Source: an uncultured Bacteroidales bacterium (lineage in GTDB: Bacteria; Bacteroidota; Bacteroidia; Bacteroidales; WCHB1-69). Taken from it: a DNA stretch of 64,000 nucleotides. Location: positions 1 through 64,000 of the forward strand of contig CAJOFD010000009.1 in the NCBI GenBank assembly GCA_905233585.1, read 5' to 3'. Each line of letters starts with the position of its first letter. Positions within the stretch are counted from its first letter, which is position 1. The position numbers and the translations under genes are program-made. Below, piece by piece: positions 1 to 64,000 of the stretch. The notes beneath the pieces were generated by a model that saw only the letters and a list, made by a program, of their open reading frames with translations, was not told the DNA's origin and ran no database searches.

Positions 1-1392
1 TTTGTCAATACACTTGGATATATGTTCTTTGATTGTATTGGCCAGATTTTTGGCTGCTTCCATATCCTTGCTTTCAGCATAGATACGAATGATGGGTTCA
101 GTGTTTGATTTTCTCAAATGTACCCATTCGTGTGGAAAAATGATTTTAACGCCATCAATGTCAATTATTTCATTGTTGCTGTACAATTGTTTCATTTTTT
201 CCAGAATTTTATCAACATTGATATTCGGAGTTAATTGCATTCTGTCTTTGTATATAAAATAATTTGGAAAAGATTGTCTCAAATGAGAACATGTGCAATT
301 CCGTTTTGCCAAAGAGGTGAGAAACAATGCAATTCCGACCAAGGCATCACGTCCGTAGTGTAATTGTGGATAAATAACACCGCCATTGCCTTCTCCTCCG
401 ATAATAGCCTGACATTCTTTCATTTTTTGCACTACATTCACTTCTCCGACAGCGGCGGCAAAATATTGCCCTCCATGTTGTAAGGTAATATCTTTCAAGG
501 CTTGAGAAGAAGAAAGATTGGAAACGGTATTTCCTTTTTGTTGATTTAGAATATAGTCAGTCACAGCCACGAGTGTGTATTCTTCTCCGAAGCATTCTCC
601 GTTTTCTTGCATAATTGCAAGTCTGTCCACGTCAGGGTCCACGACAAAGCCGACATCAACTTTATGGGTTTTGATAAATTCGCTAATATCTGTCAAATGT
701 TCTGGTAATGGTTCCGGATTGTGCGGAAAAATTCCATTGGGAGTGCAATTTAATTCGTGTATTGTTTGTACTCCCAAGGCTTTAAGTAATTTGGGTATGG
801 CTATGCCTCCCGTAGAATTAACACAATCGACCGCTACCGAAAAATTTGCATTGACAATGGCATTGCAATCTACAATGGGAAGACGCTTAACGGCTTGAAT
901 GTGTCTGTCTATTGCATTGTCAACTTGTTGATAAGTTCCCATTTTATCGTAAGAACAAAATTGTATGTCATCAATTTGTTCTGCTTTGTCTAATACTTTT
1001 TGTCCCAATTGAGCGGAGAAAAATTCACCGTTGTCATCTAACAACTTTAAGGCATTCCATTGAGCAGGGTTGTGGCTAGCGGTAAGTATAAGACCGCCAT
1101 TGGCTTTTTGGTACAACACTTCCATTTCTACTGTTGGGGTGGTAGATAATCCGATGTCCAAGACATTCACCCCCATACTAATAAGTGTTCCGCATACCAA
1201 ATGATTGACCATTTCTCCCGAAACGCGGGCATCTCTACCTACAACAACGTAAAGATTTTGGCTAGGATATTTTTCGTTTAAAATCAATGCGTAGGCTGCA
1301 GTAAATTTAACAATATCAATAGGTGTTAAATTGTTGCCTTGAGTTGCTCCTATTGTTCCTCTTATGCCTGATATGGATTTAATTAAAGTCAT
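1..1392 (-). CDS. glmM: Phosphoglucosamine mutase (alpha-D-phosphohexomutase family), 3' end off the window
   Basis: I translated this from the minus strand because the ORF track omits it (no stop codon inside the window). It begins MTLIKSISGIRGTIGA and runs 464 codons to the left edge. Visible family motifs are the active-site serine loop TASHNPAQWNALK (about residues 101-113), the metal loop DPDVDRL and the sugar loop GEGNGGV. GlmM interconverts glucosamine-6-phosphate and glucosamine-1-phosphate on the way to UDP-GlcNAc for peptidoglycan and LPS. The length already equals a full bacteroidal GlmM (about 460 residues), so only the last few codons are missing. Phosphomannomutase is the main alternative. 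The start overlaps the stop of the upstream phosphatase gene by one base (TAATG), so the two are co-translated. Family membership is certain; substrate is inferred from the close fit to bacteroidal GlmM. Confidence 0.85.
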   Translation of the reverse strand, partial: MTLIKSISGIRGTIGATQGNNLTPIDIVKFTAAYALILNEKYPSQNLYVVVGRDARVSGEMVNHLVCGTLISMGVNVLDIGLSTTPTVEMEVLYQKANGGLILTASHNPAQWNALKLLDDNGEFFSAQLGQKVLDKAEQIDDIQFCSYDKMGTYQQVDNAIDRHIQAVKRLPIVDCNAIVNANFSVAVDCVNSTGGIAIPKLLKALGVQTIHELNCTPNGIFPHNPEPLPEHLTDISEFIKTHKVDVGFVVDPDVDRLAIMQENGECFGEEYTLVAVTDYILNQQKGNTVSNLSSSQALKDITLQHGGQYFAAAVGEVNVVQKMKECQAIIGGEGNGGVIYPQLHYGRDALVGIALFLTSLAKRNCTCSHLRQSFPNYFIYKDRMQLTPNINVDKILEKMKQLYSNNEIIDIDGVKIIFPHEWVHLRKSNTEPIIRIYAESKDMEAAKNLANTIKEHISKCIDK

Positions 1393-2117
1393 TAGTCTAT
1401 GTTTATTTGTTTTTTTATTTCTTTTGAATTGATTTCCATGCCTAAAAGATAGCCACAATCGTTTATTTTTCCAGCATATACGCAACCGTTGTCAAGACAA
1501 ATATATCGATGTTTTTCCACATTTTCAATTAGCATTTCAATATTGTCCATAGGCAAAACGTGGTGCCCGTGTATGACAATTTTATCCCCAAGCCATTGTT
1601 TGTCATAAAAACAATTAACGCCAAAAAGGAATTCCTCCGTTGCTTCCAATGGATTAGGCAATTTGCAATTTAATCCGGCATGTGTTAATATTGCCTGTGG
1701 TAAAATATAATAATAAGGTAATGTTTTCAACCAATCAATGTATATTGTAGGAATATCGGTAACCAACTGTACATTAAAACTTTTTAATGTTTCTTTGCCC
1801 AATTGTTCATGCCAAGATTGACAAAACAATGTTTCTTGTTTGAGATGCTGAAACCATTTTTTTTCGGTAATTTTTTTTGCCGCATCGTAGGCTTGCAACA
1901 GCATATATTCGTGGTTGCCGACAATAGAAAACACTTTATAACCAGAAGTTTGCAGATCTATAATATAATCCAAAACTTCTTTGGAATAATTGCCTCTGTC
2001 AATCAAATCGCCTAAAAAATAATATTCATTTTCTTTAGAAAGTCCGATATGGTCTTCTAATAATTTTTTAAGCGTACGAATGCAACCATGTACATCGCTG
2101 ACAACCCACTGTTGCAT
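1392..2117 (-). CDS. Metallophosphoesterase, PPP-type serine/threonine phosphatase / Ap4A-hydrolase-like
   Basis: This 241-residue protein carries the full dinuclear-metal phosphoesterase signature: SDVHG near the N-terminus, FLGDLIDRG, GNHEYM, then single histidines in THAGLN and HGHHV. These supply the metal ligands and the general acid. This architecture fits bacterial PrpA/PrpB-like protein phosphatases and symmetrical diadenosine tetraphosphatases, and the sequence alone does not separate the two. No signal peptide is present, so it should be cytoplasmic. It overlaps gpmA upstream and glmM downstream by one base each, which makes a tight three-gene operon. The 70-residue plus-strand ORF inside it is a shadow. 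Confidence 0.85.
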   Translation of the reverse strand: MQQWVVSDVHGCIRTLKKLLEDHIGLSKENEYYFLGDLIDRGNYSKEVLDYIIDLQTSGYKVFSIVGNHEYMLLQAYDAAKKITEKKWFQHLKQETLFCQSWHEQLGKETLKSFNVQLVTDIPTIYIDWLKTLPYYYILPQAILTHAGLNCKLPNPLEATEEFLFGVNCFYDKQWLGDKIVIHGHHVLPMDNIEMLIENVEKHRYICLDNGCVYAGKINDCGYLLGMEINSKEIKKQINID

Positions 2118-2863
2118 TATTTCTTACCTTGGTTTGCAACTGCGTCCATCAATTTTTTCAAGGTTTCCTCATCTGCCAAATAGTAATCTTTGATAAGATT
2201 CATATTGTCGTCAAATTCGAAAACATAAGGGATACCTGTTGGAATATTTGTATCAATAATTGCTTTATTGTCAATATTCTTTAGGTATTGAACAATGGCT
2301 CGCAAACTGTTCCCATGAGCGGCAATTATAACTTCTTTGTATTTTTTGATATTGGGTAATATGCTTTCTTTCCAATATGGTAAAATTCTGTCTATTGTAT
2401 CGCACAATGCTTCGGTTGCAGGGTGAGCCATCTGGTTATCAATTTGTTGGTATCTGATGTCGTTGATAGGATGTCTTTCATCGCTTTCGTCCAATTGCGG
2501 CGGACGAACATCAAAACTTCTTCTCCAAAGTTTTACTTGGGCTTCACCATATTTTTCGGTTGTTTCTTTTTTGTTAAGTCCCTGCAAAGTGCCATAATGT
2601 TTTTCGTTTAAACACCATGATTTTTCAGTGGGAATCCACAATAAATTCATCTCTTCAAGAGCAATGTTTAGTGTTTTGATTGCTCTTTTTAAATATGATG
2701 TGTAGGCGTATTTAAAATTAAAGCCTTCTTGTTTCATGCGTTTTCCTGCTTCGTGTGCTTCATTTACACCATTTTCGGACAAATCAACATCTGTCCAACC
2801 CGTAAAGCGATTTTCTTTATTCCATTCGCTTTCGCCATGTCGAATTAATACTAATCTATACAT
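2117..2863 (-). CDS. gpmA: 2,3-bisphosphoglycerate-dependent phosphoglycerate mutase
   Basis: This glycolytic enzyme interconverts 3- and 2-phosphoglycerate through a phosphohistidine. The motif [10 protein letters not shown] places the catalytic His at residue 9, followed by [15 protein letters not shown], the second active-site block [10 protein letters not shown] and the second histidine in AAHGNSLRA. From [10 protein letters not shown] the protein has 248 residues, the usual GpmA length. The ORF track starts 12 codons earlier (MFHIYK...), but that extension is not family sequence and begins at the predicted transcription start, so I use 2863. It is the first gene of the operon gpmA-phosphatase-glmM. 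Confidence 0.95.
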
Positions 2864-2907
2864 AATTCTTTTCTTCTTGTATTTATAAATATGAAACATA
2901 TAACGTT

Positions 2908-2915
2908 CAAAATTA
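2908..2915 (-). promoter_or_regulatory. Bacteroidota -7 box of the gpmA operon
   Basis: On the minus strand this reads TAATTTTG, a match to TAnnTTTG. It lies about 45 bases upstream of the gpmA ATG. No convincing -33 TTTG is seen at the usual spacing. Confidence 0.4.
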
Positions 2916-3014
2916 TTATTTATTGTATATTTTTGTAATCAAAAGAATATCAATTGTTTAAAAAATATATGGAAAAATTATTGGAAAAATATGTAATAAT
3001 CAAAAAAAAAGTTG

Positions 3015-3022
3015 TACTTTTG
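3015..3022 (+). promoter_or_regulatory. -7 box (TACTTTTG) upstream of rpmH
   Basis: TACTTTTG matches the Bacteroidota TAnnTTTG consensus exactly. It sits 57 bases before the rpmH start codon in an otherwise AT-rich spacer between divergent genes. Confidence 0.6.
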
Positions 3023-3078
3023 CAATCCCAATTTTAGGGGAGAAATAGAAACGAATAATAACGACAAAAATAGCAGCA

Positions 3079-3243
3079 ATGAAAAGAACATATCAACCTT
3101 CTGTTAGAAAAAGAAAAAACAAACATGGTTTCAGAGAACGTATGCTCTCTGCTAATGGTAGAAGAGTTTTGGCTGCAAGAAGAGCCAAAGGTAGAAAAAA
3201 ATTAACGGTTTCTGACGAAAAATTAGGCGGCAAGAAATTTTAA
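3079..3243 (+). CDS. rpmH: Large ribosomal subunit protein bL34
   Basis: This gene is too short for the ORF track; I translated it directly. The 54-residue product starts [20 protein letters not shown] and contains the bL34 core [22 protein letters not shown]. The lysine-rich C-terminal tail ending GGKKF is slightly longer than in E. coli bL34 and is typical of Bacteroidota. The gene stands alone between a -7 box and a Rho-independent terminator. The usual rpmH neighbours rnpA and dnaA are absent, as is common in this phylum. Confidence 0.97.
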
Positions 3244-3268
3244 TTGATTGCCTGCATTATACAAAGAG

Positions 3269-3298
3269 AGGTGAACAGAATGCTGTCCACCTTTTTTT
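3269..3298 (+). terminator. Rho-independent terminator of rpmH
   Basis: AGGTGAACAG, four-base loop AATG, CTGTCCACCT, then seven T residues. It is a 10-bp stem with one A-C mismatch. Confidence 0.85.
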
Positions 3299-3341
3299 GT
3301 ACAAAGATTGCATTTGCACAAATTATTTGAATTTTTTATGT

Positions 3342-3349
3342 TATCTTTG
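3342..3349 (+). promoter_or_regulatory. -7 box (TATCTTTG) of the YfhO-family gene
   Basis: TATCTTTG lies 17-20 bases before the paired ATG codons of the membrane protein gene and directly after the rpmH terminator. It implies that the N-terminal extension in the ORF track is not translated. Confidence 0.65.
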
Positions 3350-3365
3350 CTTTTTAATATTGATA

Positions 3366-5900
3366 ATGATGAATAAAACACAAATTGTAAAACATGTATT
3401 GGCAATTGTTTTTTTTGCATTGCTGACTTTGGTTTATTTTAAACCTCTTTTAGATGGAAAAGATGTGCAACAATCTGATATGTTGCATTTTGAAGGAATG
3501 TCAAAAGAGTTGACAGATTACCATGAAAACACGGGGGGGTATTCGTATTGGACTAATGCGATGTTTTCCGGCATGACTTCTACTTATATTTATGGTCCTC
3601 CTGATGCCAATGTTTATAATTGGCTGTCTGCTCCCATACAAAAAGGTACGCCAATGAGGAGTTTTGGTATCATATTTATGATGCTGATAGGGGCATATAT
3701 TGCCATGTTGGCTTTTGGTATGAGTTTTTGGGTGGCTTTAGGGGCGGCCATTGCCTATGCTTTTTGTTCGTACAATTTTATTATTATAGAAGCAGGACAT
3801 ATTACCAAGGCCTATGCTATTGCTGTTTTACCATTGGTTATCAGTGGGGTTGTGTTGGCTTATCAAAACAAAAGAGTTGCGGGCTTTTTCTTGTTTATGA
3901 TAGGATTTGGCTTGAGTTTGGCACAATCGCATCCTCAGATTACCTATTATACGGCATTGGCGGTAGCAGCCTATGCATTAATTGTTTTTATATATGCTAT
4001 TATTCAAAAAACATTGCTTGATTTCTTTAAGTCTAGCGGTGTTTTGATAATTGCTCTTATTTTGGCTTTGTTGCCTAATCTTGGATTGTTGTATCAGAGT
4101 TATGATTATTCCAAAGAGAGTATGAGAGGCAAAAGCGAACTTACGGCCAAAGCAGAAGAAAACGGTAGCGGTTTGGCTTATGATTATGCGTATGCGTGGA
4201 GTTATGGTAAAGGGGAAACTTTTTCTCTGTTAGTGCCCAATATGGCAGGTGGGGCTTCGCATTTCAGAACTTTTGAAGAAATGCAAGAGTTCATGCCGTC
4301 AACTATAAATACTTTACAAACAAAACGTTTTGAACAAGATCCCAATCAATTGTTGCAACAATGTTCCACCTATTGGGGTGAACAACCTTTTACCTCTGGA
4401 CCTGTTTATGTGGGTGCGGTTATTTGTTTGTTGTTTGTGTTTAGTTTGTTTGTTGTCAAAGGCAAGATGAGAATATGGGCTATTGTTGTTTTCCTGTTTT
4501 CGATTGCTTTGGCTTGGGGAAAACATTTCCCTTTGCTGAATGATTTCTTTTTCAATTATTTTCCAATGCACAATAAGTTCAGAACACCCTCTATGATATT
4601 GGTGCTGACTGCTTTTATTATGGCTTTTTATGGCTTTTATGGTTTGAATATATTGACAGACAAAAACAAACAAACAGATAAGAAAAAAATAAATCGTCAT
4701 TTATACATATCGTTTGGAATAGTGGGTGGTATGTCATTGTTGTTTGCCATTATGCCAAATGTATTTTTTGATTTTACCTGTGATAGAGACAACTTGTTGC
4801 CTGCAGAATTGTTGGCAGCCTTGCAATCGGACAGGCAAGCCATGTTGGTGGCTGATGCATGGCGGACATTAGGCTTTGTGTTTGTAACAGCCATTTTGCT
4901 TTGGTTGATTATCAACGAAAAAGTAAAAAAACAACAATATATTGTCGTAGTTATATCGTTATTGGCATTGTTTGATTTGTGGAATGTGGACAAACGTTAT
5001 TTGAATGATAATAATTTTGAAGAAAAGAAAGTAAGTATCAATCAACAATATCAGTTTACACCTTGCGATGCGGCTATTAAACAAGATGTTTCTTTGGGTT
5101 ATCGTGTTTTAAATTTAGCGGCAAGTCCATTTAATGATGCTCATGCTTCCTATTTCCACCATTCCATAGGTGGGTATCATGGTGCAAAAATCAGACGATA
5201 CCAAGAATTTATCGATTCGGTGATGATGAATGATTTGAATAGATTTACAACGCAAATCAACACCATACGTTCAGATTCAGAACAACATGTTTTTATGTCG
5301 TCATTGCAGTCGTTGAATATGTTGAATGCCAAATATTTCATTTATAATTATCAGGCTGCTCCATTGGTGAATACTGAAATATTCGGACCTGCATGGTTTG
5401 TAGATAATGTAAAAATGGTGGATAATGCAGATGAAGAGATTGCAGCTTTTAGAAATACCGATGTGAAAACAACTGCGATTGTAAACAAACAATTTGCACA
5501 ACAAGTGCAAAAATTCAACTCGCAACACAACAAAAATTCCACTATTGCTTTAATACAGAAAGATTCAAAAACATTAACTTATAATGTTAATGCCGTAAAA
5601 GATGAATTGGTTGTTTTTTCTGAAATATTTTATCCCAAATATTGGAAAGTTACGATTGATGGTAAAGATTGTTCTGCGGATTTGTTTAGAGCCGACTATA
5701 TACTTCGTGCCATGATGGTTCCGCAAGGGCAACACACTATTCATTTTGAATTTGTGCCTCAAGCATGGATAAATGCAAGAACGGTATCTATGATAAGTTC
5801 TATATTGATACTTCTTTTTATGTTGGGAAGTTTGGCATATTATGCTTATAACTATTATAAGAAAAACCCTAAAACGTTTGCGAAGGCAGAACAAAGATAA
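3366..5900 (+). CDS. YfhO-family polytopic membrane protein
   Basis: This is a large integral membrane protein of about 844 residues with an N-terminal helix (VKHVLAIVFFALLTLVYF), roughly a dozen further hydrophobic segments over residues 80-530, a soluble periplasmic-looking stretch and a last helix near the C-terminus (SMISSILILLFMLGSLAYYA). The layout and the late block PKYWKVTIDGK fit the bacterial YfhO family, which has a GT-C-like fold and is linked to cell-envelope glycosylation. The exact reaction is not known for this branch. The ORF track begins at 3297, inside the rpmH terminator and ahead of the -7 box, so the start is ATG 3366 or the adjacent ATG 3369. Confidence 0.8.
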   Translation: MMNKTQIVKHVLAIVFFALLTLVYFKPLLDGKDVQQSDMLHFEGMSKELTDYHENTGGYSYWTNAMFSGMTSTYIYGPPDANVYNWLSAPIQKGTPMRSFGIIFMMLIGAYIAMLAFGMSFWVALGAAIAYAFCSYNFIIIEAGHITKAYAIAVLPLVISGVVLAYQNKRVAGFFLFMIGFGLSLAQSHPQITYYTALAVAAYALIVFIYAIIQKTLLDFFKSSGVLIIALILALLPNLGLLYQSYDYSKESMRGKSELTAKAEENGSGLAYDYAYAWSYGKGETFSLLVPNMAGGASHFRTFEEMQEFMPSTINTLQTKRFEQDPNQLLQQCSTYWGEQPFTSGPVYVGAVICLLFVFSLFVVKGKMRIWAIVVFLFSIALAWGKHFPLLNDFFFNYFPMHNKFRTPSMILVLTAFIMAFYGFYGLNILTDKNKQTDKKKINRHLYISFGIVGGMSLLFAIMPNVFFDFTCDRDNLLPAELLAALQSDRQAMLVADAWRTLGFVFVTAILLWLIINEKVKKQQYIVVVISLLALFDLWNVDKRYLNDNNFEEKKVSINQQYQFTPCDAAIKQDVSLGYRVLNLAASPFNDAHASYFHHSIGGYHGAKIRRYQEFIDSVMMNDLNRFTTQINTIRSDSEQHVFMSSLQSLNMLNAKYFIYNYQAAPLVNTEIFGPAWFVDNVKMVDNADEEIAAFRNTDVKTTAIVNKQFAQQVQKFNSQHNKNSTIALIQKDSKTLTYNVNAVKDELVVFSEIFYPKYWKVTIDGKDCSADLFRADYILRAMMVPQGQHTIHFEFVPQAWINARTVSMISSILILLFMLGSLAYYAYNYYKKNPKTFAKAEQR

Positions 5901-5927
5901 GTTGTTTATATTATCAAAAAACATACC

Positions 5928-5966
5928 CAGCAACAGCAAGGTGTCTTTGATACCTTGCTGTTGCTG
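5928..5966 (+). terminator. Strong hairpin after the YfhO-family gene, probable terminator
   Basis: CAGCAACAGCAAGGT and ACCTTGCTGTTGCTG form a perfect 15-bp stem with a 9-base loop. The T-tract that follows is weak, so this may work as an RNA-stabilising hairpin as much as a terminator. Confidence 0.6.
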
Positions 5967-6029
5967 CCTGTTATTATGTTGTTAATAAAAATCTTTTATC
6001 AAAAAAGGCGATAAATTAAAAAAATATGA

Positions 6030-6037
6030 TAAATTTG
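6030..6037 (+). promoter_or_regulatory. -7 box (TAAATTTG) of the giant T9SS protein gene
   Basis: TAAATTTG fits TAnnTTTG and leaves an untranslated leader of about 78 bases before the start at 6122. Confidence 0.5.
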
Positions 6038-6121
6038 CATTTTCAAAAAATGAATTGATTAAAAAAGGAAGAAGCCGAAAATCCAGAACAGAGTAGGCCT
6101 TATAAAATTTTCATAAAAAAA

Positions 6122-9100
6122 ATGAAAAAGTCAATTTTATTATTGTGTAGCCTATTGCTTTTGTTGCAAGCAACATGGGCTCAAGTTACCGTTGTCGGCT
6201 CCGAGAATTTTGACGGAACAAGTCATACGTTTTCGGCTACGACCATGAACGGTGCAACATGGACAATAGACCAGAGCTATTATTACAATGGGACAAAGTC
6301 TATTGGAGGTGCAATCCCTATTTTTACAGGTGACTCCATTGTTTTAACAAGTCCAATTTATGATTTTTCACTTTACGGCTGGGTAGAAATGTCTTTTGCT
6401 CATATCTGTAAGGTTTCTGTATTGGACGAATGTAAGGTTCAATACCGATTGGACGCTATGGGACCAATGGGTGCATGGAAAGATATTCCTGCTACTGCCT
6501 ATAAGGGAACAGGCAGAAATTACGGTGCTGTCGGTTTTAATGCAAATTCCTACGATATCTGGAATGCGGCAGACAGCAATGCAATGCCAGTCAACAGCAC
6601 TTGGTGGCAATCAGAATTGTTTGATGTTACCAACGAAGTGTCTTACGACAGGGCTCAATTTCGTTTTGTTTTGAAAAGAACGGCAACTGCCGCAACACTT
6701 GTTAATTACGGGTGGTTGATAGATGCATTTCAAGTACGAGCATCTACTTATGAAATCAAACCTCCTGTTGTACAATTGTTGAATACTTATAAGGATACGG
6801 TTGCATATACAGGACCATATGTTGTAAATGCTAAAGTGGCTTCACGTACAGCCGCCAAAACGGTTACTCCCAAATTGTATTGGACAGCCGTACAACCTAA
6901 TGGTATGGGTACTGTAAATGATTCTATAGCTATGACTGCCTACGAAGGCGATTCCTTGTGGACAGCCTATATTCCGCAATATGTATTTGGAACATCTATT
7001 TCTTATAAAGTAATAGGAAAAGATACAACTGGTAATACGGATTCCGCAGTTTCAACAGGTTTTATTTCCAAGAGAGTATTCTCCAATTATATATATGTGG
7101 GAGATACAACTTTAACTAACACTATTAGCACTATTCCTTATGAGTCTTATTATGATTATTCATGGTCAAGAACATTGTATCTGGCTTCTGAATTGCAATT
7201 AGGACCTATTACACATATTGCTTGGAGATGTAATACTAATAATGTTACAACAAATAACATAAGTGTATATTTTAAACAAACCACAGATGTATCAATATCG
7301 TCATCTACATCTTATATAAATCCTATAACAGACGGGGCTACATTGGTTTGGCAAGGTTCAATAACAACGGTTAATGGTTGGGTAGATATAACCTTGAATG
7401 ATGCTTTTTATGTACAGAATGGTTATGGGTTGATAGTTTATGTGGATAATAATGATGGAAGTTGGACGAATGCTATTGCTTGGCGTTCTCATGCTGTTTC
7501 AACTGCCTTGCAACCGGTTTTTGGACGGCAAGATGCTTCAATGCCAAGTAGTGGCAGTGTTTCTTCTACAAGACCTCACACAAGATTTTATCTGAACAAA
7601 ACAATAGACAGCACGGCAATGACTTTGTTGCAAATTTCAGGTGGAGATACTGTTACGGTTTCGCCTGCAAGTGCAACCTCTATTAGTGTAGATGTTTTGA
7701 ATTCCGGATATTATAATCTTACTTCTGCTGTATTGGGTTGGAGTGTAAACGGTGTTGTACAAAGCAACAATGTACCATGGAGTGGAAATCTGTATGCAGA
7801 TTACCAAGATGTATGTGCTTTAGGTAGTTATTCACCCAAAATGAACGGCTATGATACAGTTGAAGTGTGGGTAAACAGTGTTAATGGAAAGGCTGTAACA
7901 CAAAAGGATACTTTGACAAAACGTATTTATGGTTCTGCGGATATTGTGCTTGCTTGGCAGAAATATATGGAAGACACTGTTTATACTACAGGACCTTTTG
8001 AATTTGAGGTTTCGGCTCACTCCTTGTCAGGTAGAACTATTACCGCAATAGGTCTTGCCTATACACTCAAACAAAATGGTACAACCATAGCCACAGGTAC
8101 ATTGCCTCTAAACAATAATGGTAATAATATGTGGAGCATAAAAGTTGCCAATCTTTCTTATGGTACAGAAGTTATTTATGCTGCACAAGCCACAGACTAT
8201 ATGGGCAATGTGGTTTCATTGGGCAAGACAAGTTATATAGACGGTACTAAAACAGTTGGCTTGGTTGCTATAGGAGATACAACTTGTTCCCGTAGTTTAT
8301 CTTATATTCCTTCAAGTTCAGGTATAAATAGTTCTTGGTCAAGAATGTTGTATACGGCTTCAGAAGTTGGAGGTAAAACGTTGTTTGGTGTAGCATGGTA
8401 TTCAACCAATGGACCAACTGCTCCTGTGCCAGGGGAGACACTTTATGCAAGATTGGTAAATTATAATACTATAGCAGACGAGGGTACTACGGGTCATATA
8501 GATCCTCTTTCCGTAGGGGCAACATTGGTTTGGCAAGGCTCTATTCCAAATTTGACCAGCAATGGCGGTTGGTTTGAATGTGAGTTTAATACACCTATTC
8601 AAGTACCTAACAATATGGGTGTGATGTTGTATTATGAACACAACACCACTTCTGTTTCTTCCTCGTATTTTTGTGGTACTGTAACAGGCTATACACGTAG
8701 TTCTGGAGGTGATGAAGCAAGACCGGCTACTAAATTTCACATGGCTGTTCCAAGAACATGGAATGCCAACTCTGTGGCATTGGAAGAAATTGTTTCTCCT
8801 GAAATAAGTGTTGCTCCAAGTTCACAACCTCTTAAAGTGATTATCAGAAACAAGGGTAGTCAGAATTTGAATTGTACTATTGCTTATTCTGTTAATGGAG
8901 GTACACCTGTTACTTATAATTATACCCAAGGTTTGGCTTGCGATTTTATAGACACAGTTCTTTTAGGCAATATTGCCATGACATACGGTAATGTTTACCA
9001 TATAACGGTATGGGTATCTGACCCGAATGGTCAAGTTGATCCTGTAACTTCCGATGACACTTTATCAGTGATGTCGGTTCCATGTAGCAGCCAGTTGGCT

Positions 9101-12100
9101 CCGGGAACATTTACCATTGGTCCTTCTGCCAATGCAGATTTCGCTACACTTGACCAATTTATCAGAATTGCACAATATTGTGGCATCTCGTCTCATGGTA
9201 CTTTCAGATTGGAAATGGAAACAGGCACTCATAATGGTCAGGGCAACTTCGCTTATCTCCAAAGGGTATTCAACAACAATGATGAGATAATACTTACCTC
9301 TCAATCAGGCAATGCTTCTGATGTTGTTTTATCCAATAGCGATAATGTAATTGTTTTGGGTAGGAATTACAATGTTTATATAAACAATTTGACCATTGCA
9401 ACTACAACGGCATCTGCTGCAGGTGTATATTTTGATAGTGCATGCAGTAATGTGGAAATTAAAAATTGTGTGTTCAATATGAGTAACACCGCATCTTCAG
9501 CAACAGGTTCTGCCATTTATTTCCCGGGTTCCACAAGCAATACGGGTATGGGTAATCTGCGTATTTTGAACAATACCTTTAATGATGGTTATGCAGGTTT
9601 GTGGTTAACCTATGCTAATGCAAATTATGCAGGCGTGGCAAACAATCCTGCCAGAATTACTATTACCAATAATAAATTTAACCGATTCCGTTATTATGGA
9701 GTTTATGCTTATAATTATATTGGTATTGATAGGATAGCCGACAATGAATTTGTTTCTTCTACGGCTGGAAATACAATTTATACAATAAACTTAGGTTATA
9801 CGCGAATAGATAGTGGTGTTGTTCGTAATAAAATCTTATTACAAAATTCGAGTACTGGTTATGGTATAAGGTTGTATTACGCACATAATGCAAGCACGGG
9901 AACAACTGTTCCTGCTCTGATTGCTAACAATGAAATACGCAAACTTTCAGGGTCAGGTACTTTCTATGGTTTGTATCAAAATTATGCCAAAGCCAATTGG
10001 TATCACAATACGGTTTATCATGCAGGTACAGGCTCTTCTTATGGTATTTATGTTAATACTACCAATACTACATATCCTGCAAGTATCAGGAACAATATCT
10101 TTGTTTCCAACAGTTCATCTACAACCAACTATCCTATCTATGGTACAGTTACCAATTTGAATAATTGTGATTTGGATTACAATTGTTATTGGGGACCAAG
10201 AGCAGGCACCTCAACTTCGTATGTAGGTTATGCAGGTGCTGCAAAAGCAGATTTGACGGCATGGAGAGCAGCCTTGAACGGCAAAGATTCCAATTCGGTT
10301 TCGTTAGACCCGCAATTTAAGAACATATCTCAAAATGGAGATATAAACAATTATACGGCTTTGATGTGTCCTACAAGAGGAGTTGATGCTGATATAAACG
10401 GCAATAAACGTTGGAGTGTGTCTGCTATGGGTGCATATACTCCGATTGTCGGTATTCAGGGTACCGATTTGGAATTGGTGGCTATGGTTGAACCTGATAC
10501 AAGCAATACCGAACTTTGTACGCCAAACTATGTTACTGCAAAATATACTGTAAAAAATGTGGGGACAGACATGGTTGATTTCTCACAAACACCAATGACT
10601 TTGACGCTTTATGTTTCAGGAGCGGATTCTGCCGTTTGGGATACTGTCATCAGCACAGGTTCTCTTATGCCGTTTGTTGTGGATACCTTTGTTGTTACCA
10701 ATATGCTTAATGTAGATGTCAATGGTATATTGAATTTTGTAGGTGTGGTAACATGCAGTGCGGATACCATCAAAACCAACGATACTGTATATTCAACTTT
10801 CGGTCCGACACGTTGGATGTTGCCTTTGGATGAAAACTTCTCCAACGGATTCCCTGAATCTATGCAGGTAAGAGGCAACAATACTGCTGACAGTTGGACA
10901 ATCATGCTTGACAGCAATGCTTCAGGCACTGTAATTCCTCAGTTCGGCAATGCAATGATGACCTTTGAAGGCAACCGTGGCGCTACAAGCAAATTGATGA
11001 CCCGCCAGTTGAACTTTAGTAATATCAGAGAACCTATATTGGAATTCTGGTATTGGCACGATACAAGTGCAAGTGTTGCAACAGGTTCTTTGGCAGACTT
11101 TGTCAATGTGGCTTATACTGTCAATGGCGGTGTTTCGTATGTTGCTTTGGAAAGACTGCAAAAGAATGACGGTTCAGGCAGAATGGGCTGGCACAGACAT
11201 ATGGTTTCGTTAGACTCTGCTATCGGTGCTTCTTGTGTTATCATTACTTTTGATGCTACAAGATTGTCTTTGGCTCAATATGACGGTGCACAATATCTTG
11301 ACAGAATACGTGTTACGGCTAAACAGGATGTGGCTGTTACCGATATATTGACAAGCCCGATTACCGTTTGCAACACCACTACCGATTTGTCGGTTGTGTT
11401 AGAAAATGTAAGTTCGCAAGCGATAGATTTCTCTGTTTCTCCAACTGCTTTGCAAGTGGAGATTACCGGAGCAATGACACGTTCGTTTACCTATCCGTTG
11501 ACAAGTGGCACTCTTGCTGCTTTGTCTAAAGATACCTTTGATATTACAACAGGTTTGACATTTAACAATGGTAATTATCATATTGCCGTTAAAATAGCAA
11601 CTGCTATTGACAACAATGACAATAACGATACCATGAGCAAGGATATAAACATCAATCCTTCATTATTGGTAGATGCTCAAAAGGTAAGTACAAGCAGCAG
11701 TTGTTTGATACCGGCTACGCCGATATATCAAGTGGTGAACTTAAACAACAATGGTGATATGGATATGTCAGACCTCGTATTTGTTTTGGAAGTTTCCAAC
11801 TCTACGGGTTCTGTTGTTGAAACCTTGAGAGATACCATGACAGGTGTGTTGTCCGCCGGTGCGAGCGTTTCACATACATTTGCTTATCCTTATTCTGTTC
11901 CTAACGATGTTCAATACAATGTAGCGGTAACCGTTGCTCCTATGTGCAACGCTGCTATGACTTACCAATCGGTAATCAATGAATGTATTGAATCCAACGA
12001 TTTGTCTGTTGATGGCATTATTACACCTGCAAATGACGGCACTTGTAACAAAGTGGGCGACAGATTGGTTGTAAAAGTCAAAGTCAGCAACAAGAATCCT

Positions 12101-12622
12101 AACGATGATGCACAAAATGTAGTGGTTCATGCTGCAATTACGGACAATAACGGCACTCAGTTGGCTGCATGGGACGAAACGCTAGGTATAATTTATGCAG
12201 ATGATTACGAAGAACTGGAATTCCCGATGTTTATCATTCCTTCAGTTCCAAGTTATACCGTTAGTGCATACCTCGTTGGTAACAGCGATATGGTAGCAGC
12301 GAACGATACCGCAGCACCTGTAACCAAATGTACTGATTTGGCTATTGAAAATGCTACCGCTGACAATATTTCAATGAGCCAGAATATTCCTAACCCTGCC
12401 AAAGGAATAACAAGTGTAAACTACACTATTCCTGAAGACGGAAAGGTAATGTTCAACATTATGAGCGTAACAGGTCAGGTACTCTACACAGAAGAAGTAA
12501 ATGCAATGAGCGGAAACAATCGTATTGAATTCAATACGGCAAGTTTGGCCTCTGGCATATATTTCTACACGATGACATTTAATGGTCAAAGAATTGTTAA
12601 GAGAATGACCATAGAAAGATAA
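6122..12622 (+). CDS. Giant secreted multidomain surface protein with T9SS C-terminal sorting domain
   Basis: The 2166-residue product opens with a Sec signal peptide (MKKSILLLCSLLLLLQATWA, cleaved near AQ). It ends with a type-A T9SS sorting domain of about 80 residues (SQNIPNPAKGITSVNYTIPE ... IVKRMTIER), so it should cross the outer membrane through the type IX secreton. Between them lie a jelly-roll-like module at about 25-210, two clearly related modules at about 325-480 and 716-880 (shared marks: GDTT, SWSR.LY.ASE, LVWQGSI), a stretch at about 1000-1400 rich in short N-turn repeats that looks like a right-handed beta-helix, and a second jelly-roll-like region near 1560-1720. CARDB/Ig-like segments follow. 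No catalytic motif is recognised. Adhesion or polysaccharide binding is inference. It appears monocistronic, with its own -7 box and terminator. Confidence 0.88.
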   Translation: MKKSILLLCSLLLLLQATWAQVTVVGSENFDGTSHTFSATTMNGATWTIDQSYYYNGTKSIGGAIPIFTGDSIVLTSPIYDFSLYGWVEMSFAHICKVSVLDECKVQYRLDAMGPMGAWKDIPATAYKGTGRNYGAVGFNANSYDIWNAADSNAMPVNSTWWQSELFDVTNEVSYDRAQFRFVLKRTATAATLVNYGWLIDAFQVRASTYEIKPPVVQLLNTYKDTVAYTGPYVVNAKVASRTAAKTVTPKLYWTAVQPNGMGTVNDSIAMTAYEGDSLWTAYIPQYVFGTSISYKVIGKDTTGNTDSAVSTGFISKRVFSNYIYVGDTTLTNTISTIPYESYYDYSWSRTLYLASELQLGPITHIAWRCNTNNVTTNNISVYFKQTTDVSISSSTSYINPITDGATLVWQGSITTVNGWVDITLNDAFYVQNGYGLIVYVDNNDGSWTNAIAWRSHAVSTALQPVFGRQDASMPSSGSVSSTRPHTRFYLNKTIDSTAMTLLQISGGDTVTVSPASATSISVDVLNSGYYNLTSAVLGWSVNGVVQSNNVPWSGNLYADYQDVCALGSYSPKMNGYDTVEVWVNSVNGKAVTQKDTLTKRIYGSADIVLAWQKYMEDTVYTTGPFEFEVSAHSLSGRTITAIGLAYTLKQNGTTIATGTLPLNNNGNNMWSIKVANLSYGTEVIYAAQATDYMGNVVSLGKTSYIDGTKTVGLVAIGDTTCSRSLSYIPSSSGINSSWSRMLYTASEVGGKTLFGVAWYSTNGPTAPVPGETLYARLVNYNTIADEGTTGHIDPLSVGATLVWQGSIPNLTSNGGWFECEFNTPIQVPNNMGVMLYYEHNTTSVSSSYFCGTVTGYTRSSGGDEARPATKFHMAVPRTWNANSVALEEIVSPEISVAPSSQPLKVIIRNKGSQNLNCTIAYSVNGGTPVTYNYTQGLACDFIDTVLLGNIAMTYGNVYHITVWVSDPNGQVDPVTSDDTLSVMSVPCSSQLAPGTFTIGPSANADFATLDQFIRIAQYCGISSHGTFRLEMETGTHNGQGNFAYLQRVFNNNDEIILTSQSGNASDVVLSNSDNVIVLGRNYNVYINNLTIATTTASAAGVYFDSACSNVEIKNCVFNMSNTASSATGSAIYFPGSTSNTGMGNLRILNNTFNDGYAGLWLTYANANYAGVANNPARITITNNKFNRFRYYGVYAYNYIGIDRIADNEFVSSTAGNTIYTINLGYTRIDSGVVRNKILLQNSSTGYGIRLYYAHNASTGTTVPALIANNEIRKLSGSGTFYGLYQNYAKANWYHNTVYHAGTGSSYGIYVNTTNTTYPASIRNNIFVSNSSSTTNYPIYGTVTNLNNCDLDYNCYWGPRAGTSTSYVGYAGAAKADLTAWRAALNGKDSNSVSLDPQFKNISQNGDINNYTALMCPTRGVDADINGNKRWSVSAMGAYTPIVGIQGTDLELVAMVEPDTSNTELCTPNYVTAKYTVKNVGTDMVDFSQTPMTLTLYVSGADSAVWDTVISTGSLMPFVVDTFVVTNMLNVDVNGILNFVGVVTCSADTIKTNDTVYSTFGPTRWMLPLDENFSNGFPESMQVRGNNTADSWTIMLDSNASGTVIPQFGNAMMTFEGNRGATSKLMTRQLNFSNIREPILEFWYWHDTSASVATGSLADFVNVAYTVNGGVSYVALERLQKNDGSGRMGWHRHMVSLDSAIGASCVIITFDATRLSLAQYDGAQYLDRIRVTAKQDVAVTDILTSPITVCNTTTDLSVVLENVSSQAIDFSVSPTALQVEITGAMTRSFTYPLTSGTLAALSKDTFDITTGLTFNNGNYHIAVKIATAIDNNDNNDTMSKDININPSLLVDAQKVSTSSSCLIPATPIYQVVNLNNNGDMDMSDLVFVLEVSNSTGSVVETLRDTMTGVLSAGASVSHTFAYPYSVPNDVQYNVAVTVAPMCNAAMTYQSVINECIESNDLSVDGIITPANDGTCNKVGDRLVVKVKVSNKNPNDDAQNVVVHAAITDNNGTQLAAWDETLGIIYADDYEELEFPMFIIPSVPSYTVSAYLVGNSDMVAANDTAAPVTKCTDLAIENATADNISMSQNIPNPAKGITSVNYTIPEDGKVMFNIMSVTGQVLYTEEVNAMSGNNRIEFNTASLASGIYFYTMTFNGQRIVKRMTIER

Positions 12623-12650
12623 AGTGGAATTTTCTAGATTTTCAAGTATA

Positions 12651-12676
12651 GGGCAACCTCAGGGTTGCCTTTTTTA
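12651..12676 (+). terminator. Rho-independent terminator of the giant T9SS gene
   Basis: GGCAACC, loop TCAG, GGTTGCC, then a run of seven T residues. Confidence 0.85.
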
Positions 12677-12789
12677 TTAAGAACCGATGTAGAGATGTGT
12701 TATGACGTATTTTGGTATTTTTGTTACCATTAATTAATATATTGTATCATTGTTTTTATCCGATAATATCAATCGGAGCAATTTTATGT

Positions 12790-12930
12790 TTGCGGAATGT
12801 TCCGCAAGTACCAAAAATCAAAAAGTAGTTCTTGCGGGCGACCCGCAAGAATAAAAAATCAAGAAGTGGTATTTGCGGGCGACCCGCAAGAACAAATTTG
12901 TCAAAAAGTTATTCGCAGGCGACCTGCAAG
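12790..12930. repeat. Cluster of four short palindromic repeats (TTGCGGG-CGA-CCCGCAA type)
   Basis: Four hairpins lie in a row at about 41-base spacing. The first is TTGCGGAA-TG-TTCCGCAA (12790-12807). The second and third are TTGCGGG-CGA-CCCGCAA (12831-12849 and 12873-12889). The fourth is a variant, GCAGG-CGA-CCTGC (12915-12927). The linkers are also related (AAAAATCAARAAGTRGT). This looks like a dispersed intergenic palindromic repeat of REP/BIME type. The ORF-track entries 12797-13030 (+) and 12818-13006 (-) are translations of this repeat, not genes. Confidence 0.75.
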
Positions 12931-12990
12931 TCTTAAAGCCACAGATTTTTTTACCTTGAATTTTAATGGATTTTATGTTGTGAAAATGAC

Positions 12991-12998
12991 TATCTTTG
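12991..12998 (+). promoter_or_regulatory. -7 box (TATCTTTG) of the VOC/SDR operon
   Basis: TATCTTTG ends 25 bases before the ATG at 13023. This supports the shorter start over the track's MHRIKNQSK extension. Confidence 0.65.
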
Positions 12999-13022
12999 CA
13001 TCGCATAAAAAATCAATCAAAG

Positions 13023-14090
13023 ATGAATAAAGACAGATATATTATTTCAGGTATCCAACAAATGGGTGTTGGCGTTCCTGATGTTTACACGGCATGGCAA
13101 TGGTACAAAGAACATTTTGGCGTTTGTCTGAAATTGTTTGACGAAAAGGCTATTGCCGACATTATGGCTCCTTACATGGGCGGAGCCGAGCGGGAAAGAC
13201 ATGCTATTTTGGCTATCAACCTGCAAGGTGGCGGCGGCTTTGAAATTTGGCAGCATTTAAGTCACGCCCCCAATCCGGCAAAGTTTGATATCCTACCGGG
13301 AGATTTGGGCATTTTTGCCTGCAAAATAAAGAGTAAAAATGTGGAAGAAAGTTACAGCCTATTGAAAGCAAAACAGGCAGACCTGAGTCCGATTTTTAAA
13401 GATTTTGACGATAAACCGATGTTCTATCTCCGCGACCCTTATAAAAATCTGTTCCAGATAGTACAAGGCGACAACGATTGGTTTATGGACAGAAAACGCC
13501 ATTGCGGAGGTGTTTACGGTGGTCTTGTCGGGACGCAAAATATGGAAGAATCCATGCGGTTTTACAAAGAAATATTGGGTTACGATGTTGTCTTGAGCGA
13601 CCAAACCGCCACTTTTGACGATTTTGCCCATTTGGGTACCCCCAATCGTTTCAGAAGAGTGGTGCTGACACACAGTCAGCCCCGCCAAGGTTCTTTCTCC
13701 AAGATTTTTGCCAACTCGCAAATCGAACTCGTGCAAGCCATGGACAGAACAGATATTCATAAGATTTTCGATGGAAGAATGTGGGGCGACATAGGCTTTA
13801 TACAACTCTGTTTTGACATCACCAATATGGACGCTTTGGAACAACATTGTGCAAAAGTGGGGTTCCCCTTTACGATAGACAGCCGCAAAAAAGCAGGTAA
13901 GTTTGATATGGGCGAAGCAACAGGGCATTTTGCCTACAACGAAGACCCTGCCGGTACACTCATCGAATATGTCGAAACGGAAAAAATACCCCTGCTGAAA
14001 AAATTGGGCATTTATCTTAATTTGAAAAAATTCAACAGAGAAAAACCCTTGCCCGATTGTTTGGTTAAACTACTTCGTTTTATGGAATAA
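13023..14090 (+). CDS. Double-domain VOC (glyoxalase/bleomycin-resistance fold) protein
   Basis: The protein has 355 residues from MNKDRYIISG. Two vicinal-oxygen-chelate modules are visible. The first (about 8-150) starts GVGVPDVYTAWQWYKEHFG and the second (about 160-330) starts GGLVGTQNMEESMRFYKEILG. Both show the beta-alpha-beta entry typical of glyoxalase I and extradiol dioxygenases, and histidine and glutamate residues suitable as metal ligands are present (for example EATGHFAYNEDPAGTLIEYVE near the end). The substrate is unknown. The next gene, a short-chain dehydrogenase, overlaps by one base, so the pair probably works on the same small molecule. GC content is higher than in flanking genes. 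Confidence 0.8.
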   Translation: MNKDRYIISGIQQMGVGVPDVYTAWQWYKEHFGVCLKLFDEKAIADIMAPYMGGAERERHAILAINLQGGGGFEIWQHLSHAPNPAKFDILPGDLGIFACKIKSKNVEESYSLLKAKQADLSPIFKDFDDKPMFYLRDPYKNLFQIVQGDNDWFMDRKRHCGGVYGGLVGTQNMEESMRFYKEILGYDVVLSDQTATFDDFAHLGTPNRFRRVVLTHSQPRQGSFSKIFANSQIELVQAMDRTDIHKIFDGRMWGDIGFIQLCFDITNMDALEQHCAKVGFPFTIDSRKKAGKFDMGEATGHFAYNEDPAGTLIEYVETEKIPLLKKLGIYLNLKKFNREKPLPDCLVKLLRFME

Positions 14091-14875
14091 TGATGGAAAC
14101 ACGTTGGGCATTGGTAACGGGCGGCAGCTCAGGTATAGGCGCTGCATATGCTGAAGAATTGGCAAAACGCGGCTATGCCATATTGATTGTAAGCAATCAG
14201 CCAGCGGAAACGGAGGCAAAGGCCAAACTTCTGCACGATTTGTATGCCATAGAAACAAAAATATTGGTCATGGACTTGGCCAAAGCGGAATCCGCCAAAG
14301 AGGTGTTCGATTTTTGTCAGACACAACATTTGACAATAGAGGTCTTGGTGAACAATGCGGGAATGTTTTTCTGGAGTTCGCTCACCAAGGTGGCTGACAG
14401 TACCGTTGCAAAGATGTTGCAACTGCATCTTACAACGCCGACCATGTTGTGCTATTATTTCGGCAAACAAATGCAGGAGCGGGGACGGGGATATATACTC
14501 AATGCAACCTCTATATGCGCGTGGATGGCTTTCCCGACCTTGGCAATGTATACCAGTACGAAAAACTACCTCAAACAATTTTCCTATGCGATACATTATG
14601 AAATGAAACAATATGGTGTCAATGTCTGCCATGTGGCTCCCGGTGCTGTTGATACCGGTTTGTACAATCTGTCCGCGGCAAAAAGAAAGCAACTGCTGAA
14701 ATGGCACCTTATGCACACCCCCAACCTTATAGCCCGAAAGGGCTTGAAGGGTTTGTTCGGCGGACGGAAAAGAGTGGTGCCCGGGGCTTTTAATTATCTT
14801 GTTGTTCTTTTGGTAAAAATATGTCCCTTGTTTATTGTAAATAGCATTCGAAAACGATTCTTTAAGCAATTGTAG
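14090..14875 (+). CDS. Short-chain dehydrogenase/reductase (classical SDR)
   Basis: The 261-residue protein has the complete classical SDR set: nucleotide-binding TGGSSGIG at about residues 10-17, VNNAGMF near 87, catalytic Ser in NATSICAW, and the YxxxK pair in YTSTK. The C-terminal 30 residues are hydrophobic and basic (YLVVLLVKICPLFIV...RKRFFKQL), which suggests membrane association as in lipid- or sterol-type SDRs. The start codon is ATG 14090, overlapping the VOC stop (TAATG); ATG 14093 is equally possible. The long antisense ORF 14129-14878 is a shadow. Confidence 0.88.
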   Translation: MMETRWALVTGGSSGIGAAYAEELAKRGYAILIVSNQPAETEAKAKLLHDLYAIETKILVMDLAKAESAKEVFDFCQTQHLTIEVLVNNAGMFFWSSLTKVADSTVAKMLQLHLTTPTMLCYYFGKQMQERGRGYILNATSICAWMAFPTLAMYTSTKNYLKQFSYAIHYEMKQYGVNVCHVAPGAVDTGLYNLSAAKRKQLLKWHLMHTPNLIARKGLKGLFGGRKRVVPGAFNYLVVLLVKICPLFIVNSIRKRFFKQL

Positions 14876-15391
14876 CATATTATTTTACGAATTTGACAAA
14901 GAGTAATATCGTATTTTATTGTTTATAAGTGATTTTCGTTTTCTATTGTGAGTTTTTTTGAGGAATCACCACAGAAAGTGTAAACAAAGCATATTGTTAG
15001 TACATGATGATAAAAATATTTTTCTGCATTTTTTGTTCTATATTAACTTCTCAATTGTAATTTTTTTGCTTGTAGTTTAAAACTACCATCACTACCAATT
15101 TTGACTTTATTTTGTAAAAGATAATAATTTTTTTAATGCTATTGTCTTTTTTTTGCGATAAGCAGTATTTATACAAGAGTTTGCTCAAAAAAAAACAAGG
15201 CACTGTTGCCTTGTTTTTTTGTTTATTCCTCTCTTTCTGTCTTATTTATAACACGTCCCGGCGATTTGTCAAGTACTTTTTTCCAAAAAACTGTGGGATT
15301 ATATTACCCTAGTTCAACCTTGATTTCAGCGGTTCTGTGTAATTTGCGTGGGGGTAATGCTATATTACTTCGTATGCATTACAGCCCAAAA
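14876..15391. other. 516-base AT-rich non-coding spacer
   Basis: I see no credible gene. Contents are a perfect 7-bp palindrome GTAGTTT-A-AAACTAC (15072-15086), the bidirectional terminator at 15185-15220 and a stretch (15290-15420) with several GGTAAT/ATTACC-like words. The 87-residue ORF at 15206 lacks coding character. Confidence 0.5.
15185..15220. terminator. Bidirectional Rho-independent terminator
   Basis: ACAAGGC, loop ACTGTT, GCCTTGT, with ten A residues on the left and seven T residues on the right, so it can stop transcription from both sides. It closes the SDR operon (+) and the small exported-protein operon (-). Confidence 0.85.
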
Positions 15392-15763
15392 TCAGTTCTG
15401 ACATTTTGTTCCGGTAATGCCTTTTACCTCAATTGTACTAGAGGGACCTTGAACATAGTCGGAGGGTAATTTGATTTCAATAAGAGTTTCTCCATTAGGT
15501 TTGGCTAATTTTTTCCCCGATAAATCAAAGTCCTTATAAGTACTTGAGGATTTGTATGATGCATGTACTTTAATGTTTACGGTTACATTTGCGGAAATAT
15601 CTTGGCTGTCATTTGATACAGCAACCACAATGGTGTTGTTATCTTTAAAATAATATGAAGTAACCTCAACATTGTCGTTAGAATTTGAAATACGGCAAAC
15701 TTGAGCACTAACAGAACAAAGCATGCCGACAATAATTGTTATCAATAAAAAAGCTTTTTTCAT
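15392..15763 (-). CDS. Small exported protein of unknown function
   Basis: The 123-residue protein starts with a clear Sec signal peptide (MKKAFLLITIIVGMLCSVSA, cut before QVCR). The mature part of about 100 residues is predicted beta-rich, with alternating hydrophobic and polar residues (IVVAVSNDSQDISANVTVNIKV), and has two cysteines near its ends (VCRI and TKCQN) that could form a disulfide. I do not recognise a family. It follows the other small exported gene by 11 bases and shares its promoter. Confidence 0.65.
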   Translation of the reverse strand: MKKAFLLITIIVGMLCSVSAQVCRISNSNDNVEVTSYYFKDNNTIVVAVSNDSQDISANVTVNIKVHASYKSSSTYKDFDLSGKKLAKPNGETLIEIKLPSDYVQGPSSTIEVKGITGTKCQN

Positions 15764-15774
15764 CTCAAAATAAC

Positions 15775-16197
15775 TTAATAGTTAAAGTAATATCTAGAAC
15801 TTGCATCAATGTAATATTCATAATAAAAGGGGCTTTGTGAATCATAAGAAGATTCGTCATAACTGTAATTTTTTCTGACTCTATAATAAGACCCATTTCT
15901 TTTTACAAAATAATCCCCATTTGATGTTTTGTATAAATCTGCAGAAGCGGATGCAGAACCATAAGAATGAAAATATTTCAGACTAACAGACCTAACATAA
16001 GTGTAATTGTTTGAGGTGCTTGAAGAACTACTTGATGAAGAACGATATGTATTTACTTCATCTTTCACATCTTTTGTGATTTGACGTGTGGTTGACACTG
16101 CTTCTGCTGCTTTGTTAAGAAAGTTTAAGAAAGATTGTGCTTCACCATTCAACGTAAAACATACGCATAAACCTAAGATAAAAAATATCTTTTTCAT
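15775..16197 (-). CDS. Small exported Ser/Tyr-rich protein of unknown function
   Basis: I choose ATG 16197 (MKKIFFILGLCVCFTLNGEAQ, a standard signal peptide) over the track's start at 16272, which adds a charged leader and overlaps the -7 box. The 140-residue product has a serine tract (RSSSSSSSSTSNN) and then a tyrosine- and serine-rich C-terminal half (YYRVRKNYSYDESSYDSQS) ending YFNY. No enzymatic motif is visible. Periplasmic or surface location is inferred from the signal peptide. It is the first gene of a two-gene minus-strand operon. Confidence 0.65.
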   Translation of the reverse strand: MKKIFFILGLCVCFTLNGEAQSFLNFLNKAAEAVSTTRQITKDVKDEVNTYRSSSSSSSSTSNNYTYVRSVSLKYFHSYGSASASADLYKTSNGDYFVKRNGSYYRVRKNYSYDESSYDSQSPFYYEYYIDASSRYYFNY

Positions 16198-16269
16198 TAT
16201 TAAAGCGTCGGTTATATCCCATCGACCCGTCGGTTTTAATGTTTTATTTAATTTTAAATTTTTCAGATG

Positions 16270-16277
16270 CAAAAGTA
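16270..16277 (-). promoter_or_regulatory. -7 box (TACTTTTG) of the small exported-protein operon
   Basis: On the minus strand it reads TACTTTTG, an exact TAnnTTTG match 72 bases upstream of ATG 16197. Confidence 0.55.
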
Positions 16278-16349
16278 TCTTCTATTGGAATTGGAGTGTG
16301 AAAAATGCTGTATTTAAAATGGAAACAGTGTCCAAATGTGATACAGCCA

Positions 16350-16568
16350 TTAAAGCAAACCATGGTCGGAAATATCCTTGAAAAAATCGTGTTGCAAGGC
16401 CTTGGATATGCTTTTTAATAACTCAATATCAATGTTCTCCTTTTTCAGAATCTTGTGCATATTGGTGCGGGTGGTGTTAATGCGTTCCGCCAGTGCGGTA
16501 ACGGTAACGCCCTGCTTGTGCATCACCTCTCTGATATGTTGCCCGATATGAAAGTTTTCCTGTTGCAT
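16350..16568 (-). CDS. Cro/C1-type (XRE) helix-turn-helix DNA-binding protein
   Basis: The 72-residue protein from MQQENFHIG is a single HTH domain: IGQHIREVMHKQGVTVTALAERINTTRTNMHKILKKE, with helices two and three around VTALAERINTTRTNMHKIL. The ORF track adds 13 codons (MKFHAIFLSETNT) that do not belong to the family. Such minimal XRE proteins are often antitoxins or phage/ICE regulators. No adjacent toxin ORF was recognised, and upstream there is only AT-rich spacer. Confidence 0.75.
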   Translation of the reverse strand: MQQENFHIGQHIREVMHKQGVTVTALAERINTTRTNMHKILKKENIDIELLKSISKALQHDFFKDISDHGLL

Positions 16569-16995
16569 TGTGTTTGTTTCTGACAAAAAAATAGCGTGGA
16601 ACTTCAAATCTTGCCTGACTCTCAGGGATTTCCAAGCCCTTCACATCCAACAAGTCATTCCACGCCGCAACAAACGGCAATTTGACAACTTATCCTTGAT
16701 GTGTTTCTTCTTTAAGAAGACTATTTGGAAATTTTGAGAGTCAAGGATAGCCTCAAACGCTATCTAATCTATATTCTTATTTTATATTTACTTTTATTTC
16801 AATGGTTTGTATTTGTTTTTGTTGTTCGTTTTTTGTGCTACAAAAATACAATATTTTTTTTTCTTTTTGTTTTAGGCTACAAGTCGCTTGTCATTTCAAG
16901 GCAGGCTTATCGGTTGTTTGTTTGTGTTTTTCCGTTCTTTGGGTATTATATAATAATTGGAAAAAAAATGTTATCTTTGCATTCAAATTTCACAG
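16569..16995. other. 427-base spacer upstream of the XRE and beta-barrel genes
   Basis: No supported gene. A small hairpin GATAGC-CTCAAAC-GCTATC lies at 16746-16764, followed by T-rich low-complexity sequence and the -7 box at 16972. A minus-strand stretch at 16580-16680 translates into plausible-looking peptide in a frame that conflicts with the XRE start, but it has no stable reading frame. Confidence 0.45.
16972..16979 (+). promoter_or_regulatory. -7 box (TATCTTTG) of the beta-barrel gene
   Basis: TATCTTTG lies 17 bases before ATG 16996 and 26 before ATG 17005. It excludes the track's start at 16957. Confidence 0.6.
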
Positions 16996-17709
16996 ATGAA
17001 TATTATGGGCAAGAAAATTTATAATTGGACAATTATATTTCTATTATTAATAGGAATATTACCTTATGCATATAGCCAAAGAGCAAGTCAGAGAGCTGGT
17101 GATATAAAAGAAAAAGGACCGCTGTTTATTACCAGTTTGTCATTTTCACAGGGTCTTGCCCGTATTCCTTATACTATGGAAGAAGGCGAAAATGCAGAAG
17201 GAGTGGACAAACTGAACAAGGGCATTTCCAATATTGCTATCAACCAATTTTTAGGTTATCAGTTCAATCCCTATATCGCCTTGGGTGTAGGAGTCAATTT
17301 TGAATATTGGACAGTAAAAAACGGCTTTGTACCTATTTATTTGGATTTGAGAGTAAATATGATGCGGACAAGAATAGCTCCTCACATGTATGTGAATTTG
17401 GGCTATGCCAACCGCTGGTTTTTCGATTCCAAGCCCTACAAGGCATCAAATGGCAATGCTTCGGATTATGTTATACACGGTGCCAAATCCGGTTTGATGG
17501 GGGAAATAGGCATGGGTATGAAATTCAATTTTGCCTATGCCACAGGTCTTAACCTTACCCTGTTCGCCAAATTCCAAGAATCAACTTACAGATATTACAG
17601 CAGTGAAGACGGCAGCAAACCGGCTCAAAATATCCGTCCGATAATGGTCAATACAGACAGACCTTCAATGTATATCTTTTTCGGACTAAAAGCAGGTATA
17701 TTCTTTTAG
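16996..17709 (+). CDS. Outer-membrane beta-barrel-like exported protein
   Basis: From MNIMGKKIYNW the protein has 237 residues; ATG 17005 is an alternative start. A signal peptide (TIIFLLLIGILPYAYS, cut before QRASQ) precedes a chain of amphipathic strands with aromatic belts (FITSLSFSQGLARIPY, YIALGVGVNFEYWTV, RIAPHMYVNLGYANRWFF, FNFAYATGLNLTLFAKFQES) and a final strand YIFFGLKAGIFF. This is the usual pattern of small Bacteroidota outer-membrane barrels. Its cargo or partner is unknown. It converges with the Cas4-like gene, with only two bases between the stop codons. Confidence 0.7.
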   Translation: MNIMGKKIYNWTIIFLLLIGILPYAYSQRASQRAGDIKEKGPLFITSLSFSQGLARIPYTMEEGENAEGVDKLNKGISNIAINQFLGYQFNPYIALGVGVNFEYWTVKNGFVPIYLDLRVNMMRTRIAPHMYVNLGYANRWFFDSKPYKASNGNASDYVIHGAKSGLMGEIGMGMKFNFAYATGLNLTLFAKFQESTYRYYSSEDGSKPAQNIRPIMVNTDRPSMYIFFGLKAGIFF

Positions 17710-17711
17710 TC

Positions 17712-18422
17712 TCATAGCGTAGTATTTTTCGTGTTTTCTTGCCTTGAGCAAAAACCTGCAAAATCGCAAAGATAAGGTTTTGTACAATGTTCGCCTTTGG
17801 GGACAAGCAGCAACTTATCATCAGTCATTGCTTCAAACGCCTTGACGATATGTTCTTCCACAAAGTTTTGTTTGTCTATAACAATAGCAGTTACATCGCT
17901 TATGCAAACATCTTCTGTGCCGATATTGTCAAGATTTGCACCTGTCCGCATGTGGACAATATAAAATTTTTCAGGCTTAAATCCTGCTTGTGTCATCACA
18001 TAATATTGAAAGGCAGCGTCATTGAGATAGGTGGGGGTTATTTCAACTGAACTTTTTACCTCATAGGCATACAAAAGATTGTTTTTCTTTTCCAATATAT
18101 CCAAAATGGTCAATGCAGAATTGTAGCAAAAAGACGCTTCATACAAGGTAATGGTATCGTTTTGTAAAAGATAAGCCTCAACATTTTTAGCCGCACGAAC
18201 AATTGCATGGAAGAAGACGGATTTTGGGGACATATCCATACCATTGGGAAACAAATGCCACGCAAGTTTGCCGAATTGTGTCCCTTGCCTGAATCGGCGG
18301 AGCAATTCAATAGGGAGCGGGTCTTTTTCTTTGTAATAATTTTTGTACAAATACAAAGATTTCAAACATTGCAGGCTACGAATATACGTGCTTTTGGACA
18401 ATGTTTTGCTTTTGACTATCAT
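17712..18422 (-). CDS. Stand-alone Cas4-like PD-(D/E)XK nuclease with four-cysteine Fe-S motif
   Basis: In the 236-residue protein the N-terminal LSKSTYIRSLQCLKSLYLYK carries Cys19. The nuclease core shows E95, D108 in LTILDIL and E121-V-K123 in YEVKSS. The C-terminus adds Cys213, Cys219 and Cys225 (HCTKPYLCDFAGFC). One N-terminal plus three C-terminal cysteines around a PD-(D/E)XK core is the Cas4/AddB-type iron-sulfur nuclease layout, as also found at the N-terminus of DUF2779 proteins. No cas genes or CRISPR array occur in the window. It is the last gene of the ftsX-rmlA-epimerase operon, one base after the epimerase stop. A role in DNA repair or recombination is inferred, not shown. Confidence 0.7.
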   Translation of the reverse strand: MIVKSKTLSKSTYIRSLQCLKSLYLYKNYYKEKDPLPIELLRRFRQGTQFGKLAWHLFPNGMDMSPKSVFFHAIVRAAKNVEAYLLQNDTITLYEASFCYNSALTILDILEKKNNLLYAYEVKSSVEITPTYLNDAAFQYYVMTQAGFKPEKFYIVHMRTGANLDNIGTEDVCISDVTAIVIDKQNFVEEHIVKAFEAMTDDKLLLVPKGEHCTKPYLCDFAGFCSRQENTKNTTL

Positions 18423-18423
18423 G

Positions 18424-19356
18424 TTAGATTTGGAAACGAGGACTGTTGATAATTCGTTTAATTCCTTCTTCCAAAGAACAAAGCGGGCGATTGAGCAATG
18501 TTTTCATATTGCTAATATCCGGTAATCTTCTTTGCATATCGCCTTCTTTTAATGGCGGCAAAAATACCAATTCCGATTTGGAATCAGTTAATTTGATAAT
18601 CAAATGAGCCAAATCCAAAATAGAGGTTTCATTGTTATTGCCGATATTGACTACGTCGTTTACAAAAAGATTGTCATAGGCGGCTTTGCAACAAGCGTCA
18701 ATATTGTCATCAATATAACAAAACGTTCTTGATTGAGTGCCATCGCCATAAATGGTTATGGGTTCGTTTTTCAATGCTTTTGCCAACAATTTGGAAATGA
18801 CAAAATCTTTGGATTGTTTGGGGCCATAAGTGTTGAAGAATCGGAATATGGTATATTCCAAGCCAAATTCTTTGTGATAGGAACGCAAAAAGGCTTCTCC
18901 CGCATTTTTGACAACCGCGTAGGGGACTCTTGAATTAAGCGGAGTGCTTATTTCGTTTTGGGGAAAAGTAACCGATTCACCATACACTTCTGACGAAGAG
19001 GCAAAAAAGACACGTTTTACATTGGAATTTTTGGCTAAATTTAATATATTTTTAAATCCGTCCAAATCGTTTAACACCTTGCAAGGATTGGCTTGTGTTC
19101 TGTTTACGCCTACAACGGCGGCATAGTGAAAAACAAAGTCAAACTTATTGGACAACATTACGCCCGAGATATCTCTATAATTGTTGACATCTGCTTTTAT
19201 GAAAATCCAATTGTCGCTTTTTTGTGGCAGATTTTCAGCCAATCCTGTAGAGAAATCATCAACGAGTACCAAATAATTTTCTTTGTCTTGCAATAATTTT
19301 TCAGCTAAGCAACTTGCAATAAATCCAGCCCCACCGGTAATTAAAATTTTTCGCAT
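18424..19356 (-). CDS. NAD-dependent sugar-nucleotide epimerase/dehydratase (extended SDR)
   Basis: The 310-residue protein has the Rossmann motif TGGAGFIAS at its start, a catalytic Ser/Thr block FFASSSEVYGE, YxxxK in YAVVK, and the C-terminal substrate block YGDGTQSRTFCYIDD typical of the UDP-glucuronate decarboxylase / UDP-glucose 4-epimerase group. The DISNMKTLL...L.EGIKR ending also fits this group. The exact sugar cannot be assigned; it is too short and divergent to be a confident RmlB. It follows rmlA by nine bases and should provide an activated sugar for surface polysaccharide. Confidence 0.85.
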   Translation of the reverse strand: MRKILITGGAGFIASCLAEKLLQDKENYLVLVDDFSTGLAENLPQKSDNWIFIKADVNNYRDISGVMLSNKFDFVFHYAAVVGVNRTQANPCKVLNDLDGFKNILNLAKNSNVKRVFFASSSEVYGESVTFPQNEISTPLNSRVPYAVVKNAGEAFLRSYHKEFGLEYTIFRFFNTYGPKQSKDFVISKLLAKALKNEPITIYGDGTQSRTFCYIDDNIDACCKAAYDNLFVNDVVNIGNNNETSILDLAHLIIKLTDSKSELVFLPPLKEGDMQRRLPDISNMKTLLNRPLCSLEEGIKRIINSPRFQI

Positions 19357-19365
19357 TGTCCCGTT

Positions 19366-20232
19366 CTATTTTTTATCTAACAAATTTACAAGATATTGTC
19401 CATAACCGCTTTTTAATAGCGGTTGTGCTAATTTTTCCAATTGTTCTGTAGAGATAAAGCCTTGTTCATAGGCAACTTCTTCTATACAGCCGATCTTCTT
19501 GCCTTGTCTGTCTTCTATTACTTGCACATATTGAGTGGCTTCCAACAGAGAACGGAAAGTTCCTGTATCCAACCATGCGGTGCCTCTGTCCAAGATAGAC
19601 ACTTTCAATTTGCCTTGTGTCAAATAATATTTATTGACATCGGTAATTTCGTATTCGCCTCTTGCACTGGGTTTAATGTTTTTTGCCACTTCTACAACGG
19701 TATTATCATAAAAATACAACCCCGGTACGGCATAGTTTGATTTTGGATTTTTGGGTTTTTCTTCAATGGAAAGAGCCTTAAATTTTTCGTCAAATTCGAC
19801 AACTCCGTATCGTTCAGGGTCATTGACATGATAAGCGAAAACGATGCCGCCTTCCGGATTTACGCAAGTGCGGATATTGTGTTCAAAGCCGCTGCCAGAA
19901 AAAATATTGTCTCCCAAAATCAAGCAAACGCTGTCTTTGCCGATAAATTCTTCACCAAGAACAAAGGCTTGTGCAAGTCCGTTGGGTATTTCTTGTACTT
20001 TGTAGGAAAACCGGCAACCCAGACTGGAGCCATCGCCCAATAGTTTTTCAAAATTAGGCAAATCATGTGGAGTGGAAATAATCAATATTTCGTTGATACC
20101 GGCAGACATAAGCACACTTAACGGATAATAAATCATAGGTTTGTCATAAATCGGCATCAATTGCTTACTCATTGCCAATGTCAAGGGGTGTAAACGTGTT
20201 CCTGCTCCTCCTGCTAAAATAATACCTTTCAT
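19366..20232 (-). CDS. rfbA: Glucose-1-phosphate thymidylyltransferase
   Basis: RmlA makes dTDP-glucose from glucose-1-phosphate and dTTP, the first step of dTDP-L-rhamnose synthesis. The 288-residue length and the motifs [62 protein letters not shown] and [12 protein letters not shown] are those of RmlA. The next pathway gene seen in the window, rmlC, is 29 kb away in the polysaccharide locus; rmlB and rmlD are not in the window. Confidence 0.95.
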
Positions 20233-20255
20233 ACTATTATCAATCTTTACAAAAA

Positions 20256-21140
20256 TTAGGCATACAATTTATCTATCTTCATTTTGATGTATTTGCGAAC
20301 GGCAAATAAAGTTGAAAGCCAATTGAGAAGTATGCCCAAAGCAAACATTACCCCGAACAAAACAGCATAGTACATCGGTTGGCTAAAATCAATAATGGCT
20401 TCCAAACTTGGGCGGTTGTAGGCCATATACAATATAAATACCATCAAGGCAATGGCCAATACCGAAGCAATAATGCCTTGCACAATGCTGTTGGTGATAA
20501 ATGGACGGTAGATGGTTCTTCTTTTGGCTCCTACCAACAACATGCTTTTTATGGTAAAGCGTTTGGCATAGATATACAACCTGATGGTGTTGTTAATTAA
20601 AGCGAAAGAGATAATTAACAACAAGCCGCAAATTACCAGTAAAACAATACCTATTTTGTGGATATTGTCATTGACATTGTTGATGTAACTTTTTTGATAG
20701 CATACATCAGATATGTTTTCCATCAAATTCAGTTCTTTTTCTATCATTTGCAAACTATCCATAGTGGTATAGTTGGCATTTATTTTCAGTTGAAACGATG
20801 GAGGAATAACATCCCCGACAATATCGCGGAAATCATGCCCTAACAAATCTATGGTTTCTTGTGTCGCTTGTTCTTTAGACACATATTTCACCGATTTTAC
20901 ATAAGGCTTTTTTTCTAATGTTTGTTGAATATAAGATACTTGTCCTTCGGTAATATCAGGCATAAGCATCACCTCAAAACCGATATTTTCTCTGACATTG
21001 TCTGCAATGCGTTTGGCATTGATGAGAACAATGCCCAGCAAGCCGACGATAAACAACACTAAAGTAACACTAATAATGGTAGATAGTACAGAAGATGCTA
21101 ATCTGTGTTTTGCTATTTTTTCTATTTGTATGGCTGCCAT
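20256..21140 (-). CDS. ftsX: Cell division protein FtsX (permease-like)
   Basis: This 294-residue protein has the FtsX topology: one N-terminal transmembrane segment ([22 protein letters not shown]), an extracytoplasmic domain of about 110 residues (residues 45-165) and three C-terminal membrane segments including [23 protein letters not shown]. The [12 protein letters not shown]-like loop appears as [22 protein letters not shown]. FtsX couples the FtsE ATPase to peptidoglycan hydrolases at the septum. ftsE is not adjacent. It is the first gene of the minus-strand operon. Confidence 0.92.
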
Positions 21141-21165
21141 AATGCTTTTTATATTTTCTCATTTG

Positions 21166-21173
21166 CAAAGATA
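21166..21173 (-). promoter_or_regulatory. -7 box (TATCTTTG) of the ftsX operon
   Basis: The minus strand reads TATCTTTG 25 bases before the ftsX ATG. Confidence 0.6.
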
Positions 21174-21344
21174 ACACAAAAATCAATGCAAATTACATAC
21201 AATTATATGAAATATTATTTTCCAAAGTCAATATTTTCAATATTATCAATGGAAAATCTTTTTGTCTTTTTGTTTTTGCCCAACATATCGCAAAAAACTT
21301 GTGGGCAAAGCATGTCAAAATGCTAAATATATCTTTATTTTTTG

Positions 21345-21352
21345 TACCTTTG
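21345..21352 (+). promoter_or_regulatory. -7 box (TACCTTTG) of the YD-repeat-like gene
   Basis: TACCTTTG lies 28 bases before ATG 21381. Confidence 0.6.
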
Positions 21353-21380
21353 TTTGTTTGAATAAATACATATAAAACCG

Positions 21381-22292
21381 ATGGCAAAGATTAAATCTAT
21401 CACTCGTTATGTCTATCAATATCAACGCAAAGATGTTTTTGATGACGAACAAATAGAATCAAAAAAGAAAGTTTCTTATACCGAATTTGACCAAAATAGC
21501 AATAATATATTGGATATAATTTTTGACAATGCTGGAAATATCGAAAATCGTGTTGTCAGAGTTTTTGATGCGGAAAATCTGCAAACGGAAGAACATTCGT
21601 TTAATGATGAAAGCAATCAAGCCTATGAAAACAAATATTATATCTACAACAATCGCATTCTGACCACTTGTAGAATTTCATACGAAGAAGGCGATGAATT
21701 TGAAGAACAATATATATCCACTCCAGAAGGGCATTTGTTGAAAAAAAATATCGTTTATGGAGATGGGGATATGACTACAGAATTGGAATGTACGTGGGAA
21801 AACAATCTCATCCAAAGAATAGTGGAATATGATGACGATGAACAAGAAAATATTGTAAAATCATATAATTACAATGAAAAAGGACAACTCATTTCCACAA
21901 TTACTGAAGATAAAATAAATGAAGACAAAACAACAGAAGAATATTTATATCAAGATGATTTTGTGGTAGAACAAAAGACTTATAATTTGAAAGATATGCT
22001 TGTTTCTGTTACCAAAAATATTTATAATGAAAAAAAACAATTGATTGGGAAAATTGTAGAGACTACATCTCAATATTTGAAATATATTTATTCGTACAAC
22101 GAACAAGGTCTGCTCAAAAGAGAAAGCCTACTCAACAAAGATGATATTGTTTTGTCCGATAAAGAATATCTTTATAATTCAGAAGGATTGGAAACAGAGG
22201 TAGTGGTAAGTTCACGTAATATAATCGAAAATGAAAAGGACGAGATGATACTTACCCAAAAAATTGTGAATGAATATCAATATTGGGACTAA
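21381..22292 (+). CDS. Acidic YD/RHS-like repeat protein, cytoplasmic, function unknown
   Basis: The 303-residue protein has no signal peptide. It is built of a repeating strand pattern of about 22-30 residues: SYNYNEKGQLISTITED, NIYNEKKQLIGKIVE, YSYNEQGLLKRESLL, YLYNSEGLETEVVVS, with weaker copies further N-terminal. The Y-x-Y-N-x-x-G-x-L pattern is that of YD/RHS beta-strand repeats, but the exported toxin context of true RHS proteins is absent. It is rich in Glu and Asp. The rpiB gene follows after 34 bases without an obvious terminator, so co-transcription is likely. Confidence 0.6.
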   Translation: MAKIKSITRYVYQYQRKDVFDDEQIESKKKVSYTEFDQNSNNILDIIFDNAGNIENRVVRVFDAENLQTEEHSFNDESNQAYENKYYIYNNRILTTCRISYEEGDEFEEQYISTPEGHLLKKNIVYGDGDMTTELECTWENNLIQRIVEYDDDEQENIVKSYNYNEKGQLISTITEDKINEDKTTEEYLYQDDFVVEQKTYNLKDMLVSVTKNIYNEKKQLIGKIVETTSQYLKYIYSYNEQGLLKRESLLNKDDIVLSDKEYLYNSEGLETEVVVSSRNIIENEKDEMILTQKIVNEYQYWD

Positions 22293-22326
22293 TATTTGAA
22301 TATAAACATATAATAACAAATACAAA

Positions 22327-22758
22327 ATGAAAGAAATAGCAATAGCATCCGACCATGCAGGATTTGAAATGAAAGAGTTTTTGAAAGAACAATTGAAGAC
22401 TGAATGTGTTTTTAAAGATTTTGGTACATTTTCTCCGGAAAGTATGGACTATCCCGATGTTGCCCACCCCTTGGCACAATCAATTGTCAAAGGCGATTTT
22501 CAGGTGGGAATTATACTTTGTGGCTCCGGCAATGGTGTAAATATGGTTGTGAATAAATATCCGCAAGTGCGTTCTGCTCTTTGTTGGAAAGAAGAACTGG
22601 CAATATTGGCAAGACAACACAACAATGCAAATATTGTGGCCATTCCCGCCCGTTTTATCGAAAAAGAAGAAGCCTTGAGAATAGTTAAAGCGTTTCTTTC
22701 TACAGATTTTGAAGGTGGAAGACATCAAAGACGTGTGGAAAAAATCGCTCCTAAATAA
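22327..22758 (+). CDS. rpiB: Ribose-5-phosphate isomerase B
   Basis: RpiB interconverts ribose-5-phosphate and ribulose-5-phosphate in the pentose phosphate pathway. The 143 residues match the family length. Motifs are IASDHAGFEMK, VGIILCGSGNGVNMVVNK (catalytic Cys region), the mobile RSALCW segment and the late FEGGRHQRRV. The downstream DUF4175 gene starts six bases after the stop. Confidence 0.95.
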   Translation: MKEIAIASDHAGFEMKEFLKEQLKTECVFKDFGTFSPESMDYPDVAHPLAQSIVKGDFQVGIILCGSGNGVNMVVNKYPQVRSALCWKEELAILARQHNNANIVAIPARFIEKEEALRIVKAFLSTDFEGGRHQRRVEKIAPK

Positions 22759-22764
22759 ACTTAG

Positions 22765-25700
22765 ATGACGGAAAGCAAACTTTATATTCAATTACAAAAG
22801 TTTATTAATGCTTACTACAATAACAAGATATACAAAGGTCTTGTTGTATGGGTAAGCATTGCTGTTATATTGTTTTTAGGGCTTGTTTTCAGTGAATATT
22901 TTTCCTATTTTTCAAGCCCTATCAGGGCAGCGTTTTTTTATGGTTTTATAGCTATAACCCTGTTCAATTTCTGTGTTTTGGTGGCGGAACCATTGCTCCG
23001 TAAATTGCATGTATTGCCACAGATGTCATACGAAAAAGCGGCAAAGATTATTGGTGCACATTTCCCTGAAATTGACGATAAACTGCTTAACGCCATACAA
23101 TTGAACGAGCAAATTGCCAATTGCCCGCCTGAAAAAACAGAACTGCTGTTGGCTTGTGTGGAACAACGGACAATGGAAATGAACAGATTCCATTTTCCGT
23201 TGGCTATAAATTGGCGAAAAACAAAACGTTATGCTAAATATGCTATTGTTCCGTTATTGTTGTTGTTGTGTATTTTTGTCTTGAACAATCAATTGATTAC
23301 AAAACCGACACAACGTATTGTACGATATGAACAATATTTTGAAAAACCGGCACCATATTCGTTTGTCCTCCTCAATAAAGATTTGAAAATATTTGAAAAC
23401 GATGATTTTACAATCAAAATTAAAATTGAAGGCGAAGAAATGCCTGCGGAAGTGTTTGTCAAAATTGACAATGCGGAATATAAAATGCAACAAATAGCTA
23501 TCAATCAATTTCAATTTGAATTGAAAAATGTGCAAAAAAATACTCTATTTGCTATTTTTTCGCCAGAGGTGAACTCTCAAACATACGAGATACAAGTTTT
23601 GCCGCAACCCATTCTTGTAAGTTTCGTTATGGATTTGAGTTATCCCGCCTATACGGGCAAACCTAATGAAAAAATTGAAAATAATAGTGATATTAGCGTT
23701 CCGCAGGGAACAATCATCACTTGGAATTTCTATGTTAGAAATACTGATGCTGTTGTTTTTAAATATCAAGACAAAAACGATACACTCTCTGTTGCAAAAG
23801 ACAACGCCGCTTGCCGTCTGCGTTTGTTGAATAGTGTAGAATATACTATATTCAATATCAATACTTTTATGCAAAACAAAGATTCTATTGCGGGTTTTGT
23901 GCATGTAGTTGCTGACCAATATCCGTCTATAGATGTAAAAACAATGCATGATAGTGTTTTTGCCGACAGATATTATTTCCGTGGAAACATAAAAGATGAC
24001 TATGGCTTTGATAAATTATATTTTGTTTATACCATCACAGAAAAAGGCAATAGTATAGAACAACAAAAAATTCCAATTGAGATAGAAAAATATGCTGTTG
24101 TGCAAGATTTTTATTATTATTTCGATGCACAGACCTTACATTTAGCACAAGGACAGCAAGTGGAATTTTATTTTGAAGTTTGGGACAATGATGCCATAAA
24201 TGGTTCGAAAGCATCAAAATCAAATACGGAAGTCTTTTATTTGCCATCGTTGGACGAAATACATCAACAAACAGCGAATAGCAACAAACACGTGAAATCT
24301 GATTTGGAAAAACTGATGAAAGAAAGCGAAAAAATACTTTCTCAAATAGAAAACTTGAAAAAAGAAATGCTCAATCAAAATCAGGCAACATGGCAAGAAA
24401 AGAAAGAGATGGAAAACTTGCTCAAACAAATGCAAGATATTCGTAAACAGGGCGAGGCGATTGTTCAAGAACAGAAACGGCAAGAACACATCAATCAACA
24501 ATATAACGATTTGAATCAAGAAATTATTGACAAACAAAAAGAACTGCAAAAACGTTTTGATGAATTGTTCAACGATGAAATGAAATCCATGATGCAAGAA
24601 TTGCAGATGATGCTCAATCAAAACATTGACAAGAACAAAATGAATCAAATTATTGACAATATCAAAACAAATACCGAAGAAATAAACAAAAGCCTTGACC
24701 AACAATTGGAATTGTTCAAACAATTGGAAATAGAAGCCAAAATGGATAACATTATTTCCAAGTCATTGCAATTGGCCGAACAAGAAGAGCAATTGGCGGA
24801 AAAGACGCTGCAACAATCCCAAAATGATCAATCGTTGTCAGAACAACAAGAACATATCAATCAACAATTTGATGTTTTGAAATCGGATATCCAACAGATG
24901 GAAAATCTCAATAAGGCTTTGGAAGATGCCTATAATTTGGATTCTGTCAATGCTTTAAAAACCGCTATAGAACAAAAACTACATCAGGCAAGCGAACAAT
25001 TGAAACAAAAACACCCTCAAAAAGCAGCCCAAACGCAAAAAGAAGCCGCCGAAAAAATGAAAGAATTGGCTCAAGAAATAGAAACGCAAATGCAAGAATC
25101 CGAAGATGAAAATTTAGGCGAAGATATTCAGACTATTCGTCAAACTTTGGACAATATTGTTTCAACATCTTTTGCCCAAGAAGACATTCTGCAAAAAATG
25201 AATCATACGCAAGTACATCAACCCGCGATGAAAGATATTATTCTTCAACAATATAAACTGAAAGACAAACTCAAACTGATAGAAGATTCTATTGCTGCTG
25301 TCGCACGCCGACAAATTATGGTGGAACCTTTTATTTCCAAGCAAATACGTACTATTTCGCAAGCGCAAACGGATATTATGAATCTTATGAGCAATTCGCA
25401 GGAACAGATGTCAATAATGTTTTATGGTCCAAGTTATGGTCGGCAGATTGCTGCCAAGCAGCAATTTATTATGACATCATTGAACGATTTGGCTTTGATG
25501 TTGGCAGAGTCGATGAAAAATATGCTACAAAAACAAAGTCAAGGACAAGCGGGTAACAGAAAAGGAAATTGCAACAGCGAAAGTTGTGGCTCCAAACCTT
25601 CCAAATCGGGCAAAAAGTCAATGAAAACCATGCGACAAATGCAAGAACAACTCAACAAGCAACTTGAAGAGATGCGAAAGCAAATGCAACAAGGTGGCAA

Positions 25701-26181
25701 ACAACCCAATGCTCAACAGAAAGGGCAACAACAAGGTCAGGGACAGAGTCTTAGCGAACAATTTGCCCGCATGGCGGCTCAACAAGAAGCCATTCGGAAA
25801 ATGATGCAAGATTATCAGTCCCAACTCAAAAAAGAGGGCAAAGGCTATGACGGGCAAATTGACAAAATGCTCAAAGAAATGGAACAAACCGAAAGAGAAT
25901 TAGTCAATAAGATTCTGAATCAACAAACCATCAACCGTCAACAACAAATTATGACAAGGCTTTTGGAATCCGAAAAAGCGGAATTTCAACGAGAAAAGGA
26001 TGACCAACGGCAATCTACTCAAGCCAAAGATTATAAAATTGCCACCCCGCCTGCTTACATTGAACAAGAACTTAAAAAACAAAAGGAAACGGAGTTGTAC
26101 AAAACCATTCCACCTACCTTGAATAGATATTATCGCGATAAAGTCAATACATATTTCTATCATTTTCAGTACGAAAAATAG
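22765..26181 (+). CDS. DUF4175-family large membrane protein with long Gln/Lys-rich coiled coils
   Basis: The 1138-residue protein has three transmembrane segments near the N-terminus (about 22-44, 52-75, 152-172). An extracytoplasmic beta-rich part follows (about 180-500, with YPAYTGKP and DDYGFDKLYFVYTI). The remaining 600 residues are helical, dominated by Gln, Glu, Lys and Met. The membrane layout and the YPAYTG and DDYG blocks are those of Bacteroidota DUF4175 proteins. Their function is not established; an envelope or structural role is inferred. The MATE transporter starts on its last base. Confidence 0.85.
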   Translation: MTESKLYIQLQKFINAYYNNKIYKGLVVWVSIAVILFLGLVFSEYFSYFSSPIRAAFFYGFIAITLFNFCVLVAEPLLRKLHVLPQMSYEKAAKIIGAHFPEIDDKLLNAIQLNEQIANCPPEKTELLLACVEQRTMEMNRFHFPLAINWRKTKRYAKYAIVPLLLLLCIFVLNNQLITKPTQRIVRYEQYFEKPAPYSFVLLNKDLKIFENDDFTIKIKIEGEEMPAEVFVKIDNAEYKMQQIAINQFQFELKNVQKNTLFAIFSPEVNSQTYEIQVLPQPILVSFVMDLSYPAYTGKPNEKIENNSDISVPQGTIITWNFYVRNTDAVVFKYQDKNDTLSVAKDNAACRLRLLNSVEYTIFNINTFMQNKDSIAGFVHVVADQYPSIDVKTMHDSVFADRYYFRGNIKDDYGFDKLYFVYTITEKGNSIEQQKIPIEIEKYAVVQDFYYYFDAQTLHLAQGQQVEFYFEVWDNDAINGSKASKSNTEVFYLPSLDEIHQQTANSNKHVKSDLEKLMKESEKILSQIENLKKEMLNQNQATWQEKKEMENLLKQMQDIRKQGEAIVQEQKRQEHINQQYNDLNQEIIDKQKELQKRFDELFNDEMKSMMQELQMMLNQNIDKNKMNQIIDNIKTNTEEINKSLDQQLELFKQLEIEAKMDNIISKSLQLAEQEEQLAEKTLQQSQNDQSLSEQQEHINQQFDVLKSDIQQMENLNKALEDAYNLDSVNALKTAIEQKLHQASEQLKQKHPQKAAQTQKEAAEKMKELAQEIETQMQESEDENLGEDIQTIRQTLDNIVSTSFAQEDILQKMNHTQVHQPAMKDIILQQYKLKDKLKLIEDSIAAVARRQIMVEPFISKQIRTISQAQTDIMNLMSNSQEQMSIMFYGPSYGRQIAAKQQFIMTSLNDLALMLAESMKNMLQKQSQGQAGNRKGNCNSESCGSKPSKSGKKSMKTMRQMQEQLNKQLEEMRKQMQQGGKQPNAQQKGQQQGQGQSLSEQFARMAAQQEAIRKMMQDYQSQLKKEGKGYDGQIDKMLKEMEQTERELVNKILNQQTINRQQQIMTRLLESEKAEFQREKDDQRQSTQAKDYKIATPPAYIEQELKKQKETELYKTIPPTLNRYYRDKVNTYFYHFQYEK

Positions 26182-27497
26182 TGAACAAACGCATACTTAA
26201 ACTTACGTTGCCCAATATTGTTTCTAATATTACCGTGCCCTTGTTGGGTATGGTTGATTTGGCTATTGTAGGGCATTTGGGCAGTCTTGACTATATTGGC
26301 GCCATTGCGATTGCTGCAACCGTTTTCAATTTTATTTATTGGAATTTTGGCTTTCTTAGAATGGGGACAAGCGGTTATACCGCCCAATCCTATGGGGCTA
26401 AAGATTTAAGTCAAGCGGTTAATACATTGGTAAAAGCCGTTTTTATAGCATTGTTTATTGCTATTATTGTTATTACTTTGCAATATCCATTGTGTTATGT
26501 TGCATTGTTGTTTTTTGATATCAATGCAGATATGGCAGATATGGTCAGACAATATTTTTTTATACGCATTTGGGCTGCTCCTGCAACCTTGTTGTTGTAT
26601 GTATTCAATGGCTGGTTTATTGGTATGCAAAATGCAAATACACCTATGATTGTCGCAATTGTTTCCAATGTATTGAATATTTTGTTTAGTCTGTTTTTTG
26701 TCATTGTTTGTAAAATGGGTATTGCAGGTGTTGCTTGGGGAACATTGTTGGCACAATATACAGGTCTTTTGTTGTCAATGTTGTTTTGGAGTTTGTTTTA
26801 TAGAAAATTGTGGAAAAAAATAAACATTGCCAAAAGTCTTGTATGGAAAGATATGAAACAATTTTTGCAAGTCAATAGGGATATTTTTCTGCGCAGTTTC
26901 TGCTTGTTGATGGTCTTTTCTTTTATACCTTTGGCTGGTGCCAAACAAGGGGATATGGTTTTGGCAATAAATACGTTGTTGTTGCAGTTTCTGACCATTT
27001 TTTCTTATATTATGGACGGTTTTGCCTATGCTGGGGAAGCACTTTCGGGTAAATATATCGGAGCCAAAGACAGACAATCGCTATACAAAATGATTACCTA
27101 TATTTTTGTCTGGGGAGCCATTATATCTTTAGGCTTTACATTAATATATGCTTTGGGCGGCCATGTTCTTTTGGCGATACTTACCAATCAAAAAGAAATT
27201 ATAGAGGCGGCAGGACAATACTATTTTTGGGTATTGGCCATTCCCTTGGCGGGTTTTGCGGCCTTTTTGTGGGATGGTATATATATTGGGGCTACGGCTT
27301 CCAAAGAGATGAAAAATACGATGATTGTTGCTACAGGTATATTTTTTGTTATTTATTATATTTTTTGCAATAAACTGGGCAATAATGCTTTATGGCTGGC
27401 TATGGTTGCCTTTTTGATGGCAAGAAGTTTGTCTCTTACCATACTTGTTGCCAAGAAAAAAAATATATTTTCACAATTTTTTGATGAAGAAAGTTAA
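26181..27497 (+). CDS. MATE-family (DinF-like) multidrug/Na+ efflux transporter, GTG start
   Basis: The 438-residue protein has about twelve transmembrane segments and the DinF-subfamily N-terminus LKLTLPNIVSNITVPLLGMVDLAIVGHLG followed by FGFLRMGTSGYTAQ. MATE proteins export cationic compounds in exchange for Na+ or H+. The reading frame begins with GTG at 26181, overlapping the TAG stop of the DUF4175 gene (TAGTG). The next in-frame ATG would remove family-conserved sequence, so the GTG start is preferred. Confidence 0.9.
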   Translation: MNKRILKLTLPNIVSNITVPLLGMVDLAIVGHLGSLDYIGAIAIAATVFNFIYWNFGFLRMGTSGYTAQSYGAKDLSQAVNTLVKAVFIALFIAIIVITLQYPLCYVALLFFDINADMADMVRQYFFIRIWAAPATLLLYVFNGWFIGMQNANTPMIVAIVSNVLNILFSLFFVIVCKMGIAGVAWGTLLAQYTGLLLSMLFWSLFYRKLWKKINIAKSLVWKDMKQFLQVNRDIFLRSFCLLMVFSFIPLAGAKQGDMVLAINTLLLQFLTIFSYIMDGFAYAGEALSGKYIGAKDRQSLYKMITYIFVWGAIISLGFTLIYALGGHVLLAILTNQKEIIEAAGQYYFWVLAIPLAGFAAFLWDGIYIGATASKEMKNTMIVATGIFFVIYYIFCNKLGNNALWLAMVAFLMARSLSLTILVAKKKNIFSQFFDEES

Positions 27498-27556
27498 CAA
27501 TAAAAAATATTTAGACGACAATTTCTAAAAAATGATAAAATTTAAAAGTTTTATGT

Positions 27557-27564
27557 TATCTTTG
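27557..27564 (+). promoter_or_regulatory. -7 box (TATCTTTG) of the DUF1015 gene
   Basis: TATCTTTG, exact consensus, with a leader of about 70 bases before ATG 27640. Confidence 0.6.
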
Positions 27565-27639
27565 CAAATTAAAAGCAAAATAAAAGTTGCATGTATAGTT
27601 TGAAATAAATAAATTGTTTAATAAAAAATAGATAATATT

Positions 27640-28944
27640 ATGGCAATATTAAAACCGTTTAAGGGCTTACGTCCTCCAGTAGAATTGGTAAAAAAAATCG
27701 CATCACGTCCTTATGACGTCCTCAACACAGAAGAAGCGCGTATAGAAGCCTCTGGTAATCCGATGTCATTGTTACACATTACAAAGGCAGAAATTGATTT
27801 GCCCAAAGGTGTAGATGAACATTCTCAAGAAGTGTATGACAAGGTGGTGGAAAATTTCCAAAAATTCCAAGATAATGGTTGGTTGGTGCAAGACAATGAA
27901 GAAAAATATTATGTTTATGCACAAACAATGGATGGCCGCACACAATATGGTATTATGGGTTGTACTCATATTGATGATTATTTCAACAATAACATCAAAA
28001 AACACGAATTGACCCGTAAAGACAAAGAAGAAGACAGAATGATTCACGTGCGTATCACCAATGCAAACGTAGAACCTGTGTTCTTTTCTTATCCTGCTAA
28101 TGCAGAAATTGATGCTATTGTTGCCAATGTGGTGAAAAATCCTCCTATTTATGATTTTGTGGCTGAAGATGGTTTCGGACATCATTTTTGGGTAATTGAT
28201 GACAAAAATACCATTAACCGTATTTCTGAAATTTTCAAAAACGATATACCTTATTTGTATGTTGCAGACGGACACCACCGTACGGCTGCTGCTGCTTTGG
28301 TAGGGGCTGAAAAGAAAAAAAATAATCCTAACCATACTGGCAATGAAGAATATAACTATTTTATGGCAGTTATATTCCCTGATAATCAATTGAAAATAAT
28401 TGACTACAACCGTGTCGTTAAAGATTTGAATGGTTTGGACGCAAAACAATTTATCGAAGCCTTGAAAGAAAACTTTGATATTGAATGCAAATGCGATTGT
28501 ACACTTAATGGTGGCAAATGCGAATGTGAATTACCATGTCATTGTGAATCAAGTGTACCTTATAAACCAACCAATTTGCACAATTTCTCTATGTATTTGG
28601 AAGGTGTGTGGTATTCTTTGACTGCAAAACAAGGCACGTATAACGACAATGACCCGATTGGTGTATTGGATGTAACTATCCTTTCCAATTTGGTGCTTGA
28701 CAAAATTTTGGGTATCAAGGATTTGAGAACAGACAAGAGAATTGACTTTGTCGGTGGTATTCGTGGTTTGGGTGAATTGAAACGCAGAGTGGATAGCGGC
28801 GAAATGAAAGTGGCTTTTGCTTTGTATCCTGTTTCAATGAAACAGATTATCGATATTGCTGATAGCGGCAATATTATGCCTCCTAAAACTACATGGTTCG
28901 AACCAAAATTGCGTTCCGGTTTGGCTATTCATGTTTTAGAATAG
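27640..28944 (+). CDS. DUF1015-family protein with a cysteine-rich insertion
   Basis: The 434-residue protein starts MAILKPFKGLRPP with the PYDV block of DUF1015 and contains the family hallmark ADGHHRTAAAA (about residues 208-218). DUF1015 proteins lie near serine-biosynthesis genes in many bacteria and are thought to be related to ParB-like free-serine kinases; I recall this only in outline and do not rely on it. The odd part is residues 284-303, ECKCDCTLNGGKCECELPCHC, with seven cysteines spaced C-x-C-x-C-x6-C-x-C-x3-C-x-C. It looks like a small metal-binding loop inserted before the last third of the protein. A terminator follows directly. Confidence 0.85.
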   Translation: MAILKPFKGLRPPVELVKKIASRPYDVLNTEEARIEASGNPMSLLHITKAEIDLPKGVDEHSQEVYDKVVENFQKFQDNGWLVQDNEEKYYVYAQTMDGRTQYGIMGCTHIDDYFNNNIKKHELTRKDKEEDRMIHVRITNANVEPVFFSYPANAEIDAIVANVVKNPPIYDFVAEDGFGHHFWVIDDKNTINRISEIFKNDIPYLYVADGHHRTAAAALVGAEKKKNNPNHTGNEEYNYFMAVIFPDNQLKIIDYNRVVKDLNGLDAKQFIEALKENFDIECKCDCTLNGGKCECELPCHCESSVPYKPTNLHNFSMYLEGVWYSLTAKQGTYNDNDPIGVLDVTILSNLVLDKILGIKDLRTDKRIDFVGGIRGLGELKRRVDSGEMKVAFALYPVSMKQIIDIADSGNIMPPKTTWFEPKLRSGLAIHVLE

Positions 28945-28973
28945 AAAAGTCAATCAAATAAGATAATAAAATG

Positions 28974-29004
28974 AAAGGGCTGGTGTAAAAACCAACCCTT
29001 TTTG
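28974..29004 (+). terminator. Rho-independent terminator of the DUF1015 gene
   Basis: AAAGGGCTGGT, loop GTAAAA, ACCAACCCTT then T residues. It is a 10-bp stem with one mismatch, ending six bases before the next start codon. Confidence 0.8.
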
Positions 29005-29009
29005 TTCGT

Positions 29010-29585
29010 ATGCAACAAGCACATTTAGTCATTTTTGCCAATCATACCATTGACTGTTCTTGCAAAGAGAACTTTTTGCCCTGTTTTTTGTCCATAGACC
29101 AAACAGCAATAACCGATTATTTGAATAAATACATGTGTTTGAGTAATTGTGAAGATAGGGTTGAACCTTTTGTTTGGATTGAGGAAAATGCTTTGCCTTA
29201 TCGTTTTCTTTTTTATGGCATAGAAGTAAAAATGGAGAAAAATTTGATACAAATGAAATTTCCGTTTATTTTTCGGGCGATTGTTGATTTTGTTCCTTTA
29301 CGAACGGCATTGTTGCAATTGTGCCAAACTTTGTTACCTGCTTTGGGAACAAGTGAAATGGTTTTCTGTCCTTCATTTTGGCAACAGACAGCCTTGGAAT
29401 GTCATACCGAATGGGGAGAAAAACGGTTGTTGCAAATGCAGGAAAAAATCATGAATAAGGCTACTTCATACAAGCGGACAAAATTGAATCTGGCTCATTG
29501 TATGGGGGCTGCTTTAGAAGATTTTGCCCGATTCCCCGATAAGAAATACAGAGGTTGGCTGATATATGATTTAAGCAGAAGATAA
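29010..29585 (+). CDS. Hypothetical protein, cysteine-containing, unrecognised family
   Basis: The 191-residue cytoplasmic protein begins MQQAHLVIFANHTIDCSCKE. It has nine cysteines and a C-terminal basic segment (NKATSYKRTKLNLAHCMGAALEDFARFPDKKYRGWLIYDLSRR). I do not recognise the family. The codon pattern, length and terminators on both sides support a real gene. Its ATG lies only six bases after the DUF1015 terminator, so either it is expressed by read-through or its promoter overlaps that terminator. Confidence 0.6.
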   Translation: MQQAHLVIFANHTIDCSCKENFLPCFLSIDQTAITDYLNKYMCLSNCEDRVEPFVWIEENALPYRFLFYGIEVKMEKNLIQMKFPFIFRAIVDFVPLRTALLQLCQTLLPALGTSEMVFCPSFWQQTALECHTEWGEKRLLQMQEKIMNKATSYKRTKLNLAHCMGAALEDFARFPDKKYRGWLIYDLSRR

Positions 29586-29587
29586 AC

Positions 29588-29622
29588 AAAAAAAAGGATA
29601 TTCTTGGAATACCCTTTTTTTT
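29588..29622. terminator. Bidirectional terminator between convergent genes
   Basis: AAAAAGGATATTC, loop TTG, GAATACCCTTTTT. It is a 13-bp arm pair with one mismatch, A-rich on the left and T-rich on the right, shared by the 29010 gene (+) and the threonine dehydrogenase (-). Confidence 0.85.
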
Positions 29623-29648
29623 ATCATTGTTAAACTTCTATAATAGTC

Positions 29649-30599
29649 TTATTTGTTGAATTTTTTCGCTACTTCTTTCAGCATCACTTCTGTCATTTTG
29701 TCCAAGTCGTAAACGTATGACAGATTCCAGTCTTTTTTGGATTGGTCATCGTTAATGCTTTGCGGCCAAGAGTCTGCTATAGCCTGACGGAAATCGGGTT
29801 CATAGTCAATAGTGAAATCCGGCATTTGTTTTTTGATGGATTTGAATACATCGTCTGGACAGAAACTCATACCGCCAATATTGTAACTTTCTTTTACCGT
29901 CAATTTGTCGGCATCTGCCTGCATAATGTCTATTGTTGCTTTGATGGCATCGGGCATAAACATCATCGGCAAATAGGTCTTTTCTGACAAGAAACAGGTG
30001 TAGTGATGATTTTTTATGGCTTCGTAGTAGATTTCAACAGCGTAGTCAGTGGTGCCGCCGCCTGCTTCTGTTTTGTAACTTATCAAACCGGGATAACGGA
30101 CACTACGGGTATCTACACCGTAACGTTTGTTGTAGTATGCAATCCAACGTTCACCTGCCAATTTGCTGATACCATAAACCGTATTGGGGTCCATAACACA
30201 TTGTTGCGGGGTATTTTTGGTTGGGGTACTCGGCCCGAAAACTGCAATACTGCTTGGCCAGAACAATCTTTTGAGTTTCAATTCGCGGGCAATGTCCAAA
30301 ACGCCCAACAAACCTTTCATATTAATATCCCAAGATGGGAGAGGTTTTTTTTCTGCATTGCCAGACAGGATTGCGGCCAAGTGATAAATTTGGGTGATAC
30401 CGTATTTTTTCACCACTTCGGCAACTTTGTCTGTTTCCAATGCGTTTACGATTTCAAAAGGACCGCTTTGGCAAATATCTTCACCTGCTTGGCGAATATC
30501 TGCAGCAACAACATTGCTATCCCCATACATTTTTCTAAGTTCGAGGGTCAATTCTGAACCTATTTGACCGGCACAGCCTATAACTAATATTTTATCCAT
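29649..30599 (-). CDS. SDR-type L-threonine 3-dehydrogenase
   Basis: The 316-residue extended SDR has GCAGQIGSEL as nucleotide-binding motif, PSSIAVFGP as the catalytic Ser region, YGISK (YxxxK) and the block RYPGLISYKTEAGGGTTDYAVEIYYEA. That last block characterises the short-chain L-threonine dehydrogenases found in Bacteroidota. The enzyme oxidises threonine to 2-amino-3-ketobutyrate with NAD+. Generic epimerase annotation is the common alternative. It is transcribed alone from a -7 box just upstream and ends at a bidirectional terminator. Confidence 0.88.
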   Translation of the reverse strand: MDKILVIGCAGQIGSELTLELRKMYGDSNVVAADIRQAGEDICQSGPFEIVNALETDKVAEVVKKYGITQIYHLAAILSGNAEKKPLPSWDINMKGLLGVLDIARELKLKRLFWPSSIAVFGPSTPTKNTPQQCVMDPNTVYGISKLAGERWIAYYNKRYGVDTRSVRYPGLISYKTEAGGGTTDYAVEIYYEAIKNHHYTCFLSEKTYLPMMFMPDAIKATIDIMQADADKLTVKESYNIGGMSFCPDDVFKSIKKQMPDFTIDYEPDFRQAIADSWPQSINDDQSKKDWNLSYVYDLDKMTEVMLKEVAKKFNK

Positions 30600-30625
30600 G
30601 TTTGTTACGTATTTTTTAATTTTTG

Positions 30626-30633
30626 CAAAAGTA
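30626..30633 (-). promoter_or_regulatory. -7 box (TACTTTTG) of the threonine dehydrogenase gene
   Basis: The minus strand reads TACTTTTG, 26 bases before the ATG at 30599. Confidence 0.6.
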
Positions 30634-30731
30634 GAAAAAATAAATAGAATAGGATTGTTTTTTGGGTAATTTTTTTCAAGTTTTTTATTTTTTCATTGGT
30701 TTGTCTGTAATGCAAGGTGAAAATGAAAGTT

Positions 30732-31019
30732 TTATAGGTCTGTTAAAAGAAATCCCATATAGAAAGGAAGAGTAAGGAGGGCTCTGGTTCGTCCTACATT
30801 ATAATCTCCTAATTTTATGGCATGGTAAACATGATATTTCTCGCTATGTTTCAATATGGTTTGTAAGGATTTTGCATTTCCACTTTTTGCTTTGCATTTT
30901 ACAATTACACACTCACCTTTGTAGCGTAGGACAAAATCTATTTCCAAACCGCTTTCTTTGTGGTAATAATACAATTTTCGTCCCATTTTCTTGTAATGAA
31001 CAAACCATACATCAAGCAA
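30732..31019 (-). pseudogene. C-terminal remnant of a DUF4143 AAA+ ATPase
   Basis: Only about 95 codons remain and there is no ATG; the track begins at a TTG. The visible segment GRKLYYYHKESGLEIDFVLRYKGE is the start of the PD-(D/E)XK-like C-terminal domain of the ATP-binding DUF4143 family (usually about 400 residues). The expected E-x-K of that domain reads VIVKCKA here, so the glutamate is lost. The whole AAA+ part with Walker motifs is missing. It marks the left edge of the accessory island. Confidence 0.65.
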
Positions 31020-31093
31020 AGTTTATAAATGCATATTAGCCTCATATTTTTGGGTTATCTTTTATCGGCTCATTTTACTACCTCTCATACTTG

Positions 31094-31642
31094 TTATCTA
31101 CTATTCCACAAAATATAATCCAATATTTTAATATCTGACAAATTATATTCTGGAAAGTATTCTTTAAAATCTTTTATAGCTTGTTGTATATCTTTTTGTT
31201 TAAGTTTGTTATTTTCTATTTCAATTATTTTATTATAAACTACTATAGTATCCTTTAATTTTTCTTCTTTTGTTTTACCTTTTACTTCTAGATTTAAATT
31301 AGATAACACATATTGATCCCATATTGGCATATCAGGATTTATTGTAGATAAAAGTTTACTACAAAATGATGCTTCAATATTTCCTGTTTTCTTATACATA
31401 TAACCAACTATTTCTTCAAATGTTACATTCTTTCTATTCTTAATTGATTCAAAGTAATCATAAAAAACTTTTCTCCAACAATCATTTCTTCTTACACGAT
31501 AAAATGCATTGAATCTGGTTTGAAACTCAGTATCATTACTTATATCGCATTTATAAAGATTATCTTTAATATAATTATACTTATCTAATGCTAAAAATCT
31601 AATCACAGCATTTTTTTGAAAATTTGTAAAACTATAGTCCAT
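31094..31642 (-). CDS. Very AT-rich hypothetical protein with SKLLSxxNPDxPIWDxxV motif
   Basis: The 182-residue protein starts MDYSFTNFQKNAVIRFLAL. Its recognisable core is ASFCSKLLSTINPDMPIWDQYVLSNL at about residues 90-115, a helix-loop pattern reminiscent of HhH-type DNA-glycosylase-like folds. A related pattern occurs in the plus-strand gene at 33920. Base composition is about 20% GC by hand count over 31141-31200, far below neighbouring genes, and codons are strongly A/T-ended, which suggests recent acquisition. Family and function are unknown. Confidence 0.6.
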   Translation of the reverse strand: MDYSFTNFQKNAVIRFLALDKYNYIKDNLYKCDISNDTEFQTRFNAFYRVRRNDCWRKVFYDYFESIKNRKNVTFEEIVGYMYKKTGNIEASFCSKLLSTINPDMPIWDQYVLSNLNLEVKGKTKEEKLKDTIVVYNKIIEIENNKLKQKDIQQAIKDFKEYFPEYNLSDIKILDYILWNSR

Positions 31643-31894
31643 GATTACCCCTATCTAATTATAATAATCGATTATATCATTACTATTTCCAAGCGACTTT
31701 CAAATGCAAAAGTATAATTTTTTTCTTTTTGGGGCCTTTTTAGGGGGGGAAAAAAATGTTATTTTGAGGTAGTTGAGGATAGCAAAGAACAATCATTTTT
31801 TTGCGGAACGAAAAAATCAAGAAATTTTTTTTGACAAAAAGACAGATTTGTTAAAAAAAAATATATACTTTTGCGGAACGAAATATCAAAATAA

Positions 31895-32005
31895 ATGATA
31901 AAAATCAGCGGAATTAGTCTTTTGAATCTATGCGAAACCGAATCTTGCAGAGAGTGTAAGTGCTTGGTTTTTAATCATTTTCCTCCCCCCCCCCAATTGC
32001 GATAA
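31895..32005 (+). other. Possible small ORF (36 residues) or untranslated RNA behind a -7 box
   Basis: The frame begins MIKISGISLLNLCETESC and ends in a proline run encoded by the C10 tract. It starts about 22 bases after TACTTTTG. The homopolymer-encoded end argues against a conserved peptide; a short regulatory RNA is as likely. Confidence 0.15.
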
Positions 32006-32154
32006 TATTTTAATTTTCAGTATCTTACAGTATTTTGGCTGCCTGTCTCTTACCTATAAAGAGACGGGTTTGTGGTCGTTTTGTAAGTTGCTGTTTTATA
32101 GTATTATAAACATTAGAACCTTATTAGGACTAAAAAAACGCTTGCAAATTCTTA

Positions 32155-32162
32155 TATTTTTG
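32155..32162 (+). promoter_or_regulatory. -7 box (TATTTTTG) of the island operon
   Basis: TATTTTTG fits TAnnTTTG and lies 45 bases before ATG 32207, the first gene of the co-directional island run. Confidence 0.5.
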
Positions 32163-32206
32163 CAACGGCGACAGATAATCAATAATCATCTAAAAATAAA
32201 TAATCT

Positions 32207-33109
32207 ATGGCAAGTAAAGTAAGAGTTTATGGTAAGGCACAGAATAGAACTGTGTTGGGTATTTTCAACGCGTATCTTGTAATGTATCCACATGCTACAT
32301 TAGAAGATTTTAAGAAAGCATTTCCAAAAGAGTTAAACCCCGATTCCGGTTGGAAGGTTAATGTACAAACATTGGAAGAATGTGACACAGAAAACGAGAA
32401 AAAGTTCTTCTTTACAGACGAAGAGGATGTGATTAAATTGCAAGACGGTACAAAGATGGTACTTTGCAAAATGTGGACAAAGCCAAGTTTTGAGCGTTTA
32501 GTCAATCATGCAAAACAATACGATATTGAAGTTGCAGAATTTACTGCTGCTGAAAAAGGTTTCGGTAAAAAGGGTGGATGGAGACTTGAATATTTAAATG
32601 GTTACGTTCCGCCTAAACCTGAAAAATCCAAAACCGGTTTGTATATTGCTTGTGCTGCCATTGTGTTTGTCGCAATTTTGACTTTCTTGTTGGCACGCAG
32701 TTGCAACAAAGAAACGCAAGTGGTGGAAAAAATAGTAACCGTTGTAGATACCGTTTATGTGCAACAGATTGAGGAAATGGAAAAGAATTTCAATGCGGCC
32801 GAATTTGAAAAAGGCAAAACGGATTTGAGCGATGCTTCTAAATTCGTGTTGCACGATTTGGCAAAATTAATGGAAAAACAACAATCTATAAAATTGAAAA
32901 TAGTAGGGCATACTTCTGCCGAAGGCGATGACGCTTTCAATCAAAAATTGTCGGAAAACAGGGCTAAAGCCGCTGTGGATTTTTGGGTTTCACAAGGTAT
33001 TGCACAAGACCGTCTGCAATGGGAAGGCAAAGGCAGCACAGAACTCAAAGATGCTGAAAATCCTGAATCAAATGTAAATAGAAGAACGGAATTTGTTGTA
33101 ATTGAATAA
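32207..33109 (+). CDS. Inner-membrane-anchored OmpA-domain protein with unknown N-terminal cytosolic domain
   Basis: The 300-residue protein has no signal peptide. Residues 1-135 form a soluble domain I do not recognise (KVRVYGKAQNRTVLGIFNAYL ... MWTKPSFERLVNHAKQYDI). A single transmembrane helix follows at about 144-163 (LYIACAAIVFVAILTFLLA) and an OmpA-like peptidoglycan-binding domain at about 195-300 (IVGHTSAEGDDAFNQKLSENRA, NRRTEFVV). In the OmpA consensus GHTD the Asp is Ser here; the second ligand Arg (ENRA) is kept. The topology puts domain one in the cytoplasm and the OmpA domain in the periplasm, bridging membrane and cell wall. It heads the island operon. Confidence 0.8.
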   Translation: MASKVRVYGKAQNRTVLGIFNAYLVMYPHATLEDFKKAFPKELNPDSGWKVNVQTLEECDTENEKKFFFTDEEDVIKLQDGTKMVLCKMWTKPSFERLVNHAKQYDIEVAEFTAAEKGFGKKGGWRLEYLNGYVPPKPEKSKTGLYIACAAIVFVAILTFLLARSCNKETQVVEKIVTVVDTVYVQQIEEMEKNFNAAEFEKGKTDLSDASKFVLHDLAKLMEKQQSIKLKIVGHTSAEGDDAFNQKLSENRAKAAVDFWVSQGIAQDRLQWEGKGSTELKDAENPESNVNRRTEFVVIE

Positions 33110-33137
33110 TTTAATGTTTAATAAAAAATAAGGAATA

Positions 33138-33542
33138 ATGAAAACTGAATCCAAAGTACTTTCTTCATTTCTTGCTGCTGCTGTTTGGGCTGACGGGGAA
33201 TATGATGAATTTGAAAAAGAATTTGTAAAAGAAGTTGGTGATGTACTTGAAATAAAGACACTTTCAACTGACTTGGAAAAAACAATCAAAGAAACGGAAA
33301 AAATGAACGAGGACGAATTGGCTTCGTTTTTGGAAACAGCAGCAAAAAAAGTGGCTGCAACGGAAAAGGAAGGTGTATTGACACTTTGCCTGCAAATGTT
33401 GTGTGCCGATGCTTTCTTGTCTATTGACGAAATGGAGAATTTCTTTGCTTTTGCAGACATTTTGGGGATAGACGAAGAAAAAGCAACTGCAATGCTTGAT
33501 GAATTTGTCGCTGAAGAAGAAGATTTGATTATAGAAGAATAA
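33138..33542 (+). CDS. TerB-like (tellurite-resistance / DjlA fold) acidic protein
   Basis: The 134-residue all-helical acidic protein has the TerB-type duplicated motif: AAAVWADGEYDEFEKEFVKEVGDVLEI near the N-terminus and LCADAFLSIDEMENFFAFADILGI near the C-terminus. The A-D-G/A-x-x-x-x-E pattern is the metal-binding acidic face of the TerB fold. TerB domains occur in Ter-type membrane-associated stress-response systems. It is 28 bases behind the OmpA gene and 19 before the basic-protein gene. Confidence 0.7.
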   Translation: MKTESKVLSSFLAAAVWADGEYDEFEKEFVKEVGDVLEIKTLSTDLEKTIKETEKMNEDELASFLETAAKKVAATEKEGVLTLCLQMLCADAFLSIDEMENFFAFADILGIDEEKATAMLDEFVAEEEDLIIEE

Positions 33543-33561
33543 CCTTAAAAAATTGAGAATT

Positions 33562-33831
33562 ATGGCAGTACAGAAAACAGCGTCCGGAAAAGTGGACAAA
33601 CGTACAAAAGAATACAAGGAAATGGTGGAACGTGCAAAAAAAGCACGTGAGGCACATAAAAAAGCCGCTACAAAACCGACTATTAAGAAAAAAACAACAG
33701 CACCAGCCAGACGTGCTGACGGTCGTCTGGACCAACGCACAAAAGCAGGTAAAGAAGCCGCTGAACGCATGGCTAAAGCCCGTAAGGCAAAAGGCAGTTT
33801 TGTCAACAAACTCAAAAGGTTGTTCAAATAA
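33562..33831 (+). CDS. Small histone-H1-like basic protein with two internal repeats
   Basis: From MAVQKTASGK the protein has 89 residues, about 40% Lys plus Arg and few acidic residues. Two copies of the same helix are visible: KVDKRTKEYKEMVERAKKAREA and RLDQRTKAGKEAAERMAKARKA, separated by an A/T/K/P-rich hinge and followed by a basic tail ending KLKRLFK. This suggests DNA or RNA binding. The track's three-codon extension (MRI) is dropped because ATG 33562 fits the pattern of the neighbours (ATGGCA). Confidence 0.7.
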   Translation: MAVQKTASGKVDKRTKEYKEMVERAKKAREAHKKAATKPTIKKKTTAPARRADGRLDQRTKAGKEAAERMAKARKAKGSFVNKLKRLFK

Positions 33832-33861
33832 GATAGATTAATACATTGATAAACAATTTTC

Positions 33862-33888
33862 CCCGTTGGAAATATATATTCCAACGGG
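33862..33888. terminator. Perfect 10-bp hairpin inside the island operon
   Basis: CCCGTTGGAA, loop ATATATA, TTCCAACGGG. No T-tract follows on either strand, so it may be an attenuator or RNA-stability element rather than a terminator. Confidence 0.5.
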
Positions 33889-33919
33889 TTGGGGAAAAGA
33901 GAGATAAAAGGTAATATAT

Positions 33920-34543
33920 ATGAAGAAAAATCTTTTGAAAGATGCTCAAGCGGTACTGAATGCCTACAAAAAAATGGAAACTTATCAGATTCAGCAAGAA
34001 GTGTTGGATAATCTTGTGGACAAGTTTCCTGATCATAAGAACAAGGCCGCTGTTGAAGTAAAGGTTAAATTGCTTAATTTATTATACTCTACAAATGTTC
34101 GGGCAACCAATAATATGATGAAACATATTCTTGAAATAAAGGATATTGACAAACGTTTGAAGAATGGAGACAAGACTTTGGTGCCGGAGATTGCTAATAT
34201 TAAAATTAGTGATAAAACATACAATTTTTACTCTTTTGCCACAAAATATTGTGCCTATCACCAATCCGACAAATTTCCCATTTATGACAATATCGTTGCT
34301 AATGTGCTAACTGCACTTTATGCAGATAAAAATAAAAAAGAGTTTGAAAAAAAGTTGAGGGAGTATGATTTCTATGTGCAGGTATATGATACTTTTATGA
34401 AAGAATATGGTCTTGCAGGACATTTCAAATATCGTGAAGTTGATAACTATATATGGGGAGCATACAAGATTGCAGGAGTAGACTTTGAGATAGAAAAATT
34501 GGCTCCAATAGACAAACGCAAGATTATTGAGGTAGAAATATAA
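33920..34543 (+). CDS. Hypothetical protein related in motif to the 31094 gene
   Basis: The 207-residue soluble protein begins MKKNLLKDAQAVLNAYKK. Its best-preserved segment, NFYSFATKYCAYHQSDKFPIYDNIVANVL at about residues 105-133, has the same helix-loop-P-I-x-D-x-x-V arrangement as ASFCSKLLSTINPDMPIWDQYV of the minus-strand gene at 31094. Around it are Lys/Glu-rich helices. I do not recognise a named family; an HhH-like nucleic-acid-binding fold is conjecture. It begins 88 bases after the basic-protein gene, beyond the hairpin. Confidence 0.6.
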   Translation: MKKNLLKDAQAVLNAYKKMETYQIQQEVLDNLVDKFPDHKNKAAVEVKVKLLNLLYSTNVRATNNMMKHILEIKDIDKRLKNGDKTLVPEIANIKISDKTYNFYSFATKYCAYHQSDKFPIYDNIVANVLTALYADKNKKEFEKKLREYDFYVQVYDTFMKEYGLAGHFKYREVDNYIWGAYKIAGVDFEIEKLAPIDKRKIIEVEI

Positions 34544-34567
34544 AATAAAAATAATAAAGATTCTGTG

Positions 34568-34993
34568 ATGAAAGTTTCCAAAATTACCGATGTTGAATTT
34601 GTTAAATATCATATAGATTTTGAACGTTATGTCCTTATTTATAGTTCAGATTTTGAGGCTATCTTTGATGAAAAAATGAAAGATACAAACAATTCAAATA
34701 TGTTGGAGGGACTAGTTAAAATTACAAACAATAACAATAAAAATAAAAAATCAGTATATAGAAAATGTATTGGAAGGCATGTCGAAAAGGATATCGTGCA
34801 AATGGGTTACAGAACTCAAAGCGAATTGGAGATAAAGTCTGGCAATGAAGTAGAGATAAAACCTGCAAAATGGTTTCCTTATTATTGGCATAATTCGGAT
34901 TCGTATTACAAATATCCTTTTAGGATAGCTTGTATTGCTTTAATTATAACATGTTTATCCTTTTTATTAAATATATTGTTTCTATTGTGGTGA
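34568..34993 (+). CDS. Tail-anchored membrane protein, unknown
   Basis: The 141-residue protein has an N-terminal soluble part and one C-terminal helix (ACIALIITCLSFLLNILFLLW), so it should sit in the membrane with its bulk in the cytoplasm. Residues 60-100 (SVYRKCIGRHVEKDIVQMGYRTQSELEIKSGNEVEIKP) alternate like a small double-psi beta-barrel, as in CDC48-N-type domains; this is a tentative reading. The track starts at GTG 34565; ATG 34568 is the natural start. Confidence 0.55.
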   Translation: MKVSKITDVEFVKYHIDFERYVLIYSSDFEAIFDEKMKDTNNSNMLEGLVKITNNNNKNKKSVYRKCIGRHVEKDIVQMGYRTQSELEIKSGNEVEIKPAKWFPYYWHNSDSYYKYPFRIACIALIITCLSFLLNILFLLW

Positions 34994-35010
34994 AATAAAA
35001 AGTAAAATTA

Positions 35011-35041
35011 ACATAGTATTAATCAATAAAAAAATAAAATT
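35011..35041 (+). repeat. Leader repeat, copy 1 (ACATAGTATTAATCAATAAAA)
   Basis: This is the first of three similar leaders placed immediately before the three two-lobed-domain genes. Copies 2 and 3 are at 35801 and 36411. Confidence 0.6.
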
Positions 35042-35791
35042 ATGGCAGAATTTAATATAGACGGTCGCATGCGTGTGGATTCCCTGCAGGCACAATTCAA
35101 AGAGGCATTCGGAGGAACTCTCCGTGTTTATTATCATCATCACTTTGCAGAAGCATCTGCCCGTTTGTCAGAAATTAGAAGTGAAAATGCACCTGCTACT
35201 GGTGAATTAAAAGTCAATGGAAATATGCAGGTTGGCACTTTTGAGGAAAAAATGATGGAACAATTTGGTATAGAGGTGCAAGTTGCTGATGCCAACAACG
35301 AAGTTTTGATTGAAAACGGGGCAACCTTACGAAATGCGGCCAATGCGAAAGCAAAGGCAGCATATCAACAACAAGACTATTCTCGAGAATATTGGGTTGA
35401 AACATCTTGTGAACAAAATGTGGTTTTGTCAGAACATGTGATAGACTTGTTGAATGAATGTACAGGTAAGAAATATGAACCTGTATTCAGACAAGTATAT
35501 ATCGGGATAAAATTTGATGACAAACCCTGCAATTTTATAACATTAACACCGCAGAAACGGGAATTGCTTCTTTCAATAAGTGTTGCGGAAAGTGCCAAAC
35601 ATCAAGAAATTTTTGACAAGTATTTTGATGGGGATGTTAAATATAATAAAGGTGTTTATCAATTGAAAATCAATACTGAAGATACCGAAAAGAAAGGTGG
35701 TTTTTTCAAAAAATTATTGGGCAAAGCGGCAAGCAATATAGATCAACTCAAACCGATATTATTACAAGCGGAAAAAGAATATAGAAAATAA
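35042..35791 (+). CDS. Two-lobed 'DGRMKV' domain protein with extra C-terminal domain (paralogue 1)
   Basis: Residues 1-100 form a domain made of two similar halves: FNIDGRMRVDSLQAQFKEAFG..LRVY and LKVNGNMQVGTFEEKMMEQFGIEVQVA. The same arrangement occurs in the genes at 35828 and 36444. Here it is extended by about 150 residues (residues 110-249) with no recognised motif, including YIGIKFDDKPCNFITLTPQKRELLLSI and a basic stretch KKGGFFKKLLGKAAS. No signal peptide or membrane segment. I do not recognise the family. The shared upstream leader indicates tandem duplication. Confidence 0.65.
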   Translation: MAEFNIDGRMRVDSLQAQFKEAFGGTLRVYYHHHFAEASARLSEIRSENAPATGELKVNGNMQVGTFEEKMMEQFGIEVQVADANNEVLIENGATLRNAANAKAKAAYQQQDYSREYWVETSCEQNVVLSEHVIDLLNECTGKKYEPVFRQVYIGIKFDDKPCNFITLTPQKRELLLSISVAESAKHQEIFDKYFDGDVKYNKGVYQLKINTEDTEKKGGFFKKLLGKAASNIDQLKPILLQAEKEYRK

Positions 35792-35800
35792 AAATAAAAA

Positions 35801-35827
35801 TAAGTATTAACCAATTAAAATAATATT
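35801..35827 (+). repeat. Leader repeat, copy 2 (GTATTAACCAATTAAAATAA)
   Basis: Same position relative to the start codon as copies 1 and 3; it shares GTATTAACCAATTAAAA with copy 3. Confidence 0.6.
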
Positions 35828-36376
35828 ATGGCAACAACAAAGAAACCAGCCGTTAAGAAATCCGCAGCTAAACCTGCAGCCAGGAAAACCACAACAGTTG
35901 CAAAGACAGCAACTTCGACAAAGAAAACTGCAGCGAAGCCTGCGGCTAAATCTGTAGCAAAGAAAACAACTACAGTGAAGACGACTGTTGAATTGTCGGT
36001 AACTGGAAACAAGAAGGTGGAAACTTTGATGAAAGAATTTACAAAGAAATTTCCATATCTTCGTTTGCGTATTTATTCAGGAGAAGCCAAAAAAGTTTCG
36101 GGCTCATTGACTCCATATAGGGTTGACATATCTAAAACTCTAGCATCAGTACGCGATAAAAGTGCAAAAGGTGGAGATATATCCATTAGCGGCAATAAGA
36201 AAATCAAGACCTTGGAAAAAGAATTTGATACCGTATTCGGTCTGTATGTACAAGTATGCTACACTGCAAAAGACGGACATCGTTATTATACCAGCGGTAC
36301 TGCTGACGAGATGACCCTCGCCGCCTTCAATAGGAAGTGCGAAGCCGATGGCTGCAAAAAAGATGAATGGAAGTAA
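35828..36376 (+). CDS. Histone-like Lys/Ala tail fused to the two-lobed domain (paralogue 2)
   Basis: In the 182-residue protein, residues 1-55 are a low-complexity Lys/Ala/Thr/Pro tail (KKPAVKKSAAKPAARKTTTVAK...) like those of eukaryotic H1 and bacterial H1-like proteins. Residues 56-165 carry the two lobes: LSVTGNKKVETLMKEFTKKFPYLRLRIY and ISISGNKKIKTLEKEFDTVFGLYVQV. A short Lys/Cys-containing end follows. The fusion suggests that this paralogue binds nucleic acid or another polyanion. That is inference from composition only. Confidence 0.65.
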   Translation: MATTKKPAVKKSAAKPAARKTTTVAKTATSTKKTAAKPAAKSVAKKTTTVKTTVELSVTGNKKVETLMKEFTKKFPYLRLRIYSGEAKKVSGSLTPYRVDISKTLASVRDKSAKGGDISISGNKKIKTLEKEFDTVFGLYVQVCYTAKDGHRYYTSGTADEMTLAAFNRKCEADGCKKDEWK

Positions 36377-36410
36377 AATCGGATAGATAAAAATTTAAAT
36401 TAATCAAATA

Positions 36411-36443
36411 AACATAGTATTAACCAATTAAAAAATTAAAGTT
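36411..36443 (+). repeat. Leader repeat, copy 3 (ACATAGTATTAACCAATTAAAA)
   Basis: Contains both the ACATAGTATTAA of copy 1 and the GTATTAACCAATTAAAA of copy 2, directly before ATG 36444. Confidence 0.6.
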
Positions 36444-36758
36444 ATGGCAGAATTTAACATTGACGGAAGAATGAAGGTAAAAACCTTGAAATCCAAGTTC
36501 AAAGAAGCGTTTGGTGCATCTTTGCGTGTTTACATGAATGTATCAAGCAAAGGTCGTATGGCGGATGAGGAAGCAACATTGGCAAGCATTCGTGCTGAAG
36601 GTGCCAAAGGTGGCGAACTTGCTGTAAAAGGCAACATGAAAGTCGGCAATTTTGAAAACAAAATAGCTGAAATGTATGGTATTGGTGTACAGGTAGCCAA
36701 TGCAGATGACTCCAAACTTGCAGACAATGAGGCAACCCTCATTCAAGCCGGAAAGTAA
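36444..36758 (+). CDS. Minimal two-lobed 'DGRMKV' domain protein (paralogue 3)
   Basis: This 104-residue protein consists of the two lobes alone: FNIDGRMKVKTLKSKFKEAFGASLRVY, linker with ATLASIRAEGAKGGE, then LAVKGNMKVGNFENKIAEMYGIGVQVA and a short end with EATLIQAG. It is the simplest copy and defines the domain borders for the other two. No catalytic residues stand out. The soluble small size suggests a binding or signalling module. Family not recognised. Confidence 0.7.
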   Translation: MAEFNIDGRMKVKTLKSKFKEAFGASLRVYMNVSSKGRMADEEATLASIRAEGAKGGELAVKGNMKVGNFENKIAEMYGIGVQVANADDSKLADNEATLIQAGK

Positions 36759-36770
36759 GTTTTTCGTCAG

Positions 36771-36798
36771 AGCAGGGGAACAGCAATGTTCCCTTGCT
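36771..36798 (+). terminator. Hairpin after paralogue 3, probable terminator
   Basis: AGCAGGGGAACA, loop GCAA, TGTTCCCTTGCT. It is a 12-bp stem with one G-T pair and no T-tract. Confidence 0.55.
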
Positions 36799-36823
36799 TA
36801 CCAACAACCAACGTTCTTTGACA

Positions 36824-37014
36824 TATTGTAGAGAAAAAATCAGAACAAATTGCTTTCTAATTCATTGTTTAATTGATAATAACGCGTAAACATAGATTGT
36901 ATTTTGTTATAATTTAATCAGTAATATTTCATATTTGTCTGTAGAAATCGCAGTACAATTACAACTTTTATTTGAAAAACGAAAGAATTGATATTAAAAA
37001 TTTTCTCTACAATA
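36824..37014. repeat. 191-bp segment bounded by 14-bp perfect inverted repeats
   Basis: Arms TATTGTAGAGAAAA and TTTTCTCTACAATA. No target-site duplication was obvious by eye. Possible readings are a MITE-like element, a regulatory pair of operators or a long RNA stem. Confidence 0.5.
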
Positions 37015-37083
37015 CAAAAATATAAGGATAATCCCGCAGTCCTGAAATTGCGGAAAAAATTATTTTATTAAATTTTCATTATT

Positions 37084-37326
37084 ATGAGCAAAGAGTATTA
37101 TCGTAAGAAAATTATTGATTTGCGGGCGAGTCTGCAAAAAGAAAAAGATGCCAAAAAACGAGACAACGAACATTATGCAAGCCTGATAAAGGGAGCGTCA
37201 ACGCCATCGTTAAAGGCCTCGTATAGAAAATCAAAAATTGACTATGCCGCTAGACACGACCGTAACATCGAGTCGCTAAAACGACAGATAGAAAGTGCCA
37301 AAGAATCGCTGAAAAGAGAAAAATAA
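37084..37326 (+). CDS. Small basic coiled-coil protein
   Basis: The 80-residue protein (MSKEYYRKKIIDLRASLQKEKDAKK...) consists almost entirely of charged helix with a break at KGASTPSLKASYRKSK. Heptad-like spacing of L/I residues at both ends suggests a helical hairpin. No signal peptide. Family not recognised. It starts the second half of the island run, 45 bases before the voltage-sensor channel gene, so it may be a channel partner. Confidence 0.55.
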   Translation: MSKEYYRKKIIDLRASLQKEKDAKKRDNEHYASLIKGASTPSLKASYRKSKIDYAARHDRNIESLKRQIESAKESLKREK

Positions 37327-37370
37327 TGGCAGGATGGATATAGACAAAATTGTCGGTATAATAAATTGAA

Positions 37371-39110
37371 ATGAGTAGAATCGCGAGTTTTAAACGTGAA
37401 CTTTCACGTGTTTTTGATGACAACCTGCACACCAAACAATGGCACAATTATGTGGATTATACCATTATTGGATTGATTATAATCAGTACTTTGGAAGTGT
37501 TCATCTCCACTTTCGCAGGGGTAGAACAACGTTTCGGCAAAATACTGATATTTATTGATATTTTTACTGTCATTATTTTTACAATTGAAGTTTCTCTCCG
37601 CATTTGGTGTGCTGACCTGATTGACGACAAATACAAAGGTTTTCTCGGAAGGATACGCTATTGTTGCAGTTTCTATGGATTAATAGATATTCTGTCAACA
37701 TATCCTTTTTATTTGAGTTTCTTATTTCCTTTTCCCTATACTGCCCTCAAAGTTTTGCGAATAGCCCGTTTGTTGAGAGTCTTTCGCTATATGCATTCAT
37801 TCCGTTTGTTGGCAGAGGCTTTTAAGTCTAAAAAGAATGAATTGTGGGTTTCTGTTCAGTTTTTGGCGATTGTAACAATCATATTGTCGCTTATCTTGTT
37901 TTTTGTAGAACACAAGGCACAGCCTGAAACTTATGCAAACGGTTGGGATTCTGTTGCATGGGCTTTTCTTCAATATGTTGGCGATCCGGGCGGATTTGCC
38001 GACAATCCGCCTATTACTTCTATAGGACAAATTATAGCCGTATTGGTGGGGATACTTGGAATAGCGATATTTGCTGTGCCTGCAGGTCTTATCGGATCCG
38101 GATTTACAGAAGTTATGGAAAAAGAACAAAAAGAGGAGAAGCGTCAAAATGATATAGATAAGATAAACGCAATTTTCCGGTACGTACAATGTCGTTACAC
38201 AAAATATTTACTGGTTCCCAAATATATGTCAATAACAGACATACAGGCACAACAGGGTATAAGCCAACCCAATATTATCGAAGCCGTTTCCGCTTCTGAT
38301 TTTTTGCGTTTGCGTAATATCGCCACCACTCGTCCAGTGGAAGAAAAACCAGCAGATAAACTTGTTGTAGAATGTTTTCCTAAAAACAGACCGTATGGCT
38401 GCTGTATCAATAGGGGTTCAAAGGTTACAATTGTTTCCACTTCCAGTTGCAGTGAGGCTGTAATCGGTAATTTTTCGTATTATCTTGCCATGATTGGAGG
38501 TTTTAATTATGTAAGTAAAGAAATTGAGTTTGATAGCAAATATCCTATAACATATTATAATATCAACGATAGGAATGCTTGTCCCAATTTGCCTCTTTTT
38601 CTTAATGATATAGATAGTCTTGCAAAAACCGAAGATAGTTGGGTTGTTTTTCTACTTTCGGCCAGTGGAGGTCAAGAACCTGTATATCCAACGCAGTTTC
38701 ACTATATAATAGGTGCGCAAAAAGGTGATGAAACTTATAATGACCCCAATATAACAATAAAAGATGTTGCCGTATTTGATGCGATGTACAATGAATTGAC
38801 AGAAACAATACAATCTCAATTCGGGTTAAATTCAGACAGACACAAATATTATGGTTCTTCCCCCAGAAACATAAGCCGCCATATCTGTCAAGGAAGAAAA
38901 ATCAATGCTTTTACCATAAGGATTGCATGGAGCGTAACTTGTTGGGATTATCGCAATACATTAATTTCCAAAACTATGGCAGATATATTCAACAAGCATT
39001 TTGAACCTGAAGTGCAGAAAGAATATTCATCGGAATTGACCATTCGCAAACCTAAAATGGACTATGGTTACACATTTTATTCCGACCTGATTGAGAATGA
39101 AAAAAGTTAA
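37371..39110 (+). CDS. Voltage-sensor ion channel (Kv-like) with non-canonical selectivity filter and large C-terminal domain
   Basis: In the 579-residue protein, six transmembrane helices lie in residues 28-245. S4 at about 127-145 reads LKVLRIARLLRVFRYMHSF with a basic residue at every third position. The pore helix WDSVAWAFLQ leads to YVGDPGGF (202-209) where K+ channels have TVGYGD. S6 GILGIAIFAVPAGLIGSGF is of the bacterial Kv type with the AVPAG hinge. The remaining 325 residues are cytosolic and carry no domain I can name. Ion selectivity cannot be predicted because the K+ signature is missing. The stop overlaps the peptidase start (TAATG), so the two products are probably coupled. Confidence 0.8.
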   Translation: MSRIASFKRELSRVFDDNLHTKQWHNYVDYTIIGLIIISTLEVFISTFAGVEQRFGKILIFIDIFTVIIFTIEVSLRIWCADLIDDKYKGFLGRIRYCCSFYGLIDILSTYPFYLSFLFPFPYTALKVLRIARLLRVFRYMHSFRLLAEAFKSKKNELWVSVQFLAIVTIILSLILFFVEHKAQPETYANGWDSVAWAFLQYVGDPGGFADNPPITSIGQIIAVLVGILGIAIFAVPAGLIGSGFTEVMEKEQKEEKRQNDIDKINAIFRYVQCRYTKYLLVPKYMSITDIQAQQGISQPNIIEAVSASDFLRLRNIATTRPVEEKPADKLVVECFPKNRPYGCCINRGSKVTIVSTSSCSEAVIGNFSYYLAMIGGFNYVSKEIEFDSKYPITYYNINDRNACPNLPLFLNDIDSLAKTEDSWVVFLLSASGGQEPVYPTQFHYIIGAQKGDETYNDPNITIKDVAVFDAMYNELTETIQSQFGLNSDRHKYYGSSPRNISRHICQGRKINAFTIRIAWSVTCWDYRNTLISKTMADIFNKHFEPEVQKEYSSELTIRKPKMDYGYTFYSDLIENEKS

Positions 39111-39847
39111 TGATATTTATGCAATTACTCAAACAATTATATCAAATCAATAGCAAATCGGGGCATGAAGATGAAATCAAACATGTCGTGCTTGAATATC
39201 TAAAGGGACTGCCTTTGTCAATATCTGAAGATGCTATCGGCAATTTGTTCATTACCAAAGGAAAATCCCAATATTATCCTTGCATTGCAGCACATTTGGA
39301 CGAAGTACACTATCCTCAGCATAGAAATTTGCACGAAATCAATGGAATTGTTTGTGCTACAGATGATGATAAAAATCGTATCGGTATAGGTGCCGATGAT
39401 AAAAACGGAATATGGATTGCACTGCAATTGCTACAAAGTGAAGAGTTTTTGAAAGTCGTCTTGTTTGTACAAGAAGAAAAAGACGGAGAAATACCGGGGT
39501 GTCGCGGTTCAAAAGCCTGTGATTTACATTTCTTTGATAATGTGAGATTTATTGTACAATGTGACCGAAAAGGCAATAGCGATATTGTTACTTTTAATGA
39601 AAAATATAATGTGCGGCTTTGTGAAGATGATTTTATTCCCCTTGCCTTGCAACAGAAATATGGCTATAAACCTGTCAACGGTGGAACTACCGATGTTGTT
39701 GCTTTACGCAATCGAGGACTTGCTATTCCTTGTTGCAACATCAGTTGCGGTTACTACAATGCTCACAAATCCGAAGAATATACGGTGTACAACGATTTGT
39801 TCAAATGTTTTAATTTAGTAAAAGATATTTTGACTTATTATAAATAA
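39110..39847 (+). CDS. Minimal M20/M28/M42-type zinc metallopeptidase
   Basis: The 245-residue soluble protein keeps every metal and catalytic position of the co-catalytic zinc peptidase clan: H62-x-D64 in AHLDEV, D96 in GADDKNG, the Glu pair in QEEKDG (122-123), D152 in QCDRKG and H219 in NAHKSEEY. It lacks the extra dimerisation or PDZ-like insert of M20/M42 enzymes and is far shorter than the usual 340-400 residues. It lies between two voltage-sensor channel genes. Start ATG 39110 overlaps the channel stop; ATG 39119 is an alternative. Confidence 0.75.
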   Translation: MIFMQLLKQLYQINSKSGHEDEIKHVVLEYLKGLPLSISEDAIGNLFITKGKSQYYPCIAAHLDEVHYPQHRNLHEINGIVCATDDDKNRIGIGADDKNGIWIALQLLQSEEFLKVVLFVQEEKDGEIPGCRGSKACDLHFFDNVRFIVQCDRKGNSDIVTFNEKYNVRLCEDDFIPLALQQKYGYKPVNGGTTDVVALRNRGLAIPCCNISCGYYNAHKSEEYTVYNDLFKCFNLVKDILTYYK

Positions 39848-39852
39848 AAAAA

Positions 39853-40677
39853 ATGGAAATGAGAAATTTATTTAAGGGTATTTTCTTGAATGACAAGTTC
39901 ATTCTTGCTGTAATACTGCTCAATTCCTACATTATTTATATGCAAGTTTCAGGATATGAAAGTTTTACTATTAGTTTGTTGGATGCACTATGTACTTTGA
40001 TATTTTTGGTGGAAATGATTATCAAACACATGGAGTATGGTTTTAAGGGATATTGGAAAAATGGCTGGAACCGTTTGGACGGAATATTGGTTATATTATC
40101 GTTGCCGTCTTTGGTAGAATTGTTTATTCCATTGGAAATGTTCAATTTGTCATTTTTGTTGATATTTCGTTTATTGCGTGTGCTGAGATTTTTCCGTGTG
40201 TTGCATTTCTTTCCTAATTTCAGCAAAGTGGTACAGGGATTTAAAGTGGCATTGAGAGAATCGTATGCGATATTATTAAGTTTCTTTGTCATTATTGTGA
40301 TATTCGGCTTGCTCAACTGTAGCCTGTTTCAGACTGCCGATCCTGAACATTTTCAAACGCCTCTCCGTTCCATTTATGCCGTATTCCAAATTTGTACGGT
40401 GGAGGGTTGGTACGAAATTCCCGATACTATTGCTACATATTATGGCTCTGCGTCAATAATGGCAGATATTGTGCGTATCTATTTTTGCTTGATATTGATT
40501 TTGGGTGGTATAATAGGTATGTCTTTTATCAATTCCATTTTTGTAGATGCAATGGTTGCCGATAACAATGACGATGTCAAAGCCCAACTTCATGAGATGG
40601 AACAAAAAATGGATAACAACAATAAAAAATGGGAACAGGATATAGAAGATATTAAGCAATTACTAAAAAATAAATAA
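39853..40677 (+). CDS. Bacterial Nav-like voltage-gated cation channel
   Basis: In the 274-residue protein, six transmembrane segments include an S4 with arginines at 106, 109, 112 and 115 (FRLLRVLRFFRVLHFF). The pore is FQICTVEGWYEIPD, which aligns with the BacNav filter FQxxTLESW; E184 corresponds to the filter glutamate that gives Na+/Ca2+ selectivity. S6 (GIIGMSFINSIFVDAMV) is followed by a polar C-terminal coiled coil (VKAQLHEMEQKMDNNNKKWEQDIEDIKQLL), as in NaChBac-type tetramers. One such subunit would form a homotetramer. It follows the peptidase by five bases. Confidence 0.85.
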   Translation: MEMRNLFKGIFLNDKFILAVILLNSYIIYMQVSGYESFTISLLDALCTLIFLVEMIIKHMEYGFKGYWKNGWNRLDGILVILSLPSLVELFIPLEMFNLSFLLIFRLLRVLRFFRVLHFFPNFSKVVQGFKVALRESYAILLSFFVIIVIFGLLNCSLFQTADPEHFQTPLRSIYAVFQICTVEGWYEIPDTIATYYGSASIMADIVRIYFCLILILGGIIGMSFINSIFVDAMVADNNDDVKAQLHEMEQKMDNNNKKWEQDIEDIKQLLKNK

Positions 40678-40680
40678 ATT

Positions 40681-40977
40681 ATGGCAATATTTCTTTGGTT
40701 ATGGAACTTGGTTTCGCCTATAGTAGTGGCGATGGGTATGTTGTATGTTTTTACTGGTACCCCTGATACGCTTGTGTTTGTACTTGGCGGTATAGCATCG
40801 GCATTGGGATTGATAATAGGTATTGTCGGTTGGGGGGACATGGTGCCACCTCGTTGGTTTTGGATAAAAAGTCGTACTGATTTAGCTGGAAGCCGTATCG
40901 GGACAGCGATTTCCTATGCCATACAATTTTTCTTTATCCCTGCCTTTGTCATAGGTTTGATAGAATATTTCGGATAA
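40681..40977 (+). CDS. Small integral membrane protein
   Basis: The 98-residue protein starts four bases after the Nav-like gene. Three hydrophobic segments are visible (LWNLVSPIVVAMGMLYVF, LVFVLGGIASALGLIIGIVGW, ISYAIQFFFIPAFVIGLIEYF) with a polar loop VPPRWFWIKSRTDLAGSR. No family recognised. The tight spacing suggests an accessory subunit or the last product of the channel operon. Confidence 0.65.
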   Translation: MAIFLWLWNLVSPIVVAMGMLYVFTGTPDTLVFVLGGIASALGLIIGIVGWGDMVPPRWFWIKSRTDLAGSRIGTAISYAIQFFFIPAFVIGLIEYFG

Positions 40978-41171
40978 GGGAAAAAGCTTGGAGGTGTATA
41001 AAATTTATGCGGTACAAGAATATTGTTTTCATACCGCACAAAAGTCTTTTGAATATCGGTTATTTTTTTGAGGTAAATTTCTTTGCTTATGGGGGCAGCA
41101 AAGTAATGATTTATTCTTCTTGTATCGCCTCCGAAAACGTATAGGGTGTGTTCATAGTCAAATATTGTCAT
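40914..41171 (-). CDS. Short ORF, possible continuation of a frameshifted lipoprotein gene
   Basis: The 85-residue ORF (MTIFDYEHTLYVFGGDTRRINHYF...) overlaps the end of the 41158-41460 gene by 14 bases in another frame. Its first 60 residues look coding; the tail overlaps the plus-strand membrane-protein gene. Read together, the two would give one protein of about 180 residues with a single frameshift near 41160-41170. A true separate gene with translational coupling is the alternative. Confidence 0.35.
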   Translation of the reverse strand: MTIFDYEHTLYVFGGDTRRINHYFAAPISKEIYLKKITDIQKTFVRYENNILVPHKFYTPPSFFPYPKYSIKPMTKAGIKKNCMA

Positions 41172-41460
41172 CGGATAGCGTAGCGTAACATATTTTGTTT
41201 CGGCGGTGTATCAGGTCTAAATAATAAATGTATTTTACCTTTGAGACTTTTATTTTAGATGTTGAAATATCAGATAGTTTATCCTTTAGTTCGTATTGAG
41301 CCTTGATAAAATGTCCTTCGGCATCAGGATAGGCTTTGATTACGGTTTGGTAATCTTCCCAACGGATAGTCAATGTATTTTTTGTATCGTTTTGCTTGCA
41401 AAAACTGAATATGAATGCTGTTATTGATACAGAAAGCATGTTAAATAAACACTTTCCCAT
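41158..41460 (-). CDS. Putative small lipoprotein
   Basis: The 100-residue protein has an N-terminal hydrophobic segment and cysteine (MLSVSITAFIFSFCKQND) that fits a lipoprotein signal. The mature part is Lys-rich (YELKDKLSDISTSKIKVSKVKYIYYL). The start is ATG 41460 or 41439. It has its own -7 box. It may be truncated by a frameshift. No family recognised. Confidence 0.5.
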   Translation of the reverse strand: MGKCLFNMLSVSITAFIFSFCKQNDTKNTLTIRWEDYQTVIKAYPDAEGHFIKAQYELKDKLSDISTSKIKVSKVKYIYYLDLIHRRNKICYATLSDDNI

Positions 41461-41498
41461 TTTGGATAAATTTTTAATGAGCCCTTAAATAATTATTG

Positions 41499-41506
41499 CA
41501 AAAGTA
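41499..41506 (-). promoter_or_regulatory. -7 box (TACTTTTG) of the small lipoprotein gene
   Basis: The minus strand reads TACTTTTG, 38 bases before ATG 41460. Confidence 0.55.
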
Positions 41507-41583
41507 TATTTGGGATAATACATCAATAAAACATTGCCTGTTTTTTATATAGGTTCTTTAAAAGTTTGTATTATTTTTTGTTG

Positions 41584-41591
41584 TATCTTTG
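41584..41591 (+). promoter_or_regulatory. -7 box (TATCTTTG) of the 41612 lipoprotein gene
   Basis: TATCTTTG, 20 bases before the ATG. A TTTG lies 15 bases upstream, close to but shorter than the usual -33 spacing. Confidence 0.6.
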
Positions 41592-41611
41592 TAGCGTAAA
41601 ATTGATTTGAT

Positions 41612-42064
41612 ATGAAAAATAAATATTTACTTTCCGTCTCACTTGTATTTTGCTGTATGTTTGTTTTTGTTTCGTGCAAAAAGGAACCGCACAAAGGAAA
41701 ATATACGGGTAGTTTTCAAGGTGTGTATCATACAAGTGCAAACAATACAACGACTTTTACATCATATTATTCATTTCAAATAGAGAAAAGTTCTAATAAA
41801 GAAATAGTTATAGAAGAAATGGAACATCATACCATGTCCACCTTAAAAAAACAGAATGATTCTATTATCGGTATTATCGGTTTTGGTAATGTTTACAGTG
41901 CCACGGGCGAAAAGGGCTTAACAATGAATCTGATAAAAATGCGTGGAAGGAGTTATTCCCAAGGAGAAAAAAGTTATATAGAAGGAACTTTTGAAGGTGA
42001 TGTTTATCTTGAAACGGGCAAAAGTTATTTGTCCACGGGGACATTTTTGTTGTCAGAACAATAA
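41612..42064 (+). CDS. Lipoprotein of unknown function
   Basis: In the 150-residue protein the signal peptide MKNKYLLSVSLVFCCMFVFVSC ends in a lipobox-type Cys followed by KKEP. Positively charged residues right after Cys (no LES-like acidic tag) suggest the periplasmic face rather than surface export. The mature part is beta-rich with repeated G-x-Y/F patterns (GKYTGSFQGVYHT, IEGTFEGDVYLETGKSYLSTGTFLL), like a small lipocalin-type barrel. Family unknown. Confidence 0.7.
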   Translation: MKNKYLLSVSLVFCCMFVFVSCKKEPHKGKYTGSFQGVYHTSANNTTTFTSYYSFQIEKSSNKEIVIEEMEHHTMSTLKKQNDSIIGIIGFGNVYSATGEKGLTMNLIKMRGRSYSQGEKSYIEGTFEGDVYLETGKSYLSTGTFLLSEQ

Positions 42065-42171
42065 TTATTGGATTTCAATCAATAGTTATTGTTTCCCATT
42101 CTGATAAGAGTTTAACATTTTGTTGTTATAAAATTCTTCCTTTTGTTTGTCATTTTTGTCGGAAAAAATGC

Positions 42172-42179
42172 TATTTTTG
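42172..42179 (+). promoter_or_regulatory. -7 box (TATTTTTG) of parE
   Basis: TATTTTTG lies 16 bases before the TTG start, with a TTTG at 42146-42149 as possible -33 box (22-base spacing). Confidence 0.55.
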
Positions 42180-42194
42180 TAAAAATTTTAAGTT

Positions 42195-44057
42195 TTGGAA
42201 CAAATAAATAATTCATACAGCGACAAAAATGTAATTACCTTAGAATGGTATAAACATATTCGTATGCGTCCGGGTATGTATGTAGGTCGTCTTGGAGACG
42301 GTTCTTCTGCCGATGATGGTATTTATATCCTACTCAAGGAGGTGATAGACAATTCGATAGATGAATACCATCAAGGATTTGGACGTAGTATAGAAATCGA
42401 TATTCAAGAAAATCAAGTGCGAGTTAGGGATTTTGGACGAGGTATTCCATTGGAAAAGACAATAGATTGTGTTTCCAAAATGAATACTGGAGCCAAATAT
42501 GATTCCGAAGCGTTTCAACAATCCATAGGTATGAATGGGGTGGGTACCAAAGCGGTAAATGCCTTGTCAAGTTATTTTAAAGTGCAGTCAATACGAAATG
42601 GAAAAACCAAAGTTGCTGAGTTTTCTCAAGGTATTCTTACCAATGATTATGAAATAACAGATACATCAGAAGCCAATGGTACAATTATAACATTTATTCC
42701 TGATACTGATGAAGATATTTTCGGCAATTATTCCTTTTATCTTGACTATGTTGAGAAAATGTTGTGGAATTATGCTTTTTTGAACAAAGGTTTGACATTG
42801 GTTTGCAATGGTAATAGGTATTATTCCAAAAACGGCTTATTGGATTTGTTGACTCAAAATTTATCTACCGAATTGGCATATCCTATCATACATTTGCAGG
42901 AAGGTCAGTTTGAATTGGCTCTTACGCATACCCAAAGAGGAAGCAGTGAAGAATATTTTACCTTTGTCAATGGGCAATATACCATACATGGTGGTACGCA
43001 TTTGCAAGCCTTGCGTGAAGCATTGGTGAAATGTGCCCGTGATTATTTCAAAAAAGATTATGATGCTTCAGATATTCGTCAATCTATTTGTGCGGCTATG
43101 AGTATCCGTATTCAAGAACCACAGTTTGAAGGGCAGACCAAGACCAAATTGGGCTCTAATGATATGAAAAAAGGCGGTCCAACGGTTAGATGGTATATCA
43201 ACGATATGGTTTGTCGCTTGTTGGACAACTATTTGCACATGCATCAAGAGGTTGGGGCTATTTGGCAACAAAAAATTCTTGAAGCAAAAAAAGAACGGGA
43301 AGAAATAGCCGGATTGAAAAAATCATCTAAAGAAAGTGCCAAAAAGACAAGTTTGGTGAACAAAAAATTAAGAGATTGTCATGTGCATTTGACCGATTCA
43401 ACGCCAAAGGGGGAAGACCAGCGTTTGGAAACTATGATTTTTATTACCGAGGGAGAATCGGCATCGGGTTCTATTACAAAATCAAGAAATGCACAATTGC
43501 AAGCAGTCTTTTCGTTGAGGGGCAAGCCTCTGAATTCTTATGGCAAGCCCAAAAAGATTGTTTATGAAAACGAAGAGTTTAATTTGTTGCAAGCCGCTCT
43601 GAACATTGAAAACGGCTTGGAAGGTTTGCGTTATAATAAAATTATCATTGCAACCGATGCCGATGATGACGGTATGCATATTCGTTTGTTGCTGATGACA
43701 TTCTTTTTGCAGTTTTTCCCCGAATTAATACGTATGGGGCATGTATATATTTTGCAGACTCCATTGTTTCGAGTGAGAAACAAGCAAGAAACCCGATATT
43801 GTTATTCGGAAGAGGAAAAAAATGCAGTCAGCAAACAATTAAAAGGAAAGTTGGAGGTAACCCGTTTTAAGGGTTTGGGAGAAATTTCCCCAGATGAGTT
43901 CAAACATTTTATTGGTAAAAATATTCGTTTGGACCCTGTGGTACTCACCAATTCGCCTATAGCCGATTTGTTGGACTATTATATGGGCAAAAATACGCCT
44001 GAAAGACAGGGATTTATTATAGAAAATCTACAAATAGAAGAAGATATAATTTCTTAA
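42195..44057 (+). CDS. parE: DNA topoisomerase IV subunit B (TTG start)
   Basis: The 620-residue protein has GHKL ATPase motifs [24 protein letters not shown] and [14 protein letters not shown], and the TOPRIM motifs TEGESASG and [12 protein letters not shown]. It provides the ATPase and cleavage-metal subunit that works with ParC in chromosome decatenation. The first codon is TTG at 42195: an in-frame stop lies two codons upstream and the first in-frame ATG falls inside the conserved RMRPGMYVG, so no ATG can serve. parC lies 16.6 kb away on the opposite strand. Confidence 0.94.
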
Positions 44058-44059
44058 TA

Positions 44060-45115
44060 ATGGCAGAAAAAGAACATCAAAATAGTAATTTAAATCCGAC
44101 AAAATCCCAAATGTCAGTTGCAGATAAGGTCATAGAACAAGAGATTCGTCCTGCCGGTTTTGAGGATTTTGCCGGACAAGAGGATATTATAGAAAATCTT
44201 ACTATTTTTGTTCGTGCTGCCAAATTACGTGGGGAAAGTTTAGACCACGTGTTGTTTCACGGCCCTCCAGGCTTGGGCAAAACCACACTTTCTTATATTA
44301 TCGCTAAAGAAATGGGGGTGAACATAAGGGTAACTTCAGGACCGGTCATCGATAAACCGGGCGATTTGGCAGGTTTGCTCACCAATCTGGAACCCAATGA
44401 TGTCCTTTTTATTGATGAAATACACAGGTTGTCTTCGGTAGTGGAAGAATATTTGTATTCTGCCATGGAGGATAGAAAAATAGATATTGTTATAGAATCC
44501 GGTCCCAATGCCCGTACGGTACAAATAGGTTTGAATCCGTTTACTTTGGTAGGAGCCACCACCCGTTCAGGATTGCTTACAGCCCCTTTGTTGTCCCGAT
44601 TCGGCATTAAATTCAGATTGAATTATTATAATACAGAAACATTAAAGCGTATTATTATTCGTTCTGCCACTATTCTTAATACGAAGATAGATGATGATGC
44701 CGCTACAGAGATCGCACGGCGTAGTCGGGGAACTCCACGTATTGCCAATGGCCTTTTGCGGCGTGTACGTGATTTTGCACAGGTCAAAGGCAATGGAATA
44801 AATGAAATAATAGATTTGGATATAGCACGCTATAGTCTGAATAAACTCAATGTGGATTCTCACGGTTTGGACGAAATGGATAATCGTATATTGGGTTGTA
44901 TTATCAATAAGTTCAAAGGCGGTCCTGTGGGTATTAATACGATAGCTACGGCAGTAGGTGAAGATGCCGGTACTATTGAAGAAGTATATGAACCGTTTTT
45001 GATACAAGAAGGATTTTTGGTGCGGACTCCAAGAGGTCGGGAAGTTACCCCTGCTGCTTATGAACATTTGGGTATAGCAAAGCAAGGTGGTGAAGTGGGA
45101 AGTTTGTTTGATTAA
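44060..45115 (+). CDS. ruvB: Holliday junction branch migration ATPase RuvB
   Basis: In the 351-residue protein the RuvB N-terminus [11 protein letters not shown] is followed by Walker [10 protein letters not shown], Walker [12 protein letters not shown], the sensor [16 protein letters not shown] and the C-terminal winged helix with [17 protein letters not shown]. It forms hexameric rings that drive branch migration with RuvA. It begins two bases after parE. Confidence 0.97.
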
Positions 45116-45128
45116 AGGAGAAAAAACA

Positions 45129-45830
45129 ATGGCGATAAAAAAACATATACCGAATTGTATTACTTTACTTAATTTGTTTTGTGGGATTGTTGCCATATTG
45201 TTAGCAGTAAATGGAATGCTTGGGCGTTCCGCTTTTATGATTTTTCTCGCTGCTGTTTTTGACTTTTTGGACGGATTGGCAGCGAGAGCCTTGCATGTAA
45301 AATCAGATATAGGCAAGGAGTTGGATTCTTTGTCCGATATTGTGTCCTTTGGAGTGGCTCCAGCGTTTATCATGTATCAAATGTTGGCTTTGTCCTCGGA
45401 TTATACAACGCAAGTTTGGGGCATTCAGATAATACCGTTTGTTGCCAGTGCACTGTATCCTTGTTGTGCGGCTTTGCGATTGGCCAAATTTAATCTTGAT
45501 ACAACTCAAACGGAGATGTTTCATGGTTTGCCAGTGCCAGCGGCTGCATTTGTGATACTTTCTTTGCAATTTTATAACGTAGGTGCTTATGCAGCAAGTA
45601 TTTATACTGCTATTATTATATTGCTTTGTATTGCTATGTTGTCGCGATTCCCTTTGTTGTCATTAAAGTTTAAGAATCTGACAATAAAAGAGAATATTTT
45701 TCGTTACGCACTAATAGGAATAAGTTTAATATTAATTATATGTTTAAAGATACGGGCAATTTTGTTTATTATGATGACCTATTTCATCTTGTCCATTATT
45801 TATAATATTGTTTATCATAAAGAAAAATGA
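45129..45830 (+). CDS. pssA: CDP-diacylglycerol-serine O-phosphatidyltransferase
   Basis: In the 233-residue membrane enzyme the CDP-alcohol phosphotransferase signature appears as DFLDGLAARALHVKSDIGKELDSLSD (D-x2-D-G-x2-A-R-x8-G-x3-D-x3-D). It makes phosphatidylserine, the precursor of phosphatidylethanolamine. The track start at 45087 lies inside ruvB; ATG 45129 (MAIKKHIPNC) follows AAAGGAGAAAA, one of the few Shine-Dalgarno-like sequences in the window. It overlaps the Wza-like gene by four bases (ATGA). Confidence 0.93.
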   Translation: MAIKKHIPNCITLLNLFCGIVAILLAVNGMLGRSAFMIFLAAVFDFLDGLAARALHVKSDIGKELDSLSDIVSFGVAPAFIMYQMLALSSDYTTQVWGIQIIPFVASALYPCCAALRLAKFNLDTTQTEMFHGLPVPAAAFVILSLQFYNVGAYAASIYTAIIILLCIAMLSRFPLLSLKFKNLTIKENIFRYALIGISLILIICLKIRAILFIMMTYFILSIIYNIVYHKEK

Positions 45831-46606
45831 AAAAAAGTTATATATTATTGATTCTTTTAGCATTAATGTGTAGTTCGTGTAAGGTTTTTATGCCGACAAG
45901 ATTAGTTCATGCTAAAAAATCGGATTTAAGTCCCATTCCGGAAGACGATAGATTTGCCGTATATCGTATTGCTCCAAATGATGTATTGTCTTTGGCTGTT
46001 TATGTTCAAAATGGCGAAAATATTTTTGAAAATAACGAAAACAGTAACAATAACCATAATAATAGAAATTATTATGATTTGACGGTAGATTATGATGGTA
46101 CACTGAAAGTGCCGGGGTTGAGAAAAGAAGATTCTACCAAACGTATCTATGTAGCCGGATTAACCATACAAGAATTGGAAGATTGGTTAGAGATAGAATA
46201 TTCCAAATATATGAATTCTCCTATGGTAATCATAACAGGAAATCATCAAGTATATGTTTTTCAGGGAGAAGATGGCAATAAAGCCAAATTGATTACTTTA
46301 AGAAAACCCTATACAACAGTTTTTGAGGCACTTGCAGAGGCGGGTGGCATTAGTGACGGAAAAGGGTATAATATAAAGGTAATTCGTGGAAATCTAAGAA
46401 ATCCAACGGTTTATAAAGTTGATTTATCGACCATACAAGGATTAAGAGAAACAAACTTGACCGTTCAAGCAAACGATATTATTTATGTCGAACCGCGTTT
46501 AAAGCCTGTTTCAAGATTCTTGAAAGAAGCCAGCCCTTATATCAATTTGGGTAACACAATCTTATCCATTATTAATACGGTTGAGATTTTTAAACGTATA
46601 AGATAA
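45827..46606 (+). CDS. Wza-like polysaccharide export lipoprotein
   Basis: The 259-residue protein has lipoprotein signal MKKSYILLILLALMCSSC and a poly-export (PES) domain YRIAPNDVLSLAVYVQNGE...YDGTLKVPGL. An SLBB-type segment follows (YVFQGEDGNKAKLITL...TVFEALAEAGGISDGKGYNIKVIRG) with a C-terminal amphipathic helix. A low-complexity Asn tract (ENNENSNNNHNNRN) interrupts the export domain. It should form the outer-membrane export channel for the polysaccharide made by the following genes. Confidence 0.9.
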   Translation: MKKSYILLILLALMCSSCKVFMPTRLVHAKKSDLSPIPEDDRFAVYRIAPNDVLSLAVYVQNGENIFENNENSNNNHNNRNYYDLTVDYDGTLKVPGLRKEDSTKRIYVAGLTIQELEDWLEIEYSKYMNSPMVIITGNHQVYVFQGEDGNKAKLITLRKPYTTVFEALAEAGGISDGKGYNIKVIRGNLRNPTVYKVDLSTIQGLRETNLTVQANDIIYVEPRLKPVSRFLKEASPYINLGNTILSIINTVEIFKRIR

Positions 46607-46617
46607 CAACAATTCAA

Positions 46618-49113
46618 ATGAAACAAGAAATTCCAAAAATAAATTCGAAATTTAATTTTCATATCATTGCGTTATTGCTGAAACAATGTTGGTATGTATT
46701 ACCCCTGCTATTATTGCTTAGTTTGTCCATAGCCTTTTTGTATCTTCGCTATAAGATACCTGTTTATACGGCAAGTACAACTATACAAACGGCAGAAGAT
46801 GAGCCGTCTTCGTTGGCAGCATCTGCCTTTGAAAGCAGTTTTAATCTTGAAAAGGACAATAATGTATCGATAATCAATGTCTTGTCTTCAAGGTATTTTT
46901 TGGAAAAAGCCTTGGCAGCATTGAATTTGCAAACGGAGTATTATCAATACGGAACAATTATTGATACAGAAGTATATCCTAACCAAGTTTTTCAAATAGT
47001 ATTTGATTCTACCCACCAACAACCTGTGGGAGAAAGGGTTTATATTGATTTTTTAGAGAAGAATGCCATTAGAATTTATACTAAGAAAAATGAAGCCAAA
47101 CATATATTTTCTTATCAAACAACTATATCAAATCCGAACGTAAAACTTACCTCTCCATATTTTTCTTTTACTTTTCATTTAAATACAAGTTTGGACAATC
47201 TTGTCGGGCAAACGTATTATGTTATCTATCGTTCTCAAGAAGAAATAAACGAAACTTATATTCGTCATATTACAATAGCCCCGTCTGCAGTATATAAAAA
47301 TGGTATTACCATTTCGTTCCAACATCAGAATGCCAACAAGGCCTATTCTATTCCCAATGATATTACAGAGTTGTTTTTTGATTATTATGATAAATACAAA
47401 CAATCGAAATATGCTCATGTAATTGGATATATAGATGAGCAATTGGAATTTTGGGAAAATGAAGTTCAAGACAGAGAAAACAATTTGAACATTTACAAAA
47501 GATCAAATAATGTTCAGTTGCCGCCGGAAGAATTGTTGGTGAATTTGCAGGCAGACGCAGAAGAAATGCGGCAAAAGGTGGATATTTTATCTCAAAAAGA
47601 GGTGAAAATGGCAATGATTTTGCAATCGTTTGATACCGAAAAAGACCCATATAAATTGATGGCCAGAATTATAGGAAATGATGTGGGCGGAAATTTAAGC
47701 CATTATATAGATAAAATTCAAGGCTTATTGTTGGAAAAAGAAAATCTGCAATACAATTATACCGTCAATAGCGGTAGAATTAAAAATATAGATCATCAAA
47801 TTGAGGTACAAATAGCAACCTTAAAAGAGATGATAAAAACAAACATAGAAACCATTAAAAATGATAAAAATATTTTATCAGGCAAATTGGCAAAATATCA
47901 AGCCACATTGACCGCTCAAGAAGATTTTTCAAAAACAATGGAATTGACCAAACTGCAACGTTTGAAAAGTATTAGCAGTACTTACTACGAACGATTATTG
48001 GATTTGCGGGTCAATTATTCTATTTTGAAGGTTAGAACAACCACTCCGTTTATTATTCTACAAGCGGCAACAATGAACAATATGTCCAAAACTCCTATCT
48101 CTACAAATATTTATCTCATTGCGATAGCCATTTCTATTTTTTTGTTTTTATTGTTGTTTTTCTATCAATATTTATTCTATAATTATATCGATTCAAAAGC
48201 TAATATAAGTGATTATGTTGATATTCCTCATTTAGGCAATGTTCCATTGGTACCTAATATGAGTTCTTCGGTATTGCTTGTTGATAAAGATCCGTTAAGC
48301 TCGTTGAGTGAAACATTTAGGTCCATACGTGCCAATCTTAATTTTTTGGACAATAGTGTCGGGGCAAAAGTGATAGCAGTAACATCAACCATTTCAGGAG
48401 AGGGGAAAACATTTGTTGTAACCAACATTGCAGCTATTTTTGCTTATTCCGGCAAAAAAACCATTGTTTTGGATTTCGATATGAGAAGACCTAAAATACA
48501 CCGTGCTTTTTCTACGGAAGAACAGCGGGTGTATAATGTAAAAGGAATAAGTAATATTTTGATTGGTAAGGAAAAATGGCAAGATTGTGTACATCATACA
48601 CGATTGGATAATCTGTTTTTTATTACAGCAGGTAGTATCCCGCCTAATCCTTCGGAATTGATATTGTCTCCACAAACGATAAAGTTGATTGACGAACTAA
48701 AACAAAATTATGATTATATTTGTATAGATAATCCGCCTATCGGTTTGGTTACCGATGCTGTGTTTGCTTTGTCTATAGCCAATTATCCAATCTATGTATT
48801 CAAACAACATTATTCACTGATACCATTTGTTGAGGAATTGGATAATCTGTATGAAAAAAATAATATCAAAAAAATATCATTTATTTTAAATGGTGTTGAT
48901 ATAAAAAATCGTAGTAAATACAGATACAGGTACAGATACAGATATAATTACGGAAAATACAGATATAGATATAGATATAGCGAGGGGTATCGGTATCAAA
49001 ATGAATATGCTCATGAATATAATGGTAATAAAGAAGAGTCGGAGCGAAATCAGAAGAAAAAGAAAAAACATAAAATAAGATTAAAATCTTTGTTGAAAAA
49101 ACGTAAAAAATAA
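46618..49113 (+). CDS. Wzc-like bacterial tyrosine kinase (BY-kinase), polysaccharide co-polymerase
   Basis: In the 831-residue protein a Wzz-type N-terminal half has membrane segments at about 26-46 and 498-518 and a long coiled coil between them. The cytoplasmic kinase domain carries Walker A STISGEGKTF (about 589-598), Walker A' VLDFDMRRP and Walker B-like YICIDNPP. The C-terminal tail is extraordinary: fourteen tyrosines in about 38 residues (KYRYRYRYRYNYGKYRYRYRY...), compared with the five to seven of typical BY-kinases. Phosphorylation of this cluster controls export and polymer length in the family. rmlC overlaps its stop codon. Confidence 0.93.
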   Translation: MKQEIPKINSKFNFHIIALLLKQCWYVLPLLLLLSLSIAFLYLRYKIPVYTASTTIQTAEDEPSSLAASAFESSFNLEKDNNVSIINVLSSRYFLEKALAALNLQTEYYQYGTIIDTEVYPNQVFQIVFDSTHQQPVGERVYIDFLEKNAIRIYTKKNEAKHIFSYQTTISNPNVKLTSPYFSFTFHLNTSLDNLVGQTYYVIYRSQEEINETYIRHITIAPSAVYKNGITISFQHQNANKAYSIPNDITELFFDYYDKYKQSKYAHVIGYIDEQLEFWENEVQDRENNLNIYKRSNNVQLPPEELLVNLQADAEEMRQKVDILSQKEVKMAMILQSFDTEKDPYKLMARIIGNDVGGNLSHYIDKIQGLLLEKENLQYNYTVNSGRIKNIDHQIEVQIATLKEMIKTNIETIKNDKNILSGKLAKYQATLTAQEDFSKTMELTKLQRLKSISSTYYERLLDLRVNYSILKVRTTTPFIILQAATMNNMSKTPISTNIYLIAIAISIFLFLLLFFYQYLFYNYIDSKANISDYVDIPHLGNVPLVPNMSSSVLLVDKDPLSSLSETFRSIRANLNFLDNSVGAKVIAVTSTISGEGKTFVVTNIAAIFAYSGKKTIVLDFDMRRPKIHRAFSTEEQRVYNVKGISNILIGKEKWQDCVHHTRLDNLFFITAGSIPPNPSELILSPQTIKLIDELKQNYDYICIDNPPIGLVTDAVFALSIANYPIYVFKQHYSLIPFVEELDNLYEKNNIKKISFILNGVDIKNRSKYRYRYRYRYNYGKYRYRYRYSEGYRYQNEYAHEYNGNKEESERNQKKKKKHKIRLKSLLKKRKK
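48919..48980 (+). repeat. Hexanucleotide-type microsatellite (TACAGA/TATAGA) in the BY-kinase tail
   Basis: About nine near-perfect six-base units encode the Tyr-Arg repeats. The six-base period keeps the frame, so slippage would change tyrosine number without disrupting the protein. Confidence 0.7.
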
Positions 49114-49655
49114 TGGAAGTAGAAAAAACGTCAATAGATGGTCTTTTGATTTTACATCCCAAAGTTTTTGAGGACAATAGAGGTTGTTTTTTTGAAAGTT
49201 ACAACGAAAATGTTTTCCGTCAATTGGGTATAGATGTTACATTTGTTCAAGAAAATCAGTCAATTTCAGCAAAAAATGTTGTGCGTGGTCTGCATTTACA
49301 GGCCCCGCCGTTTGCACAAGGCAAATTGGTACGTGTAGCCAAGGGGGCTGCCTTGGATTTTGCTGTGGATATTCGTAAAAATTCGCCAACCTACGGAAAA
49401 TATGTTGCTGCCTATTTGAGTGAAAAAAATTATACACAATTTTGGATCCCCGAAGGATTTGCACATGGTTTTGTTGCCCAAGAAGATGATACCGTTTTTG
49501 TTTACAAAACGACAAATTTTTATGACAAATCTTCAGAAATGGCTATCCGTTGGGACGACCCAACGCTGAATATTGATTGGCAAGTGAAAACTCCGATTGT
49601 TTCGGAAAAAGATGCCTCCAATCCGTCTTTTGCCGATTTTGTGAGTCCTTTTTAA
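49113..49655 (+). CDS. rfbC: dTDP-4-dehydrorhamnose 3,5-epimerase
   Basis: RmlC performs the third step of dTDP-L-rhamnose synthesis. The 180-residue cupin has FEDNRGCFFESYNENVF, VQENQSISAKNVVRGLHLQ (catalytic His) and IPEGFAHGFVA. The ATG overlaps the BY-kinase stop (TAATG). Rhamnose is therefore a likely constituent of the exported glycan. rmlA is present at 19.4-20.2 kb; rmlB and rmlD are not seen. Confidence 0.95.
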   Translation: MEVEKTSIDGLLILHPKVFEDNRGCFFESYNENVFRQLGIDVTFVQENQSISAKNVVRGLHLQAPPFAQGKLVRVAKGAALDFAVDIRKNSPTYGKYVAAYLSEKNYTQFWIPEGFAHGFVAQEDDTVFVYKTTNFYDKSSEMAIRWDDPTLNIDWQVKTPIVSEKDASNPSFADFVSPF

Positions 49656-49713
49656 TGAAATAAGGTATTTTGGTTTATAATTGTTAGCTATCGTTTAGAA
49701 AGATTACAAACAA

Positions 49714-50445
49714 ATGCGGAATTATCAATATTATTTCCAACTCTTGAAAAAATATAAATGGATATGGCTTGTATTGGTAGGTATATCAGTTGGGGGAACG
49801 TATTTGTTTTTTAGCAAACAAACTCGTTTATATGAATCAAGAACGGAAATATATCCGTTGGTGATGTATAAAAAAACGAGTATGTTGTCCTTAAATCCTT
49901 GTGTGCAAGTGAAGCGTATTGTTCAAGGTGAGCAATTTCACCGATTGTTGATAAACGCCAATATTTGTCCAACGCTTACGGCTAAAAATTATGAAGAAAG
50001 AATATCTTTTTACGAAACGACTCGTCATACTTTGGTCATAAGAGCAAGGGCAGAAAACGTTGCTATGGCAGATTCGCTCTTGTGGCAATGGTTGTATCAA
50101 TTGGATTATGCAGGCAAACAATTGACCTCTATGCAAATGATATTTGATACTTGCTCTTTAGCTGAATTGATACCTTGGGATTATTATCACAAGCAAGCGG
50201 ATTTTGTTGATAATTCAGCGAGATGTTATACAGAAGTTAACGGTATGTTTTTTTTGTTTGATGTAATATCTGAACCTTATTGTGATAAGGAACCCGTATA
50301 TCCCCCCGCTATGTTGAAAGTGTTGATATTTGTTTTTTGTTTATCAGCATGTTTATCGTTTGTGGCTATGTGTTTGACAGAAGAAATACGCAATCGTTTG
50401 GTAAAAAACAAAATAGAGAGCAATGAAACAACTGAGTCTGTATAA
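49714..50445 (+). CDS. Wzz-like chain-length-determinant membrane protein
   Basis: The 243-residue protein has two transmembrane segments at the ends (WIWLVLVGISVGGTYLFF and LKVLIFVFCLSACLSFVAMCL) flanking a periplasmic domain, the Wzz/PCP topology, but shorter than classical Wzz (about 325 residues) and without the kinase domain of the Wzc-type gene upstream. The Pro-rich PVYPPAMLK before the second helix is the typical PCP signature. It overlaps the following polymerase gene by 23 bases. Confidence 0.75.
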   Translation: MRNYQYYFQLLKKYKWIWLVLVGISVGGTYLFFSKQTRLYESRTEIYPLVMYKKTSMLSLNPCVQVKRIVQGEQFHRLLINANICPTLTAKNYEERISFYETTRHTLVIRARAENVAMADSLLWQWLYQLDYAGKQLTSMQMIFDTCSLAELIPWDYYHKQADFVDNSARCYTEVNGMFFLFDVISEPYCDKEPVYPPAMLKVLIFVFCLSACLSFVAMCLTEEIRNRLVKNKIESNETTESV

Positions 50446-51622
50446 TAAGATTGCATTTCTTATTTTGTGTTTGGGGCTATTCTCCAATTGGTATTTTTTC
50501 TTGCCTGTACTTACCATTACAAGGGTGGCTACGTTGGCATTGTTGGTGGGAATGTTTTTTGTTAAACGGCCCAAATTAGACAATATTTTTTATGTTGTTG
50601 CTGCATTTTTCTTTATGTATGTAACATATACACTGCTTATTTCCTTATGGCATAGCCAATATTTAACATATTCAAATGCAGGCAATCATGTTTTTATATT
50701 GTTGTTGATAATTCCGACTTTATGGTTGTTTTGTGCTTATTCCAAGGAGACTATGAGAATTTTTTACTATGCGTGTTGTGTTTTTCTTGTAGTTTCAGCA
50801 ATACTTGCAGTAGTAGAGATAATTACAGGGTGGCATTTGCCTATGTCAAATATGTTTTTGTTGGAAAACAAATATATTATTCCGGAGGATACGAGAAATT
50901 CGCCTACAGGTTTTTTCTATAATACCAATGATTTTGCAATAATTGTAACAATGGCTTTATGTTATATTTTGTCATATAGAAAATTGATATCGGCAGAAAC
51001 CAAAATTTGGAAAGATATTCTCTTTGTCATATTGGGGTTGCTAACAATTTGTTTAACACATTGCCGTACTGCTTTGTTTATAATAGTATTTTTTGTGCTG
51101 TTTATGCAAAGAAACATATTTTTGAAGTATAAACGGATTTTGCTGATATTACTTGCCGTTTTGGTCATAGCAGCTATCGTGGCATTTTTTGCCATTCAAA
51201 CGGAATCCACATGGGTAAGAGCAAATTTGTATCTGTATTCTTTCCTGTCATTGTTCGATTCTTATTGTCTGGGCTATGGTTTGGAGGGAGATATGTACTA
51301 CTATGCCAATATGGACAATTACAATCTGTTCGGGCATATCATTAATATTCATTCATATTTATTGCATTTTCTGCTGACTTCAGGTGTGTTGTTTTTTATG
51401 GGCTATATTGTATTGCTTGTTTATATTATGCGAAAAATAGCAGAGAATCACGGTCGTAATGAGTTTTGGTGTATGATACCCTTGTATGTTCTGTTGTTGT
51501 TTGCCCCAAGTTCATCTAACTTTTTGTGGCCACATTATGTATTTTTTTGCTCGTATATAGGTTATGCTTGTCTGCCGATGGCTAATCAAGGTAGTTTTCA
51601 AACGGAGATAGTATGCAGTTAA
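50423..51622 (+). CDS. O-antigen polymerase/ligase family protein (Wzy/WaaL-like)
   Basis: The 399-residue protein has about eleven hydrophobic segments and a long periplasmic loop around residues 270-320 (ESTWVRANLYLYSFLSLFDSYCLGYGLEGDMYYY), with the H-x-Y-L-like motif IINIHSYLLHFLLTSG used by Wzy_C proteins. It should polymerise or ligate lipid-linked repeat units in the periplasm. In this locus context polymerase is the more likely role. Confidence 0.85.
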   Translation: MKQLSLYNKIAFLILCLGLFSNWYFFLPVLTITRVATLALLVGMFFVKRPKLDNIFYVVAAFFFMYVTYTLLISLWHSQYLTYSNAGNHVFILLLIIPTLWLFCAYSKETMRIFYYACCVFLVVSAILAVVEIITGWHLPMSNMFLLENKYIIPEDTRNSPTGFFYNTNDFAIIVTMALCYILSYRKLISAETKIWKDILFVILGLLTICLTHCRTALFIIVFFVLFMQRNIFLKYKRILLILLAVLVIAAIVAFFAIQTESTWVRANLYLYSFLSLFDSYCLGYGLEGDMYYYANMDNYNLFGHIINIHSYLLHFLLTSGVLFFMGYIVLLVYIMRKIAENHGRNEFWCMIPLYVLLLFAPSSSNFLWPHYVFFCSYIGYACLPMANQGSFQTEIVCS

Positions 51623-53046
51623 AGGATAAAACTATATCAGGAGCCAAGTGGATGACTGTGTCGAAAATAGCTAGTTCTTCGATGCAGATATTTAAATTGA
51701 TGATACTTGCCCGTTTGCTTTCCGAGTCGGATTTCGGTATCATCGCCATTGTTTTAATGGTGTTGGGGTTTACTGAGATATTTGCCGACCTCGGTTTTGC
51801 CGTAGGGCTTGTTCACAAACAAAACATCACCCGCAAAGAATATTCCTCCGTTTTTTGGGTAAATCTGCTGCTGAGTGTTATATTGTATGCCATTGTGGCA
51901 CTTTCTTCACCGTTGTTCGTGGCATATTACAATGAAAAGATATTGGTTTCCGTCATCCCTATTATGGGGCTGCAGTTAATTATCAATGCTTTTGGGCGAA
52001 TGTTCTTCACTTTTAAAACAAAACAGTTGGAGTTTAAATTCATTGCCATTGCGGATATGTTGGGTTTGGGTTTGGGTACCGTACTTACTATACTTATGGC
52101 CGCCAATGGTTTTGGGGTATATAGTCTTGTGTTTGGCTATTTGTTGCAATCTGTTGTAACACAAGGTATTTATTGGTTCTCTGGTATTAAAACATATCCT
52201 ATATCTTTTCATTGTAACATTCGGGAAATATTCGATTTGTTGAAAATTGGAGGCTACCAAGTGGGAGCACAAGTGTTGGATTATATCTCCAACAAAATTG
52301 ACATCTTTTTGATTGGGCGTTTTTTCGGCATGGAATTGTTGGGACTTTATAATCTTGCAAAGGAATTGGTGATAAAACCGATACAAATCATCAATTCAAT
52401 TGTTACCAGTGTGGCCACACCCGCTTTCGCCAAATTTCAGAACAATCTTGCGATGATACAAGAAAAGTACGTAGATGTTTTGAAACTGCTTTCGGTATTT
52501 AATTTTCCGATATTCATTGGATTTTTTGTTTTTGCCGACCCGCTTACGCTCCTGCTTTACGGCAGTGAAAAGATGGGGGTTGCAATATTTATAAAGATAC
52601 TCTCTTTCTGGGGATTGTTCAATTCGGTAGGCAATCCAGCCGGCATACTTATGGTTGCCAAAGGACGTACAGACCTGAGTTTCTATTGGACAATAGTGCG
52701 TATTGCGGTGATGACTACAGCGATTTTCATTGCAGGGCAGTTCAGCATTTATGCTGTAGCAGTTTCACAATCCGTCATTGCTTTCGGTTTTCTATTTCTA
52801 TATTGGCGGATGATGGTTTACAGTATCGCTTTCATTCCATTGAAAAACTATTTGAAATCGTGCGGACTGGCAACGATGGTTTCCCTGTTGGCCGGTATTC
52901 CGGCATGGATTATTGCGGCAATATCCGACAATTTATACTTTCAGGCAGGAGTGCTATGTTTGTACGGACTATTGGTGTTGCTTTTGTATTGGCTGATAGA
53001 CAGACAATATGTTATTAAACTGAAAAACATGGTATTGTCAAGATGA
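51613..53046 (+). CDS. Wzx-type lipid-linked oligosaccharide flippase
   Basis: The 477-residue MOP-superfamily membrane protein begins KTISGAKWMTVSKIASSSMQIFKLMILARLLSESDFG, the usual start of the WzxC/RfbX group, with about 12-14 transmembrane helices. It translocates undecaprenyl-linked repeat units across the inner membrane. The ATG lies ten bases inside the polymerase gene, and the first glycosyltransferase overlaps its end by four bases. Confidence 0.9.
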   Translation: MQLKDKTISGAKWMTVSKIASSSMQIFKLMILARLLSESDFGIIAIVLMVLGFTEIFADLGFAVGLVHKQNITRKEYSSVFWVNLLLSVILYAIVALSSPLFVAYYNEKILVSVIPIMGLQLIINAFGRMFFTFKTKQLEFKFIAIADMLGLGLGTVLTILMAANGFGVYSLVFGYLLQSVVTQGIYWFSGIKTYPISFHCNIREIFDLLKIGGYQVGAQVLDYISNKIDIFLIGRFFGMELLGLYNLAKELVIKPIQIINSIVTSVATPAFAKFQNNLAMIQEKYVDVLKLLSVFNFPIFIGFFVFADPLTLLLYGSEKMGVAIFIKILSFWGLFNSVGNPAGILMVAKGRTDLSFYWTIVRIAVMTTAIFIAGQFSIYAVAVSQSVIAFGFLFLYWRMMVYSIAFIPLKNYLKSCGLATMVSLLAGIPAWIIAAISDNLYFQAGVLCLYGLLVLLLYWLIDRQYVIKLKNMVLSR

Positions 53047-54311
53047 ACGACATAAAAAAACATCATATTATACTTTTGACCACATGGTATCCTCCCCGAC
53101 ATTCGATTGCCGTGAACAGGATGCTTGCATTTGCGAAATACCTTGACAAAACAAAATTTGAGGTTGATGTGGTAACATTTTTGTCGGATGAACAATTGGA
53201 AAAGGACATTTCCCTTGAAGACGTAACAGTCTATCGTTTGCCCAACAAAACATTGTTGAAACGGGCGAAATTCGACAGACCGGTTTGTTTTGCCTTTCAC
53301 AAACTTAAGGCTTTGTACAACGTGTTACTCGCATTTTTCGTTAAAAAGGAATATGGCGATTGGCAGCGACGTGCCGAAAAAAAAGTGGACGAACTTTTGG
53401 CGTCATACGGTTCGGACACCACGGTAATAAGCAGTTACGAACCTATTGAGCCACATCTCGTTGCCATAAATCTGAAAAAGCACGGTCGGAAGTTCCATTG
53501 GATTGCCGACTGTAGGGATGAAATATCCCAAAATCCTTCTGTAACAAAAGGTCTGCGAAAATTATACGCCAAAGCCGAAAGGCAGATGCTGTTGTATGCC
53601 GATGCGGTAACAACGGTCTCCCGACCGATATTGGAAGGCTTTGAAAGCAATGTGCCCGCAACCTCCTCGCAGTACCCGCTATTTGCAGAGATAAGAAATG
53701 GATATGACTTTGATTCTCCAAAAACTAATAAAGAATCGAAAAATACGTTCTTTACATTATCCTATTTTGGTACTTTTTATGGGAAAAGAAAACCTTATGT
53801 TTTTTTTAAGGCATTGGAATGTTTCTTGTTGAAAAATAAAAATGCAAGATTGAAAGTGAAACTCATTGGAGTTGGCAATACAATAAGAATACCAGACACT
53901 TTGTTTGATGTCGTGGAAACGTATGGGTTGGTAGCGCATAATGAGTCTGTTGCTATGATGATGGAGGCTGATAGTCTTTTACTAATTTTACCCAAATTGG
54001 AACAAAAAGGCGTTTATTCGGGCAAATTGTTTGAATATCTGGGTTGCCGCAAACCGATATTGGCGGTGGTGGATCCGGATGATGTGGCTGCGGATTTGAT
54101 ACGGGAATGCAATGCCGGAATGGTGGCAGATTTTGACGATATACAGTCTATCAGTTATGCTATTGAAATCCTGTATGATATGTGGCAAAAGGGTGAAAAA
54201 TTGCCCATGAACGAGGATGTGATAAAAAAGCACCACCGCAAGGAACAAGTGGAAATTCTGAACAAAATGATTTTTGATAACTTTTATTCGGGAGGGGAGG
54301 CGAGTTTATGA
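53043..54311 (+). CDS. GT4-type glycosyltransferase
   Basis: The 422-residue GT-B protein has an N-terminal TTWYPPRHSIAVNRMLAFAKYLDKT with the substrate-side glycine loop replaced by the PPR type, and a C-terminal donor-binding block KLFEYLGCRKPILAVVDPDDVAADLI. The acceptor and donor sugar cannot be told from sequence. It overlaps its neighbours by four bases (ATGA) on both sides, so it belongs to the polysaccharide operon. Confidence 0.85.
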   Translation: MNDIKKHHIILLTTWYPPRHSIAVNRMLAFAKYLDKTKFEVDVVTFLSDEQLEKDISLEDVTVYRLPNKTLLKRAKFDRPVCFAFHKLKALYNVLLAFFVKKEYGDWQRRAEKKVDELLASYGSDTTVISSYEPIEPHLVAINLKKHGRKFHWIADCRDEISQNPSVTKGLRKLYAKAERQMLLYADAVTTVSRPILEGFESNVPATSSQYPLFAEIRNGYDFDSPKTNKESKNTFFTLSYFGTFYGKRKPYVFFKALECFLLKNKNARLKVKLIGVGNTIRIPDTLFDVVETYGLVAHNESVAMMMEADSLLLILPKLEQKGVYSGKLFEYLGCRKPILAVVDPDDVAADLIRECNAGMVADFDDIQSISYAIEILYDMWQKGEKLPMNEDVIKKHHRKEQVEILNKMIFDNFYSGGEASL

Positions 54312-55414
54312 AAATACTAATGTTGTCGAATGCGGGAAGTGTACACACCCAGCGTTGGGTAAAAGCCCTTGCGGAACACGGAAATGATATAATGCTTTTT
54401 ACATTGTCATGCAATTATGACAAAGGTTTTTTCAATTCATTTGACAACGTATTTGTAAAAGAATATGATTATCGACATCGTGGAACATCCTTTAAAAATA
54501 GGATTCTTCAGCGATTTGAGCTACTTTTTGTCGTAAAATATGTCAAACAATTAATCAAAGATTTTCAACCTGACATTGTTCATGCCCATTATGCGGTGGA
54601 TTATGGAACAATCGCAGCCTTGTCAGGATTTCATCCTTTTGTCCTATCGGTTTGGGGCAGTGATATTTACGGCGATCCGCAATTGTCTTTTTTGTCAAAA
54701 CAGACCCTGCGTTACAAATTACGCAAGGCAGATATGATATTATCCACAAGCCGGGCAATGGCAAAGGAAACCAATAAATATACTTCTAAAAATATAGAAA
54801 TAACACCCTTTGGGGTGGATACATCGTTTTTTTGCCCTGCAACTGTTACAAGGAATGATGCTTTTGTTGTAGGAAATGTTAAATCGTTGGAACCGATTTA
54901 TGGAATAGATACACTTATCAGGGCTTTTAAAATTATTTCAGACAACAATCCTCAAAGGAATATTGTATTAAAGATTGTCGGTGATGGTTCGCAATATGCT
55001 TCTTTGAAAACACTTGCAGAAACGCTGAAAATAGAGGATAAGGTGATATTTGTCGGTAGGGTACCCAATGGCGATTTGCCAGTTTATTATAATAGTTTTG
55101 ATGTGGCTGTGTTTCTTTCCAATAAAGAAAGTTTTGGAGTGGTGGCAGTGGAGGCTATGTCCTGTGAATGTCCAGTGGTAGTTTCTGATGCCTACGGCTT
55201 TACAGAGGTCGTGGAAGACAATATTACCGGATTTGTTGTCCCCAAAAGAGATGCCGAAGCCACAGCGACTGCCATCCAGAAGTTTATCGACGACCCAGAT
55301 TTGCGTAAGAAAATGGGAGCGACCGGACGGAAACATGTGCAACGCATGTTTGAATGGAACGAAAATGTGAAAACCATGCTTGGATATTATAAGGAGCTTA
55401 TTGATAATAAATAA
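54308..55414 (+). CDS. GT4-type glycosyltransferase
   Basis: In the 368-residue protein MLSNAGSVHTQRWVKALAEHGN opens the acceptor domain, followed by SVWGSDIYGDP. The donor domain has FVGRVPNGDLPVYYNSFDVAVFLSNKESFGVVAVEAMSCE, the E-x7-E retaining signature of family GT4, followed by CPVVVSDAYGFTEVV. It is a cytoplasmic enzyme acting on the lipid-linked repeat unit. Confidence 0.9.
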   Translation: MKILMLSNAGSVHTQRWVKALAEHGNDIMLFTLSCNYDKGFFNSFDNVFVKEYDYRHRGTSFKNRILQRFELLFVVKYVKQLIKDFQPDIVHAHYAVDYGTIAALSGFHPFVLSVWGSDIYGDPQLSFLSKQTLRYKLRKADMILSTSRAMAKETNKYTSKNIEITPFGVDTSFFCPATVTRNDAFVVGNVKSLEPIYGIDTLIRAFKIISDNNPQRNIVLKIVGDGSQYASLKTLAETLKIEDKVIFVGRVPNGDLPVYYNSFDVAVFLSNKESFGVVAVEAMSCECPVVVSDAYGFTEVVEDNITGFVVPKRDAEATATAIQKFIDDPDLRKKMGATGRKHVQRMFEWNENVKTMLGYYKELIDNK

Positions 55415-55464
55415 AAACAATGAAAAAAAGGACACTTGTTGTAAAATAGTAAAATAAAGAGATA

Positions 55465-56499
55465 ATGAGACGTAAACTATTGCTTTTGGGAAACAATTGT
55501 ATTCATACCTACAACTATTTTCAGTTGGTAAAGGATTATTTTGACGATATATTGCTGCTTACCGACAAAAGTGGAGGTGCGTGTGAGAACTTGCCGTTAA
55601 AAGTATTGGATTATTCCCCGAGTCCGCACAAAATGCTGAAAGCCTTTTGGCAAACCAAATGCATTATAAATGAATATCAGCCCGACATCATTCACGGACA
55701 GCAGATAAACAAAGCCTTGTTTTTTGCCGTTTTGGTAAACAATAGCCTCAAAATACCAGTGGTAGCTACGGCGTGGGGCAGTGATATCCTTGTCATTCCC
55801 CGCAAAAATTGGTTATTCAGGCAGATTGTCAGATACATATTGCGGAATATTCCTTTTTTTACCTCTGATTCCAAATATATGGCGGAGCAAATGGAGCAAA
55901 TTGCCGAACGCAAACTGAATATAACTATCGCCAACTTTGGAATAAACATGCCTGAAATCAATGTTCGCAAGCAGGATATTATCTATTCAAACCGTTTGCA
56001 CGAAAAACTGTACAGAATAGACGCTATTATTGTTGCGTTCAGCCGTTTTTTGAAAAAAAATCCGCAGTGGAAACTGGTGGTAGCCGCCACTGGCAGTGAA
56101 ACGGAAAACTTGAAGCATTTAACCCAAACGTTGTCTATAGCTGACAATGTACAATTTGTCGGTTGGTTGAATCAAGAGCAGAATTTTCATTATTACGCTC
56201 TTGCAAAATATTGGGTGTCAATTCCGGAAAGTGATGCAACCGCCATCAGTCTGTTTGAGGCTATGGCAATGGGGTGTATTCCGGTTGTTTCCGATTTGCC
56301 TGCAAACAGGGAGTGGGTTTCTAATGGGGAAAACGGTATTGTTGTGGAGAATGTAAACGACGATTTTTTGTCTGAAGTTGTTGATTTGGATGCACGTAAG
56401 TTGGTCGGAAAAAATAAGGAAATTGTATTTGCCAATGCCACTAAAGAAGCAAACAGGGCAAAGTTTCTCTCAATTTATGATAAAATATTGTCAGTATGA
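55465..56499 (+). CDS. GT4-type glycosyltransferase
   Basis: The 344-residue protein has VVATAWGSDILVIP in the acceptor half and VGWLNQEQNFHYYALAKYWVSIPESDATAISLFEAMAMG in the donor half, with E-x-x-x-x-x-x-x-E of GT4. It starts 50 bases after the preceding gene, the only sizeable gap among the four transferases, and ends with a four-base overlap to the next one. Confidence 0.88.
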   Translation: MRRKLLLLGNNCIHTYNYFQLVKDYFDDILLLTDKSGGACENLPLKVLDYSPSPHKMLKAFWQTKCIINEYQPDIIHGQQINKALFFAVLVNNSLKIPVVATAWGSDILVIPRKNWLFRQIVRYILRNIPFFTSDSKYMAEQMEQIAERKLNITIANFGINMPEINVRKQDIIYSNRLHEKLYRIDAIIVAFSRFLKKNPQWKLVVAATGSETENLKHLTQTLSIADNVQFVGWLNQEQNFHYYALAKYWVSIPESDATAISLFEAMAMGCIPVVSDLPANREWVSNGENGIVVENVNDDFLSEVVDLDARKLVGKNKEIVFANATKEANRAKFLSIYDKILSV

Positions 56500-57734
56500 A
56501 CATTCTCATAATCAACCATTACGCAGGCAGCCCCGACATGGGCATGGAGTTCCGCCCTTACTATCTGGCAAGGGAATGGCAGAAACTCGGGCACAAAGTG
56601 CTTGTTGTTGGTGGAACTTACTCGCATTTGCGAAAAAAACAACCTCGGACTACTGGTTGTCAAACTGTTGGCGGAGTGGATTATTTGTGGATAAAAACGC
56701 CTGAATATCACGGCAATGGCGTGAAAAGAGTGTTGTCGATGCTCTTTTTTACCGCCAAACTGTGGTTGCGTGCCGGGAAAATAGTACGCGTTTTCCGTCC
56801 CGATGCGGTAATAGCCTCCTCCACATATCCCCTCGACAACTATCCTTCGCGCAGAATAGCACGTAGAAGCGGAGGAAAATACATCTACGAGATACACGAC
56901 CTTTGGCCGCTGTCGCCAATGGAGCTGGGCGGCATGTCCAAACGTCATCCGTTTATTGTGATGATGCAAAAGGCCGAAAATTACGCCTACAATAATTGCG
57001 ACGCGGTTGTTTCCATTCTGCCCAAAGCCAAGGAGCACTGCGTGGCTCACGGCCTGCCAGAAAACCGATTTTTCCATGTTCATAACGGCATTGTGGAGGA
57101 GGATTGGAATCATCCCGAGCCTTTGCCCGACGAACATAAGCAGATTATTGGAAAACTCCGCGAAGAGGGGCGTTTCTTAGTGGGATACATAGGCGGACAC
57201 GCTATGTCCAACGCTCTTGACACGTTGCTCGACACAGCAAAAATTGTTCCCCCTAATGACATCGCTTTTGTGCTTGTTGGCAATGGAACAGAAAAACAGA
57301 ATCTGATGCAACGTGTTCGCAACGAACATATTGAAAATGTGTTTTTTCTGCCCTCTATTCACAAGTTGGCTGTTCCGGAATTTCTTATGCAAATGGATGT
57401 CTTGTATATCGGTTGGAAAAAAAATCCACTTTATCGTTTTGGAATAAGTCCCAACAAAATTTTTGATTATATGATGAGCGGCAAGCCCATTGTACATTCA
57501 GTTGATGCGGGAAACGACCCTGTTTTCGAGGCAGGTTGCGGAATTTCGGTCACTGCCGAGAATCCGCATAGAGTTGCCGAAGCCATAGCTAAAATGCAGG
57601 CCATGTCGGAAGAAGAACGTTGCAAGATGGGAGAGAATGGACGGGCATATATTCTTAAAAATCACACATATAGCGTTTTGGCAAATTCCTTTATCGAAAT
57701 AATTGAAACTCTTGTAAAAAGTAATAATACATGA
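56496..57734 (+). CDS. WbuB-like GT4 glycosyltransferase, high GC
   Basis: The 412-residue protein begins MNILIINHYAGSPDMGMEFRPYYLAREW, the start typical of WbuB-type fucosamine/N-acetylamino-sugar transferases, and has the donor block GISPNKIFDYMMSGKPIVHSVDAGNDPV. Base composition rises sharply here: 37 of 60 bases are G or C in 56521-56580, compared with about 25% in the polymerase gene. wecB follows with a four-base overlap and has the same high GC, so the two probably came in together. Confidence 0.88.
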   Translation: MNILIINHYAGSPDMGMEFRPYYLAREWQKLGHKVLVVGGTYSHLRKKQPRTTGCQTVGGVDYLWIKTPEYHGNGVKRVLSMLFFTAKLWLRAGKIVRVFRPDAVIASSTYPLDNYPSRRIARRSGGKYIYEIHDLWPLSPMELGGMSKRHPFIVMMQKAENYAYNNCDAVVSILPKAKEHCVAHGLPENRFFHVHNGIVEEDWNHPEPLPDEHKQIIGKLREEGRFLVGYIGGHAMSNALDTLLDTAKIVPPNDIAFVLVGNGTEKQNLMQRVRNEHIENVFFLPSIHKLAVPEFLMQMDVLYIGWKKNPLYRFGISPNKIFDYMMSGKPIVHSVDAGNDPVFEAGCGISVTAENPHRVAEAIAKMQAMSEEERCKMGENGRAYILKNHTYSVLANSFIEIIETLVKSNNT

Positions 57735-58798
57735 AAATAGTTACTATCGTAGGGGCACGTCCCCAGTTTGTAAAGGCTGCCGTGGTGAGCCGTGCTATGG
57801 CCAAGGTAGGCGGCATTGACGAGGTCATTGTACATACCGGACAGCATTACGATGCCAATATGTCCGACGTGTTTTTCGAGGAGATGGAGATACCACGCCC
57901 CGATTACAACCTTAATATCAACGGCCTCTCGCACGGCGCCATGACAGGACAGATGCTAGAAAAGATAGAAAAAGTGCTGATGGATGAAAATCCCGACTGG
58001 GTGCTGGTTTATGGCGACACCGACTCCACCCTTGCGGGAGCGTTGGCTGCCAGCAAGTTACACATCCGTCTTGCCCACGTGGAGGCCGGTCTGCGGTCGT
58101 TCAATATGCAGATGCCCGAGGAGGTGAACCGTATCCTCACCGACCGCGTGAGCAACCTGCTGTTTTGCCCCACGCAAACAGCCATCGACAATCTTATGTG
58201 CGAGGGCTATGGCAATATGCCTGCTTCTTTGGTGCGTACTGGCGATGTAATGTACGATGCGGCAATGTTTTACAAAGCCAAAGCCCGCAAACCCGACACC
58301 AGCCTGCCCCAAAACTACATCCTATGCACCATACATCGTGCTGAAAACACCGACGACACAACAAAATTGACGGCCATTTTCGATGCTTTGGAAGAAATCT
58401 CGCGCAACAATCCCGTTGTAATTCCCCTTCATCCCCGCACAAGGGCGATATTGCAAAAAAACAGCTACAAATTCGCTGAAAGTGCCATAACATTCATCAA
58501 TCCAGTAGGTTACTTTGAAATGATATGGCTTATCACCAACGCCCGACTGATTATGACCGACAGCGGCGGGTTGCAGAAGGAAGCTTATTTTGTCGAAAAG
58601 AAATGCGTTACTTTGCGAGAACAGACCGAATGGACGGAACTCGTCGAATGCGGCTGCAATGTCTTGGCAGGAGCCGACGCAAAAAAAATAATTTCCCTCA
58701 CGGATGAGATGCTTTCCCGAACCACAGACTTTTCTACTGCCTTGTATGGCGACGGGCATTCGGGGGAATATATTGTACAACAATTGATGAACATATAA
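57731..58798 (+). CDS. wecB: UDP-N-acetylglucosamine 2-epimerase (non-hydrolysing)
   Basis: In the 355-residue protein the motifs VGARPQFVKAA, HTGQHYDANMSDVFF, VYGDTDSTLAGALAA, LAHVEAGLRSFN, PEEVNRILTDRVSNLLFCPT and MTDSGGLQKEA match the bacterial WecB/MnaA family. It converts UDP-GlcNAc to UDP-ManNAc for the surface polymer. About 60% GC by hand count over 58081-58140, with C/G-ended codons unlike most of the window. Confidence 0.93.
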   Translation: MKIVTIVGARPQFVKAAVVSRAMAKVGGIDEVIVHTGQHYDANMSDVFFEEMEIPRPDYNLNINGLSHGAMTGQMLEKIEKVLMDENPDWVLVYGDTDSTLAGALAASKLHIRLAHVEAGLRSFNMQMPEEVNRILTDRVSNLLFCPTQTAIDNLMCEGYGNMPASLVRTGDVMYDAAMFYKAKARKPDTSLPQNYILCTIHRAENTDDTTKLTAIFDALEEISRNNPVVIPLHPRTRAILQKNSYKFAESAITFINPVGYFEMIWLITNARLIMTDSGGLQKEAYFVEKKCVTLREQTEWTELVECGCNVLAGADAKKIISLTDEMLSRTTDFSTALYGDGHSGEYIVQQLMNI

Positions 58799-58841
58799 TT
58801 TTGATTTTAATGAATTTTAACCATAAAAAACAGATAATATT

Positions 58842-60035
58842 ATGAAAATACCCTTTTCCCCACCGGATATAACAGAAGAAGAAATTAAGGCTGTTGCGGA
58901 AGTGTTGCGTTCTGGTTGGATTACCACCGGACCTAAAACCAAAGAGTTTGAACAGAAAATCGCTGCATATTGTCATACCTCAAGGGCGGTGTGTTTGAAT
59001 TCGGCTACCGCTTGTATGGAGTTGATATTGCGGGTTTTGGGCGTAGGTGAAGGCGATGAGGTCATTACTTCGGCTTATACCTATACCGCTACGGCAAGTG
59101 TGATTTGTCATGTCGGAGCCAAACCTGTTTTGGTGGATACTGCCCCCGATTCCTTTGAAATGGATTATGATAAGTTGAAACAGGCTGTAACAGAACGCAC
59201 CAAGGTGATTATGCCCGTTGATTTGGCGGGAATCGTGTGCAATTACGACCGTATTTTTGAGGTGGTGAATGCACGAAAACATCTCTTCCGCCCTGCAAAT
59301 GATTTGCAAAAGGCTTTCAATAGGGTAGTTGTCCTTGCCGATGCCGCACATGCTTTCGGTGCAAAAAGAAACAATCAACCGTGTGGAAGTATTGCAGATT
59401 TTACCTCGTTTTCTTTCCATGCCGTGAAAAATCTTACGACAGCAGAAGGGGGAGCCCTTACTTGGCGTGATATTTCTGGTATTGACAATGAATGGTTGTA
59501 CAAACAGTTTATGCTCTATTCGTTGCACGGACAAAGCAAAGATGCTTTTGCAAAGACTCAACTTGGGGCTTGGGAATACGATATAGTATATCCCGCATAT
59601 AAATGCAATATGACAGATATTATGGCCGCCGTAGGGCTTGTTCAATTCAAACGTTATTCCTCTTTGCTTAATCGGCGTAGGGAAATTATCGGTATGTATG
59701 ATAATAAGCTGAAGAACAATCGTTTACAAGTGCTTCCTCATTATACTGATACCAATTCATCAAGCGGGCATTTGTATCTGGTGCGTTTGTCGGATAAAAA
59801 TGAGACCGAACGCAATGCGATAATCACCCGAATGGCGGAACTGGGCATTGCCACCAATGTTCACTACAAGCCCTTGCCTATGATGACCGCTTACCGCGGT
59901 CTTGGGTTTGATATAGCCAACTTTCCGAACGCCTACAATATGTATCACAATGAAATAACTTTGCCGTTGCATACGCTTTTAACAGATGAGCAGGCGGAAT
60001 TTGTGGCCAATAGTCTTGTGAAAATATTGGATTGA
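58842..60035 (+). CDS. DegT/DnrJ/EryC1-family sugar aminotransferase
   Basis: In the 397-residue PLP enzyme the N-terminus IPFSPPDITEEEIKAVAEVLRSGWITTGPKTKEFE and the catalytic Lys196 in FSFHAVKNLTTAEGGA are diagnostic; NSATACMEL binds the cofactor phosphate. It transaminates keto-sugar nucleotides to amino sugars. A stretch of about 20 residues (NARKHLFRPANDLQKAFNRV) is a subfamily insertion. It is the last gene of the polysaccharide operon, followed by a strong terminator. Confidence 0.92.
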   Translation: MKIPFSPPDITEEEIKAVAEVLRSGWITTGPKTKEFEQKIAAYCHTSRAVCLNSATACMELILRVLGVGEGDEVITSAYTYTATASVICHVGAKPVLVDTAPDSFEMDYDKLKQAVTERTKVIMPVDLAGIVCNYDRIFEVVNARKHLFRPANDLQKAFNRVVVLADAAHAFGAKRNNQPCGSIADFTSFSFHAVKNLTTAEGGALTWRDISGIDNEWLYKQFMLYSLHGQSKDAFAKTQLGAWEYDIVYPAYKCNMTDIMAAVGLVQFKRYSSLLNRRREIIGMYDNKLKNNRLQVLPHYTDTNSSSGHLYLVRLSDKNETERNAIITRMAELGIATNVHYKPLPMMTAYRGLGFDIANFPNAYNMYHNEITLPLHTLLTDEQAEFVANSLVKILD

Positions 60036-60058
60036 AACAATTTTTAAGCATTGCTTTG

Positions 60059-60095
60059 GGGCTAAATATACCGTATGTATTTAGCCCTTTTGTTT
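60059..60095 (+). terminator. Terminator of the polysaccharide operon
   Basis: GGGCTAAATA and TATTTAGCCC form a 10-bp stem followed by TTTTGTTTT. It also sits at the 3' end of the convergent minus-strand gene. Confidence 0.85.
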
Positions 60096-60691
60096 TAGAA
60101 AACGACACCCAACATAATGCAAAACATATCGGCATAACGTTTGCTGCCGTTTGCGGAAGCCATGGCTTTGACGGCTTTTTCGTAAGAAATATCAATGGAA
60201 ATGTTTTTCAAATCTACGCCTATTCCTCCTAAAACACTCATGTTGTGTACGGTGAATGCTTTTTTTTCTAAATTGATTTTGTTTTTGCTCAGGTGTACAA
60301 GTGCATCGTATTGTAAACCAATATTAAAACGCAATACATTGTTTTTTCCGAAAGCATAACCGTAACTGAACAGAAAAGGTATTTTTAGAACACCTAATTC
60401 GATGGCGGAAGTTGCATCGGTTTGTATGTTTTTTACTTGTAATTTGTTTATATCGTAATAAAAACCCACTTGTCCGGCAAAGTCATATCCAATTCTGACC
60501 ATACCTCCGACTTTAAAATTGAGTGATTTGTAGATTGTAAAATCCGGACTGAAAGTTTTATTATTGACAGGTATTTCAAAACCGAAATGCACACCACCGC
60601 GTATCAATCGCTTATGCTTGTTTTGTGCCAATAAACATGCATTGCAAAACAACAGAAGAATAACAGCAACAATTAGTTTATGATTCTTCAT
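60095..60691 (-). CDS. Outer-membrane beta-barrel protein (PorT-like)
   Basis: From MKNHKLIVAVILLLFCNACLLAQ (signal peptide) the protein has 198 residues; ATG 60694 is the alternative one codon earlier. The mature part alternates strands with Gly/aromatic ends (LIRGGVHFGFEIPV, FKVGGMVRIGYDFAGQVGFYYDI, VLRFNIGLQYDALVHLS, MFCIMLGVVF), the usual form of Bacteroidota porT-family 8-stranded barrels. The track's start at 60805 lies inside parC and is not used. The start overlaps the 3' end of parC by about 14 bases, which suggests coupled translation. Confidence 0.75.
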   Translation of the reverse strand: MKNHKLIVAVILLLFCNACLLAQNKHKRLIRGGVHFGFEIPVNNKTFSPDFTIYKSLNFKVGGMVRIGYDFAGQVGFYYDINKLQVKNIQTDATSAIELGVLKIPFLFSYGYAFGKNNVLRFNIGLQYDALVHLSKNKINLEKKAFTVHNMSVLGGIGVDLKNISIDISYEKAVKAMASANGSKRYADMFCIMLGVVF

Positions 60692-63353
60692 CATCGCCAA
60701 ACAAAGACATTTGTTCGCCTGCTCCGCTGAATCTGTCATCGTCTTCATCGAAACTAATCTGTACTTCAGGTTCATCGGTGTCTTCAATAGGTTCAGTATG
60801 TTCATCTTCAGGTGTTTCCTCTATGGTTTCTTCGTATGGTAGAGGCTCTAACAATTGGAATGAGGTAATGTGTTCAATAGGAATACGTTTGCCTTTGTAT
60901 TTGGTTTTCCCTATTTCAACAAACGCTTCAACATCAATTATTTCTGTTTGTTTATCTGTCTTGTCTTTTCCGTAGAAATGTACTTCTATTTGAGGACGAT
61001 AGTCAAATGTCATTAATTGGACGATTTGCATATCTTGCAACATTTCAACCTTTTTGTCGGTTATTTCCGGTAAGATACGTTTGATAAAATATTTGTTTTT
61101 TTCTTTATCAAGATAAACGATGGTAATTGGTTTTTGTGTTTTTAGTTTCTCCACTTTTAGCAAGTTGTCGTCAAAGTGAGTGGAGGTGTCAAAGCCTGTT
61201 ATTTTGTAATAGGCAGATTGGTAATAGGCGATAATTTTATCCAAAGCACTGAAATTTCCTAATTTGTAACCTCTTTCTTCTACATTTAGGCGGTTAATGC
61301 TATCGTCAAACCATACGGCAAGGTCGCCCAAAGTGGAAGTTCCTTTTTTGATAAGATGTATGTTTTTGATAGGATTTTTGGAAACAATGTTTCCGCGAGC
61401 GGCACGCCCTTTTATTGCTAATGTGCTGAAATCGAATGTGAAATTTATTTTCTTAAGTTTCGGTTTCGGTTTAAGGGTTACTTTTACGACTTCGGCTTCA
61501 CCGTTGTTATTGGCGGTAAAGTGCAGTATTTTTGACCCTTGTTTGCCTTGAGTTATATCGTAATCTTTGTCTCTTGTGATACCGCCAACTGCAAAACGTT
61601 TGGCAAAGGCTATACCGTTTTTGCCGTCAGAATAGATAACATTATAAATGGTACGGGTATCGTTACGGGAAAAAATGGCTACATGTATTATTCCGTTGCC
61701 GAAAAATTGTTTGTCTGCGATTTTTGACACTTTAAAGGTACCGTCTTCCCTGAAAACAATAACTTCATCAATATCAGAACAATCACAAACGTATTCCGCT
61801 TCATTCTTTTTCAAACCTATGCCGACAAAGCCGTTTTCTTTGTCCACATATAGTTTTTGGTTGGCAATAGCCACTTTTTCAACAGAAATAGTGTCAAAAT
61901 TGCGTATTTCGGTTTTTCTGTCTCTGCCTTGTCCGTATTTTTTCTTTATCTGTTTGAAATAATTGATAGTATAATCGACAAGATGAGCCAAATGATTTTG
62001 TATCTCATCTATATTGGCTTCAATTTCAGCAATTTTGTCTTCCGCTTTTTTGATGTCAAATTTAGAAATTTTTCTGACAGGTTTTTCTGTTAATTTCAAA
62101 ACATCATCAGTAGTGATTTCTTGTTTGAACATGGGTCTGTATGGGTCAAAAGCACGTTCAATGGCTTCTATTTGTTGCTCAAAGTTGTCGGTGTCTTTTT
62201 CCAATTCTTTATAGATGCGTTTTTCAAAGAATATTTTTTCCAACGATACCCAATGCCATTCTGCGGACAGTTCATCTAATTCAAATTTTAGTTCTTGTTC
62301 CAACAAGTCCAATGTTCTTTGTGTGTTGGCCTGTAAAATATATTTTACGTCCACAAAGATGGGCTTTTTATTCTCAAATACGCAAGCATTTGGCGAATAA
62401 GATTGTTGGCAAAGCGTAAAGGCATAAAGGGCATCAATAGTTTGGTCGGTAGAAGCGTCTGCCCCCAATTGCAACATTATTTCTGCCTTGTCTGAAGTGT
62501 TGTCGTTTATTTTTTTCAAAGATATTTTTTTGTTATCAACAGCCTTTTCTATACTTTGAATCAAATCTTGGGTAGTAACTCCGTATGGCAACTCTGTAAT
62601 AAGCAAGTTTTTTTTGTCTATAGGTTCTATTTTGGCTCTCATTTTCACCTTACCGCCACGTTTGCCGTGATTATATCCGCTGATGTCAATGTAGCCACCT
62701 GTTGGAATATCTGGATAAATAACAAAATCTTTGTTTTGTAAAATGGCAATAGACGCATCTATCAGTTCATTGAAATTGTGAGGCAGGATAGAGGTGGACA
62801 ATCCTATGCCCAAACCATCAGTTCCTTGAGCCAATAGAAGGGGAAATTTTATCGGCAATGCAATGGGTTCCTTGTTACGGCTGTCGTATGAAAGTTTCCA
62901 TTGTGTTGTCTTAGGATTAAAACAAACTTCAATGGCAAATTTTGTCAATCTTGCTTCTATATAACGAGGAGCAGCAGCACCGTCTCCTGTAAGGACATTG
63001 CCCCAATTGCCCTGACAATCAATCAGCAAATCTTTTTGTCCCATATTCACGAGAGCATCGCCAATGGACGCATCACCGTGTGGGTGATATTTCATAGTGT
63101 TGCCGATAATATTGGCCACTTTGTTGTAACGCCCGTCTTCCAATTCGTCCATAGAATGTAAAATACGGCGTTGAACAGGTTTTAGTCCATCGGTAATATC
63201 GGGAATTGCACGAGGATTGGCACTCGAAGCATAGTCTAAAAACCATTCTTTAAATTGGTCTTGAATATGAATGACCTTTTGTAAACTATTGCTTGGCTCT
63301 ATGTGGTTTTCTTCTAAAGAATTAGATTGTATATTATCTTTATTTTCGTCCAT
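60678..63353 (-). CDS. parC: DNA topoisomerase IV subunit A
   Basis: The protein has 891 residues from MDENKDNIQSN. GyrA/ParC core motifs are AIPDITDGLKPVQRRIL, KYHPHGDASIGDALV, QGNWGN and the catalytic tyrosine in AAPRYIEARLT. The C-terminal part is long and acidic (PYEETIEETPEDEHTEPIED). The track starts 18 codons earlier, but the -7 box at 63409-63416 implies transcription from about 63402, after that start, so ATG 63353 is preferred. It partners ParE encoded at 42.2 kb on the other strand. Confidence 0.93.
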   Translation of the reverse strand: MDENKDNIQSNSLEENHIEPSNSLQKVIHIQDQFKEWFLDYASSANPRAIPDITDGLKPVQRRILHSMDELEDGRYNKVANIIGNTMKYHPHGDASIGDALVNMGQKDLLIDCQGNWGNVLTGDGAAAPRYIEARLTKFAIEVCFNPKTTQWKLSYDSRNKEPIALPIKFPLLLAQGTDGLGIGLSTSILPHNFNELIDASIAILQNKDFVIYPDIPTGGYIDISGYNHGKRGGKVKMRAKIEPIDKKNLLITELPYGVTTQDLIQSIEKAVDNKKISLKKINDNTSDKAEIMLQLGADASTDQTIDALYAFTLCQQSYSPNACVFENKKPIFVDVKYILQANTQRTLDLLEQELKFELDELSAEWHWVSLEKIFFEKRIYKELEKDTDNFEQQIEAIERAFDPYRPMFKQEITTDDVLKLTEKPVRKISKFDIKKAEDKIAEIEANIDEIQNHLAHLVDYTINYFKQIKKKYGQGRDRKTEIRNFDTISVEKVAIANQKLYVDKENGFVGIGLKKNEAEYVCDCSDIDEVIVFREDGTFKVSKIADKQFFGNGIIHVAIFSRNDTRTIYNVIYSDGKNGIAFAKRFAVGGITRDKDYDITQGKQGSKILHFTANNNGEAEVVKVTLKPKPKLKKINFTFDFSTLAIKGRAARGNIVSKNPIKNIHLIKKGTSTLGDLAVWFDDSINRLNVEERGYKLGNFSALDKIIAYYQSAYYKITGFDTSTHFDDNLLKVEKLKTQKPITIVYLDKEKNKYFIKRILPEITDKKVEMLQDMQIVQLMTFDYRPQIEVHFYGKDKTDKQTEIIDVEAFVEIGKTKYKGKRIPIEHITSFQLLEPLPYEETIEETPEDEHTEPIEDTDEPEVQISFDEDDDRFSGAGEQMSLFGDDEES

Positions 63354-63408
63354 TGCAAATTGATTATCAGTTTTTTTGTGTAGAAATAACAAATTTTTGT
63401 CTATCATA

Positions 63409-63416
63409 CAAAGATA
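63409..63416 (-). promoter_or_regulatory. -7 box (TATCTTTG) of parC
   Basis: The minus strand reads TATCTTTG, 55 bases upstream of ATG 63353. Its position decides the parC start. Confidence 0.6.
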
Positions 63417-63585
63417 ACCATTTTTTTGCTATGCCTTCAAGTCCCTTTTATTTAATTTTCAACTGATTTTTTAACATAAAAAGGAGGGAAGCACCCTTGT
63501 TTTCTGTATATGGCAAACCAGCTGACAGAATTGATTTTGTTGCTGCCAACGGGTGTGATGTGTTGTAAAAAAAATAAATGTTTGT

Positions 63586-64000
63586 TTAGAATACACGTAA
63601 GAGTTTTACTCCGTGTGTGGGAATATGCAATAGACAAGGTTTAGTATCATTGCTAAGGTCCTTTTGTCTCCATATATCACGAATTGTAGTATTTGGTTGT
63701 ATTTTAAGATATTCTTTGTAATCGTTCGGATTAATGCTTATGTCTTTATCGCTGACATTGAAAATGCCGATGGCGTAGGAGCTGTCGGCAAGTTGTCTGC
63801 CCCATATTTGTATGTCATCGTGTTTGAATAAGGGTCTTGCCTGTTGTCCCAATGGGTCTTGGTTGATGGCAAGCACTTCGTTGTTGCATAACAAATTGAA
63901 TGTAAAATCATCAATTTGTGCAACATCGCAACCGATAAGCATATTTGCTGCGAGCAAAGCCCATAGGGATATGTGAGTGTATTGTTCATCGGTGCTTAGA
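63586..64000 (-). CDS. Alpha-galactosidase (GH27-type), C-terminal part; 5' end off the window
   Basis: About 138 codons are present. Reading in from the window edge gives LSTDEQYTHISLWALLAANM, then LIGCDVAQIDDFTFNLLCNNEVLAINQDPLGQQARPLF. This is the conserved end of the GH27 barrel, including the ALLAAPL-like strand and NxEvIAINQDPLG. A short C-terminal beta domain follows, ending PTHGVKLLRVF. The enzyme removes terminal alpha-galactose from oligo- and polysaccharides. A signal peptide and the catalytic aspartates lie outside the window. The track's 63738-63989 ORF is a shadow frame. Confidence 0.85.
   Translation of the reverse strand, partial: LSTDEQYTHISLWALLAANMLIGCDVAQIDDFTFNLLCNNEVLAINQDPLGQQARPLFKHDDIQIWGRQLADSSYAIGIFNVSDKDISINPNDYKEYLKIQPNTTIRDIWRQKDLSNDTKPCLLHIPTHGVKLLRVF

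What the first reader, a model, noticed from the sequence alone, without database searches (positions are those of the whole stretch)
35042..36758. Unrecognised two-lobed domain present in three tandem paralogues
Each copy contains two similar halves of about 45-50 residues: x-G-[RN]-M-K-V-x-[TS]-[LF]-x-x-x-F-x-x-x-[FY]-G-x-x-[LV]-[RQ]-V. One paralogue is the bare domain, one has a 150-residue C-terminal extension and one has a histone-like tail. Internal duplication plus varied fusions is typical of a signalling or binding module that has not been named.
Basis: seen in the sequence. Interest (0 to 1): 0.72.

Follow-up and report, generated by a model that had tools for sequence, protein, structure and literature searches.

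The report
Unnamed double-lobed docking domain family
Three neighbouring genes encode an unnamed, internally duplicated, perhaps ubiquitin-like domain that recurs across Bacteroidota inside a patchy gene island of kinases, ion channels, ATPases and swappable nucleases, which suggests the adaptor of an undescribed bacterial stress or anti-phage system.

Summary
Three tandem paralogues (35042, 35828, 36444) share a ~100-residue domain (E=2.5e-25 and 1.5e-9 to the 104-aa copy), and its two halves are homologous (profile-profile E=1.2e-10). One correction: the basic "histone-like" tail is N-terminal. No Pfam, NCBIfam or PADLOC model recognises the domain. The predicted structure is confident (pLDDT 89); each half is beta-alpha-beta and the top 16 PDB fold matches are all linear di-ubiquitin or ISG15, but weakly (E 0.04-0.4), and a second model of another paralogue did not repeat this. 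The family occurs in 44 GTDB loci (Bacteroidota, one Helicobacter), clustered at one island per genome tested. Recurrent island genes are an OmpA-type anchor, TerB, Ser/Thr kinase, ion channel, KAP NTPase and a coiled coil, plus a variable nuclease slot. In some genomes the domain is fused to the OmpA anchor. A distant branch sits beside universal-stress genes. Ubiquitin-type conjugation is unlikely: no C-terminal Gly-Gly, no E1 on the island contigs, no JAB above cut-off. Best reading: a non-conjugated docking module of an undescribed conflict or stress system. Function is inferred, not shown.

The parts
35042..35791 (+). 249-aa paralogue: two-lobed domain (residues 1-101) plus a ~148-residue C-terminal extension with no family match
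35828..36376 (+). 182-aa paralogue (group C): 52-residue K/A/T-rich N-terminal tail, then the two-lobed domain; links the island proteins to the distant Usp-associated branch
   Evidence: E=4.8e-18 to the distant-branch profile; model pLDDT 90.0
36444..36758 (+). 104-aa bare two-lobed domain (group A); ends -AGK
   Evidence: (pLDDT 88.6)
32207..33109 (+). OmpA-type anchor protein, one hydrophobic segment (~142-167); relatives in L035/L039/L040 carry the two-lobed domain at their N-terminus
33138..33542 (+). TerB-family protein
   Evidence: 29.2 bits, cut-off 24.4
33553..33831 (+). small basic protein, found in 4 of 45 loci
33920..34543 (+). 207-aa protein without family match; an apparently similar protein (by eye) sits between two domain copies in L044
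34565..34993 (+). 142-aa protein with a C-terminal hydrophobic segment (~117-142)
37084..37326 (+). 80-aa protein, coiled-coil-like by eye; the commonest conserved neighbour (29 of 45 loci)
37371..39110 (+). ion channel (Ion_trans) with a long C-terminal region
39853..40677 (+). second ion channel (Ion_trans)
40681..40977 (+). 98-aa small hydrophobic protein, conserved in 12 of 45 loci

Best explanation
The domain is a tandem of two small lobes, probably degenerate beta-grasp (ubiquitin-like) folds, that acts as a non-covalent docking/adaptor module in an undescribed stress or anti-phage island. Soluble copies (groups A, B and C) would bind each other and a membrane hub, an OmpA-type protein held to the cell wall, which in some genomes carries the same domain on its presumed cytoplasmic side. 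The hub and its kinase/TerB partners would then control outputs: ion channels (membrane depolarisation), KAP NTPases, and whichever nuclease occupies the variable slot. The basic tail of the 182-aa copy would take that copy to nucleic acid. Shown here: homology, internal duplication, fusions, predicted fold, conserved same-strand neighbourhood. Inferred: binding, membrane orientation, signalling order, defence role.
For: Unnamed and duplicated. Confident models, with one beta-alpha-beta unit per half in the 104-aa copy. For that copy the top 16 PDB fold matches are all linear di-ubiquitin, polyubiquitin or ISG15, and single halves fit ubiquitin-fold domains at about 2 A over ~45 columns. The sequence profile also touches ubiquitins, not significantly. 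Neighbours from nine core families lie on the same strand in 137 of 137 cases; within 6 kb of the domain in 45 loci: coiled coil 29, OmpA 25, Ion_trans 19, kinase 17, TerB 13, PD-(D/E)XK-like 12, KAP 10. Domain-positive relatives have Ion_trans channels in 6 of 7 genomes against 12 of 53 negatives, and in G000, G004, G014, G031 a channel lies within ~1 kb of a domain copy. Different nucleases next to the domain: SRA-PvuRts1I, GIY-YIG, PDDEXK_4, GmrSD. Fusion to the OmpA anchor. In six genomes searched whole, all copies cluster at one locus.
Against: Fold matches are weak (best E 0.038, whole-chain TM 0.35), and the second model, of the 182-aa copy, did not recover ubiquitin folds apart from one RA domain at rank 17. 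Much of the neighbour evidence comes from gut and rumen Bacteroidales MAGs that are related to each other. No phage-protection data. The distant branch sits with Usp/CBS/Hsp20-like genes, which points to general stress rather than phage defence.
Confidence: 0.45

Rival explanations
1. It is a general envelope/energy-stress module, not a defence system: the domain senses or relays redox or membrane stress, and the nucleases are incidental neighbours from a defence-rich integration site.
For: The distant branch (A3; homologous at hhalign probability 98.6%, E=4.8e-16) lies within ~1 kb of Usp genes in 4 of 8 genomes, with CBS, Hsp20, response-regulator and copper-ATPase-like genes recognised by eye. 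TerB, OmpA and ion channels are also stress/envelope functions.
Against: Nucleases of different types occupy the slots directly between or beside domain copies, on the same strand, in several islands, the pattern expected of swappable effectors.
Confidence: 0.3
2. It is a ubiquitin-like protein modifier that is covalently attached to targets, as in bacterial ISG15-like (Bil) systems.
For: Tandem ubiquitin-like fold matches; very constant C-terminus (-AGK in 31 of 46 group A proteins).
Against: No C-terminal Gly-Gly; in nine island-bearing genomes no ThiF/E1-like gene lies on the island contig and no Prok-JAB match exceeds its cut-off.
Confidence: 0.05
3. It is a nucleic-acid-binding or phage-capsid-derived protein (histone-like tail; weak matches to PhiKZ gp244 and Soc capsid decoration proteins).
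For: K/A/T-rich tails of 46-80 residues are conserved in group C; HC2-like weak match; PhiKZ_gp244 E=0.022 and Soc E=0.0041, both below cut-off; Erwinia jumbo-phage protein TM ~0.5, E=0.043.
Against: Only one paralogue group has the tail; the PhiKZ match is sub-threshold and found in 1 of 50 members; no relative in phage or viral collections.
Confidence: 0.1

Closest known systems
Linear di-ubiquitin / ISG15 (tandem ubiquitin fold)
   Same: Two successive beta-grasp-like lobes in one chain; nearest solved folds to the 104-aa model
   Different: Weak structural score, shorter lobes (~50 residues each), no Gly-Gly C-terminus, no conjugation genes
Bacterial Bil (ISG15-like) anti-phage systems (cited in PMC11364771) and prokaryotic Ubl operons (Iyer 2006, PMC1779556)
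   Same: Small, sometimes tandem, ubiquitin-like proteins encoded in multi-gene operons
   Different: Those carry E1, E2 and JAB genes; these islands show no E1 and no JAB
Ter/TerB stress-response neighbourhoods
   Same: TerB-family gene in 13 of 45 loci
   Different: Only TerB of the Ter set was seen; core genes here are OmpA anchor, channel, kinase and the two-lobed domain
PhiKZ gp244 capsid decoration family (PF25621)
   Same: Weak sequence match over part of the domain (E=0.022)
   Different: Below curated cut-off (15.3 vs 27 bits); one member of 50

Membership tests
Any named Pfam/NCBIfam/PADLOC family | whole-protein score above the curated cut-off (PADLOC: significant E-value) | tested here: not met
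Ubiquitin-like beta-grasp fold | predicted structure matching ubiquitin-fold structures with significant score | tested here: inconclusive
   top 16 hits di-ubiquitin/ISG15 but best E 0.038, TM 0.35; single halves ~2 A over ~45 columns; not reproduced with the group C model
Ubiquitin-like conjugating (Bil-type) system | C-terminal glycine(s) for activation | tested here: not met
   C-terminus AGK in 31 of 46 group A proteins, no GG ending
Ubiquitin-like conjugating (Bil-type) system | linked E1 (ThiF) and JAB genes | tested here: not met
   (E2 not searched separately)
Anti-phage defence system | co-location with known defence effectors | tested here: met
   methyl-directed REase, PD-T4-3, PDDEXK_4; GmrSD and KAP; no background rate computed
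Anti-phage defence system | protection from phage in a plaque assay | not testable with these tools
   needs experiment

The most novel reading that the evidence does not exclude
A modular bacterial immune or stress system whose core is an unconjugated di-ubiquitin-like protein: several soluble copies plus a cell-wall-anchored copy form a scaffold that activates exchangeable nucleases and ion channels.
Probability: 0.25. Interest if true: 0.78.

Novelty: new variant of a known kind. Interest (0 to 1): 0.56.

Why it matters
A domain family in several old paralogue branches, spread over several orders of Bacteroidota and into one Helicobacter genome, has no entry in the libraries searched here. 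Naming it would annotate many hypothetical proteins. Its islands mix kinase, membrane anchor, channel and exchangeable nucleases in a layout that resembles signalling-type immune systems, so it gives a concrete, testable candidate system in gut and rumen Bacteroidales, and a possible case of tandem ubiquitin-like folds used purely as docking parts.

Tried and rejected
Plasmid and phage collections: no match; viral contigs: 26 pattern matches, none a relative. PDB sequence search: no relative. The profile alignment A2 was too diverse for the degenerate-pattern viral scan. Conjugation was tested and rejected. Capsid-decoration origin was considered and rejected as sub-threshold. A Campylobacterota-wide search found only the one Helicobacter cetorum genome among 200, so its presence there looks like transfer or a mis-binned contig. 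Literature searches found no description of the domain or island in the open-access library; the guess that such proteins are annotated 'viral A-type inclusion protein' led nowhere.

Full report
What is there. The window contains three consecutive + strand genes, 35042-35791, 35828-36376 and 36444-36758, that share a domain of about 100 residues. The 104-aa protein matches the other two at E=2.5e-25 and 1.5e-9, and the genome holds no other copy. Each domain consists of two homologous halves: half-against-half profile comparison gives probability 97%, E=1.2e-10, 33% identity, and single-sequence scores are 6-10 standard deviations above shuffles.

Is it named? No. None of the three proteins, nor any of 50 diverse relatives, reaches a Pfam cut-off; NCBIfam and PADLOC also have nothing. 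The most suggestive sub-threshold matches are the capsid proteins PhiKZ gp244 (E=0.022) and Soc (E=0.0041, 182-aa protein).

Distribution. A pattern-plus-tblastn scan found 44 loci: mostly Bacteroidales MAGs from gut and rumen, with Flavobacteriales, Cytophagales, Salibacteraceae and one Helicobacter cetorum genome with three copies. Among relatives 7 of 60 genomes carry it, and 10 of 396 across the phylum, so it is patchy. In six genomes searched whole, copies cluster at one locus. A tree of 58 domains gives a group B clade (100/99) and a clade that joins group C with a distant branch (97/92); groups A, B and C each include both Bacteroidales and Flavobacteriales members, so they look like old paralogues often kept together (many forks unresolved).

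Three paralogue types. Group A is the bare ~100-residue domain, ending -AGK in 31 of 46 proteins. Group B has a conserved 12-residue N-terminal segment, MG(L/I)(L/I)NN..D.F, which looks like an amphipathic helix (helix nature is inference). Group C carries a 46-80 residue K/A/T-rich tail in most members. Further fusions: N-terminal to an OmpA protein with one hydrophobic segment (L035, L039, L040), C-terminal to BspA-type leucine-rich repeats (L030), and two full domains in one 202-aa protein (L053-L056). In other islands the OmpA protein has a different small N-terminal domain ('NTRQ', seen by eye) in the same position. One position occupied by alternative small domains suggests docking modules (inference). 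Because an OmpA domain normally binds peptidoglycan in the periplasm, the N-terminal domain should face the cytoplasm (established knowledge plus inference).

Structure. The 104-aa model from a 50-sequence alignment has mean pLDDT 88.6, pTM 0.75, with strand-helix-strand in each half (E3-6 H12-23 E26-30; E59-62 H67-78 E81-85). Its top 16 PDB matches are all linear di-ubiquitin, polyubiquitin or ISG15 entries, and single halves match ubiquitin-fold domains at about 2 A over 45 columns, but the best E is only 0.038 and the whole-chain TM 0.35. A second model, of the 182-aa protein's domain aligned with the distant branch (pLDDT 90.0, pTM 0.84), did not return ubiquitins as top hits. I therefore treat 'tandem beta-grasp' as likely for group A and unproven overall. 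Direct superposition of the two halves was not possible because coordinates are not exposed.

The island. In 45 loci all 137 core neighbours counted (nine families, within 4 kb) lie on the strand of the nearest domain copy (the families counted were chosen as real genes, so antisense shadows are excluded). Within 6 kb: coiled-coil 80-mer 29 loci, OmpA anchor 25, Ion_trans channel 19, kinase 17, TerB 13, PD-(D/E)XK-like protein 12, KAP NTPase 10 (families; the PD-(D/E)XK reading of the 12-locus cluster is by eye, from its ExK-type motif). Ion_trans channels occur in 6 of 7 domain-positive relatives and 12 of 53 negatives, and a channel lies within ~1 kb of a domain copy in G000, G004, G014 and G031. 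Between or next to the domain copies sits a variable gene: SRA-PvuRts1I modification-dependent endonuclease (L049), GIY-YIG (L061, L062), PDDEXK_4 (L038, L039), ASCH (L051), GmrSD plus KAP (Helicobacter L050). PADLOC recognises methyl-directed REase and PD-T4-3 proteins among these neighbours. A constant core with a swappable nuclease is the layout of a conflict system; this is an architectural argument, not a demonstration, and no background rate of nuclease neighbours was computed.

A distant branch. Proteins of 123-140 aa in other Bacteroidota are homologous (hhalign probability 98.6%, E=4.8e-16), and the window's 182-aa protein matches their profile at E=4.8e-18. They lie within ~25 bp to 1 kb of Usp genes in four of eight genomes and near CBS, Hsp20, response-regulator and copper-ATPase-like genes recognised by eye. 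This is the main support for the rival view that the domain belongs to general stress physiology.

Not a modifier. No C-terminal Gly-Gly, no E1-like gene on the island contig in nine genomes, and no Prok-JAB above cut-off. ISG15-like bacterial systems conjugate their Ubl (described in PMC11364771), and prokaryotic Ubl operons carry E1/E2/JAB (PMC1779556). So it may look like a di-ubiquitin but does not fit the conjugation systems.

Verdict. A real, conserved, unnamed two-lobed domain family. Best explanation: non-covalent docking module of an undescribed Bacteroidota stress or anti-phage island (0.45); a pure stress module is the main rival (0.3). Literature searches of the open-access library found no description, but subscription papers and AlphaFold DB were not searchable.

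Noticed in passing
L079-L086 (around the domain): A distant branch of the family (123-140 aa) lies in Usp/CBS/Hsp20/response-regulator neighbourhoods in other Bacteroidota, also without any Pfam name.
   Followed up: partly
L033:918-2147, L047:6088-7290, L063:5760-6911, L025:8388-8840, L021:3703-5271: A second unnamed small domain ('..ALREIA...WNTRQxGxKL..') alternates with the two-lobed domain at the N-terminus of the OmpA protein, occurs in tandem, and ends a PDDEXK_4 protein.
   Followed up: no
L053, L054, L056: A 202-aa protein with two complete copies of the domain (four half-repeats) sits directly downstream of a gene that looks like uvrA.
   Followed up: no
window 37371-39110 and 39853-40677: Two Ion_trans channels in one island. 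The ~580-aa, weaker-scoring type was seen in G000, G003 and G031 (all domain-positive) among 60 relatives; domain-negative G033 has a different long channel frame (690 aa).
   Followed up: partly
L050 (7929-10957): Three copies of the domain plus a KAP-DUF4268 NTPase and a GmrSD gene in a Helicobacter cetorum genome; no other genome matched in a search of 200 of its phylum, so a transfer or a contaminating contig.
   Followed up: partly
window 35345-35791: The 148-residue C-terminal extension of the 249-aa paralogue matches no family; a resemblance to DUF5655-type domains was suspected by eye only.
   Followed up: no

Follow-up and report, generated by a model that had tools for sequence, protein, structure and literature searches.

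On the forward strand of the window (the whole 64,000-nucleotide stretch of DNA that was analysed), a 579-residue ion channel is encoded among small repeat proteins, a peptidase and a second channel (Table 1). The first-pass annotation took this gene for a Kv-like channel in which YVGDPGGF stands in the place of TVGYGD, and the translation bears this out. Pfam Ion_trans (PF00520) matches residues 25–252 (E 5.9e-19), the top PDB matches are KCNQ2-5 (KCNQ3/2/5) followed by Kv4 and Kv1/2, and a Foldseek search with the full channel model likewise returned KCNQ and Kv4 (E 6.7e-10 for KCNQ/Kv). The channel belongs to the Ion_trans superfamily and is of the six-transmembrane (6TM) Kv/KCNQ type. A reverse-strand reading of the same interval was rejected for its many stops.

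Table 1. Features of the channel gene and of the genes around it; positions are those of the window.
Feature	Position	Strand	Remarks
Further 'AEFN' repeat proteins	35042-35791, 35828-36376		same island
'AEFN' two-repeat small protein	36444..36758	+	rare in the order, no Pfam family
80-aa charged coiled-coil-like protein	37084..37326	+	lies 44 nt ahead of the channel; many relatives' loci have a member of this family upstream
Channel gene, 579 aa	37371..39110	+	voltage sensor, GDPG-filter pore and C-terminal domain (predicted phosphorylase/hydrolase-like)
Voltage-sensing domain S1-S4, residues 27-138	37449..37784	+	near-invariant alignment columns, model helices
Pore helix, residues 191-204	37941..37982	+	AlphaFold secondary structure, moderate confidence only
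Filter YVGDPGGF, residues 202-209	37974..37997	+	family-wide invariance of D205-P206-G207 (37983-37991)
S6, residues 217-268	38019..38174	+	KCNQ-like FAVPAGLIGSGF gate region; PDB matches, alignment, model
C-terminal cytosolic domain, residues 262-572	38154..39086	+	without Pfam/NCBIfam match; predicted phosphorylase/hydrolase-like fold
Short M42/M20-like zinc peptidase, 245 aa	39110..39847	+	start shares 1 nt with the stop codon of the channel
Second 6TM channel, BacNav/Cav-like, 274 aa	39853..40677	+	filter TVEGWYE; adjoins the GDPG channel in 4 loci

The channel shares with KCNQ/Kv and bacterial Kv channels the 6TM fold, an S4 arginine at every third residue and the charge-transfer residues, and with KCNQ an S6 of the FAxPAGxxGSGF type. 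S4 had been described as well charged, and R130, R133, R136 and R139 are indeed present; together with F70 and E73 of S2 and D106 of S3, they are at least 90% conserved among the aligned relatives. We equate F70, E73 and D106 with the Kv charge-transfer centre. Among the aligned relatives the S4 and charge-transfer residues are missing only in L046, L047 and L048, which have no voltage sensor, keep the pore and the C-terminal domain, and carry a CIQDPG or SIQDPG filter. Because these three drop only the sensor, the pore plus the C-terminal domain can be regarded as the conserved core of the protein. Their reading frames (L046:4791-6272, L048:4791-6272 and L047:4629-6275) start with a lipobox-like signal sequence, which, taken literally, would reverse the orientation of the pore in the membrane.

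Unlike KCNQ and Kv channels, the protein has xGDPGGF for TVGYGD, two extra residues between the pore-helix Trp and the post-filter Pro, and a new C-terminal domain. Residues 194–220 of the translated ORF read SVAWAFLQYVGDPGGFADNPPITSIGQ, and the Kv pattern WWAVVTLTTVGYGDxxPxT is replaced by WAFLQYVGDPGGFADNPPIT, two residues longer. A scan of GTDB contigs gave 39 loci; relatives of the channel's kind (39–95% identity) are present in 38, in Bacteroidales assemblies that come mostly from rumen and gut. D205, P206 and G207 are invariant in 31/31 aligned relatives, as are W197, F199, P237 and G239. DPG occurs in all of the approximately 50 non-identical frames bearing the same C-terminal domain (raw count 54, which includes a few partial refetched copies), and TVG[YF]G occurs in none, so that the K+ signature, reported as absent from the channel, is absent from every domain-bearing relative as well. 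In the raw set of 54, the residue before the filter Asp is G in 49, Q in 3 and K in 2; at the position after G207, G, N, K, E and Q all occur. Ordinary Kv relatives from the order, picked up by these searches too, have without exception TVGYGD and a segment shorter by two residues, and TVGYGD is also the filter of the window genome's second Kv (G000:C29), located on another contig.

Comparison of the channel with its 95%-identical relative L014 gave a dN of 0.029 and a dS of 0.438 (dN/dS 0.066), and dN/dS is 0.10 over the filter region, residues 190–218. Because DPG is invariant among the relatives and the gene is under purifying selection, the filter is neither an error nor a product of decay, and chance can be set aside on the same grounds. 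The first-pass annotation had feared homologues with TVGYGD at this place, or a sequencing error in the filter; neither was found among the approximately 50 domain-bearing frames, and the alignment makes the GDPGGF-type filter, conserved at DPG, a clade-wide feature. A DNA pattern for GDPG, run across 295 genomes, proved far too short and returned chance matches only.

Two variants of the filter deserve mention. The tandem paralogues L029:8223-9923 and L049:7488-9188, each adjoining a GDPG copy, have a YIKDPG filter, with Lys before the invariant Asp, and so provide a natural filter-mutant pair within one genome. A remote homologue from another class of the phylum (L054:607-2328) keeps the voltage sensor, the pore and the C-terminal domain, and its filter reads GVLTGSTPQGFEPVT (TGSTPQGF), a third non-K+ filter and the only full-length exception to DPG. 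In a tree built without the filter columns, the ordinary Kv rows plus L054 are split from the GDPG rows by a branch with 98/99 support; a single GDPG clade is not rejected but not proven either (AU p 0.37; long branches weaken the tree).

Judged by its sequence, the channel lies outside the K+-selective Kv class as defined by the TVG[YF]G signature, and since a non-K+ filter defines the whole clade, the proposal that its ion selectivity may be altered is well motivated. The filter is predicted with low confidence in the monomer AlphaFold model (pLDDT ~58), so selectivity is not readable from that model. In a survey of eukaryotic Kv/CNBD channels, the metazoan CNG channels, with a TIGE filter, are the only clade-level exception to TVGYG (PMC7576140). 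Our channels resemble them in the clade-wide loss of TVGYG, the acidic filter residue and a putative cytosolic ligand domain, but they have DPG rather than GE-TPPP, are bacterial, have a C-terminal domain of unrelated fold, and have no cyclic-nucleotide-binding domain: no CNBD profile matched the channel. With CavMr and BacNav (TLEGWVD/TLESW) they share a bacterial 6TM architecture and an acidic filter, but alignment of the GDPG channel with the TVEGWYE channel next to it shows no TxExW filter in the former, whose pore and S6 are of the Kv type.

The earlier description of an approximately 325-residue cytosolic domain of no recognised type also held up. The modelled S6 helix reaches residue 268 and the folded domain covers residues ~262–572, for a cytosolic part of ~310–325 residues, and the domain had no match in Pfam, in NCBIfam, or in a PDB profile search with its alignment. 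Modelled alone (AlphaFold, 31 sequences), it is predicted with a pLDDT of 90.6 and a pTM of 0.91. Foldseek searches with this model returned carboxypeptidase T (E 1.8e-5), Atu2144 (which we take to be N-formylglutamate-amidohydrolase-like), the Amidase_3 enzymes CwlV and Rv3717, and MTA/AdoHcy nucleosidases, with E values of 1.8e-5 to 1e-3 and modest TM-scores of 0.3–0.55; a viral library gave the same kinds of match. Following the established classification, we assume that these enzymes share a phosphorylase/hydrolase-like fold. Because the TM-scores are modest, we hold the assignment at the level of the fold: the model suggests a phosphorylase/hydrolase-like domain, amidase/exopeptidase-like in character. 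What residues 262–572 would have in common with the M14 carboxypeptidase T, Amidase_3, Atu2144 and MTA nucleosidase is this predicted fold; they differ from all of these in the lack of a sequence-profile match, in having a single invariant His, and in their fusion to a channel.

That residue, His444, is the sole invariant His of the domain and the only His column above 60% (the next ones reach 16–18/31); therefore the two-His zinc site of the M14, M20/M28 or Amidase_3 type is not conserved. Because many other polar residues are invariant besides His444 (the full set being N339, Y342, R348, S350, T353, E384, D413, H444, D465 and N512), the domain likely contains a binding or active pocket. An hhalign comparison with the C15 and M42-like peptidase families described below found no similarity, which excludes the domain as a recent copy of either neighbouring peptidase. 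No relative bearing the domain was found in viral contigs, phages or plasmids. One weak profile match, L066, looked KilA-N-like by eye and was taken as chance.

A peptidase gene on the same strand lies within 100 nt of the channel in 21/39 loci: a C15 (pyroglutamyl) peptidase in 12 and a short M42-like peptidase in 10, L027 having both. The remaining 18/39 have no peptidase immediately adjacent. The M42/M20-like peptidase scores under the curated Pfam cut-off; its relatives have invariant H59, D61, D93/D94, E119/E120, D149 and H216 (peptidase alignment numbering), and we take the H, D, E, D, H columns to be metal ligands from what is known of the family. Full-length M42-like relatives were found only beside the GDPG channel family. 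In a sample of 198 genomes of the order, one encodes a full-length short M42-like protein, and that is the window's own, beside the channel; other matches in these genomes were weak, partial and to larger proteins, probably ordinary peptidases. Pfam identifies one member of the C15 group as such (E 7.6e-71), and most members have the Cys and His motifs. Independent genomes bear out the pairing: C15 is present in 6 of the 10 channel-bearing genomes of the order, in one copy each, on the same contig and within ~10 kb, and in 3/198 of the sampled genomes, two of the three being channel-bearing. Because the window genome has the M42-like protein and no C15 was found in it, the two unrelated exopeptidases seem to replace each other in the same partner role. 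Gene coupling by itself says nothing on whether the peptidase works on a ligand of the channel; that it may clear or make such a ligand is our proposal.

The second channel of the window has a filter, TVEGWYE, that is also found in neighbouring channels of L014, L020 and L025 and is close to the TLEGWVD of CavMr, a Ca2+ channel native to prokaryotes in which filter position 4 is a glycine (PMC7041947). A 98-residue membrane protein is encoded next after it. The AEFN proteins occur in 8/198 genomes of the order; the three best are channel-bearing, with the matches on the channel contigs. Elsewhere, AEFN repeats are fused to OmpA or KAP NTPase domains (L029:359-1687, L051:2567-4153), and an OmpA-domain protein of the window (32207-33106), grouped by similarity with the AEFN proteins, has a weak resemblance to ZorB/MotB (E 1.2e-5). 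Some channel loci hold an OmpA-domain protein, a KAP NTPase fusion, or GIY-YIG or TerB-like genes. A lipoprotein of ~440 residues that carries a GTQSCNGRIP motif and belongs to no Pfam family lies near the channel in L036 (8235-9593) and 17 other loci. The C-terminal domain itself was found in 13/393 genomes of the order (two weak or fragmentary matches counted) and 2/297 of the phylum, and given this patchy distribution we regard it as part of an accessory island.

The reading that we favour, to which we give a probability of roughly 40%, is that of a voltage-sensing channel for cations other than K+, gated by a small peptide-like ligand that binds a retired hydrolase domain and is cleared by the neighbouring peptidase. 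It builds on the architecture, on the way the filter is conserved, on the predicted fold, on the finding that no two-His site is conserved and on the coupling of the genes, and it is conjectural as to conduction, selectivity, ligand identity and gating. Four 6TM subunits of Kv/KCNQ-type descent would form a tetramer in which the K+ filter has been replaced, clade-wide, by [IV]-[G/Q/K]-D-P-G, placing four Asp205 residues as a ring near the pore axis. Such a ring would most likely pass cations without selecting for K+, with Ca2+ or Na+ as first candidates. The C-terminal domain, of a predicted amidase/exopeptidase-type fold that would have lost a two-His zinc site, would now bind a ligand in the cytosol and gate the pore; the candidate ligand is a small compound, peptide-like or N-acyl/pyroglutamyl, and the adjacent peptidase, C15 or short M42-like, may degrade or produce it. 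Voltage and ligand would then act jointly on the S6 gate. The protein would thus operate as a voltage-sensing channel modulated by a ligand, much as CNG or TRPM2 do, while falling into neither group: it has no CNBD, Nudix domain, TIGE or TxExW. A ligand-gated pore has indirect support, because the predicted amidase/exopeptidase-like fold lacks the two-His site and dedicated peptidases are coupled to the gene.

The likeliest of the alternatives, which we nevertheless consider unlikely, is that the C-terminal domain is catalytically active, as a hydrolase or nucleosidase whose active site is unusual or uses no zinc, the channel opening on binding or turnover and the peptidase processing the product. 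The invariant polar set exceeds the needs of a bare scaffold, and every Foldseek neighbour is an enzyme, the MTA/AdoHcy nucleosidases, which use no metal, among them; set against these points are the lack of a family profile match, of a conserved two-His metal site and of a known substrate. Precedent for such a chanzyme comes from TRPM2, in which an enzyme-derived C-terminal domain, NUDT9-H, is the ligand sensor (PMC11479946). Our channel is like TRPM2 in the covalent fusion of a channel to a C-terminal enzyme-like domain, for which a sensor role is presumed here; it differs in its channel lineage, in its predicted fold, phosphorylase/hydrolase-like rather than Nudix, in being bacterial, and in having a peptidase in trans. 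Less probable still is a voltage-gated non-K+ channel whose C-terminal domain is there for assembly or anchoring only, with the peptidases belonging to an unrelated function of the island. The voltage sensor is complete, and the Cav-like TVEGWYE channel in the same cluster hints that ion flux may be a shared theme, but this explanation sits poorly with the strong invariance within the domain, with the finding that both peptidases occur almost only where the channel does, and with L046–L048, which drop the sensor and keep the pore and the domain.

A non-conducting or modulatory subunit, be it a silent partner of an ordinary Kv or a pure voltage or ligand sensor, would be expected to lose TVGYG, and the same genome does encode a canonical Kv. 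That Kv sits on a different contig, however, and purifying selection acts strongly on the filter, pore helix and S6, where three residues never vary, when a dead pore would have no need of one fixed tripeptide; we rank this explanation lower again. The last candidate is that the channel belongs to an accessory system, for stress or against viruses, that has so far gone unrecognised, and that as its effector it depolarises the cell once a signal is bound by the sensor domain; to this we give the least credence, regarding it as improbable. The patchy spread of the domain would fit, and so would the contents of the loci: AEFN repeat proteins, themselves rare, nuclease-like genes and a KAP NTPase fusion. 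Against it, PADLOC gave no match to the channel and only the weak MotB/ZorB-like match in the OmpA-domain protein, the domain was not found in viral or phage relatives, and the peptidase partner sets the locus apart from the known defence operons.

What we describe is a real and conserved clade of channels, marked by its new filter, by a putative sensor domain that is also new and by dedicated peptidase partners, its function being deduced; it is apparently undescribed. Our literature searches found neither the GDPG filter nor a pyroglutamyl peptidase paired with an ion channel. In its most complete form our proposal is a new bacterial signalling module, namely a peptide-gated, voltage-modulated channel for Ca2+ or other non-K+ cations with a new filter chemistry, an Asp-Pro-Gly ring, a retired amidase/exopeptidase as sensor and a ligand-clearing peptidase, carried on a rare island sometimes together with a Cav-like channel; as a whole this is doubtful, and we hold it more tentatively than the channel reading within it. 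Few ion-channel motifs are as conserved as the TVG[YF]G filter, and a fixed acidic Pro-Gly filter on a Kv scaffold throughout a bacterial clade amounts to a natural experiment in turning a K+ pore into something else. The subunit is a compact single chain, paralogues exist that have G, Q or K at a single filter position, the one ahead of DPG, and yet another filter is found in a remote cousin. The C-terminal domain and its dedicated peptidases, for their part, would be a first pointer to channels gated by peptides in bacteria of the gut and rumen.
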